Shown in pieces: positions 1 through 38,068 of a DNA stretch of 38,068 bases. The number at the start of each line of letters is the position of its first letter. The first letter of the stretch is position 1. This DNA comes from Elusimicrobia bacterium RIFCSPLOWO2_02_FULL_39_32 (GTDB lineage Bacteria > Elusimicrobiota > Elusimicrobia > 2-02-FULL-39-32), in contig MGUU01000023.1 in assembly GCA_001800135.1 (NCBI GenBank), positions 1 to 38,068 of the forward strand. The letters are read 5' to 3'. A model generated the notes under the pieces. That model searched no databases. It was given only the letters and a program-made list of their open reading frames with translations, and was not told where the DNA came from. The position numbers and the translations under genes were made by a program.

Positions 1-1
1 C

Positions 2-57
2 CCTTTTTGTATAGGGTACAAAAAGGTGACATTTCTATTTGCCGCAAATGTGACATT
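2..57. mobile_element. Possible end of an IS21-like insertion sequence (remnant)
   Basis: A perfect 10-bp inverted repeat (2-11 against 17-26, 5-nt loop) is followed by two direct copies of GTGACATT at 26-33 and 50-57, 24 bp apart and each followed by a T/A-rich stretch. Repeated GTGACATT boxes of this layout resemble the multiple terminal boxes of some IS21-family elements as I remember them. No transposase gene is visible, because the window begins here. It could equally be a local repeat; the identification is tentative. Confidence 0.3.
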
Positions 58-180
58 ACTAAAAAATTTCTACAACCTATCTCTAAACGTTGTAATGCTT
101 TTATTTGCACCGCTCCAGCGCATTTTGTGCTGGGCCTCAAATTTTTTAATTGGAGTTTATATGTCATTAACATTGAGCAC

Positions 181-403
181 CTTAACCATCTTAACCAACC
201 TTTTACGCAACCTTAACCGCGCTTTTATTGACGACAAATACAATTATGGTTAAGGTGGTTAAGGTATTTCTAAAAGTTTTACCCGGGGGTATATAGTAAA
301 AGATTTAAAAAATAATGATCTATCTTAACCAATTTTAAAAATATTTAAATAATAAACATTTTAGAGAATTTTTAGCTGGTTAAGGTTGGTTAAGGTGGTT
401 AAG
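181..403. repeat. Array of nine CTTAACC/GGTTAAG heptamers upstream of the excisionase-like gene
   Basis: CTTAACC occurs at 181, 190, 212 and 324, and its complement GGTTAAG at 248, 257, 378, 388 and 397. Neighbouring copies are mostly 9-10 bp apart, close to one helical turn, and the two orientations face each other across 219-247. The last three copies run into the possible start codons of the HTH gene. Such clusters serve as arm-type integrase/excisionase sites, autoregulatory operators or replication iterons; which applies cannot be told from sequence. The rest of 58-403 is AT-rich and shows no convincing gene. Confidence 0.7.
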
Positions 404-631
404 GTGAACGAAGAGATTGATGACCTATTGCTAGCCGAAGAAATAGCGGAGTGGATGAAGGTATCCGTAATTACGATTCGTAGATGGACATCTAGCGGGT
501 TTATTCCGCACGTGCGCATAGGCCAAAGAATGGTTCGCTACCGTAAAAGAGATTTGGACAGTTGGGTAAACAAACGTTCTTCATTGGGAAGGCAGCATAG
601 GATTCCAGAAGTAATGATCCCAGTGGAATGA
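404..631 (+). CDS. Excisionase-like helix-turn-helix DNA-binding protein
   Basis: Small (75 residues from GTG 404) MerR-type winged helix protein of the kind annotated as excisionase or HTH domain protein. Visible features are an acidic N-terminus, then AEEIAEWMKVSVITIRRW (the HTH), a short wing around GFIPHVRIGQR and a C-terminal RYRKRDLDSWV helix. In this family the protein binds attachment-site DNA and steers the integrase toward excision, or represses the element's promoter. In-frame starts at TTG 386, GTG 395 and GTG 404 all lie inside the GGTTAAG repeats. I prefer 404 because the upstream codons are only repeat sequence (Val-Lys-Val), but no start has a good Shine-Dalgarno. It is followed 72 bp later by the integrase, so the two form a mobile-element control pair. 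Confidence 0.75.
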   Translation: MNEEIDDLLLAEEIAEWMKVSVITIRRWTSSGFIPHVRIGQRMVRYRKRDLDSWVNKRSSLGRQHRIPEVMIPVE

Positions 632-654
632 GCAGTGCTCACTAAAAATAATAG

Positions 655-684
655 GCGATTATTTATTTTGCTATAATTAATCGC
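655..684 (+). promoter_or_regulatory. Integrase promoter with extended -10 inside a dyad
   Basis: TATAAT at 672-677 is preceded by TGC at 669-671, an extended -10. The whole element is framed by the inverted repeat GCGATTA (655-661) and TAATCGC (678-684), so a dimeric repressor bound there would block the promoter. A clear -35 is not seen. The integrase ribosome binding site AAGGAG follows at 690-695. Confidence 0.6.
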
Positions 685-703
685 GACATAAGGAGAAAAT
701 GCC

Positions 704-1825
704 ATGGCTAGTTTATTTAAACGCGGGAAGAGCTGGTATGTAAAATATTATTCCAACGGTAAACCGGTTCGAAAAGCGGTTTGCAGGGATAAGAAAACTG
801 CGGGAGAATACAAGGCTCATTTAGAAGTTCAGCTCGCGCGTATGAGTTTTGGGTTACCGGTTGAAAAATACTCTTGGCAAAAGTTCATCGAGAAATATCT
901 GGCCTATAGCAAAGTAGAGAAAAGAATTCGCACCACTGTATTAGATTCAAAAGCGATTCAACTGTTTGCTAACTTCGCTCAGCCGCAGACTACGGGCGAC
1001 CTTAACCGCGAAAGACTCGAAGAGTGGAAGGCGCATCGCTTAAAGGAAGTAAGTCCTACGACCGTAAACATTGAACTGCGGCATCTAAAAGCATGTTTTC
1101 ACAAAGCGGTCGAGTGGGGAATTATGGATCAAAGGCAATTTGCCGGCGTTAAGCAATTGAAGCAATTAAAGAAACTTCCTAGATTTCTAAGCAAAGAAGA
1201 GATAAAAAAACTAAGCGAAACTATGCCGATCCGCTGGTGGAGAATGTTTTATACTATGATTTGCACAGGTTTAAGGTTGGGAGAATTTTTGCATTTAAAG
1301 TGGAGCCAGATCAATTGGGGTCGCAAAGTTATAATCCTGCAATCCGATCATGAGTGGGCGCCTAAAGATAATGAACTGAGAGAAATTCCATTGCACCCGA
1401 ATTTAGAACAGATGTTATGGCAGATGAATAAAGAGGCTGGGAACCCAAGAGACGGGTATATATTCCATGATGGGAATATTACTCCTACCTTAATAAGAAG
1501 GATAGAGCGCAAATTTCAGGCATACCGTAAAAAAGCTGGAATTGAAAAATGCCGCATCCACGATTTGCGCCACACCTTTGCAAGCCATTTGGTGATGAGC
1601 GGCGCCGATCTTTTAACCGTGCGGGATTTGTTGGGGCATTCCAGCGTAAAGACCACGGAAATCTATGCGCATTTATCACCCAGCCACCGCCAGCAGGCAG
1701 TGGAGAGGCTAGATTTTGGGACACAATTTAGGACACAGCACACATTCATTTTACCGGTCATTGCAAGTTTATCGTCGAGCGGGCTGTTAGCTCAATTGGC
1801 AGAGCAAGCGACTCTTAATCGCTAG
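704..1825 (+). CDS. Tyrosine recombinase (site-specific integrase) ending inside a tRNA gene
   Basis: Integrase of the phage/genomic-island type, 373 residues. The N-terminal arm-binding region (FKRGKSWYVKYYSNGK) is followed by a SAM-like core-binding domain (about 55-150) and the catalytic domain from about 165. The active-site set is visible: the Arg in CTGLRLGE, HDLRHTFASH, LLGHSSVKTTEIYAH with the nucleophilic Tyr. ATG 704 has AAGGAG 8 bp upstream. The frame does not stop after the normal family end (about the AVERLDFG region) but runs on for some 30 residues, the last 15 or so read from the tRNA-Lys gene, stopping at TAG 1823-1825. The added tail is probably unselected. The arrangement marks this tRNA as the attachment site; the element extends leftward out of the window. 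Confidence 0.93.
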   Translation: MASLFKRGKSWYVKYYSNGKPVRKAVCRDKKTAGEYKAHLEVQLARMSFGLPVEKYSWQKFIEKYLAYSKVEKRIRTTVLDSKAIQLFANFAQPQTTGDLNRERLEEWKAHRLKEVSPTTVNIELRHLKACFHKAVEWGIMDQRQFAGVKQLKQLKKLPRFLSKEEIKKLSETMPIRWWRMFYTMICTGLRLGEFLHLKWSQINWGRKVIILQSDHEWAPKDNELREIPLHPNLEQMLWQMNKEAGNPRDGYIFHDGNITPTLIRRIERKFQAYRKKAGIEKCRIHDLRHTFASHLVMSGADLLTVRDLLGHSSVKTTEIYAHLSPSHRQQAVERLDFGTQFRTQHTFILPVIASLSSSGLLAQLAEQATLNR

Positions 1826-1853
1826 GTTCCGAGTTCGATTCTCGGACAGCCCA
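1781..1853 (+). tRNA. tRNA-Lys (anticodon CTT)
   Basis: Complete 73-nt cloverleaf: acceptor GGGCTGT (1781-1787) pairs with ACAGCCC (1846-1852); D stem GCTC/GAGC; anticodon stem AGCGA (1807-1811) with TCGCT (1819-1823) and loop CTCTTAA, giving anticodon CTT at 1814-1816, which reads AAG; T stem CCGAG/CTCGG with loop TTCGATT; discriminator A1853. The CCA tail is not encoded. The first 45 nt overlap the 3' end of the integrase frame, so the native tRNA promoter may have been replaced by transcription through the integrase gene. Confidence 0.96.
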
Positions 1854-1993
1854 CTATAAATTTTTCTTAAAATGGAAAAAAACTTTTTTGCGGAGAATTT
1901 AATCTAATTTTTTAGTATACACGCTTAGATTTTTACCCACTAACTACCTAGAGCAAATTCATAAATCCCAAAGCAGATTGCAAGAAAATCTTG

Positions 1994-1999
1994 TATAAT
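1994..1999 (+). promoter_or_regulatory. Possible -10 box for cysD
   Basis: A consensus TATAAT sits 24 bp ahead of the cysD start in an otherwise gene-free 169-bp spacer after the tRNA. No matching -35 at proper spacing is apparent, so this is weak. The spacer is A/T-rich; I see no convincing terminator in it. Confidence 0.35.
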
Positions 2000-2022
2000 A
2001 AAAATTTCTGTTTCAACTCTAT

Positions 2023-2925
2023 ATGGAACTTTTAGATCAATTAGAACAACAAAGCGTTTATATCTTACGCGAATCTTTCCGCCATTTTGAAAGGTTGTGC
2101 ATGTTATGGTCTATTGGCAAGGATTCTACTGTATTGCTTTGGCTTGCCCGCAAAGCTTTTTTTGGTCATGTTCCCTTTCCTCTAGTGCACATTGACACCA
2201 GCTATAAAATCCCTGAGATGATCGCGTATCGGGACCGCTTAAGCATGGAATATAAGCTAACCATGATTGTGGGGCAGAATGTAAAAGCCTTGGAGTTTGG
2301 AAAAACTTTTCCAGCAACTCAAGCGCTTCCTGAAGGCGATCCCAATAAAATCAGCCGGGTTGAGTGCTGTGGTTTACTTAAAAAAGATGCTCTTGCCAAT
2401 ACTCTGAATGGCACATGGCCCAGAAAAAAATTAAATTTAAAGACAGGTCAATATGAAATAGATCCAGACAAACAGCCTTACCATGGGGTCATTGTAGGCG
2501 CGCGCGCAGATGAGGAGGGAAGCCGTTCCAAAGAACGTTATTTTTCACCCAGGGACAAGAATAGCCTTTGGGACATTGGGGATCAACCGCCAGAATTTTG
2601 GAATCAGTTTAAAACAGATTTTGCTCCGGGCACGCATGTGCGTATTCATCCTTTGCTAGATTGGACTGAACTCCATATATGGGAATATATCAAAAGGGAA
2701 AAGATACCCACAGTTTCTCTTTATTATGATCAGGGCAATGGCACACGCTACCGTAGTTTAGGCTGCGCCCCTTGCCAGTCCCCAATTAAAAGCACAGCAA
2801 AAAATGTAGATGAAATTATAGCTGAGTTGAAAAGCGGTAAACTTAAAAACATTGCAGAACGTTCTGGCAGACTGCAAGATGGCAAGCATGGCTTAGAAGA
2901 ATTAAGACGTGAAGGGTATATGTAA
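2023..2925 (+). CDS. cysD: Sulfate adenylyltransferase small subunit (ATP sulfurylase, CysD)
   Basis: Makes adenosine 5'-phosphosulfate (APS) from ATP and sulfate together with the GTPase CysN; cytosolic. The 300-residue length fits the family. The PP-loop signature appears as [18 protein letters not shown]; the conserved [21 protein letters not shown]-type block and the C-terminal [11 protein letters not shown] cysteine motif are also present. The start ATG 2023 gives the expected N-terminus ([16 protein letters not shown]). cysN follows 60 bp downstream, the usual pairing. The spacer carries a perfect 14-bp palindrome at 2926-2939. CysD is the catalytic partner, so the pair should make APS even if the kinase domain of the next gene is inactive. 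Confidence 0.95.
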
Positions 2926-2939
2926 TTTATGATCATAAA
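2926..2939. repeat. 14-bp perfect palindrome after the cysD stop
   Basis: TTTATGATCATAAA reads the same on both strands and begins immediately after the cysD stop codon. It could be a small operator for cysN or a chance AT-rich palindrome. Confidence 0.4.
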
Positions 2940-2985
2940 ATCCAAAAAGTTTAAAAAAATTTTATAAAAATATTTACAACAATAA

Positions 2986-4842
2986 ATGATGGAAACTATG
3001 GAACCTAAAACCTCATCTACAAAAAGTGTTAGTTCCCGTTCTTTACCCAGCGCCTCCCCAAAGGAGCAGATGAACATTGTGATTGTAGGCCATGTGGATC
3101 ATGGAAAAAGCACTTTGGTTGGCAGGCTTTTGGCAGACACTCATTCTTTGCCTGAAGGAAAATTGCAAGCTGTAAAAAAAGAATGTGAACGCACAGGAAA
3201 ACCATTTGAATACGCGTTTCTCCTAGATGCGCTTTCTGATGAACAAGATCAAGGGATCACCATAGATACAGCCCGCTCATTTTTTAAAACTAAAAAAAGG
3301 GATTACATCATCATTGATGCGCCCGGACATATTGAATTTTTAAAAAACATGATTTCAGGCGCGGCCCGGGCAGAGGCGGCAGTTTTAGTGATTGATGCAA
3401 AAGAAGGGGTGCGTGAAAATAGCAGAAGGCACGGGTACCTTCTCTCTATGCTTGGCATCAATCAGATCATTGTTTGCATCAATAAAATGGATTTAGTAAA
3501 AGGAAATCAAACACTTTTCCAAAAAATAGAAAAAGAATATAAAAAATTTCTATCTGAGATTGGTTCAAGCCCTCCTCTTTATTTTATTCCTGTTAGCGCG
3601 CTCCATGGGGAAAATCTGGAATCCAAAAGTTCTTCAATGAATTGGTATCACGGTCCAACTTTGCTGGAGGCTCTGGATTCTTTTAATAAAGCTCCTCCTA
3701 AAAGCGATCAAAAACTGCGCATGCCTGTGCAGGCAGTTTATAAATTTACCAAGCAGGGAGATGATCGCAGAATTATTGCCGGCAGAGTAGAGTCCGGAAA
3801 AATAAAAGTTGGCGATAAAGTTGTTTTCTATCCTTCCAATAAAATTAGCGCGGTGAAAAGTATTGAAGCTTTTAACGCGCTTAAGAAAACTGAAATCTCT
3901 GCGGGTTGGTCAACCGGCATTACCTTAACTGAAGAAATTTTTATTACCCGCGGCCAGATTATTAGCCATGAAACCAATGGCCCATCTGTCAGCACTCGAT
4001 TTCGAGCTAACCTGATCTGGCTAAGTAAAAAGCCATTTTTAATGGAGAAAGAGTACAAATTAAAAATACACACAACTCAAGAGCCGGTGCGAATTCTTAA
4101 GATAGTAAAAATTATAGATGCGTCAAAAACTGGCAGTTTAAAGGGAAAGAAACAGGTGAACCGTCATGATGTGGCGGAACTAATTTTAGAAACCAGGACT
4201 CCCATTGCATTTGACACGTTTCAGGAAAATGAGGCTACAGGACGATTTGTGATTGTAGATGGTTACGATATTGCCGGAGGAGGCATTATTGTTTCCGCTG
4301 AAAAAGATGATCAGGAAGATTTTAGAGCAGAAGCGCGATTGAGAGATTTTAATTGGATTAAAGGGGGAGTGAACCAAGAGGCAAGAGCCCAACGTTTAAA
4401 ACATCATGCAGCCTTAGTCATGTTTGTAGGAAAAGCAGGGGTTGGCAAACATAAAATTGCGCGCGCAGTTGAAAAATCTTTGTTTGAATCCGGAATCTCT
4501 TCTTATATGTTGGATGGCACTAATATTCTTTTAGGGGTGGATGCGGACTTGGTTTGGATAGAGGCTACCCAAAGGGAACTAGTGCGCCGTTTCGCAGAGG
4601 TGGCGCGCATTCTTTTGGATGCGGGTCATGTTGTGGTATCAACCACCAACGCGATTGGTCTGGCAGATTTTGCCCAGGTTCAGGCTCTGCTTCCCAACTT
4701 CCCAATTATGATTATCAGCATTGACCCCGGCAGTCAAACCAACTCCGCATCTGATTTAACGCTAACAGGCCAGGAGAAAGAATCTAAGGTGGTTGAAAAA
4801 ATATCTGAACTCCTGCGCAAAAACCAAATCATCATCTCTTAG
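2986..4842 (+). CDS. cysN: Sulfate adenylyltransferase large subunit fused to a divergent APS-kinase-like domain (CysN/CysNC)
   Basis: GTPase subunit that drives APS synthesis by CysD. The N-terminal elongation-factor-type G domain shows GHVDHGKST at 35-43, DAPGH near 111 and NKMD near 166, followed by two beta-barrel domains. From about residue 470 there is a C-terminal region with the APS kinase layout ([38 protein letters not shown]). Its P-loop reads GKAGVGKH at 481-488, with His where kinases have Ser/Thr, and the usual LDGDN motif has become LDGTN. PAPS synthesis by this domain is therefore doubtful. At 618 residues it matches CysNC fusions. Start choice is uncertain: ATG at 2986, 2989 and 2998, none with a good ribosome binding site. 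Confidence 0.92.
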
Positions 4843-4877
4843 TCCTGTTTTTTCCTAAAACCAAAGAGTATTAAGAT

Positions 4878-4901
4878 ATACTTGACAAAAAAGTCGGGTA
4901 T
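4878..4901. promoter_or_regulatory. IscR/Rrf2-like operator dyad over the rrf2-suf promoter
   Basis: The half sites ATACTTGAC (4878-4886) and GTCGGGTAT (4893-4901) form a dyad with 7 of 9 complementary positions around six adenines. This closely follows the published E. coli IscR type 1 pattern (ATAsYYGAC...GTCrrsTAT), with a centre one base shorter. It overlaps the -35 box and spacer of the promoter for the Rrf2 gene, the classic place for autorepression. Match by eye; binding is inferred. Confidence 0.6.
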
Positions 4902-4909
4902 GTTATAAT
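4882..4909 (+). promoter_or_regulatory. Consensus sigma-70 promoter for the rrf2-suf operon
   Basis: TTGACA at 4882-4887 and TATAAT at 4904-4909 are both perfect, with a 16-bp spacer and TGT before the -10. The expected transcript would carry the long palindrome at 4939-5014 in its leader before the Rrf2 start at 5080. Confidence 0.85.
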
Positions 4910-4938
4910 TAACTCAGAACGTAAGCGTTTAGCGCACG

Positions 4939-5014
4939 GTCGTCATTCCCGCTTGCATCGGGAATCCAGAATTGGACCGTTGGCTAGATTCCCGATGCAA
5001 GCGGGAATGACGAC
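4939..5014. repeat. 28-bp perfect inverted repeat (REP/MITE-like palindrome)
   Basis: Arms 4939-4966 and 4987-5014 are perfectly complementary over 28 bp around a 20-nt loop. Each arm contains the smaller dyad ATTCCCG...CGGGAAT and starts with GTCATTCCCGC, the look of widely dispersed palindromic repeats such as Neisseria dRS3 and similar GTCATTCCCGC repeats. A further imperfect inverted repeat frames it (GTAAGCGTTTAGCGCAC at 4921-4937 against GTGCTAAACGGTTAC at 5036-5050), suggesting insertion between, or being part of, an older dyad. In RNA it would form a very strong hairpin in the rrf2 leader. Confidence 0.85.
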
Positions 5015-5079
5015 AGAGGTGAGAACAACAATTTTGTGCTAAACGGTTACCTCAGGACTCATTTTAAAGGACAATTTTT

Positions 5080-5610
5080 ATGAAAATTACAGCGTTACAA
5101 GAATATGGGGTAAGGATACTTTTGCAATTAGCAGAGAGACAATCAGATATTCCTGTGCGCACCAGAATGATTGCAAGCATGGAAGCCTTATCCGTGGATT
5201 ACGTGGAAAAAATTTTAACTCGGCTTAGAAAAGAGGGTCTTGTTAAAAGCGTGCGGGGATTAAATGGCGGCTATATTTTGAGCCGTAAGCCGGAAAAAAT
5301 CTATTTGAGCCAAGCTTTTAGCGCCTTAACTGAAAAACCAATTCAACTCAATCACATTAAGCGAGACCTTTGCGGTCAATTTCCAGGGAACCAAAATAGT
5401 TGTGTTCATTTAAGGGGATGCGCTGTGCGTCAAATGTGGTCCGTAGTGATTATACAGATATACAATCATTTGAATAAACTTACTCTTTCCGACCTCTTAG
5501 GCACTGAAACAGTTGTGCAACAACGGTTGTTAAACACATTTTCAAAAAACCAGACCCCAGCCTTAAAAGTTGGGGATGAACCAATTTTAGCAGGGGAGGT
5601 CAAATTTTAA
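5080..5610 (+). CDS. Rrf2-family Fe-S-sensing transcriptional regulator
   Basis: Likely autoregulator of the suf operon. It is 176 residues with an N-terminal winged helix of Rrf2 type (MKITALQEYGVRILLQLAE start, VDYVEKILTRLRKEGLVKS recognition region, RGLNGGYILSR wing). Three cysteines, C98, C108 and C114, sit where IscR-type members bind a 2Fe-2S cluster, though spacing (10 and 6) differs from IscR. ATG 5080 has AAAGGA upstream. It is first in the operon, 140 bp before sufB, and its promoter carries an IscR-like dyad. The last 20 bp or so of the gene are duplicated downstream (see repeat). SufR-like in role; exact orthology to IscR is not claimed. Confidence 0.9.
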   Translation: MKITALQEYGVRILLQLAERQSDIPVRTRMIASMEALSVDYVEKILTRLRKEGLVKSVRGLNGGYILSRKPEKIYLSQAFSALTEKPIQLNHIKRDLCGQFPGNQNSCVHLRGCAVRQMWSVVIIQIYNHLNKLTLSDLLGTETVVQQRLLNTFSKNQTPALKVGDEPILAGEVKF

Positions 5611-5739
5611 TAGAAGTTCTGTGCTTAAAAGGGGTGCGGTATCTTACAAAAAAAAGATTAATCAAGAGCACCCTACTGGCAGGAGAGGTCAAATTTTAAA
5701 TCAAACTCTGCACTGATAAGGAGTACGGTATCTGACAAA
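5590..5739 (+). repeat. Imperfect direct duplication of the rrf2 3' end
   Basis: 5590-5650 and 5679-5739 align without gaps, 48 of 61 positions identical, offset 89 bp. Both copies contain the end of the rrf2 reading frame (LAGEVKF then stop in copy 1; the same codons as a pseudo-tail in copy 2) and end in a GCGGTATCTTACAAA-type stretch. Copy 2 lies directly ahead of the sufB ribosome binding site. It looks like an old, drifted tandem duplication that may have kept a regulatory sequence. Confidence 0.7.
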
Positions 5740-5750
5740 GGAAAATAATA

Positions 5751-7199
5751 ATGAAAACTAAAAACCATTCAATTGAGGAGCTCACGCAAAAGGAATACAA
5801 ATATGGCTTTGTATCCAATATTGAAATGGATACGGTGCCTGCTGGCTTAAATGAAGATGTTATTCGCTTAATTTCAGCCAAAAAAGAAGAGCCTTCTTTT
5901 ATGCTGGAGTGGAGACTCAAAGCCTATAGCCATTGGTTAAAGATGAAAGAGCCCACTTGGCACAACTTGCATTATCCACCCATTGATTTTCAGAAAATCA
6001 GCTATTATGCTGCGCCAAAATCTAAAAAATCCGGGCCAAAAACTTTAGAAGAGGTGGATCCTGAAATTTTAGCGACATTTAAAAAATTAGGCATCCCTTT
6101 AGAAGAGCAAAAACTTTTTTCCGGCGTTGCCGTAGATGCGGTATTAGACAGTGTCTCTGTTGCCACAACATTTAAAGAAAAACTTGGGGCTCTTGGAATT
6201 ATTTTCTGCTCTTTTTCAGATGCGGTAAAGAATCATCCTCAATTAGTGCAACAATATTTGGGTTCTGTGGTGCCTTATTCAGATAATTTTTTCGCAACCT
6301 TAAACTCCGCTGTTTTTAGCGACGGTTCTTTTGTCTATATTCCTAAAGGGGTGCGCTGTCCCATGGAGCTCTCCACCTATTTTCGCATCAATACCCAGGA
6401 AACAGGACAATTTGAACGCACCTTAATTATTGCGGATGAAGGAAGCAGTGTGAGTTATCTTGAAGGCTGCACTGCCCCTATCCGTGACACCAACCAATTG
6501 CATGCGGCAGTCGTGGAGCTGGTTGCGCTGGATAACGCGCAAATAAAATATTCCACTATTCAAAATTGGTATCCGGGGGATAAAGAGGGCAAAGGTGGAA
6601 TCTATAATTTTGTAACCAAACGGGGAAAATGCAAGGGTCATAATTCAAAAATATCCTGGACCCAAGTGGAAACAGGATCAGCCATTACATGGAAATATCC
6701 AAGCTGTATTTTACAGGGGGACAATTCTATCGGAGAATTTTACTCAGTAGCGCTTACCAATAATTTTCAGCAGGCAGATACTGGAACTAAAATGATTCAC
6801 ATTGGCAAAAACACAAGTAGCACCATCATTTCTAAGGGAATCTCAGCTGGCCATGGGCAAAATACCTATCGCGGCGCTGTGACGATTCAAAAAAGCGCTG
6901 AAAATGGACGCAATTATTCCCAATGCGATTCTCTTCTACTTGGAGAGCTTTGCGGAGCGCATACTTTTCCTTACCTTTCAGTGAATAATGCATCGGCACA
7001 GGTGGAACATGAAGCTTCCACAACCAAAATTGGAGAAGATCAGCTTTTTTACTGCAGGCAAAGGGGTTTAAGTCAGGAGGATGCGGTTAATCTTATTGTC
7101 AATGGTTTTTGTAAAAAAGTTTTTAAAGAATTGCCAATGGAGTTTGCGGTTGAAGCTCAAAAACTTCTTAATGTGAGTTTAGAAGGGAGTGTGGGATAA
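5751..7199 (+). CDS. sufB: Fe-S cluster assembly scaffold protein SufB
   Basis: Core subunit of the SufBCD scaffold on which clusters are built in the cytosol. At 482 residues it has the normal length and shows family blocks such as the [25 protein letters not shown] region, [19 protein letters not shown] and the C-terminal [25 protein letters not shown] 5751 follows AAGGA-type sequence. sufC begins one base after its stop, so SufB, SufC and SufD are co-translated as expected for a stable complex. Confidence 0.97.
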
Positions 7200-7200
7200 C

Positions 7201-7944
7201 ATGCTGCAAATTAAAAATCTTAGCGCCTCTATAGACAATAAAAAAATATTGAAAGGTTTAAATCTTGAGGTTAAAGCCGGAGAAGTGCATGCGATTATGG
7301 GTCCAAATGGTTCTGGCAAAAGCACTTTAAGCCAGCTGCTTGCAGGCAAAGATGGCTACACCTTAGATGGCGGGGAGGTCTTATTTGAAGGAAAAGATCT
7401 GTTGAGGCTTGCGCCAGAAGAACGGGCAAGCCTTGGTCTTTTTCTCGCATTTCAATACCCAGTAGAAATTCCCGGAGTTAGCAATCTCTATTTTTTAAAA
7501 TCCGCTTATAATGCTTTAAGAAAAAAAAGAGGGGAAGAAGAGCTGGATGCTGTTGATTTTATGGAATTAGTTAAAGAAAAATCAAAACTAGTGGAGATGA
7601 ATGAAACTTTGTTAACACGCCCGGTGAATGAGGGTTTTTCTGGCGGTGAAAAAAAACGGAATGAAATTTTACAAATGATTGTTTTAGAGCCAAAGCTCTG
7701 CATTCTGGACGAAACAGATTCCGGCTTAGATATTGATGCTTTAAAAGTGGTTTCTAAGGGCATTAATGCCGCCAGATCCAAAGATCGAGCAATCATTCTA
7801 ATTACCCACTATCAAAGACTCCTTAATTATTGCGAGCCGGATTTTGTGCATGTGCTTTACAATGGAAAAATTTTAAAATCTGGCGGAAAAGAGCTTGCCT
7901 TTGAACTTGAAAAACATGGGTATGGCTGGATTTTAGAATCTTAA
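7201..7944 (+). CDS. sufC: Fe-S cluster assembly ATPase SufC
   Basis: ABC-type ATPase that powers the SufBCD scaffold; soluble, no membrane partner. 247 residues from ATG 7201: Walker [10 protein letters not shown] at 34-42, ABC signature as [16 protein letters not shown], Walker [18 protein letters not shown] and the switch His in [12 protein letters not shown] at 7189 is in frame but would overlap sufB and gives a non-family N-terminus; GGGAG upstream supports 7201. Confidence 0.97.
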
Positions 7945-7989
7945 AATAACCAAAGATAAAAATAATATTCAAGTTAAATAAAATTTATT

Positions 7990-9324
7990 ATGATCTCTAC
8001 AAATCAAAAAATTTCCCATTATTTAGATGCCTTTCAAAAGGTTGAGAATTCTTTGCTGGGAAACGAAATTCCATGGCTAAAACAATTTCGAGCCAAAGCG
8101 ATTGCTGAATTTGAAAACCTTGGGTTTCCTTCAACGCAAGATGAAGATTGGCGCTTTACTGAGATTGAAACCATAACAAATAAAAAATTTGATCTGCCAG
8201 CTAAAGAAGAAACAGACTATCAAAAAAATGAAATCCATGGTTCTCTTCTTGGCCATTGCAGCCCAGATAAAATTCAGCTAACTTTTATAAATGGGATTTT
8301 CAAAGAGGACTTCTCCAAAAATATTAAAAACCTTCCTTCTGGCCTTAAAATAAAAAATTTTAAAAGCATGATAAAAGATGAACCTAAAACCCTTGAAAAA
8401 TATTTTAACTCATTTGAACGCTTGGATTCTGACGGATTCAGCCTGCTAAATGACGCTTTTTTTAATGATGGTTTGTTTATTTCCTTATCTAAAGGCGCGG
8501 TTCTTAAAGATGAAATTTATCTAAATTTTATAACTCATTCTTCTCATAAAGACCCTGTGGTCTATCCACGTCTCCTCTGTTTTGCAGATCGGGATTCTGA
8601 ACTAAATTTAGTAGAACTGAACCTTGGGGAAGTTCCTCTTAACTATCTTGCTCTAAGCGCCTCAGAATTAATTTGCGCTGAAAATTCTAAAATTAATTAT
8701 TGTAAAGTTCAGAAAGAATCTAGTTCTGGATTCCATCTGGCAAAAATTAGGGCGCAAGTTCAAAGGAATAGCCGGTTTTATTCTCATTCTATTGCTTTAG
8801 GCGGCAGCATGGTAAGAAACAATTTAAATGTTGCTCTTGCTGAGGAAGGGGCAGAATGCGTATTAAATGGCTTATATCTTGCAAGCGGACAAGAACTCAT
8901 TGATAACCATACGCAAATTGAGCACCTTAAACCCCACACCACAAGCAGGGAACTTTATAAAGGCATATTAAATGGAAAGTCTAAAGCTGTATTTAACGGC
9001 TCTATTTTAGTGCATGCCAATGCCCAGAAAACAGATGCTCTGCAAACAAATAAAAATTTATTGCTTTCACAAGATTGCCACATTCATACAAAACCAGGAC
9101 TTAAAATTTTTGCCAATGATGTTAAATGTAAACATGGGGCCACTGTTGGCCAGATGGATCAGGATGTATTATTTTATTTAAGGTCTCGCGGCATTCCTAA
9201 AGAGGAAGCTCAAAAACTTTTGATTGTTGCTTTTGCCAGCGAGATTATTGACCAAATCCAACTAGAAACATTCCAAAACCAACTGACCCCTATTTTATTT
9301 ACGACCCTCATGGGAAAAAATTAA
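7990..9324 (+). CDS. sufD: Fe-S cluster assembly protein SufD
   Basis: Partner of SufB in the scaffold. 444 residues with a variable helical N-terminus including DEDWRFTEI, a beta-helix core, and the family C-terminal part sharing SufB-like motifs (HTQIEHLKPHTTSRELYKG, KCKHGATVGQMDQDVLFYLRSRGI, with the conserved KHGATVG His). It follows sufC by 45 bp, and its stop abuts a possible ATG of sufS. Confidence 0.95.
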   Translation: MISTNQKISHYLDAFQKVENSLLGNEIPWLKQFRAKAIAEFENLGFPSTQDEDWRFTEIETITNKKFDLPAKEETDYQKNEIHGSLLGHCSPDKIQLTFINGIFKEDFSKNIKNLPSGLKIKNFKSMIKDEPKTLEKYFNSFERLDSDGFSLLNDAFFNDGLFISLSKGAVLKDEIYLNFITHSSHKDPVVYPRLLCFADRDSELNLVELNLGEVPLNYLALSASELICAENSKINYCKVQKESSSGFHLAKIRAQVQRNSRFYSHSIALGGSMVRNNLNVALAEEGAECVLNGLYLASGQELIDNHTQIEHLKPHTTSRELYKGILNGKSKAVFNGSILVHANAQKTDALQTNKNLLLSQDCHIHTKPGLKIFANDVKCKHGATVGQMDQDVLFYLRSRGIPKEEAQKLLIVAFASEIIDQIQLETFQNQLTPILFTTLMGKN

Positions 9325-9360
9325 ATGAAAACACCACCCTACAATTTACAAGAGGAAAAA

Positions 9361-10581
9361 ATGGTTTTAGATCCTGAAAAAATAAAAAAGGATTTTCCTA
9401 TTTTAAATAGAAAAATTCACGGCAAACCTTTAGTTTATTTGGATAATGCGGCCACAACCCAAAAACCTTTAGCAGTCATTGAGGCGATCCATCATTATTA
9501 TTTAAATGAAAATTCTAATATCCACCGCGGAGTTCATACTTTAAGCGAACAAGCCACTCTTGCTTATGAAGGAGCTCGGGAAAAAATACGAGCTTTTATA
9601 GGGGCTAAAGAAACTTCTGAAATTATTTTTGTGCGCGGGGCCACCGAGGGAATTAATCTGATCGCCCAAACTTATGGAAGAAAATTTATTGGCTCTGGGG
9701 ATGAAATAGTTATTTCCACATTAGAACACCATTCCAATATTGTTCCTTGGCAAATATTGTGCGAGCAAGTTGGGGCAAAATTGCGCGTTATCCCAATCAA
9801 TGACAAAGGAGAACTCTTAATTGAAGATCTAAAAAAAATCATTAACGCAAAAACAAAATTAATGGGGATCACTCATGTTTCCAATGCTTTGGGAACCATC
9901 GTGCCTTTAAAAGAGATCATTAAAATCGCTCATGAGCAAAACATTCCAGTGGTAGTGGATGGCGCCCAGGCGATCCCGCATTTAAAAGTAAATGTGCAAG
10001 AGTTGGACGCGGATTTTTACCTATTTTCAGGACATAAGGTCTATGGCCCTACTGGAATTGGGGTAGTTTATGGAAAGAAAAATTTTTTAGAGATCATGCC
10101 TCCTTATCAAGGAGGGGGGGACATGATCAGCTCTGTTACTTTTGAAAAAACTGAATATAATATTCTGCCGTTTAAATTTGAAGCTGGCACCCCGCACATT
10201 GCAGGAGCCATTGGATTAGGAGTTGCTCTGGATTACTTAAAAACTCTTGATTTAGAAAAAGTTGCTCTATATGAAAATGAGCTTTTATCCTATGCGCTTG
10301 AAAAAAGTTCTGAAATGGCTGATCTTCAAATTATTGGCCAATCTGTGGATAGAGCAGGAGTCATCTCTTTTAATTTGGCTCAACTGCATGCCCATGATGT
10401 TGGCACAGTTTTAGATCGTCATGGGATTGCTATTAGAGCAGGTCACCATTGCGCCATGCCTTTAATGAAACGGCTTGGTTTAGAGGCTACCTGTAGAGTT
10501 TCTTTTGCGGTTTACAACACAAAAGAAGATGTGGACTCTTTATTTAAAGCTCTGCAAAAAACTCTTGAGGTGCTAGGTTAA
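9361..10581 (+). CDS. sufS: Cysteine desulfurase SufS (group II)
   Basis: PLP enzyme that takes sulfur from L-cysteine as a persulfide and passes it to SufU. 406 residues from ATG 9361: LVYLDNAATTQKP near the N-terminus, LEHHSNIVPW, the PLP lysine in FSGHKVYGPTG near 226, and the active-site cysteine at 364 in RAGHHCAMPLM, the short-loop group II pattern. An in-frame ATG at 9325 directly abuts sufD but adds 12 residues foreign to the family; AGAGG just before 9361 favours the shorter form. sufU overlaps by one base. Confidence 0.95.
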   Translation: MVLDPEKIKKDFPILNRKIHGKPLVYLDNAATTQKPLAVIEAIHHYYLNENSNIHRGVHTLSEQATLAYEGAREKIRAFIGAKETSEIIFVRGATEGINLIAQTYGRKFIGSGDEIVISTLEHHSNIVPWQILCEQVGAKLRVIPINDKGELLIEDLKKIINAKTKLMGITHVSNALGTIVPLKEIIKIAHEQNIPVVVDGAQAIPHLKVNVQELDADFYLFSGHKVYGPTGIGVVYGKKNFLEIMPPYQGGGDMISSVTFEKTEYNILPFKFEAGTPHIAGAIGLGVALDYLKTLDLEKVALYENELLSYALEKSSEMADLQIIGQSVDRAGVISFNLAQLHAHDVGTVLDRHGIAIRAGHHCAMPLMKRLGLEATCRVSFAVYNTKEDVDSLFKALQKTLEVLG

Positions 10582-11033
10582 TGGAAGAATTACATGACCT
10601 TTATCAGGAATTGGTTTTAGATCACAGCAAAAACCCAAGAAATTTTAAAAAAATTCTGGATTGCAATCATTCTGCAGAAGGTTTTAACCCTCTTTGCGGA
10701 GATCAAGTTACAGTCTATTTAAAACTGGAAAAAGATTTAATTCAGGATATTAGCTTTCTTGGTTCTGGCTGCGCAATTTCTAAAGCTTCTGCATCTTTAA
10801 TGACCACTGCTCTTAAAAATAAAACCACAAAAGATGCTTTTAATTTTTTTGATAAATTTGTTCAAATGGTTACTGGTAAAAACAGCGAGAGCTCGCATTT
10901 AGAAAATTTAGGAAAATTACAGGTTTTTAAAGGGGTAAAAGAATTTCCAGTTAGGGTAAAATGCGCGAGTCTTCCTTGGCATACACTTGTTGCAGCCATT
11001 CAAGAGAAAAAAGGTAAAATTTCTACAGAATGA
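10581..11033 (+). CDS. sufU: SufU-type sulfur-transfer / scaffold protein
   Basis: Zinc-dependent persulfide acceptor that enhances SufS in Gram-positive-type Suf systems. 150 residues, U-fold, with the three cysteines and Asp in place: C39 and D41 in PLCGDQ, C64 in GSGCAIS, C128 in RVKCASLPW. The ATG overlaps the sufS stop (TAATG), implying translational coupling. The residues between GSGCAIS and C128 include the spacing typical of SufU rather than IscU. Confidence 0.93.
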   Translation: MEELHDLYQELVLDHSKNPRNFKKILDCNHSAEGFNPLCGDQVTVYLKLEKDLIQDISFLGSGCAISKASASLMTTALKNKTTKDAFNFFDKFVQMVTGKNSESSHLENLGKLQVFKGVKEFPVRVKCASLPWHTLVAAIQEKKGKISTE

Positions 11034-11064
11034 ACTAGAATAATAAGGAGACTAAAAAGAAAAT

Positions 11065-11463
11065 ATGGAACCAACGCAAGCGAGTGAACCCCAAAAAAAT
11101 ATTGACCCAAATATTCAGGATAATTCAAATCAAGGGACAGAGCCTCTTCAATTAAACAAAAATGATTTAGAATCTAAAATCATTGAAATGCTTAAATCCT
11201 GTTATGATCCTGAAATTCCAGTGGATATTTATCAGCTTGGCCTGATTTATAAAATTCAAACGGATCCTGAAGGAAAAGTAAATATAGAGATGACTCTTAC
11301 CTCGCCCCAATGCCCTGTGGCTGGCTCTTTACCGCCGGAAGTGGAACGGAAAATAAAAACCATTGAGGGCGTATCTGAGGTAAAAGTAGAAGTTGTCTGG
11401 GATCCGCCTTGGGAGCCAAGTAAAATGACAGATGCGGCAAAACTTCAGTTAGGCATGTTATAA
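11065..11463 (+). CDS. sufT: SufT-like DUF59 (MIP18 family) Fe-S maturation factor
   Basis: 132 residues: a polar N-terminal extension of about 35 residues, then the DUF59 domain with CYDPEIPVDIYQLGLIYKI and the cysteine C83 in LTSPQCPVAGSLPPEV, ending in WDPPWEPSKMTDAAKLQLG, typical of SufT. Family members help deliver clusters to client proteins. It stands between sufU and mrp in the same operon. ATG 11065; an AAGGAG lies about 12 bp upstream. Confidence 0.88.
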   Translation: MEPTQASEPQKNIDPNIQDNSNQGTEPLQLNKNDLESKIIEMLKSCYDPEIPVDIYQLGLIYKIQTDPEGKVNIEMTLTSPQCPVAGSLPPEVERKIKTIEGVSEVKVEVVWDPPWEPSKMTDAAKLQLGML

Positions 11464-11474
11464 GGGAGAAAAAT

Positions 11475-12554
11475 ATGGGACAGGTGACAAAAGAACAAGT
11501 TTTAGAGGCATTGAAAACCGTGCAAGATCCGGATTTGCACAAGGATATTGTCACTTTGGGATTTATAAAAGATTTAAGGATTTGTGAAGGAAATGTTGCA
11601 TTTGAAATTCATCTAACCACACCTGCCTGTCCAGTAAAAGATTTATTGCAAAAAGAAGCGCAGGACAAAGTAAAGGCTCTTTCAGGCGTGGATGAGGTAA
11701 CAGTAACCATGAAAGCAGAAGTTAAAGCTTCTCAAGTTTTAAATAAAAACGCTTTAAAAAATGTTCGCAACATTATTGCGATTGGTTCAGGAAAAGGGGG
11801 AGTGGGGAAGTCCACAGTCAGCGTTAATTTAGCCTGCGCTTTATCTAAGGAAGGGGCAAGGGTAGGTCTTTTGGATGCGGATATTTATGGACCTTCCATT
11901 CCTATTATGATGGGCAAGCAGGGGGAGCCCATGATCCGTGAAAATTTAATACAACCCAAAATCGCGCATGGAATAAAATTCATGTCAATGGGTTTTTTCG
12001 CTCAAGGAGATCAGCCTCTTATTTGGAGAGGTCCCATGGCTCACAGGGCTTTAGAACAGTCTCTAGTAGATGTAGAGTGGGGTGAACTGGATTATTTAGT
12101 CGTGGATCTGCCTCCTGGAACAGGGGATGTGCATTTAACTTTAGTGCAAACTGTTTCTCTTGCAGGAGCTGTGATTGTTTCCACTCCTCAGGATGTGGGT
12201 TTAATGATTTCCATGAAAACCTTAAGGATGCTGCAGCAAACCAATGTAAAACTTTTAGGGATCATTGAAAATATGAGTTATCATCTCTGCACTCATTGCG
12301 GCTCAAGAGAGGAGATTTTTGGTTATGGAGGGGTAAAAACTGCCAGTAAAAATCTGGAAATTCCATTCTTAGGAGAAATTCCTTTGGAACAGTCAATACG
12401 CGAGCAAGCTGATCAGGGAACGCCTATTGTCTTAGCTAAACCTGAATCTCCTGCGGCTAAGATCTATCTTGAAATCGCAAGAAATCTTGCGGCGCAAATC
12501 AGTATTGCGAATTTCACATCAAAAAAATTAGAGGTTGTGGAAGAACCAGCATAA
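11475..12554 (+). CDS. mrp: Mrp/ApbC/NBP35-type Fe-S carrier P-loop ATPase
   Basis: Holds and transfers Fe-S clusters. 359 residues: an N-terminal DUF59 domain (to about 85, VQDPDLHKDIVTLGFIKD) fused to the ParA/MinD-like ATPase with deviant Walker A GSGKGGVGKST near 105, DLPPGTGDVHLT, and a CxxC cluster-binding pair at about 271 and 274 in LCTHCG. GGGAG precedes ATG 11475. Its own DUF59 domain plus the free-standing SufT just upstream give two related carriers in one operon. Confidence 0.94.
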   Translation: MGQVTKEQVLEALKTVQDPDLHKDIVTLGFIKDLRICEGNVAFEIHLTTPACPVKDLLQKEAQDKVKALSGVDEVTVTMKAEVKASQVLNKNALKNVRNIIAIGSGKGGVGKSTVSVNLACALSKEGARVGLLDADIYGPSIPIMMGKQGEPMIRENLIQPKIAHGIKFMSMGFFAQGDQPLIWRGPMAHRALEQSLVDVEWGELDYLVVDLPPGTGDVHLTLVQTVSLAGAVIVSTPQDVGLMISMKTLRMLQQTNVKLLGIIENMSYHLCTHCGSREEIFGYGGVKTASKNLEIPFLGEIPLEQSIREQADQGTPIVLAKPESPAAKIYLEIARNLAAQISIANFTSKKLEVVEEPA

Positions 12555-12566
12555 AGGACATTGAAT

Positions 12567-12905
12567 ATGATTCAAGACTATAAAAACAAAAAAGAAGCTG
12601 AACCTAAACAGATAAGGAAGCTTGGCAATAAAAGCTTAAATATTGTCTGGTCCGATGATCATATCAGTGAATACACTTTTTATAAACTTAGAATTCACTG
12701 CCCTTGCGCAGCTTGCGTGGATGAGCTTTCTGGAAAAAAGGTGCTTGATTCTAAACAGGTTGCGCCTCTTATTCAAGGATTAAATGTAAATATTGTAGGA
12801 AACTATGCCTTGAGTATTACATTTGAGGATGGCCACAGCACAGGCATTTATCCTTTTAAATATTTAAGACAAATATGTTCCTGTAAAATATGGCTAGAAA
12901 ACTAA
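12567..12905 (+). CDS. DUF971 domain protein
   Basis: 112 residues with the DUF971/GBBH-like pattern: LNIVWSDDHISEYTFYKLRIHCPCAACVDE at the N-terminus and TFEDGHSTGIYPFKYLRQIC near the end. The domain occurs next to or fused with Mrp, suggesting a role in Fe-S trafficking; its biochemistry is not settled. A cysteine pair (CPCAAC) could bind metal. ATG 12567 is 8 bp from AAAGGA; TTG 12561 would be too close. It overlaps the next gene by 16 bp. Confidence 0.85.
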   Translation: MIQDYKNKKEAEPKQIRKLGNKSLNIVWSDDHISEYTFYKLRIHCPCAACVDELSGKKVLDSKQVAPLIQGLNVNIVGNYALSITFEDGHSTGIYPFKYLRQICSCKIWLEN

Positions 12906-13396
12906 TATTTGATCGTAAAGAGTGGGATAAACTTAAAAATCTGTGCGAAAAAGGTTATCCTAAAGAAGTTTGCGGGCTTCTTTTTGGAAAAGTTCTAAAC
13001 GAACAAAAAGTAAAAGTTACGAAATGCGAAATTTTGGAAAATATTTTAGATGAAAAACATTCTCCTCGTTTAAAAGAGCTACTGGCGGCTGGGGTTGTAA
13101 CTCTGCCAAAAGAAAGAATTTTTAAAGGGGGAAGTTACGAATTTTTAATTGATCCAAAAGAACATTTTTCTAAAATAGCTCTGGCTGAAAAAGAGGGGTT
13201 AGAACAGGTTGGGCTTTTTCATTCACATCCGGATCATCCGGCCAAACCCAGCGCCATTGACGCTTCTCAGCCTTATTTAGCTGGCTGGTCTAATCTCATT
13301 GTGGCTGTTTACCAAAGACAATTTAAAGAAGCTTGCTCTTGGTTTAGAGAAAAAGAAGATTCCCCTTTTCAACCAGAAGAAATTTTAGTAGAATAA
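12890..13396 (+). CDS. JAMM/MPN+ metallopeptidase (Mec-like)
   Basis: 168 residues with a complete JAMM zinc site: E26 in KEVCGLL, H111 and H113 in HSHPDHPAKPSAID, S121 and D124 (HxHx7Sx2D). Bacterial members such as Mec remove cysteine or other groups from ubiquitin-like sulfur carriers. No sulfur-carrier (MoaD/ThiS/CysO) gene is visible in this window, so the substrate is open. It starts within DUF971, so the two are coupled. Placement in the sulfur/Fe-S operon fits a cysteine-supply role. Confidence 0.88.
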   Translation: MARKLIFDRKEWDKLKNLCEKGYPKEVCGLLFGKVLNEQKVKVTKCEILENILDEKHSPRLKELLAAGVVTLPKERIFKGGSYEFLIDPKEHFSKIALAEKEGLEQVGLFHSHPDHPAKPSAIDASQPYLAGWSNLIVAVYQRQFKEACSWFREKEDSPFQPEEILVE

Positions 13397-13468
13397 TTTT
13401 CGCGATGCTTTAAATTTTAAAATTTTATGGCATCTAGAGACACTAGATTAAAATAAGGAGCGTAACCA

Positions 13469-13729
13469 ATGGCTTATACAATTGCTCAACCTTGTGTAGG
13501 AGTAAAAGATACCGCATGCGTAGAAGTATGTCCAGTAGAATGCATTCATCCCACAAAAAATGAAGGGACATTTGCCAGCGCTGAACAACTCTATATTGAT
13601 CCAAATACTTGCATAGATTGCGGCGCTTGCCAAGCGGTTTGTCCAGTCACAGCGATTTATCCAAATGAACAAGTTCCAGATCAGTGGAAAAACTTCATAG
13701 ATATTAACGCGAACTACTTCAAAAAGTAA
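13469..13729 (+). CDS. fdxA: Ferredoxin, 7Fe/8Fe (FdxA-like)
   Basis: 86-residue low-potential electron carrier. Cysteines C9, C17, C21 and C25 form the first, Azotobacter-type (3Fe-4S or 4Fe-4S) site; C48, C51, C54 and C58 (CIDCGACQAVCP) form a standard 4Fe-4S site. AAGGAG lies just before ATG 13469. It lies directly ahead of the siroheme reductase and is a plausible electron donor for it. The 72-bp spacer upstream has a weak 6-bp hairpin (13432-13448). Confidence 0.95.
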   Translation: MAYTIAQPCVGVKDTACVEVCPVECIHPTKNEGTFASAEQLYIDPNTCIDCGACQAVCPVTAIYPNEQVPDQWKNFIDINANYFKK

Positions 13730-13796
13730 ATCCTCGAACCTTTTAGTTCATCATCTTCTTTTTGGAAAACCTTTCAGTAAAAGTAAGGTACGAGCA

Positions 13797-13812
13797 TTCC
13801 TTATATAAGGAA
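13797..13812. promoter_or_regulatory. 16-bp perfect palindrome covering the ribosome binding site of the siroheme reductase
   Basis: TTCCTTATATAAGGAA is perfectly palindromic, and its right arm contains the AAGGAA ribosome binding site 5-6 bp before ATG 13818. It could be an operator for a dimeric regulator, or a hairpin that hides the ribosome binding site. Confidence 0.5.
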
Positions 13813-13817
13813 AGAAT

Positions 13818-15596
13818 ATGGCATTAGAGACTGATTCAAAATTAAAAAATCTAACTTCAGGAGCACTCCTTGAAATTCCAAAATATCAAGCAGATATTTT
13901 GGAACTGAAAAAAGAGATTGGAAAACTCGGTCAAGGAGCAATTTCTGAAGATGATTTTAAAAAATATCGCCTGCAAAGAGGAATTTACGGCCAAAAGCAA
14001 AAACCAAACATTCAAATGGTTCGGGTTAAAATCCCTTGGGGAAGACTCACCTCGGATCAAGCTTTGGTTTTAGCAGAAATTTCAGATCAATTTGCCGGAG
14101 AAGATCGGGTAGGAATCAGCCATGTGACAACCCGCCAAGACATTCAGTTCCATTTTGTAAAACTAGAAAAAATCCCTGAATGCATGTCTCGTTTGGCGGA
14201 GGCTGGCCTGACCACAAGAGAAGCCTGCGCTAATACAGTGCGCAATGTTACCGCAGATCCTCTTTCCGGAGTAGCGCAGGATGAAATTTTTGATGTTTCT
14301 CCTTACGCTGAAGCCTGCGCCAGATTTTTTTTAAGAAATCCCGTATGTCAAAACCTGCCTCGTAAATTTAAAATAGCGTTTTCTGCAAGTGTGGCTGACA
14401 GGGGACTCATCCCCATGCATGACTTAGGCTGCTTAGCAGAGATAAAAAAAATTAACGGAAAAGAAATTCGCGGGTTTAAGATCTATGTGGGGGGCGGATT
14501 AGGCTCTTATCCTAAGGTGGCTAGGACATTAGAAGATTTTACCCCGATCAGTGATTTCTTGCGAACCATCCATGCTACTATTTTTATTTTTAATCGAGAC
14601 TGGGATTATGGCAGAAAATATAGAAACATGGCCCGAATCAAATTTCTGATTGAAAAAATAGGTTTAGATGAATTTAAAAAACGAGTTCTAGAGATAAGAG
14701 AAACTCTTAAAAATAATAGTTATCCGGAAATTGAACTCTTTGAGGAATCCCAACCGCAAACTTCCACCCCGTATCTTACAGAAGCGCCGGATTCAGAATA
14801 TTTAAGGTGGAAATCTACAAATGTCATGGGTCAAAAACAAAAAGGCTATAACATTGTAACGATTAGATTGCCTTTAGGGGATATTCATTCTTCCCAACTG
14901 CGCGCGTTAGCAGAACTGGTTGAAAAATTTGGAAATGGTTACCTTTATACATCGGTTCAACAAAATCTCATTGCGCGCTGGATCAAAGATGAACTCCTCT
15001 ATACTTTTTATCAAGGTTTAAAAAGCGCTGGCATTCACCTGCCTTCAGCGGAAAGACTAGCGGATATTACCTGCTGCCCGGGAGGAGATACCTGCCAGCT
15101 AGGGATTACATCCTCAAGAGGGCTGGCTACTGCTTTAGCTAAACTTTTTAATAATGGGCTTGCCCAAGATGCGGATTTAAAAGATCTAAAAATTAAAATA
15201 TCAGGCTGTCCAAATTCCTGCGGACAGCATCATATTGCAGACATTGGATTTTACGGAGGCTCTAAAGCAGTGGGCGGCCATCAAGTGCCAACCTACACCA
15301 TGCTCTTAGGCGGGAATCTTAATCTGGAAGAGACAAAATATGCGTCACAATTTTTAAGAGTGCCTGCTAAAAAAATCCCTTTAGTTGTGGAAAAATTGCT
15401 AACTCTCTATAAACAAAATAAAAAGGAACAAGAAAAATTTAAAGAGTTTGTATCAAGAGTAGGGTTTGATTTTTTACGCCTTAATTTAGAGCCGCTCAGC
15501 GTCCTGCCAGAAACACTGGATGCACAATTCTATTCTGATTGGGGCGAACCGGGAGAATTTAAGCTCAACCTTGGCAAAGGAGAATGCGCAGCTTAA
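13818..15596 (+). CDS. Ferredoxin-type sulfite/nitrite reductase (siroheme, 4Fe-4S)
   Basis: Six-electron reduction of sulfite to sulfide (or nitrite to ammonia). 592 residues with duplicated ferredoxin-like half domains; the first shows GISHVTTRQDIQFHF and GLTTREACANTVRNVTADPLSGV. The siroheme/4Fe-4S ligands are visible as C420 and C426 (CCPGGDTC, CX5C) and C464 and C468 (GCPNSC, CX3C). Neighbours (ATP sulfurylase, ferredoxin, desulfurase) favour sulfite as substrate, but sulfite and nitrite enzymes cannot be told apart safely by eye. No APS/PAPS reductase gene is in the window to link it to CysDN. The ribosome binding site is inside a palindrome. Confidence 0.92.
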   Translation: MALETDSKLKNLTSGALLEIPKYQADILELKKEIGKLGQGAISEDDFKKYRLQRGIYGQKQKPNIQMVRVKIPWGRLTSDQALVLAEISDQFAGEDRVGISHVTTRQDIQFHFVKLEKIPECMSRLAEAGLTTREACANTVRNVTADPLSGVAQDEIFDVSPYAEACARFFLRNPVCQNLPRKFKIAFSASVADRGLIPMHDLGCLAEIKKINGKEIRGFKIYVGGGLGSYPKVARTLEDFTPISDFLRTIHATIFIFNRDWDYGRKYRNMARIKFLIEKIGLDEFKKRVLEIRETLKNNSYPEIELFEESQPQTSTPYLTEAPDSEYLRWKSTNVMGQKQKGYNIVTIRLPLGDIHSSQLRALAELVEKFGNGYLYTSVQQNLIARWIKDELLYTFYQGLKSAGIHLPSAERLADITCCPGGDTCQLGITSSRGLATALAKLFNNGLAQDADLKDLKIKISGCPNSCGQHHIADIGFYGGSKAVGGHQVPTYTMLLGGNLNLEETKYASQFLRVPAKKIPLVVEKLLTLYKQNKKEQEKFKEFVSRVGFDFLRLNLEPLSVLPETLDAQFYSDWGEPGEFKLNLGKGECAA

Positions 15597-15650
15597 TTTT
15601 TATCAGATCATGGTTGATGTAAAAAATTAATAAAGAGGTGGTGATTTAAA

Positions 15651-15830
15651 ATGGCAGAAAATTATATTGTGGTAAGTAAAATAAAAAAATTAGTAAAAGA
15701 ATCAGGGTACCGAACAGGGATGGACTATATTAATTCTCTTTCCGTTAAGGTAGAGACTATTGTGAAAGAGTCAATAGAAAAGGTTAAGGCTGCTGGAGGG
15801 AAAAAGACTCTAGGAGCTGAAGATCTTTAA
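15651..15830 (+). CDS. Bacterial histone (single histone-fold protein, Bd0055/HBb-like)
   Basis: 59-residue basic protein that I read as a histone fold. Helix 1 is about 6-18 (IVVSKIKKLVKESG), loop 1 YRTG, a long helix 2 from 24 to 48 (MDYINSLSVKVETIVKESIEKVKAAG), loop 2 GGKKT at 49-53, matching the RKT-type DNA-binding loop of archaeal histones, then a truncated helix 3 ending AEDL. Length and start (MAEN..VVSKIK) resemble the small histones of Bdellovibrio. Such proteins dimerise and bind or bend DNA. ATG 15651 is preceded by AGAGGTGGTGA, a good ribosome binding site. It stands alone between the siroheme reductase and the methyltransferase. Assignment is from pattern, not alignment. Confidence 0.82.
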   Translation: MAENYIVVSKIKKLVKESGYRTGMDYINSLSVKVETIVKESIEKVKAAGGKKTLGAEDL

Positions 15831-15896
15831 ACGATAGTATAAACTGTTCTCTTCTCTATCATCTTTAAGCGCCCTTTAAGGGACGACTTAGGAACC

Positions 15897-16631
15897 TTGA
15901 ACCTGCCTTCCCCTACTTCTCCAGATCCTGAAAAGGTTAAAATCCTTTTTGACGGATTAGCAGAAAGGTACGATAGCTTTAATAAAATAGCGTCGTTGGG
16001 TTTGGATCAGCTCTGGAGAAAATCCCTGATCCAACTTTTAAACCAATTTGAGCTTAAAGATAAAAAAATTCTAGACCTGGGCACTGGCACTGGGGATTTG
16101 ATCTTTGATTGTTTAAAGAATGGTTTGGGAAAAAATCATCCTGCTTTTTTAGGTATTGATCTATCCCAACCCATGTTAAATAAAGCAAAAAAGAAACTTT
16201 TATTGTATGAGTCAGAGGCATGTGTCCAATTGCTTCAGGCAAATGGAACTAGGGTTCCATGCGCTTCAAATCAAATAGACTTTGTCATCAGCGCGTTTTT
16301 ATTAAGGAACGTAAAAAAAGTGCTGAAAGAAGTTTTATTTGAAATTAAAAGGATATTAAAGCCAGAAGGAAAAATTTTTTTATTGGAACTGGTTGCCCCA
16401 GAGGGCATTTTCCTTCCTATCCTACATAAAATTTATTTAAAGACCATGTTGCCCTTAGTGGGTAAAACCATTTTTAAAAATTCTTGGTCAAAGGATTATT
16501 TGTCTGAAACAATATTGCAGTTTGGAAAGCCAGAGGATTTTTCTAAAATTTTAAAAGAAGCAAATTTTAAAGATGTATCTTATATCAGTTTAACTAAAGG
16601 AATGGCGGTCATTCATACGGCCAGTTATTAA
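15897..16631 (+). CDS. ubiE: Menaquinone/ubiquinone biosynthesis C-methyltransferase (UbiE/MenG)
   Basis: SAM-dependent methylation of the demethylquinone ring, a late step of quinone synthesis. 244 residues: VKILFDGLAERYDSFNKIASLGLDQLWRK signature at the N-terminus, SAM-binding LDLGTGTGDL near 62, then ISAFLLRNVKK (family: FGLRNV) and the C-terminal LTKGMAVIHT (family: L..G..A.H.). TTG 15897 is the only plausible start; AGGA is just ahead. It lies 3 bp before nuoA, suggesting co-expression of quinone and complex I. Confidence 0.93.
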   Translation: MNLPSPTSPDPEKVKILFDGLAERYDSFNKIASLGLDQLWRKSLIQLLNQFELKDKKILDLGTGTGDLIFDCLKNGLGKNHPAFLGIDLSQPMLNKAKKKLLLYESEACVQLLQANGTRVPCASNQIDFVISAFLLRNVKKVLKEVLFEIKRILKPEGKIFLLELVAPEGIFLPILHKIYLKTMLPLVGKTIFKNSWSKDYLSETILQFGKPEDFSKILKEANFKDVSYISLTKGMAVIHTASY

Positions 16632-16634
16632 AAA

Positions 16635-17015
16635 ATGATTTCAAATGATTTTTCCTATTTAAAAGATTATGGACAAATAGGGGTATTCCTCTTATTTGGA
16701 TTATTTTTCGCCTCATTTTCTCTTTTCCTTGCTTGGCTCTTGCGCACGCGCAATAATGATCCTCTATTCCCAACTACTTATGAATGCGGTTCTGAACCCA
16801 TAGGCAGCTCTTTTGTGCAGATGAATGTCCGCTTTTATCTATTTGCCTTGCTATTTGTGATTTTTGATGTGGAAACTCTTTTTATTTATCCTTGGGCAGT
16901 GGCTTACAAAAGTTTAGGAATCATTGGTTTCTTTGAAATGGTAATTTTTATTGCAATTCTTTTTATAGGTTTAATCTATGCTTGGAGAAAAAGCGCTCTT
17001 AAATGGGAACAATAA
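16635..17015 (+). CDS. nuoA: NADH-quinone oxidoreductase subunit A
   Basis: 126 residues, three membrane helices, with [42 protein letters not shown], the family signature region. The first gene of the 11-gene complex I operon; 3 bp after ubiE. Confidence 0.96.
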
Positions 17016-17019
17016 ATTT

Positions 17020-17559
17020 ATGAATCAAAGATTTTTAGAAAAATTGCCAGGCACAGTTTTTAATATGCCTGGGGGAAAATTAGTTATTTCCACTGTGGAT
17101 TATTTTATTAACTGGGCAAGGAAATCTTCTGTATGGCCAATGACCTTTGGCTTGGCATGCTGCGCTATAGAAATGATGGGCTCTTATGCCAGCCGTTTTG
17201 ATTTTGATCGGTTTGGAGTTATTCCCAGGCCCACTCCCAGACAATCTGACTTAATGATTATTGCCGGAACAGTGGTAAAAAAAATGGCTCCAATGATTGA
17301 GAGACTGTACCACCAAATGCCTTCTCCCAGATGGGTGATCTCCATGGGAGCTTGCGCAAACAAAGGCGGTCCTTATTATGATTCCTACTCAGTTTGTAAA
17401 GGGGTGGACAAAATTATTCCAGTGGACATTTATATCCCGGGCTGCCCGCCCAGGCCAGAAGCGCTGCAATATGGATTAATTGAGCTGCAAAAAAAGATAG
17501 AAAAAATGTCAATTCTTAAAAATATTGAACTTCCTCCCTTATCCAAAGTAAGAGACTAA
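17020..17559 (+). CDS. nuoB: NADH-quinone oxidoreductase subunit B (N2 cluster)
   Basis: Carries the last Fe-S cluster (N2) that passes electrons to quinone. 179 residues from ATG 17020 with the N2 ligands C47 and C48 (LACCAIEM), C112 (GACANKGG) and C142 (PGCPPRPEA). An upstream in-frame ATG at 16978 lies inside nuoA and is unlikely. Starts 4 bp after nuoA. Confidence 0.96.
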
Positions 17560-17566
17560 TCTAAAA

Positions 17567-18091
17567 ATGACTCCACAAGAAATATTTTCAATTATTCAAG
17601 CTCAATATAAAAATATTACAGAGATTCCTTATCCTCAAGGTCCGCATGCGGCTCCGGCGCACGAGGGTAAACCTTATAGAGATGCTCATCTCTATCTTCA
17701 GTGTCCTTCTGAACTTTGGCTTGAATTTGCAAATTTTCTGAAAAATGAGGAAAAACTTTCTTTTGATTATTTAACCTTTGTTACTGCCTTGGATTACGCT
17801 AAAATTAATCCACAAGAGCCCATCAGGATCGAGATTGTTTATCATCTTTATTCTTTTAAACATCGCCACACCCTTGTGGTTAAAATTTCTCTTAATCGAG
17901 AAAATCCGATTTTAAGTTCAGTCATTCAAGTTTGGAAAGCGAGTGATTGGCAGGAAAGAGAAGTGTATGACATGTTTGGAGTTAAATTTGAGGGCCATCC
18001 TAATTGTTCCAGAATCTTAATGTGGGAAGGGTTCCCGGGATGGCCTTTGCGCAAGGATTATGCGCATATTCCAGACAGATATGATGATTAA
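17567..18091 (+). CDS. nuoC: NADH-quinone oxidoreductase subunit C
   Basis: 174-residue peripheral-arm subunit with the 30-kDa family motif [25 protein letters not shown] and C-terminal LRKDY. Separate from nuoD, unlike the fused nuoCD of enterobacteria. Confidence 0.95.
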
Positions 18092-18097
18092 AAAAAA

Positions 18098-19228
18098 ATG
18101 AACACAGAAATTGTAAAAATTCAAGGTCAAGATTCAAAAACAGAAGAGATGATATTAAATCTTGGACCTCAGCATCCTTCTACCCATGGAGTTTTACGCG
18201 TTATCCTTAAAATGGATGGAGAAGTCATTACTTCAGCCCAGCCGGATGTAGGATACCTGCATCGCGGCACTGAAAAACTAGCTGAAAATAGAACTTATCC
18301 TCAAATGTTAGTGATTTCTGACCGTTGGGACTATCTTGCGGCTATGTCAAACAATTTAGTCTGGTCTTTAGCTGTTGAGAAACTGATGCAAATTGAGGTT
18401 CCAGCCAGAGGTCAAATTTTAAGAGTGATCATGGTAGAGCTAAATAGGATCGCCTCACACCTTGTATTTTTTGGAACCTATGGAATTGATATTGGAGCTT
18501 ACACCCCTTTTCTTTATGCCTTTAGAGAACGAGAAAAAATATTGGATCTTTTTGAAGAAGTTTCCGGCGCAAGAATGACCTATAACTATATCCGAATTGG
18601 CGGGGTCATGGCAGATTTGCCTAAAGATTGGATTGGAAGATGTCGTTCTTTTTTAGAATGGATGAAGCCTAGATTTGTAGAATACGATACACTGCTAACG
18701 GAAAACCCAATATTTCAGGATAGAACGAAAAATATTGGCATTCTTCCACAACCATTAGCAATCAGTTATGGTATTTCTGGACCGAATTTGCGCGGTAGCA
18801 GCAACCCCTTTGATTTAAGAAAAGATGCTCCTTACTGCCTTTATGATAAATTTAATTTTTCCATTCCTACAGGAAAAAATGGGGATTGCTGGGACCGCTA
18901 TTGGGTAAGAATCGAAGAGATGAAAGAATCTGTAAAAATTATTGAACAGGCTCTTGAGATGCTGCCAGAAGGAGAATGTAATGCAAAAGTGCCTAGAATT
19001 ATCCGTCCGCCTATTGGAGAGGTTTACGCGCAAATTGAAGCTCCCAGAGGGATGTTAGGGATTTATCTGGTATCTGATGGGGGAGACAAACCTTACCGTG
19101 TGCATGTAAGACCCCCTTCCTTTATAAACTTAGCTGTATTACAAGAAATTTTAGTAGGAATGAAGGTAGCAGATGTGATTGCAATTTTAGGCAGCATAGA
19201 TATTGTTTTAGGAGAGGTTGACCGCTAA
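18098..19228 (+). CDS. nuoD: NADH-quinone oxidoreductase subunit D
   Basis: 376 residues, forms the quinone pocket with NuoB. LGPQHPSTHGVLR near 22, VGYLHRGTEKLAE, and C-terminal GSIDIVLGEVDR are all present. No strong ribosome binding site; 6 bp after nuoC. Confidence 0.96.
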   Translation: MNTEIVKIQGQDSKTEEMILNLGPQHPSTHGVLRVILKMDGEVITSAQPDVGYLHRGTEKLAENRTYPQMLVISDRWDYLAAMSNNLVWSLAVEKLMQIEVPARGQILRVIMVELNRIASHLVFFGTYGIDIGAYTPFLYAFREREKILDLFEEVSGARMTYNYIRIGGVMADLPKDWIGRCRSFLEWMKPRFVEYDTLLTENPIFQDRTKNIGILPQPLAISYGISGPNLRGSSNPFDLRKDAPYCLYDKFNFSIPTGKNGDCWDRYWVRIEEMKESVKIIEQALEMLPEGECNAKVPRIIRPPIGEVYAQIEAPRGMLGIYLVSDGGDKPYRVHVRPPSFINLAVLQEILVGMKVADVIAILGSIDIVLGEVDR

Positions 19229-19230
19229 CC

Positions 19231-20394
19231 ATGATTCTTCCAGTTTGGAATGAGAGCCAAAAAAGAAGCGCTTTAATACTTTTTGGGATTGCAAGCGCTG
19301 GAGCTGGAATTTCCATAGCGATTGGTGAAATAGGCGCACGTTTCTCAAAAATTTGGGCATGTCTATCTTCTTTTGCTTTAAAAAATTCTATACCAACTGC
19401 TCTACTCACGCCTCTTTCCATGATTATCCAATGCTCTATCCTGATAGGTTTTATATCTGTATCGGTCATGTTTATGGTGTGGTGGGAAAGAAAAGTTTCT
19501 GCTCACATGCAAAATCGTTTAGGACCCATGTTTACTGGAGGCTGGCACGGCTGGGCGCAAACCATTGCGGATGCGATTAAACTTTTATTAAAAGAAGATA
19601 TTATTCCTGCTGAAGCCAATCCCTGGGTACATCGCTTAGCTCCAATCGTTGCATTTGTGCCTGCATTTCTTTGTTATGCGGCGCTTCCTTTTGGAGAGGG
19701 GTTAATCTCCGCAGACTTAGATATTGGCATTCTTTATATTTTTGCAATCTCCGGACTTTCAGTTTTAGGCATTGTTATGGCTGGATGGGGCTCTGGCAAC
19801 AAATATTCCCTTTTAGGAGGATTGCGGGCAGCTGCGCAGTCTGTATCTTATGAAATCCCTAGAGTTTTATCTGTGGTTCCTATTCTAATGATGGTTGGCT
19901 CGCTTAAATTAACCTCAATTGCAAATGTTCAAACCGGCTTTTGGCAAATCGCTGGAATACCGGTCTTACCCAAATGGTTTATTTTCTATCCAATAGTTGG
20001 ACAAATAGCTTTTCTTATCTTTTTGATCTCATCTGTGGCTGAAACCAATAGAACCCCTTTTGATATTGCAGAAGCTGAATCTGAACTGGTTGCTGGTTTT
20101 CATACGGAATATTCAGGCATGAAATTTTCCTTTTTCTTTTTAGCGGAATATGCGTATGTTTTTCTTTCCAGCGGATTGACCACTGTGCTTTTCCTAGGCG
20201 GAGGCAGCGGCCCAATTTTGCCATCTTGGAGTTGGTTTTTATTAAAAAGTTTTGCTGTGGTTTTTTTATTTTTATGGTTCCGCTGGACATTCCCAAGGCT
20301 GCGGGTGGATAGGCTCATGGAATTTACCTGGAAATTTTTACTGCCTTGGAGTTTTGTAAATATTTTAATAACAGGATTTATTCTACTTTTTTAA
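19231..20394 (+). CDS. nuoH: NADH-quinone oxidoreductase subunit H
   Basis: 387-residue membrane subunit that links quinone chamber and proton pumps. ERKVSAHMQNRLGPM and SVAETNRTPFDIAEAESELVAGFHTEYSGM are diagnostic. About 60 residues precede the usual first helix (SILIGFISVSVMFMVWWERK), making it longer at the N-terminus than the common form; the extension contains hydrophobic stretches and may add a helix, or translation may start later. Confidence 0.95.
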   Translation: MILPVWNESQKRSALILFGIASAGAGISIAIGEIGARFSKIWACLSSFALKNSIPTALLTPLSMIIQCSILIGFISVSVMFMVWWERKVSAHMQNRLGPMFTGGWHGWAQTIADAIKLLLKEDIIPAEANPWVHRLAPIVAFVPAFLCYAALPFGEGLISADLDIGILYIFAISGLSVLGIVMAGWGSGNKYSLLGGLRAAAQSVSYEIPRVLSVVPILMMVGSLKLTSIANVQTGFWQIAGIPVLPKWFIFYPIVGQIAFLIFLISSVAETNRTPFDIAEAESELVAGFHTEYSGMKFSFFFLAEYAYVFLSSGLTTVLFLGGGSGPILPSWSWFLLKSFAVVFLFLWFRWTFPRLRVDRLMEFTWKFLLPWSFVNILITGFILLF

Positions 20395-20401
20395 AGTAAC
20401 A

Positions 20402-20869
20402 ATGTTTAATTATTTTAAAACAATCTATAAGGTAGGAAAGGCTTTAATTCAAGGGATGATGGTCACCTGGAAATCTTTTTGGCAGCCGGCTGTTACCGTG
20501 CAATTTCCAGATGAAAAACTTAACACCCCGGAAAGATTTAGAGGCGCTCTTACTTTTGATAAAGAAACCTGCACTGCCTGTAACTTATGCATAAAGGCTT
20601 GTCCCACAGCCTGCATTTCACTTGAACCTGCAGTGGATCCTGCCACAAAAAAAAGAATAGCTAAGGTGAGCTGGTACCAAATTGATTTTGGAAAATGCAA
20701 CTATTGCAGACTGTGCGAAGAAGCCTGCCCCACAAAACCAATAAAGTCTGTACGCCACACGCATCAATATGAATGGGGCATGCTGGAAAGAAAAGAGATG
20801 TTGGTAAAGTGGGAAAGGATGATTCCTTCCACAGAGCCTTTGACTTCAACAAACATGAAACCAATTTAA
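20402..20869 (+). CDS. nuoI: NADH-quinone oxidoreductase subunit I
   Basis: 155 residues with two 4Fe-4S motifs, CTACNLCIKACPTACI and CNYCRLCEEACPTKPI (clusters N6a and N6b). In a complex without NuoEFG this would be the first visible Fe-S entry point for electrons. Confidence 0.96.
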   Translation: MFNYFKTIYKVGKALIQGMMVTWKSFWQPAVTVQFPDEKLNTPERFRGALTFDKETCTACNLCIKACPTACISLEPAVDPATKKRIAKVSWYQIDFGKCNYCRLCEEACPTKPIKSVRHTHQYEWGMLERKEMLVKWERMIPSTEPLTSTNMKPI

Positions 20870-20877
20870 ATTTTAAC

Positions 20878-21378
20878 ATGGAGATAGTTTTTTATTTAAC
20901 AGCTTTACTTTTACTTTTTTCCAGCGTCATGGTGGTTACGCAAAAAAGCGTTTTTACCTCTGCTCTTTATTTAGCAGTTGCGCTTTCCATGGTTGCTGCT
21001 CTTTTTGTGCTTTTAAACGCTGATTTTTTAGCTGCGGTTCAGATTTTGCTTTATGTAGGGGGTATCTTAGTGCTTTTAGCTTTTGCAGTCATGCTTTCTT
21101 CCGTAGAACAAGCTAAGAGAGAAACCCAAGTCAATGAGCAATGGCTCCCCTCTCTTATGATCTCTTTTGGAATTCTTTTGGTATTATTGGTTTCTTTAAA
21201 GCGTTCTTCATTTTTAGAAGCAGAGATCCAAAAAAATCATTTTTATCCTACCACTGAAAAAATAGGACATCTTCTTTTAGGAGAGCTAGCTCTTCCTTTT
21301 GAAGTTGTTTCTTTGGTTTTACTCGCATCCTTAGTGGGAGCCATTCTTTTTTCAAAAAAGGAAAAAATAGATGGTTAG
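20878..21378 (+). CDS. nuoJ: NADH-quinone oxidoreductase subunit J
   Basis: 166-residue polytopic subunit from ATG 20878, with AVQILLYVGGILVLLAFAVML, the typical helix-3 pattern. A longer in-frame opening from 20773 would overlap nuoI and is rejected. Its 3' end overlaps nuoK by 8 bp. Confidence 0.94.
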   Translation: MEIVFYLTALLLLFSSVMVVTQKSVFTSALYLAVALSMVAALFVLLNADFLAAVQILLYVGGILVLLAFAVMLSSVEQAKRETQVNEQWLPSLMISFGILLVLLVSLKRSSFLEAEIQKNHFYPTTEKIGHLLLGELALPFEVVSLVLLASLVGAILFSKKEKIDG

Positions 21379-21679
21379 CTTACACCATTACCTAGTCCTT
21401 TCCGCAATCCTCTTAATAATTGGAATTTATGGAGTTATAACCCGCAGGAATATCATTGGCATCCTCATGTCAATAGAAATTATTTTTAATGCAACCAATA
21501 TCAATTTAGTGGCTTTTAACCATTATTTTTATCCCAGAGCTCTTTGGGGACAAGGATTTGCAATTTTTGTAATTACTCTGGCTGCTGCTGAAGCAGTGGT
21601 GGGGCTCTCTTTAGTTTTAGCGATTTATCGCAATTTAAAAACACTCTATGTTGAAAGGATCAATATCTTAAAAGGTTAA
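21371..21679 (+). CDS. nuoK: NADH-quinone oxidoreductase subunit K
   Basis: 102 residues, three helices; GILMSIEIIFNATNINLVAFN carries the conserved membrane Glu, and FVITLAAAEAVVGLSLVLAIYR the second. Overlaps nuoJ, indicating translational coupling. Confidence 0.96.
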   Translation: MVSLHHYLVLSAILLIIGIYGVITRRNIIGILMSIEIIFNATNINLVAFNHYFYPRALWGQGFAIFVITLAAAEAVVGLSLVLAIYRNLKTLYVERINILKG

Positions 21680-21681
21680 CA

Positions 21682-23649
21682 ATGATTGAACATTCCTATC
21701 TAATTGTTTTACTTCCTCTTCTTTCTGCTCTGACTATTTTCTTTTTTGGCAGATCCCTTCCTTTAAAAGGAGCGGTTCTGGGAATTTGCACACTTGGCAT
21801 TACTCTCATCCATTCCCTTGGAATTTTTAGCATACTGCTTCAAAACCCTTCTTATATAACGGAAATTTCTATTCCTTGGTTTAGGTTTGGAATTCATCAA
21901 ACTGAATTTGGATTTCTTATAGATGGTTTATCAGCTTTAATGTTGGTGGTAGTTACCTCTGTATCCTTTCTTGTGCATGTTTATTCCTTAGGATACATGA
22001 AAGATGATCCTCGTTTTAAACGATACTATGCTTATCTTTCTTTTTTTACTTTTGCCATGCTCCTGCTTGTAGTTGCGAATAATTTTTTGCAGATGTTTAT
22101 TGGCTGGGAATTAGTGGGTCTGGCATCTTATCTTTTAATAGGTTTTTGGTTTGAAAAAACAAGCGCTTCCAATGCTGGTAGAAAAGCTTTTATCACTACT
22201 AAAGTAGGAGACATTGGCTTTTTCCTTGGGATCTTAAGCCTATTTTCGCTTTTAGGAACTCTTAATTTTGCTCAAGTTCAAGGAAGGATTGAAGAGGGTC
22301 TTATTTCAGCTAATACCGCGGGAATCATTGCGCTTTTATTATTTTGCGGCGCCATGGGAAAATCCGCGCAAGTTCCCTTGCATGTTTGGCTGCCAGACGC
22401 GATGGAAGGACCTACTCCAGTCTCAGCTTTAATTCATGCAGCTACCATGGTTGCGGCTGGGGTTTATATGGTGGCAAGAAGTTATTTTCTTTTTCAGCAT
22501 GGACCATTTTCACTTGAAATCATAGCTTGGGTAGGAATGTTAACCGCATTTTTAGCAGCAACCATGGCATTAGTAGCTACAGATATTAAAAGAGTTTTAG
22601 CTTTTTCCACAGTCAGCCAGCTAGGGTATATGATTTTAAGCATGGGGGTTGGGGGTAGAGCAGAGGGGATGTTTCATTTAACCACTCACGCATTTTTTAA
22701 AGCGCTTTTATTTTTAGGAGCTGGTTCAGTGATCCATGCAACCCATACAAACAATATTGAAGAGATGGGCGGCCTTTCAAAAAAAATGAAATTGACTTTT
22801 ATTGCGTTTACTTCAGCTTGGCTAGCTATTTCAGGGATATGGCCTTTTGCCGGCTTTTTTAGCAAAGATGGGATACTAGAAGCTACTCTAAATTCCAACA
22901 ATAGTTTTCTTTTTTGGTGCGCCACGTTTGTGGCTTTTCTTACCGCATTTTACATGACTCGTCTTTACTTGTTAGTTTTTATCACTGAACCTAGGGATAA
23001 AGAAATTTATAATCATGCGCATGAATCCCCTAAAAGCATGACCATCCCTTTGCTAGTTTTAGCTTTACTCTCTTTGGTCGCAGGCTTTCTTTTAGAGCAT
23101 TCAGTGCCCTTGCTCTTATCCTCGCAAGTGCTGCCGCCAAATGTGCATGCCTCCAGCGCCCACACCTATCCTCATTGGCTGGTGCCTGCAATTTCCAGCG
23201 CAGCCGCGCTTTTAGGGATTTTTCTTTCCTATTTAATCTATTGGTTAAAAGCAGTTTCTGCGGAAAAAATCGCTTCCACTTTTAGCTGGCCTTATCGCCT
23301 ACTTTTAAAAAAATATAATTTTGATGAATTTTACATTTACTGTATTATAAAACCAGCGGATTGGCTGGCTCAAAAACTAGCGCTTTTTGATTATCATATC
23401 TTTGATCAATTAGGGGTGGATGGGATTGGATTCCTTACCGTGAAACTTTCCCAAATTCATGATTGGTTTGATCAAAACATCATAGATAATTTAGTTGACA
23501 TCTGGGGAAAACTTTCGCTTTTAGGCAGTTCTATTTTACGCAAATTCCAAACAGGATTAGTGCAAAATTATATTTTATTTATACTCTTTGGATTTGGACT
23601 TTTAATGGTCTGGCAGCTAAAAATTAATTTTATTGAATTGTTAAGATAA
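21682..23649 (+). CDS. nuoL: NADH-quinone oxidoreductase subunit L
   Basis: 655-residue antiporter-like proton-pumping subunit; FLQMFIGWELVGLASYLLIGFW and PVSALIHAATMVAAGVYMVAR are signature segments. The C-terminal part includes the long lateral helix and extra membrane segments typical of NuoL. Two bp after nuoK. Confidence 0.96.
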   Translation: MIEHSYLIVLLPLLSALTIFFFGRSLPLKGAVLGICTLGITLIHSLGIFSILLQNPSYITEISIPWFRFGIHQTEFGFLIDGLSALMLVVVTSVSFLVHVYSLGYMKDDPRFKRYYAYLSFFTFAMLLLVVANNFLQMFIGWELVGLASYLLIGFWFEKTSASNAGRKAFITTKVGDIGFFLGILSLFSLLGTLNFAQVQGRIEEGLISANTAGIIALLLFCGAMGKSAQVPLHVWLPDAMEGPTPVSALIHAATMVAAGVYMVARSYFLFQHGPFSLEIIAWVGMLTAFLAATMALVATDIKRVLAFSTVSQLGYMILSMGVGGRAEGMFHLTTHAFFKALLFLGAGSVIHATHTNNIEEMGGLSKKMKLTFIAFTSAWLAISGIWPFAGFFSKDGILEATLNSNNSFLFWCATFVAFLTAFYMTRLYLLVFITEPRDKEIYNHAHESPKSMTIPLLVLALLSLVAGFLLEHSVPLLLSSQVLPPNVHASSAHTYPHWLVPAISSAAALLGIFLSYLIYWLKAVSAEKIASTFSWPYRLLLKKYNFDEFYIYCIIKPADWLAQKLALFDYHIFDQLGVDGIGFLTVKLSQIHDWFDQNIIDNLVDIWGKLSLLGSSILRKFQTGLVQNYILFILFGFGLLMVWQLKINFIELLR

Positions 23650-23665
23650 AAAGGAGAAAGAAACC

Positions 23666-25171
23666 ATGTCTTTTTTAAGTTTAATCGCATTCATCCCTCT
23701 CTTAGGAGCGCTTCTTTTACTGTTTGTTCCTAAAGAAAAAGTAAATACGGCTCGCCTGATTGCTTTAGTCTTTTCTTTATTTTCCTTATTTTTAACTCTT
23801 TCCATATTTTGCCATTTTGACCGGCAAAATCCTGGAATGCAGTTTGTAGAAAAATTTTCTTGGATTCCTCAATTTGGGATTAGTTACCATGTTGGAATTG
23901 ATGGATTGTCCTACCCTCTAATTCTTTTAACAGCCTTGCTTTCTGTCTTATCCATTATTGGCTCCTTTCAAATAGAAAACCGGGTTAAAGAATATTTTTT
24001 CTGGTTTTTATTGTTAGAAACAGGCATGGTCGGAGTTTTTATATCCTTAGACTTTTTCCTATTCTATATTTTTTGGGAAGTGATGCTGGTTCCAATGTAC
24101 TTTTTAATTGGCATTTGGGGGGGACCAAAAAAAGAATACGCTGCGATTAAATTTTTTCTCTATACTCTTTTTGGCTCTGTCTTTATCCTAATTGGAATTC
24201 TAGCCCTATATTTCCGTTCCACTCCTCATACCTTTGACATTTTGCAGCTGATCCAAAATAATCGTCAGTTTATTGGGAAATTTCAATTTATTGTTTTTTT
24301 ACTCTTATTTGTAGGGTTCGCAATCAAAGTTCCTATTTTCCCATTTCACACATGGCTGCCTTTAGCTCATGTAGAAGCGCCTACTGCGGTTTCTGTAATT
24401 CTAGCTGGCGTGCTTCTTAAAATGGGAACTTATGGTTTAATGAGAATCTCTTTCCCCATGTTCCCGGAGGCAGCCCTCTGGTTTTCTATTCCCTTATTGA
24501 TTCTTGCTTTTATCAACATTATTTACGGCGCTCTAGTTGCCATGGCTCAAACAGATATGAAAAAAATGGTGGCATACTCATCCATTAACCACATGGGTTA
24601 TGCGCTTTTAGGCATGGCAGCTTTTACTTTAACCGGCTTTAATGGCGCTCTCTTACAGATGATTAACCATGGGATTATTACAGGATCTCTATTCTTACTG
24701 GTTGGCGTTATTTATGACCGGGCTCACACAAGAGAAATAAATGCTTTTGGCGGTTTAGGCGCAAAACTTCCAATTTATACCGGCATTATGACAGTAGCCT
24801 CTATGGCTTCTTTAGGATTGCCAGCTCTTGCGGGATTTATTAGCGAATTTTTGTGTTTCTTGGGAGCTTATTCTGCAAATAGCCAGCACAAAATTTTTTA
24901 CTCACTCTCTACTTTTAAATTTTTCACAGCGCTTTCAGTGATTGGAATATTAGTAACCACTGCTTTTTTCTTAAAGATGATTCAAAAAGTTTTTCTTGGA
25001 CCCTTTAATGAAAAATGGTCAGATTTAAAAGATATGACTTTTAGGGAACTTGTAAGCGTGGTTCCATTAACTGCGCTTACTATTTTAATTGGGATATGGC
25101 CGCATTGGCTCATCTCCTTAATGGATAGTACCATGAGCTCTTTAGTAAACTTTATTAATGGCGTAAAATAA
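23666..25171 (+). CDS. nuoM: NADH-quinone oxidoreductase subunit M
   Basis: 501-residue antiporter-like subunit with YHVGIDGLSYPLILLTALL, FWEVMLVPMYFLIGIWGG and HVEAPTAVSVILAGVLLKMGTYG. AAGGAG precedes ATG 23666. Confidence 0.96.
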   Translation: MSFLSLIAFIPLLGALLLLFVPKEKVNTARLIALVFSLFSLFLTLSIFCHFDRQNPGMQFVEKFSWIPQFGISYHVGIDGLSYPLILLTALLSVLSIIGSFQIENRVKEYFFWFLLLETGMVGVFISLDFFLFYIFWEVMLVPMYFLIGIWGGPKKEYAAIKFFLYTLFGSVFILIGILALYFRSTPHTFDILQLIQNNRQFIGKFQFIVFLLLFVGFAIKVPIFPFHTWLPLAHVEAPTAVSVILAGVLLKMGTYGLMRISFPMFPEAALWFSIPLLILAFINIIYGALVAMAQTDMKKMVAYSSINHMGYALLGMAAFTLTGFNGALLQMINHGIITGSLFLLVGVIYDRAHTREINAFGGLGAKLPIYTGIMTVASMASLGLPALAGFISEFLCFLGAYSANSQHKIFYSLSTFKFFTALSVIGILVTTAFFLKMIQKVFLGPFNEKWSDLKDMTFRELVSVVPLTALTILIGIWPHWLISLMDSTMSSLVNFINGVK

Positions 25172-25175
25172 AATT

Positions 25176-26618
25176 ATGATTTCAAGCATTAAACTTCTTT
25201 TACCGGAAATATTTTTAAGCGGAATTGCGATATTTTTATTGCTCTTAGATACCGCAAAAGATGTTCAAATTAAGCGCTGGTCCTACCCCATCGCGCTTTT
25301 TAGTCTATTTTTTAGTTTCTTTTTAATTGGGGTTTCAGAACATGGGATCTCTTTTCAAATGTTGGCTATAGATCCATTCTCATCTTTTTTTAAAACCCTT
25401 ACTGTTTTAAGCTGCCTTTTAGTTGTTTTAATTTCCTCTAAAGACTTGGATTTAATGGGAGAGCAGCCAGGCGCTTATCTTTCGCTTCTCATTTTATCCT
25501 CTGTCGGCACCCTATTTTTAAGCTCCGTGCAAGATTTCTTTATGCTTTTTGTAGGACTAGAATTAACCACCATTCCCTTATTCATTTTAGCTGGTTTTGC
25601 TAAAAAAGAACTAAAATCATCGGAAGGAGCCATTAAATTTTTTCTGGTGGGAGCATTTTCCACAGGCATTATGCTTTACGGCATTTCTCTTATTTATGGT
25701 TTGTGTGGTTCCACTCATTTTAGCGCTGCGCAAGATTATCTAAATTTAACCTCTGGGATGGCTCAAGACAAAACCCTATTTATTTTAGCAGTCATCTTTA
25801 TTCTTGTGGGTTTAGGTTTTAAGCTCTCACTAGTTCCTTTTCATCAATGGACTCCAGACACTTATGAAGGCGCGCCCACACCCGTTACCGCTTTTTTTTC
25901 TGTTTCCAGAGAAGCAGGCGTAATTGTAGTGATGTTACGATTTTTTAATGACTTTGCGAATCAGTCCCTCATAGGATTAAATGAATTCTTCACATTGCTT
26001 GCCATACTGACCATGACCGTAGGAAATATCGCGGCTCTTAAACAAGAGAACCTAAAAAGACTCTTGGCTTATTCTTCCATTGCCCATGCAGGCACAATTT
26101 TTATCGGGCTTGTTGCGGGGAATGTATTAGGACGGGAAGGAGTGATGCTTTATAGTTTAGCTTACTTTTTAATGAGTTTAGGAGCTTTTGCAGTTGTTAT
26201 TGTGATTTCTCAAATTCGAAAATCAGAAGAACTTTTAGCTTTTCAAGGGCTGGCTCGTCAAAATTTTCCATTAGCTTTTCTAATGCTTATTTTTCTCATG
26301 TCCCTTTCAGGCATTCCGCCATTTCTTGGTTTTTGGGGAAAATTCTATGTGTTTGCCGCAGCCATACAATCTAAAATGTTTGTTTTAGTGGCTGTGGGAC
26401 TTTTAAATTCTGTGATAGCGGTTTATTACTATTTTAAGATTGTTCATGCCATGTTTTTTAAAGAGCCAATAGAAAATATGACTCCAATCCCAAAAAATAT
26501 AAATCAAACTAGTTTAACAATAGCCACAGGTTTTGCCGCGTTTTTAATCCTTTGCTTTGGAATTTTTCCAGAACAACTTATTTCTTGGATCAAAGGGAGC
26601 GCTCCATTTCTTCCGTGA
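25176..26618 (+). CDS. nuoN: NADH-quinone oxidoreductase subunit N
   Basis: 480-residue antiporter-like subunit with FMLFVGLELTTIPLFILAGF, FHQWTPDTYEGAPTPVTAF and the LLAYSSIAHAGTIFIG block. Last nuo gene: nuoE, nuoF and nuoG are absent from this operon. Its stop overlaps the next start (GTGA). Confidence 0.96.
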   Translation: MISSIKLLLPEIFLSGIAIFLLLLDTAKDVQIKRWSYPIALFSLFFSFFLIGVSEHGISFQMLAIDPFSSFFKTLTVLSCLLVVLISSKDLDLMGEQPGAYLSLLILSSVGTLFLSSVQDFFMLFVGLELTTIPLFILAGFAKKELKSSEGAIKFFLVGAFSTGIMLYGISLIYGLCGSTHFSAAQDYLNLTSGMAQDKTLFILAVIFILVGLGFKLSLVPFHQWTPDTYEGAPTPVTAFFSVSREAGVIVVMLRFFNDFANQSLIGLNEFFTLLAILTMTVGNIAALKQENLKRLLAYSSIAHAGTIFIGLVAGNVLGREGVMLYSLAYFLMSLGAFAVVIVISQIRKSEELLAFQGLARQNFPLAFLMLIFLMSLSGIPPFLGFWGKFYVFAAAIQSKMFVLVAVGLLNSVIAVYYYFKIVHAMFFKEPIENMTPIPKNINQTSLTIATGFAAFLILCFGIFPEQLISWIKGSAPFLP

Positions 26619-27691
26619 AGAGTCCTTTATCTTTTTCCTCACGCGTGTCACAAACCTATCCTGAACAAAATCAAGGGGCAGGGTCAAAAGACTTTTCACA
26701 ACCAACTAAACTATTTGGCTTACCGCTTCAAAAACTTATACGTCCCATCCTTCCTTTTTTAAACCAGGTTGAAGATCGCCTTAAAGCAATTGCAGATGAG
26801 AGCAATGGGATTTTAAAAGAATCTTCCAGCTATGTATTGTCTGCTGGAGGAAAAAGGCTGCGCGCTTCTCTAGTGATTCTTTGCGCATTAAGCACATCTC
26901 AAGGATTTAAAAGAAAAAAAGCTATCATTGATACGGCAGTTTCAGTTGAATTAATTCATGCGGCAACCCTGGTGCATGACGATATTATAGATCATTCTGT
27001 TTTAAGACGTTTAAAACCAACCCCAAACATTCAATTTGGAGAAGAAGTTGCCTTGCTCTTAGGAGATTATCTTTACAGCAAAGCTTTTCATCTTGTCTCT
27101 ACCATTGGGGATAACCAATTAACTCTTGAGGTTGCGCGAACCACTCAAAGCATGTGCGAGGGAGAGTTAGACCAGCTCAAACACCGTTATCGCTCTGACC
27201 TTTCATTAAAAGAGTACCTATCCTTTATAGAGCGCAAAACAGCCTCCTTAATTTCTGTATGCGCAAGAGCAGGCGCTCGTTTGGCTGGCATGCCAATAGA
27301 GTGTGAAGAATCCTTAGCGCATTTTGGTTTGAACATTGGAATTTCTTATCAAATTGTGGATGACCTTTTAGACGTGATAGGCTCTGAAAAAAAATGCGGA
27401 AAATCCTTAAAAAATGACACAGGCAATGGAAAAATGACTCTTCCATTAATCCTTCTTCTTGCGGCAGTGAATGAAAATGAGAAGAAAAAATTGCGTTCTG
27501 ACTTTCAAGCCACAAAGATAGATTGGGAGATGATCGAATCCTTGCTAAAGGAGAAAAAAATCATAGAGCAGACTAAAAATTTTGCGGATGAATTTTTTGC
27601 TAAAGCCATGAACTCCCTAGAAATTTTTGAGCCTTCTTTTAAAAAATCCCTGCAAGATCTTTCCCATTTTATTATCCATCGCGATTACTGA
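26615..27691 (+). CDS. All-trans polyprenyl diphosphate synthase (IspB/HepT-like)
   Basis: Builds the prenyl side chain for quinones. 358 residues; first Asp-rich motif D122-D123-I-I-D126 (VHDDIID), second D249-D250-L-L-D253 (VDDLLD), GGKRLRASLVIL near the N-terminus and the K(T/M)LP-type GKMTLPLILL. GTG 26615 overlaps the nuoN stop; an upstream in-frame ATG at 26552 would overlap nuoN by 67 bp and is unlikely. The first 50 residues are low-complexity and unlike the family. Chain length cannot be set by eye. Confidence 0.92.
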   Translation: MKSPLSFSSRVSQTYPEQNQGAGSKDFSQPTKLFGLPLQKLIRPILPFLNQVEDRLKAIADESNGILKESSSYVLSAGGKRLRASLVILCALSTSQGFKRKKAIIDTAVSVELIHAATLVHDDIIDHSVLRRLKPTPNIQFGEEVALLLGDYLYSKAFHLVSTIGDNQLTLEVARTTQSMCEGELDQLKHRYRSDLSLKEYLSFIERKTASLISVCARAGARLAGMPIECEESLAHFGLNIGISYQIVDDLLDVIGSEKKCGKSLKNDTGNGKMTLPLILLLAAVNENEKKKLRSDFQATKIDWEMIESLLKEKKIIEQTKNFADEFFAKAMNSLEIFEPSFKKSLQDLSHFIIHRDY

Positions 27692-27728
27692 ACCTAGAAC
27701 CAACATTGGATTCAAGTAAGATGAGACG

Positions 27729-28952
27729 ATGAAAAAAAAATCCATTATTTTTGCATTTTTATTTCTTCTAATTTTGTCTGTGGCTGCCCTTTATCTCTGG
27801 AAATTTCTTCCTTTTAACAAATCAAAAGACAAAGAAAAAAAGATGGAACAGGATTGGGTGATCACTAACAAAGGTTTTCAAGAAATCAACGTCACTTCCA
27901 CTAAAGAGCAAATCAATGATTTATTTTTTGATGGGGTTAAGGCTCTAACTAAAAGAGATTTAGAAAGAGCTCTTAAAATCTTCGATTCCATTGAAATGAG
28001 GTTAGATAAATTAGAGGTTAACTTAAGCGTGTTTAATGAATCAGAGCCTTTGGTCCAAGACCCTCAATTTATTCAAGCCCTATCTAGCTTTGAAAAGGAA
28101 GTTTATAAAACCAAAGAAAAAGATGCTGCCAAGCTCTACTTTTATCTTGGGAGACTCTACCGGTTTAAAGCTCTCATCACTCCCACCTCAATTGTTTCTA
28201 CCCCAGGAGGCAAAATCTTACGAGGGGAAAAAGAACAGGTTCAGGCCATTGAGATCGCTTTTTGGGAAATGAGAAAAGCGCTTGAATTAGATCATAAATT
28301 TGATGAAGCTCTTTTTTATTTGGCAACCATAGATGAAATGCTAGGAGATTATAAGGGCGCTGTTTTAATTTTAGAAAATCTCATGCTTCGGGATTATACC
28401 CCAAAAATCCTTGCCCGACTTGCCTTAAATTATTGCGGCGTGGGTAAGTTTCATGAGGCTGAAACAAATTACTCTCTAGCCTTAAAAAAAGGGGGGGCAA
28501 GAGAATTATTGATGAGAAGGGAAATAATTGAGTTTGAGCTAAAAAAAATAGAGTTATTAAAGTCCGTTGTTGGCATAAACATTTTAAAAGATCCTTTATC
28601 AAAAGATAAGCCTTTTGATGGACTATGGAAAATAAAAATTAAAAATGAAGATAAAAAAATAAAAGATACTTCACAGCCCCTTTATGCCATTCAAAATAGT
28701 AATATGATTCATGCAACAGACAATCTTTTCAATAAATATACCGGCTTTTGCTATGGGAAATGGTTTGTTCTTGGGAGTTTAAACTGGAAAGAAGAAAATG
28801 GCTGCTCAATCAAACAAATGACTTTTTTCTATGGGGATTATAAAGAAGGCCTCTTGGAAGGCAAAAAACTAACCTTGCAAACCTCAGACACAAATTCCCC
28901 TTGTCAAGAAAAATTTTCTAAAAAAGATGAAAGCCATTTTATTGGCAATTAA
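27729..28952 (+). CDS. Membrane-anchored TPR-repeat protein, function unknown
   Basis: 407 residues. A basic start (MKKK) and one hydrophobic segment (about 5-28) suggest an N-terminal signal anchor. Residues about 175-270 hold TPR-like repeats (ALELDHKFDEALFYLATIDEMLGDYKGAVLIL; ARLALNYCGVGKFHEAETNYSLALKKG). The C-terminal 110 residues, with several aromatic residues and three cysteines, are a domain I do not recognise. It precedes tatA by 22 bp, with a ribosome binding site for tatA between. The position hints at an envelope role; no specific function is claimed. Confidence 0.8.
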   Translation: MKKKSIIFAFLFLLILSVAALYLWKFLPFNKSKDKEKKMEQDWVITNKGFQEINVTSTKEQINDLFFDGVKALTKRDLERALKIFDSIEMRLDKLEVNLSVFNESEPLVQDPQFIQALSSFEKEVYKTKEKDAAKLYFYLGRLYRFKALITPTSIVSTPGGKILRGEKEQVQAIEIAFWEMRKALELDHKFDEALFYLATIDEMLGDYKGAVLILENLMLRDYTPKILARLALNYCGVGKFHEAETNYSLALKKGGARELLMRREIIEFELKKIELLKSVVGINILKDPLSKDKPFDGLWKIKIKNEDKKIKDTSQPLYAIQNSNMIHATDNLFNKYTGFCYGKWFVLGSLNWKEENGCSIKQMTFFYGDYKEGLLEGKKLTLQTSDTNSPCQEKFSKKDESHFIGN

Positions 28953-28974
28953 AAATTAAGGAGGATTAAAAAAT

Positions 28975-29175
28975 ATGTTTCAAAATTTAGGAACCTGGGA
29001 TTGGTTAATTATTCTTTTCATTGTTCTTCTTTTATTTGGCGGCAAAAAACTGCCGGAGTTAAGCCGCTCAATAGGGAAAGCGATTTCCACTTTTAAAAAA
29101 GGATTAAAAGATGGGGAAGAAGAGCTTAAAAATAATGAAGATAAAAAAGATAATCAAAATCCGCCAATAGGCTAA
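28975..29175 (+). CDS. tatA: Sec-independent translocase subunit TatA
   Basis: 66 residues: one N-terminal membrane helix (TWDWLIILFIVLLLFGGKKLPEL, with the FGxKKLPEL hinge), an amphipathic helix (SRSIGKAISTFKKGLK) and a charged tail. AGGAGG before ATG 28975. Pairs with tatC to export folded, often cofactor-bearing proteins. Confidence 0.95.
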   Translation: MFQNLGTWDWLIILFIVLLLFGGKKLPELSRSIGKAISTFKKGLKDGEEELKNNEDKKDNQNPPIG

Positions 29176-29189
29176 ACTAAGTTAAAAAT

Positions 29190-29894
29190 ATGGAAGATGT
29201 GCCTAAACCATTCTTTGATCATTTAGAGGAACTAAGAAAAAGGATTTTCTATTGTCTTGCGGCTGTTGTCTTAGGTCTTCTTATAAGCTACCAGTTTATA
29301 GATAAAATACTTTTTTTTATTTCAAAACCTGTGGGGAATTTTATTTTTATTCAGCCCATGGAAGCCTTTATGGTGCGGTTAAAAATCGCTTTGGTCTCTG
29401 GCGTGCTTTTAACCATGCCGTTTATTTTAATTCAAATTTGGAGATTCATACTGATCGCCCTGACTCCAAAAGAAAAAAATTCACTATTCTGGATTCTGCC
29501 CAGCTCTTATATTCTTTTTATGATGGGGTTTAGTCTGGGACTTTTTCTTCTTGTTCCCCTAGCCATTAAATTTCTTTTGAGCTATGGCTCAGGAGTTCTA
29601 GTGCCTCAGATTTCTATTGATGCTTATATTAGTTTTCTGGGAATGATTTGTCTTACGCTTGGAGGAATATTTCAAATGCCTCTCCTCACATTTTTTCTTG
29701 CGAAATTAGGCGTCTTAAGCTGGGAAACATTGTCTGAAAAAAGAAAAATTGCGGTTTTAGTCATTTATATTGCCAGCTCTCTTTTAACCCCTGGCCCAGA
29801 CCCTATCAGCTCCCTCCTCCTTGCCTTATGCTCTTATCTTCTATATGAATGTTCCATCCTAACCGCAAAACTAGCCGCTAAACAAACAGTTTAA
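29190..29894 (+). CDS. tatC: Sec-independent translocase subunit TatC
   Basis: 234 residues, six predicted membrane helices, with the cytosolic N-terminal FFDHLEELRKRIFY motif that binds the twin-arginine signal, and the LTPGPDPISSLLLALCSYLLYE end. 14 bp after tatA. tatB is not seen; a minimal TatAC system is possible. Confidence 0.96.
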   Translation: MEDVPKPFFDHLEELRKRIFYCLAAVVLGLLISYQFIDKILFFISKPVGNFIFIQPMEAFMVRLKIALVSGVLLTMPFILIQIWRFILIALTPKEKNSLFWILPSSYILFMMGFSLGLFLLVPLAIKFLLSYGSGVLVPQISIDAYISFLGMICLTLGGIFQMPLLTFFLAKLGVLSWETLSEKRKIAVLVIYIASSLLTPGPDPISSLLLALCSYLLYECSILTAKLAAKQTV

Positions 29895-29913
29895 TTTAAT
29901 TACTTTTACCTAT

Positions 29914-29941
29914 TTGTTAAAATATTTTTTTATGATATAAT
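29914..29941 (+). promoter_or_regulatory. Promoter for rpsB-tsf
   Basis: TTGTTA at 29914-29919 and TATAAT at 29936-29941 with a 16-bp spacer and TGA just before the -10 (extended -10). Transcription should start near 29948, only a few bases before the ATG at 29951 of the short leader frame. Confidence 0.8.
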
Positions 29942-29950
29942 TGTAAAATT

Positions 29951-29986
29951 ATGAAACAAGAAAAACATTGCAAGGACTCCGCATGA
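29951..29986 (+). CDS. Possible 11-codon leader peptide ahead of rpsB
   Basis: ATG 29951 opens an 11-residue frame ([11 protein letters not shown]) whose TGA overlaps the rpsB ATG (ATGA). It begins about 3 bp after the expected transcription start, so it would be nearly leaderless, and it contains the rpsB ribosome binding site AAGGA. It may be coupled to rpsB translation or be chance. Confidence 0.3.
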
Positions 29987-30822
29987 GCAATATCTCTATG
30001 AAGAGCCTGCTAGAAGCAGGCGTGCATTTTGGCCATCAAACCCGGGTCTGGAATCCCAAAATGGCAAAATACATTTATGGATCAAGAAATAACATTCATA
30101 TCATTGACCTTTCTAAAACTGTTAAGGAATTAAAAAAGGCTTTAAAATTTTTAAAGGAATCCGCTCAAGAATCTAAAGTCTGTTTGTTTGTGGGAACCAC
30201 CAAACAATCTCAAGAGGCGATTAAGGAAGCCTCGATCCGCTCAGGCTCGCCTTATGTAAATGAACGCTGGTTAGGTGGCACCCTGACTAATTTCACGACC
30301 ATTCAAAAATCCATTGAACGTTTAAAAGAATTGGAAAGAATGAAAGAGGAAAAAATTTTAGATGTGCTTTCCAAAAAAGAAAATTCAAGACTTGCCAAGA
30401 CAAAATTTCGTTTAGAAAAATCTCTCTCTGGAATAAAAGATATGGGAGAGCTGCCCTCTATTCTTTTTGTGATTGATCCCATGTCAGAAATTACCGCGAT
30501 CATGGAAGCAAGAAAACTAGAAATCCCTATTGTAGCCGTATGCGACACCAACTGCAATCCTGATTTAATTGACTATCCTATCCCTGGAAATGACGATGCT
30601 GTTAGATCTATAAAGCTTTTCTGTAATTATGCGGCAGATGCTATTTTGGAAGGGAGACAAATAGCTCAAAAGATTGAAGCGGATGAAAATGGGGGACAAC
30701 CTGAAAAATACCCTGAAATCCCTGCAAGTGAAGGATTAGAGAAATTGGAAGAGAATCCTCAAAGCCCACAAGTAAATGTTCCTGAAAATAGTTCTGCTGT
30801 TGAAACTAAGGGGGCGCTCTAA
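29983..30822 (+). CDS. rpsB: 30S ribosomal protein S2
   Basis: 279 residues: [22 protein letters not shown] start, [11 protein letters not shown] and VDPMSE-type ([14 protein letters not shown]) motifs, [21 protein letters not shown] low-complexity acidic tail follows the conserved part. ATG 29983 preferred, with AAGGA upstream; followed immediately by tsf. Confidence 0.97.
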
Positions 30823-31716
30823 ATGAGCGTCTCTGCTCAAGCAGTTCAAAAATTAAGAGAAATAACCAGCGCTGGGATCCTAGATTGTAAAAAAGCTCTG
30901 GAATCTTCAAGTGGGGACCAAGACAAGGCGATTCAATTTTTAAGGGAAAAAGGCAAAGCTTCTGCTGCTAAAAAAGCAGAGCGTTCCGCCAAAGAAGGGG
31001 TTGTTTGCGTATGGATAACTTCTGAGGGAAAAAATGGAGGCATGGTGGAACTTAATTGCGAAACAGATTTTGTGGCAAGGACCAAAGAATTTCAAGATCT
31101 GGCAAAAAATTTAGCGCAACAAGTTGCGGAAGAAAAAATTAGTTCCAGCGAAGATTTAAAATCCAAAAATTTAAAAGGAAGCGAGGAAGCAATCATCTCA
31201 GTTCTAAAAGAAAAAATAGGTAAGCTGGGTGAAAATATCGTTATAAAAAAAGCAATATCTTTAGGTGGAGATGGCATTGTGGTTGGAAGTTATGTTCACG
31301 CTCCCTACGATTCTTCCCAAGAATGCGGACGTTTAGGCGTTTTAATGGAGCTCACCTCAAACCTTAAAGATGCTAATGAATTTTCTAAAATTGCAAAAGA
31401 GCTTTCCATGCAGGTGGCAGCCACTAACCCGCGCTGGGTTAAAAAAGAAGATGTGCCAGCTGAATGTGTGCAAAAAGAAAAAGAAATTTATAGGCAACAG
31501 TGCAAAGAATCTGGAAAACCAGAAGCCGCATGGGAAAAGATCATTGATGGTAAGCTTAAAGATTTTTATAAGCAGTTTTGTCTTTTGGAACAAAATCATG
31601 TTCGGGATTCTTCTGGCAAGACTTCAGTTCAATCCTTTATCAATAATACGGCTCAAAACTTAGGAGCTGCCATATCCATCCAAAAATTCGCTAGATTTAA
31701 ATTAGGTGAAGAATAG
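30823..31716 (+). CDS. tsf: Elongation factor Ts
   Basis: 297 residues. Nucleotide exchange factor for EF-Tu. N-terminal UBA-like region (VQKLREITSAGILDCKKALE), the TDFVAR core motif (CETDFVARTKEF), and two dimerisation-type subdomains. ATG directly abuts the rpsB stop. Confidence 0.97.
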   Translation: MSVSAQAVQKLREITSAGILDCKKALESSSGDQDKAIQFLREKGKASAAKKAERSAKEGVVCVWITSEGKNGGMVELNCETDFVARTKEFQDLAKNLAQQVAEEKISSSEDLKSKNLKGSEEAIISVLKEKIGKLGENIVIKKAISLGGDGIVVGSYVHAPYDSSQECGRLGVLMELTSNLKDANEFSKIAKELSMQVAATNPRWVKKEDVPAECVQKEKEIYRQQCKESGKPEAAWEKIIDGKLKDFYKQFCLLEQNHVRDSSGKTSVQSFINNTAQNLGAAISIQKFARFKLGEE

Positions 31717-31763
31717 CTCTACCTCGAAAACCAGTTTTCAACCTCATTTTAAGGAGTCCAGAG

Positions 31764-31781
31764 ATGGAGCCTAGAATATAA
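31764..31781 (+). CDS. Possible 5-codon leader frame ahead of pyrH
   Basis: AAGGAG at 31751-31756 is well placed for ATG 31764, which reads MEPRI and stops at 31779-31781, one base before the pyrH ATG. pyrH itself has no own ribosome binding site, so ribosomes may re-initiate. Alternatively a lost-frame remnant or a sequencing error. Confidence 0.3.
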   Translation: MEPRI

Positions 31782-31782
31782 A

Positions 31783-32490
31783 ATGGCTGCCCGCCGAGTT
31801 ATACTTAAACTCTCAGGCCAATCTTTAGCAGGTTCCCTCGGATGGGGAATAGACCTTAAAGCCCTTTTTAGAATAGCAAAAGAACTCTTCAAAGCCCAAC
31901 AACATAATATTCAAATCGGCGTGGTGGTAGGAGGCGGCAATATTTGGAGAGGAGGAAGAGATCAAGGGCTTAAGCTGGATAGAATTATGGCAGACAACAT
32001 GGGAATGCTCGCCACCATTATCAATGCCATAGCCCTGCAAGATGCCTGTGAGCAAAACGGAATTAAAACCAGGGTGCTTTCAGCGGTAGAAGTGGCAAAA
32101 GTAGCTGAGCCTTTTATTAGAAGACGCGCCATTCGCCACATGGAAAAAGGGCGTCTTGTTATTTTTGCGGCTGGAACAGGCAACCCTTATTTCTCGACAG
32201 ATACCGCAGCGGCTTTACGCGCCATAGAAATTGGAGCTGAACTTCTCTTAAAAGCCACCCAAGTAGAAGGGGTCTATTCAGACGATCCTCATAAAAATCC
32301 AAAAGCAAAATTTTTTAAAACCATCCACTATCAGGAAGCAATAGAAAAAAAATTAAAAATTATGGATACTACTGCCTTGGCTTTATGTCAAGAAAATAAA
32401 ATGCCAGTGCGAGTTTTTAGTCTGCATAAAGAGGGAAATATTTACAAGGCCCTTACCGGCAAAAAATTAGGCACCTTATTGGAAGTATAA
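31783..32490 (+). CDS. pyrH: UMP kinase
   Basis: 235 residues, amino-acid-kinase fold: VILKLSGQSLAG start, VVGGGNIWRGG, DNMGMLATIINAIALQD, FAAGTGNPYFSTDTAAALRA. ATG 31783 gives the family N-terminus. Makes UDP for nucleic acid and cell wall synthesis. Preceded by a 5-codon frame. Confidence 0.97.
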   Translation: MAARRVILKLSGQSLAGSLGWGIDLKALFRIAKELFKAQQHNIQIGVVVGGGNIWRGGRDQGLKLDRIMADNMGMLATIINAIALQDACEQNGIKTRVLSAVEVAKVAEPFIRRRAIRHMEKGRLVIFAAGTGNPYFSTDTAAALRAIEIGAELLLKATQVEGVYSDDPHKNPKAKFFKTIHYQEAIEKKLKIMDTTALALCQENKMPVRVFSLHKEGNIYKALTGKKLGTLLEV

Positions 32491-32495
32491 AACTT

Positions 32496-33047
32496 ATGAG
32501 TGAACTGCAAAGAATAGAAGCTGAAATGAAAAAAGCGATTGATCGCTTAAAAAGCGATTTTGCCAGTCTTAGAACCGGCAGAGCTCATATTCATATGCTT
32601 GAGGGAATCAAAGTTGAATATTTTGGATCCTTTCTTCCCGTGCAGCAAGTAGCCAGCGTTTCAGCGCCTGACGCTAAAACCTTAGAAATTAAACCATGGG
32701 ATAAAGAAGCCTTAAAAAACATAGAACAGGCTATTATAAAATCGGATTTAGGAATGTCTCCTTTAAATGACGGGAAATGTTTGCGTCTTTCCATACCCAC
32801 ATTGACTACGGAAAGGAAAAAAGATTTAGTGCGCGTGATCCGCAAACAGGCGGAAGACTTTCGCATTGCCATTAGAAACTTAAGAAGAGAGGGCGTTGAA
32901 GAAATAAAAAAACAGGAAAAAGATAAAAAAATTTCTCAAGATGATCTAAAAAGAGGAGAACAAGAGATCCAAAAATGCACGGATCAATACATTAAAAACA
33001 TTGAAGATCTTATTCTTGCCAAAGAAAAAGACATTCTAGAATCCTAA
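32496..33047 (+). CDS. frr: Ribosome recycling factor
   Basis: 183 residues with DFASLRTGRAHIHMLEGIKVEYFGS and the C-terminal NLRREGVEEIKKQEKDKKISQDD region. Standard length; 5 bp after pyrH. Confidence 0.97.
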   Translation: MSELQRIEAEMKKAIDRLKSDFASLRTGRAHIHMLEGIKVEYFGSFLPVQQVASVSAPDAKTLEIKPWDKEALKNIEQAIIKSDLGMSPLNDGKCLRLSIPTLTTERKKDLVRVIRKQAEDFRIAIRNLRREGVEEIKKQEKDKKISQDDLKRGEQEIQKCTDQYIKNIEDLILAKEKDILES

Positions 33048-33069
33048 AAATCCCCCGCCATTTTAAGGT

Positions 33070-33789
33070 GTGAAAAAAGAAGAGCTTTTATTTGAGGAAC
33101 TTGTTAAAAAACCTTTGCCCCGCCATATAGCTATTATTATGGATGGAAACGGCCGTTGGGCAAAAAAAAGAGGGTACCCCAGAATTGTAGGTCACCAAAA
33201 AGGGGCTGAAAGCGTGCGCGAAGCTGTAAAAAGCTGCGGGGAGCTGGGGGTTGAAGTTCTAACTCTTTATACCTTCTCTACTGAAAATTGGTCCCGTCCT
33301 AAAAATGAGATCAATGGACTGATGAATCTTTTATGCGCCATGCTAAAAAAGGAAACTGATAATCTTAATAAAAATAATGTTTTTTTAAGAGTAAGCGGAA
33401 AATTAAACGAACTTCCTGAAAAAGTGCAAAAAGAACTTCATGTCTCTATTGATAAGCTAAAAAACAATACCGGCTTAATTTTAAATTTAGCTTTAAATTA
33501 TGGAGCAAGACAAGAAATTTTAGATGCTGTAAATAAAATATTAGCTTTAGGGATTAAATCAGTGGATGAAAACAGTTTTAAAAATTATCTCTATACCGCT
33601 TCTTTGCCGGATCCGGATTTATTGATCCGCACCTCAGGTGAATATAGAATTTCTAATTTCCTGCTCTATCAAATAGCTTACTCAGAGCTTTATATCACTC
33701 CTGTTCTTTGGCCGGATTTTAGGAAATTAGAGCTTTACTCTGCGATTCAAGATTATCAAAAAAGAGAGCGCAGGTTCGGGAGGTCTTAA
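33070..33789 (+). CDS. uppS: Undecaprenyl diphosphate synthase
   Basis: 239 residues, cis-prenyltransferase: HIAIIMDGNGRWAKKRG (Asp and Arg of active site), TLYTFSTENWSRPKNEI, DLLIRTSGEYRISNFLLYQIAYSELY. GTG 33070 is the most plausible start. Makes the lipid carrier for cell wall synthesis. Confidence 0.96.
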   Translation: MKKEELLFEELVKKPLPRHIAIIMDGNGRWAKKRGYPRIVGHQKGAESVREAVKSCGELGVEVLTLYTFSTENWSRPKNEINGLMNLLCAMLKKETDNLNKNNVFLRVSGKLNELPEKVQKELHVSIDKLKNNTGLILNLALNYGARQEILDAVNKILALGIKSVDENSFKNYLYTASLPDPDLLIRTSGEYRISNFLLYQIAYSELYITPVLWPDFRKLELYSAIQDYQKRERRFGRS

Positions 33790-33796
33790 AAAAAAC

Positions 33797-34633
33797 ATGC
33801 TCTTGCCTCGATTTTTAACAGCTTTAATTGGCATTCCGCTTTTACTGATTTCTATTTGGTGGGGACAAATCCCATTTTTAATTTTAACTTTTGGGATTAT
33901 TCTTTTATCTCTTTACGAATACTACTCTTTATTAGAGGAAGCAGGATTGCCTGTTTTTGGAAAAGTCGGAATTTTATGCGGATCAATATTTTCTTTAGGA
34001 CTATTTTTAGCTGGAACAAAAGCTAATTGGGTAGAACCATTAAATTTAGAGAAAATAGTTCTGCCGCTTTTAATAACTCTATTTTTTCTAACGTTTACAC
34101 TTGCCGCTTTTTTTTATAAAAATCGGGAAAACGCGTTTTTTGGAATCGCGTTAACATGGCTGCCGCTCTTTTACATTGTCTGGCCTTTTTCACACCTTTT
34201 TTTACTGCGCAATTTAAGACCTGATGGGAAACTTTATACTTTTTTCCTTTTCTTTATCATTTGGTCTTTGGATATCGGCGCCTATATTGGGGGCAAACAG
34301 TTTGGCAAAAAAAGATTGAGTGAATTTATCAGTCCTAAAAAAACATGGGAAGGAGCTTTCATTGGATCTTTACTTGCTTTAATCAGCGCAGTGGCATGCA
34401 AGTTTACTTTCTTAAATTCACTAACACTTAAAAGCGCTCTTTTATTAGGATTCATCATTTTGATTCTTGCCCAAAGTTCAGACCTTTCTGAATCCCTTTT
34501 AAAAAGAAATCTAAAAATCAAAGATTCAGGCTCTCTTCTTCCAGGACATGGGGGGATTTTAGACCGATTTGATTCTTTTTTATTAACAACTCCTATTGTT
34601 TATTATATTTTGGTAATCTTTATTATAAAGTAA
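33797..34633 (+). CDS. cdsA: Phosphatidate cytidylyltransferase
   Basis: 278 residues, about eight membrane helices, with the CDP-DAG synthase signature SDLSESLLKRNLKIKDSGSLLPGHGGILDRFDSFL near the C-terminus and SPKKTWEGAFIGS. ATG 33797 is 8 bp after uppS. Confidence 0.96.
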   Translation: MLLPRFLTALIGIPLLLISIWWGQIPFLILTFGIILLSLYEYYSLLEEAGLPVFGKVGILCGSIFSLGLFLAGTKANWVEPLNLEKIVLPLLITLFFLTFTLAAFFYKNRENAFFGIALTWLPLFYIVWPFSHLFLLRNLRPDGKLYTFFLFFIIWSLDIGAYIGGKQFGKKRLSEFISPKKTWEGAFIGSLLALISAVACKFTFLNSLTLKSALLLGFIILILAQSSDLSESLLKRNLKIKDSGSLLPGHGGILDRFDSFLLTTPIVYYILVIFIIK

Positions 34634-34639
34634 AAGAAG

Positions 34640-35818
34640 ATGCCCATAAAAAAAATAACGATTTTAGGTTCTACTGGTTCAATTGGCGACAGCGCGCTTA
34701 AAGTCTTAAGCTCTTCTAATGGCAATTTTAAAGTACTTGGCCTTTCCACTGAAAGTAATATTCAAAAATTATCAGATCAAATAAAAAAATTTAAGCCAAG
34801 CTCTGTTGCTATTATCAATGAAAAGGCGCATGAAACTTTTTACAAAAAATATAAAAATTCTTGGATTAAAGAAGGGTTAAAAGTCTATTCTGGAGCAAAC
34901 GCTTTAGAAAAAGTGGCTACAGAAGGCGATGCGGATCTTTTGCTTTCCGGCGTAGTTGGAGCTGTAGGACTTCCACCACTACTAGCAAGTTTACGTTTAG
35001 GGCGCACTGTGGCTTTAGCCAATAAAGAGGCTTTAATCATGGCAGGGGAATTAGTGACAGAAACTGCTAAAAAATTTAATGCTAAAATTCTGCCTGTGGA
35101 TTCAGAGCATTCTGCCATGTTTCAGTGTTTAGAAGGACAAAATGGAAATGAAGTTTATAAAATTATATTGACCGCTTCTGGCGGCCCTTTTTACCGGTTT
35201 AAAGGGGATTTATCCAAAGTCTCTGTAGAAAAAGCTCTAGCCCATCCTAACTGGGTTATGGGAAAAAAAATCACTATTGATTCTGCGACCTTAATGAACA
35301 AAGGCTTAGAAAAAATTGAAGCGCATTATCTTTTTAACGTGCCTTTTGATAAAATTCAAATTGTGATTCACCCCCAATCCATTATTCATTCAGCTGTGGA
35401 ATTTATTGACGGCTCAATCTTAGCCCAGCTTTCTCATCCAGACATGTGTCTCCCCATTCAATATGCTTTAACTTACCCCCAAAGGCGAAGCTGCCCAATT
35501 AAGAGATTAGAATTTACAGAATTTAAAAGGTTGGATTTTGAAAATCCGGATTTTCATAAATTCCCTTGCCTTAGGATCGCTTTAGAAGCGGCAAAATCTG
35601 GAGGAACCATGCCCACAGTTCTTTCTGCCGCTAATGAGATTGCTGTATACGCGTTTTTAAATAAAAAAATCTCTTTTACAGATATACCTAAAGTGGTGGA
35701 AAAAACATTGAGCCTTCACAAAAAAATAATTCACCCTGATTTAAAAGCGATTCTCACAGCAGACCTTTGGGCAAGGAACAATGCGGAAGAAATTATTGCA
35801 AGAGAAGTAGCACATTAG
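34640..35818 (+). CDS. dxr: 1-deoxy-D-xylulose 5-phosphate reductoisomerase
   Basis: 392 residues; NADPH motif ILGSTGSIGDS, VALANKEALIMAG, PVDSEHSAMFQ, TASGGPF and HPNWVMGKKITIDSATLMNKGLEKIEA. Commits to the MEP isoprenoid pathway, feeding uppS and the polyprenyl synthase here. Confidence 0.97.
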   Translation: MPIKKITILGSTGSIGDSALKVLSSSNGNFKVLGLSTESNIQKLSDQIKKFKPSSVAIINEKAHETFYKKYKNSWIKEGLKVYSGANALEKVATEGDADLLLSGVVGAVGLPPLLASLRLGRTVALANKEALIMAGELVTETAKKFNAKILPVDSEHSAMFQCLEGQNGNEVYKIILTASGGPFYRFKGDLSKVSVEKALAHPNWVMGKKITIDSATLMNKGLEKIEAHYLFNVPFDKIQIVIHPQSIIHSAVEFIDGSILAQLSHPDMCLPIQYALTYPQRRSCPIKRLEFTEFKRLDFENPDFHKFPCLRIALEAAKSGGTMPTVLSAANEIAVYAFLNKKISFTDIPKVVEKTLSLHKKIIHPDLKAILTADLWARNNAEEIIAREVAH

Positions 35819-35891
35819 ACTGCATTCTTAGATTTAAAATAGATAAGATAATTTAAATAAAAATCTATAAAAGAAAGGAAAAAATAAAACT

Positions 35892-36944
35892 ATGTGGATT
35901 GCATTGTGCGTGATATTGGTTTTTAGTTTAGTGGTGGTAATACATGAACTGGGACACTTTTTAGTTTGCAAATGGTTGGGGGTAAGAGTAGAAAAATTTG
36001 CTGTTGGCTTTGGCAAAGAGCTTTTTGGTTTTGAATGGAAAGGGACCCGTTGGTCTTTTTGCCTTTTGCCTTTAGGAGGGTATGTTAAACCTGCGGGTGA
36101 AGAATTAGAGGAAACAACTGGAGCTCCGGATGAATTTTTTGGACAAACATGGTATAGGAGAATTGCGATTGCTCTGGCAGGACCTGTCATGAACTATGTT
36201 TTAGCCTTTACCTGTTTCTTTCTCTTAGTTTTTTTCTGGGGACAGCCCCACCCTTCTAACCAGCCTGTGATTGGCGAGGTAGTGACTGGCTACCCGGCTC
36301 AAACTGCTGGCTTAGAAAAAGGGGATAAAATTCTTGCGATTAATGGCAAACAGGTTGGGACTTGGGAAGAGGCAGCTAAAATAATTCATCTTAACCCTGA
36401 AAAACCAATTGATATGCTAGTCCAAAGAGTCGTTGAGGGGAATTCTTTAAACAAAATCGCGGCAGTAGTGCCTAAAAAAGATTTGCAAAGAGAGATTGGC
36501 GTGATCGGCATCTCGCCCCTAGTAGAAATGCAAAAACTTGGGGTACTTGCTTCAATTGAAAACGCTTCCCAACAAACAGTTTTTTGGACTGTATTAACCT
36601 TAAAGTATTTGGGGGATGCAATTGTTCAAAGAAAAAAACCTGAACTTGCAGGTCCTATAGGAATTGTCAGTATTGTGGCTAAAGTTTCAAAACAAGGCTT
36701 TCAAGAAATGGTTGGGCTTATCGCCTTAATTTCTCTTTCTCTTGGACTTTTTAATTTTTTTCCCATACCTTTGCTGGATGGGGGACATGTTTTTCTTTAC
36801 CTATTAGAAGGCATCTTCCGCAAACCACTCAACAAAACCGTTGTGCGCACAGCCAACATTATTGGAGCTTCTTTCCTTCTGGCCATCTTTATTTTTGCCA
36901 CCAGCCAAGACATCTCCCGCCTCAACCTCCCCTTCTGGAAATAA
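35892..36944 (+). CDS. rseP: Site-2 membrane metalloprotease RseP
   Basis: 350 residues; zinc site HELGH near residue 19, a PDZ-like domain (about 120-210, VVTGYPAQTAGLEKGDKILAING), and the second signature FNFFPIPLLDGGH. Cleaves anti-sigma or other membrane substrates. AAAGGA just upstream of ATG 35892. Confidence 0.96.
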   Translation: MWIALCVILVFSLVVVIHELGHFLVCKWLGVRVEKFAVGFGKELFGFEWKGTRWSFCLLPLGGYVKPAGEELEETTGAPDEFFGQTWYRRIAIALAGPVMNYVLAFTCFFLLVFFWGQPHPSNQPVIGEVVTGYPAQTAGLEKGDKILAINGKQVGTWEEAAKIIHLNPEKPIDMLVQRVVEGNSLNKIAAVVPKKDLQREIGVIGISPLVEMQKLGVLASIENASQQTVFWTVLTLKYLGDAIVQRKKPELAGPIGIVSIVAKVSKQGFQEMVGLIALISLSLGLFNFFPIPLLDGGHVFLYLLEGIFRKPLNKTVVRTANIIGASFLLAIFIFATSQDISRLNLPFWK

Positions 36945-37025
36945 AAAGAACCTGATTACAAGCTATTATCCAAACTCCGCGACTTGCATAATTTGATCAA
37001 TAAGATTTTGTACAATTAATCTACA

Positions 37026-37328
37026 ATGAAAAAAATACCTAAATTTTTAAAAAGTTACTTTTGGGATATTCAATTTGAAAAACTAGATTTTAAGAAGAGG
37101 AAAACTTTTATTTTAAAGAGGATTTTAAATGAAGGAAACGATAAAGCCATTGCCTGGATGTTTAAAACTTTTAAGAGGAAAGAAATGAGAGATGTTCTTT
37201 CTCACTTTCGAGGTTTCTCTAAAAGGAGCGCTAATTACTGGGCTTTAATATTGGGAATACCAACCGAGGAGGTGCCATGTTTGAGGAAACACTCATTAAA
37301 GGGGGTCAAGAAGCTCTGGCCCTATTAG
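37026..37328 (+). CDS. Putative antitoxin / partner of the AbiEii-like toxin (DUF6922-like)
   Basis: 100 basic residues: KIPKFLKSYFWDIQFEKLDF, ERKTFILKRILNEGNDKAIAWMFKTFKRKEMRDVL and KRSANYWALILGIP, the layout of small proteins found directly ahead of AbiEii-type nucleotidyltransferases. No ribosome binding site; a TG-TACAAT box at 37009-37016 lies close enough for a nearly leaderless transcript. Its last 52 bp overlap the next gene, so it controls expression of the partner at least by coupling. Confidence 0.75.
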   Translation: MKKIPKFLKSYFWDIQFEKLDFKKRKTFILKRILNEGNDKAIAWMFKTFKRKEMRDVLSHFRGFSKRSANYWALILGIPTEEVPCLRKHSLKGVKKLWPY

Positions 37329-37909
37329 GCCAGTCTAAATTTTTAAAAGACGCTTATATGGCAGGTGGCACAGCAGCTGCCTTACAATTAGGACATAGAA
37401 TTTCTGTAGATTTCGATTTCTTTACAAACAAAGAGTTTATTCCCAGGTCTTTTTCCTTTAAACTTGCCAAATTGGGTTCTTTTTCGCAGGAGCAAGTAAG
37501 TAAGGGAACCTTATTAGGTAAGTTTATGGGGGTAAAATTTAGCTTATTTGACTATAAGTACCCGCTTCTTTTTCCTGTAAAAAACTATTGTTCTTTAAAT
37601 TTAGCGGATATTAGAGATATTGCTGCCATGAAAGTGGATGCGATCGCCTCTCGAGGAGCGCGAAGGGATTTTATTGATTTGTACTTTATTTGTAAGGCAG
37701 GGCATTCCCTGCAAGATATTTTTTATTTTTATAATAAGAAGTACCATGTGTTAGAATCCAATTACATCCATTTACAAAAGAGTTTAGTTTTTTTTCAGGA
37801 TGCGGAGCTTGAGGAAATGCCTCGGATGATAAATTCAGTAATCTGGGAGGATGTAAAAAGATATTTTGAGAAAGAGTTAAAGAAAATAGCCAAAATGAGG
37901 ATCAGTTAA
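37277..37909 (+). CDS. AbiEii/AbiGii-family nucleotidyltransferase toxin
   Basis: 210 residues with the family pattern YMAGGTAAALQLGHRISVDFDFF (GG and DxD metal site), and DIAAMKVDAIASRGARRDFIDLYFI. Members add nucleotides to tRNA or other targets and act as toxins or phage-defence effectors. AGGAGG at 37267-37272 before ATG 37277 is strong and lies inside the partner gene. Sits between rseP and a convergent gene. Confidence 0.88.
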   Translation: MFEETLIKGGQEALALLGQSKFLKDAYMAGGTAAALQLGHRISVDFDFFTNKEFIPRSFSFKLAKLGSFSQEQVSKGTLLGKFMGVKFSLFDYKYPLLFPVKNYCSLNLADIRDIAAMKVDAIASRGARRDFIDLYFICKAGHSLQDIFYFYNKKYHVLESNYIHLQKSLVFFQDAELEEMPRMINSVIWEDVKRYFEKELKKIAKMRIS

Positions 37910-37936
37910 TGGTAGCTCCACTTTCTTAAAAACTTC

Positions 37937-38068
37937 CTATGCTTGTTCGTTGAAGAGTTCGCGTACTTTTAATTCTTCATCTTTCGAGGGTGGTTCAAAA
38001 GGAACAGCTTTAATGACCGCCTCCTCACCCTCAATTTCCGCTTCTCCATCTTCTATGAGTTTCTCCAT
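37937..38068 (-). CDS. Small acidic protein, possibly partial at the window edge
   Basis: On the - strand an open frame from ATG at the last base (38066-38068) to TAG at 37937-37939 encodes 43 very acidic residues (MEKLIEDGEAEIEGEEAVIK..., ending VRELFNEQA). It faces the toxin gene with a 27-bp gap. The true start may lie beyond the window. I do not recognise it; acidic small proteins can be DNA-mimic or antitoxin proteins, but this is guesswork. Confidence 0.45.
   Translation of the reverse strand: MEKLIEDGEAEIEGEEAVIKAVPFEPPSKDEELKVRELFNEQA

Follow-up and report, generated by a model that had tools for sequence, protein, structure and literature searches.

A histone gene nearest to HBb, usually placed before the complex I genes in one class of Elusimicrobiota

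The window analysed here, a 38,068-nucleotide stretch of Elusimicrobiota DNA taken as a whole, carries a gene for a 59-residue histone that profile searches identify as a homologue of HBb (Bd0055) of Bdellovibrio bacteriovorus. The reading that we favor, and regard as likely, is that of an alpha3-truncated histone, nearest to HBb, whose head-to-tail dimer would bend and compact DNA independently of sequence beside two HU/IHF-type proteins, with probable co-transcription of the gene and the nuo genes downstream. Observed in its favor are the homology itself, the predicted monomer fold, the presence of six of the ten DNA contacts of HBb, the clustering by lineage on the tree, and the gene order. 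The relevant features of the window are these:

15631..15646 (approximate limits), + strand: Shine-Dalgarno region, GAGGTGGTGATTTAAA, preceding the histone start codon
15651..15830, + strand: histone gene, 59 amino acids plus stop; alpha3-truncated histone with HBb as its closest known relative
15897..16631, + strand: gene (PF01209) for a quinone methyltransferase of the ubiE/menG type, 66 bases past the histone stop
16635..17015, + strand: nuoA (PF00507), first of the complex I run, linked to the histone at 63 of 70 loci of the class
16978..19228, + strand: nuoB, nuoC and nuoD (nuoD with PF00346 at 18488-19009; nuoB and nuoC named by eye)

The histone reading frame begins with an ATG at 15651 and runs through 59 codons to a TAA ending at 15830; its product, MAENYIVVSKIKKLVKESGYRTGMDYINSLSVKVETIVKESIEKVKAAGGKKTLGAEDL, has a computed pI of 9.26. 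A sulfite/nitrite reductase gene (PF01077, PF03460) on the same strand ends at 15596, upstream of it, and more nuo genes follow nuoB-nuoC-nuoD. The original prediction had described a 59-codon gene with a good ribosome-binding site, a GGKKT loop and an AEDL end, lying between sulfite reductase and quinone methyltransferase genes, and each of these features is found, with GAGGTGGTGATTTAAA standing before the ATG, loop and terminus both present in the protein, and the expected Pfam domains on either side. A Shine-Dalgarno-like sequence was also read by eye ahead of nearly all of the 96 homologues collected. The nearest relative, from an Elusimicrobia groundwater MAG (L001), encodes the same protein, with 4 of the 180 bases changed. 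Because all of these changes are synonymous, and because there are 96 distinct, indel-free homologues of the same 59 residues, we take the frame to be a real gene and more than a chance one.

In a phmmer search of PDB sequences the window protein matched HBb/Bd0055 at 2.1e-6 and 2.4e-6, HLp at 0.0064 and HTkC at 0.01. The profile of the 96 relatives matched HBb at 2.1e-12, HLp at 6.5e-9 and the archaeal HTkC at 1.4e-8; these were its only clear matches in the PDB, the next standing at 0.43. A single-chain AlphaFold2 prediction built on the alignment of relatives (mean pLDDT 85.5, pTM 0.61) has helices at residues 2-17 and 24-48, the second of 25 residues, and a three-residue turn at 56-58, which agrees with the helix-loop-long helix-loop-short helix order put forward originally. 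The third helix, cut to that turn, fits the 3-4 residues by which alpha3-truncated histones are recognized, and alpha3 histones lead the fold matches: in Foldseek, chains of HLp, HBb and HTkC fill the first eight rows (TM 0.75-0.80; best E 7.1e-3, none at or below 0.001), with eukaryotic and archaeal histones in the rows after them, and VIA-align gives Z of 6.2-6.8 for HLp, HBb and HTkC and at most 5.0 for the remainder. Since VIA-align warns that such Z values can belong to common arrangements, the fold result draws its weight from the match in sequence. Profile and predicted fold both point to the same three proteins, so that the histone identity proposed at the outset is upheld, as is the homology to bacterial histones expected of a profile search.

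Our own profile finds HBb; the window protein itself is recognized by neither Pfam nor NCBIfam. PF00808 (CBFD_NFYB_HMF; curated cut-off 21.4 bits) was touched by 12 of the 96 subfamily members at E values up to 10, the best being 0.004; by inference these 12 lie below the cut-off, because an E of 0.0081 went with 16.9 bits in the case of another protein, and the subfamily is mostly out of Pfam's reach. PF00808 had no match in the window's genome. Comparison of the window protein with PHROGs gave only weak matches of unknown function (best 0.021), and the phage record collection a single match at E 0.3.

The 96 distinct sequences, six of them with a GTG start, align without an indel across the 59 residues and, as judged from this alignment, form a compact subfamily of a known kind, set apart by an extra residue in loop 2 and by a lysine in place of the clamp arginine. 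Residues V7, S9, K12, K16, R21, S31, T53 and D58 are invariant in all 96, and K10, K52 and E57 are each present in 95; the DNA-facing lysines of helix 1 (K10, K12 and K16) are thus retained almost without exception. HBb, a "bacterial dimer" histone (PDB 8FVX, 8CMP, 9EZZ, 9F0E), is nearest to the window protein by sequence and shares its fold, with S9-K10, K12, K16, K52, T53 and D58 in common. Of the ten DNA contacts named for HBb in the available part of PMC11317129, the window protein keeps six unchanged (S9, K10, K12, K16, K52 and T53) and differs at four (T8, N22, S24 and R57). R57, the second strongest contact, is replaced by E57 in 95 of the 96 sequences, and R51 of the clamp has become K51 (lysine in 90, arginine in 6). 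N22 of HBb aligns with R21, as does an arginine of HTkC, and R21 may be the counterpart of the "sprocket" arginine of archaeal histones, a residue described as unconserved in bacterial ones in the portion of Hocher et al. (PMC10627809) available.

Compared with HBb, loop 1 of the window protein is one residue shorter and loop 2 one residue longer. HLp and the other histones compared share the loop 1 length, so it is HBb that has an extra residue there, and a shortening of loop 1 in the subfamily was ruled out; only the loop 2 insertion, also relative to HTkC and four other histones of the phylum, is special. The RKTxxxD motif with its clamp arginine is not matched exactly, the lysine being preceded by an extra residue, while T53 and D58 are present throughout. 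On account of the clamp lysine and the extra residue, we file the protein as an alpha3 histone nearest to the HBb group and not as a strict member; its closeness to HBb comes from a profile search of the PDB, whereas the group as published was defined by clustering in CLANS, another method.

Within the phylum the profile matches 98 of 340 genomes, 63 of the 191 of good quality, and 60 of 100 genera. One of these genomes (G180) has only a distant type and was left out, giving 97 of 340 with the window's subfamily. The subfamily is nearly always single-copy: only 4 of the 97 genomes have a second match, which is a fragment of 35 residues at the end of a contig, identical in its letters to the first copy, in one (G005) and a distant histone in the other three (G324, G164 and G173). 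The distant type, with NGRKT or NGRQT loops (L105:2998-3165, L106:2977-3171, L107:2989-3162 and L108:3004-3174), occurs in four Elusimicrobiota genomes, three of which also have the main type, and is nearer to the face-to-face pattern. By family (f1, f2 and so on being working labels, and the sizes of f4, f5 and f21 being taken from numbering ranges), the histone is absent from all 90 genomes of f4, all 77 of f20-f21 and 57 of the 59 of f5. HU/IHF proteins (PF00216) were found in 314 of the 340 genomes. The search for HU/IHF and further histones suggested with the original prediction yielded, in the window's genome, two PF00216 proteins and the one histone. Since most of the 340 genomes have no copy, the phylum as a whole does not need the histone. 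Family labels placed on a tree of 101 rows take 18 changes, against a minimum of 15 and a mean of 55 after shuffling, which points to mainly vertical descent; with only 60 columns, many open forks and f15 not forming one clade, the tree serves only as a sign of the mode of descent.

The presence of histones in this phylum is already in print, so the kind is known: Schwab et al. 2024 (PMC11390915, in excerpt) list Elusimicrobiota under the "bacterial dimer" histones, and the available part of Hocher et al. 2023 notes their persistence there. As Hocher et al. also searched by jackhmmer with eight seeds, according to that same part, they may already have found the window's subfamily. After our literature searches we regard the subfamily, its position ahead of the complex I genes, and the copy in a phage described below as new.

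The gene order was compared by counting a locus as linked when a relative of the window's NuoA lay on the same strand at most 1.4 kb downstream. Of the 97 subfamily loci, the 92 with at least 1.4 kb of downstream sequence were counted and five were dropped. Linkage was found at 63 of the 70 loci in the window's class and at none of the 22 outside it. By family it was 8/8 in f1, 1/1 in f2, 1/1 in f3, 0/2 in f5, 3/3 in f6, 4/4 in f7, 1/1 in f8, 2/2 in f9, 3/3 in f11, 1/1 in f12, 2/2 in f13, 8/8 in f14 and 29/34 in f15. The five unlinked f15 genomes (G202, G215, G218, G219 and G220; best NuoA E 6.5e-21 to 7e-19) are the only histone-bearing genomes of the class, f5 aside, without a strong NuoA, which means E below 1e-25, a limit chosen after the table was seen. 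What lies between histone and nuoA varies by family. In f1, f2, f6, f7 and f8 it is ubiE/menG, at most 200 bases from the histone; in f9 and f11-f15, at 35 loci, it is a cluster of related reading frames starting about 25 bases (median) past the histone, one member of which (L044) was checked and belongs to PF02636 (E 5e-37), a family that includes the complex I assembly factor MidA/NDUFAF7; and in a few loci, such as L011, L025, L073 and L078, nuoA itself follows after 76-173 bases. Among the 86 class genomes outside f4 and f5, 67 have both histone and strong NuoA, 5 the histone only, 2 strong NuoA only and 12 neither (Fisher 3e-9, a value uncorrected for relatedness and for incomplete genomes, which lose linked genes together).

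From gene order and spacing alone, the histone of the window's class is probably co-transcribed with the nuo genes downstream. This arrangement departs from the statement, in the text of Schwab et al. available to us, that genes for alpha3 histones resemble most NAP genes in forming single-gene operons, and it also distinguishes the class from HBb. No title among the literature matches listed, bioRxiv preprints being outside their scope, names a link between a histone and complex I. The partnership is not obligate: no locus outside the class is linked, and f5 genomes mostly have a strong NuoA match, yet only 2 of the 59 have the histone.

The upstream neighbors vary, and one representative of each was checked with Pfam. 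They include a Rex-like protein, NadC, a biotin ligase and a LUD-domain protein, with a divergent response regulator in many f15 loci. A gene for a Rex-like redox repressor stands directly upstream in some families, namely f3, f7, f8 and f25 (L046, L011, L028, L042 and L064). NadC (quinolinate phosphoribosyltransferase) is upstream in f6, f16, f18, f25 and f26, as in L080 (Pfam-checked), L099 and L104, both inside and outside the class, and this arrangement is perhaps older than the nuo linkage. A search of 97 upstream stretches for the Rex operator consensus gave best mismatch counts resembling those of one shuffle of each, so no operator is claimed. By a simple rule of our own, terminators follow the histone at 4 of the 67 linked loci and at 2 of the 30 unlinked ones, which does not separate the two groups. 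On the + strand of the window no terminator-like site lies between histone and ubiE and no promoter-like site directly before the histone; the terminator-like sites on that strand fall inside ubiE and nuoA, the total of 6 being close to that of shuffles (mean 4.2). Further upstream, between 9325 and 13396 on the same strand and ahead of the sulfite reductase gene, SufS-, SufU-, SufT/DUF59-, Mrp-, DUF971- and JAMM-like genes were recognized by eye, and the run from Suf to histone is perhaps one long transcription unit.

How such a protein would act is suggested by its homology and gene position only. A head-to-tail dimer could grip the DNA backbone through its paired loops 1 and 2 together with the lysines of the first helix, and would then bend DNA and compact the chromosome as described for HBb (PMC11317129, in excerpt); the longer loop 2 with its lysine may stand in for the Arg-Asp clamp, and the histone, lying ahead of nuo with a good ribosome-binding site, could use the operon's promoter. 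The dimer, the DNA binding and a high abundance are presumed, and the bending is carried over from HBb by analogy. An unlikely alternative is a face-to-face tetramer that wraps DNA, as in HLp of Leptospira perolatii (PDB 9QT0, 9QT1; a DNA-wrapping tetramer according to the available part of PMC12701072) and the archaeal HTkC of Thermococcus kodakarensis (PDB 9F2C). In its favor, the fold comparison ties the predicted monomer between HLp (Z 6.8), HTkC (6.6) and HBb (6.3), and its loop 1 equals that of HLp in length, one residue below HBb. The sequence, however, is nearer to HBb (2e-12, against 6.5e-9 and 1.4e-8). Moreover, the face-to-face residues R48 and N52 (PMC11390915, in excerpt), which serve the HLp tetramer, are unconserved across the 96 sequences by our own column correspondence: 91 have K and 5 have R at column 44, column 45 is mostly V, and columns 48 and 49 have N in 1 and 5. 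As for HTkC, an arginine of its loop 1 aligns with R21, and its RKT loop lacks the extra residue.

We think it quite improbable that this histone-fold protein has left chromatin to act in the service of redox control or complex I, such as by regulating the nuo operon locally. The class-wide linkage would suit such a role, as would the Rex, NadC or response regulator genes upstream in some families, but the DNA-facing lysines are retained, no Rex-like operator rises above the shuffled level, and the 22 unlinked loci outside the class together with the five histone-bearing f15 genomes that have no linked nuo set argue that the protein persists where complex I does not adjoin it. That the frame is a chance one, or encodes some unrelated small helical protein, would accord with the silence of every Pfam and NCBIfam family on the window protein; the indel-free homologues, the synonymous-only change to the nearest relative and the profile match to HBb refute it, and we give it practically no credence.

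Relatives of the histone also occur on viral contigs, three of which were found in a scan with the 96-row profile. The first (L111:3001-3180, on the 101.8 kb contig IMGVR_UViG_3300032401_001693) is a 59-residue histone of the window's subfamily ending in KKKTLGSEDL, 58% identical to that of the window (profile E 2.5e-31), and the 40 kb of its contig that were examined carry the terminase large subunit, head maturation protease and major head protein of a tailed phage. A second (L110:2953-3174), whose 45.6 kb contig encodes a tape measure protein, has a longer N-terminus and the sequence GKKMTLGAEDI. The third (L112:2959-3144, on a 196 kb contig) belongs to another type, with a GRST loop that lacks the extra residue. 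The phage histones of Schwab et al. are like these viral copies in being alpha3 folds in tailed phages, but they are described, in the available part of that paper, as having a C-terminal helical tetramer domain and no RxTxxxD, whereas the copy on the 101.8 kb contig is a plain 59-residue protein.

HBb and HLp are the only two bacterial histones studied in detail, to go by the available parts of PMC12701072 and PMC13260811. Where the contact between histone and DNA tolerates change can be read from a mostly single-copy histone that 60 of 100 genera have kept and whose clamp and loop 2 are altered. It is conceivable, though we consider it rather doubtful, that across one class of Elusimicrobiota the complex I operon has the histone as its leader gene, so that compaction of the nucleoid would track NADH respiration, and that copies in phages of these bacteria would take over or replace host chromatin. 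The position before complex I makes a link between bacterial metabolism and chromatin testable.
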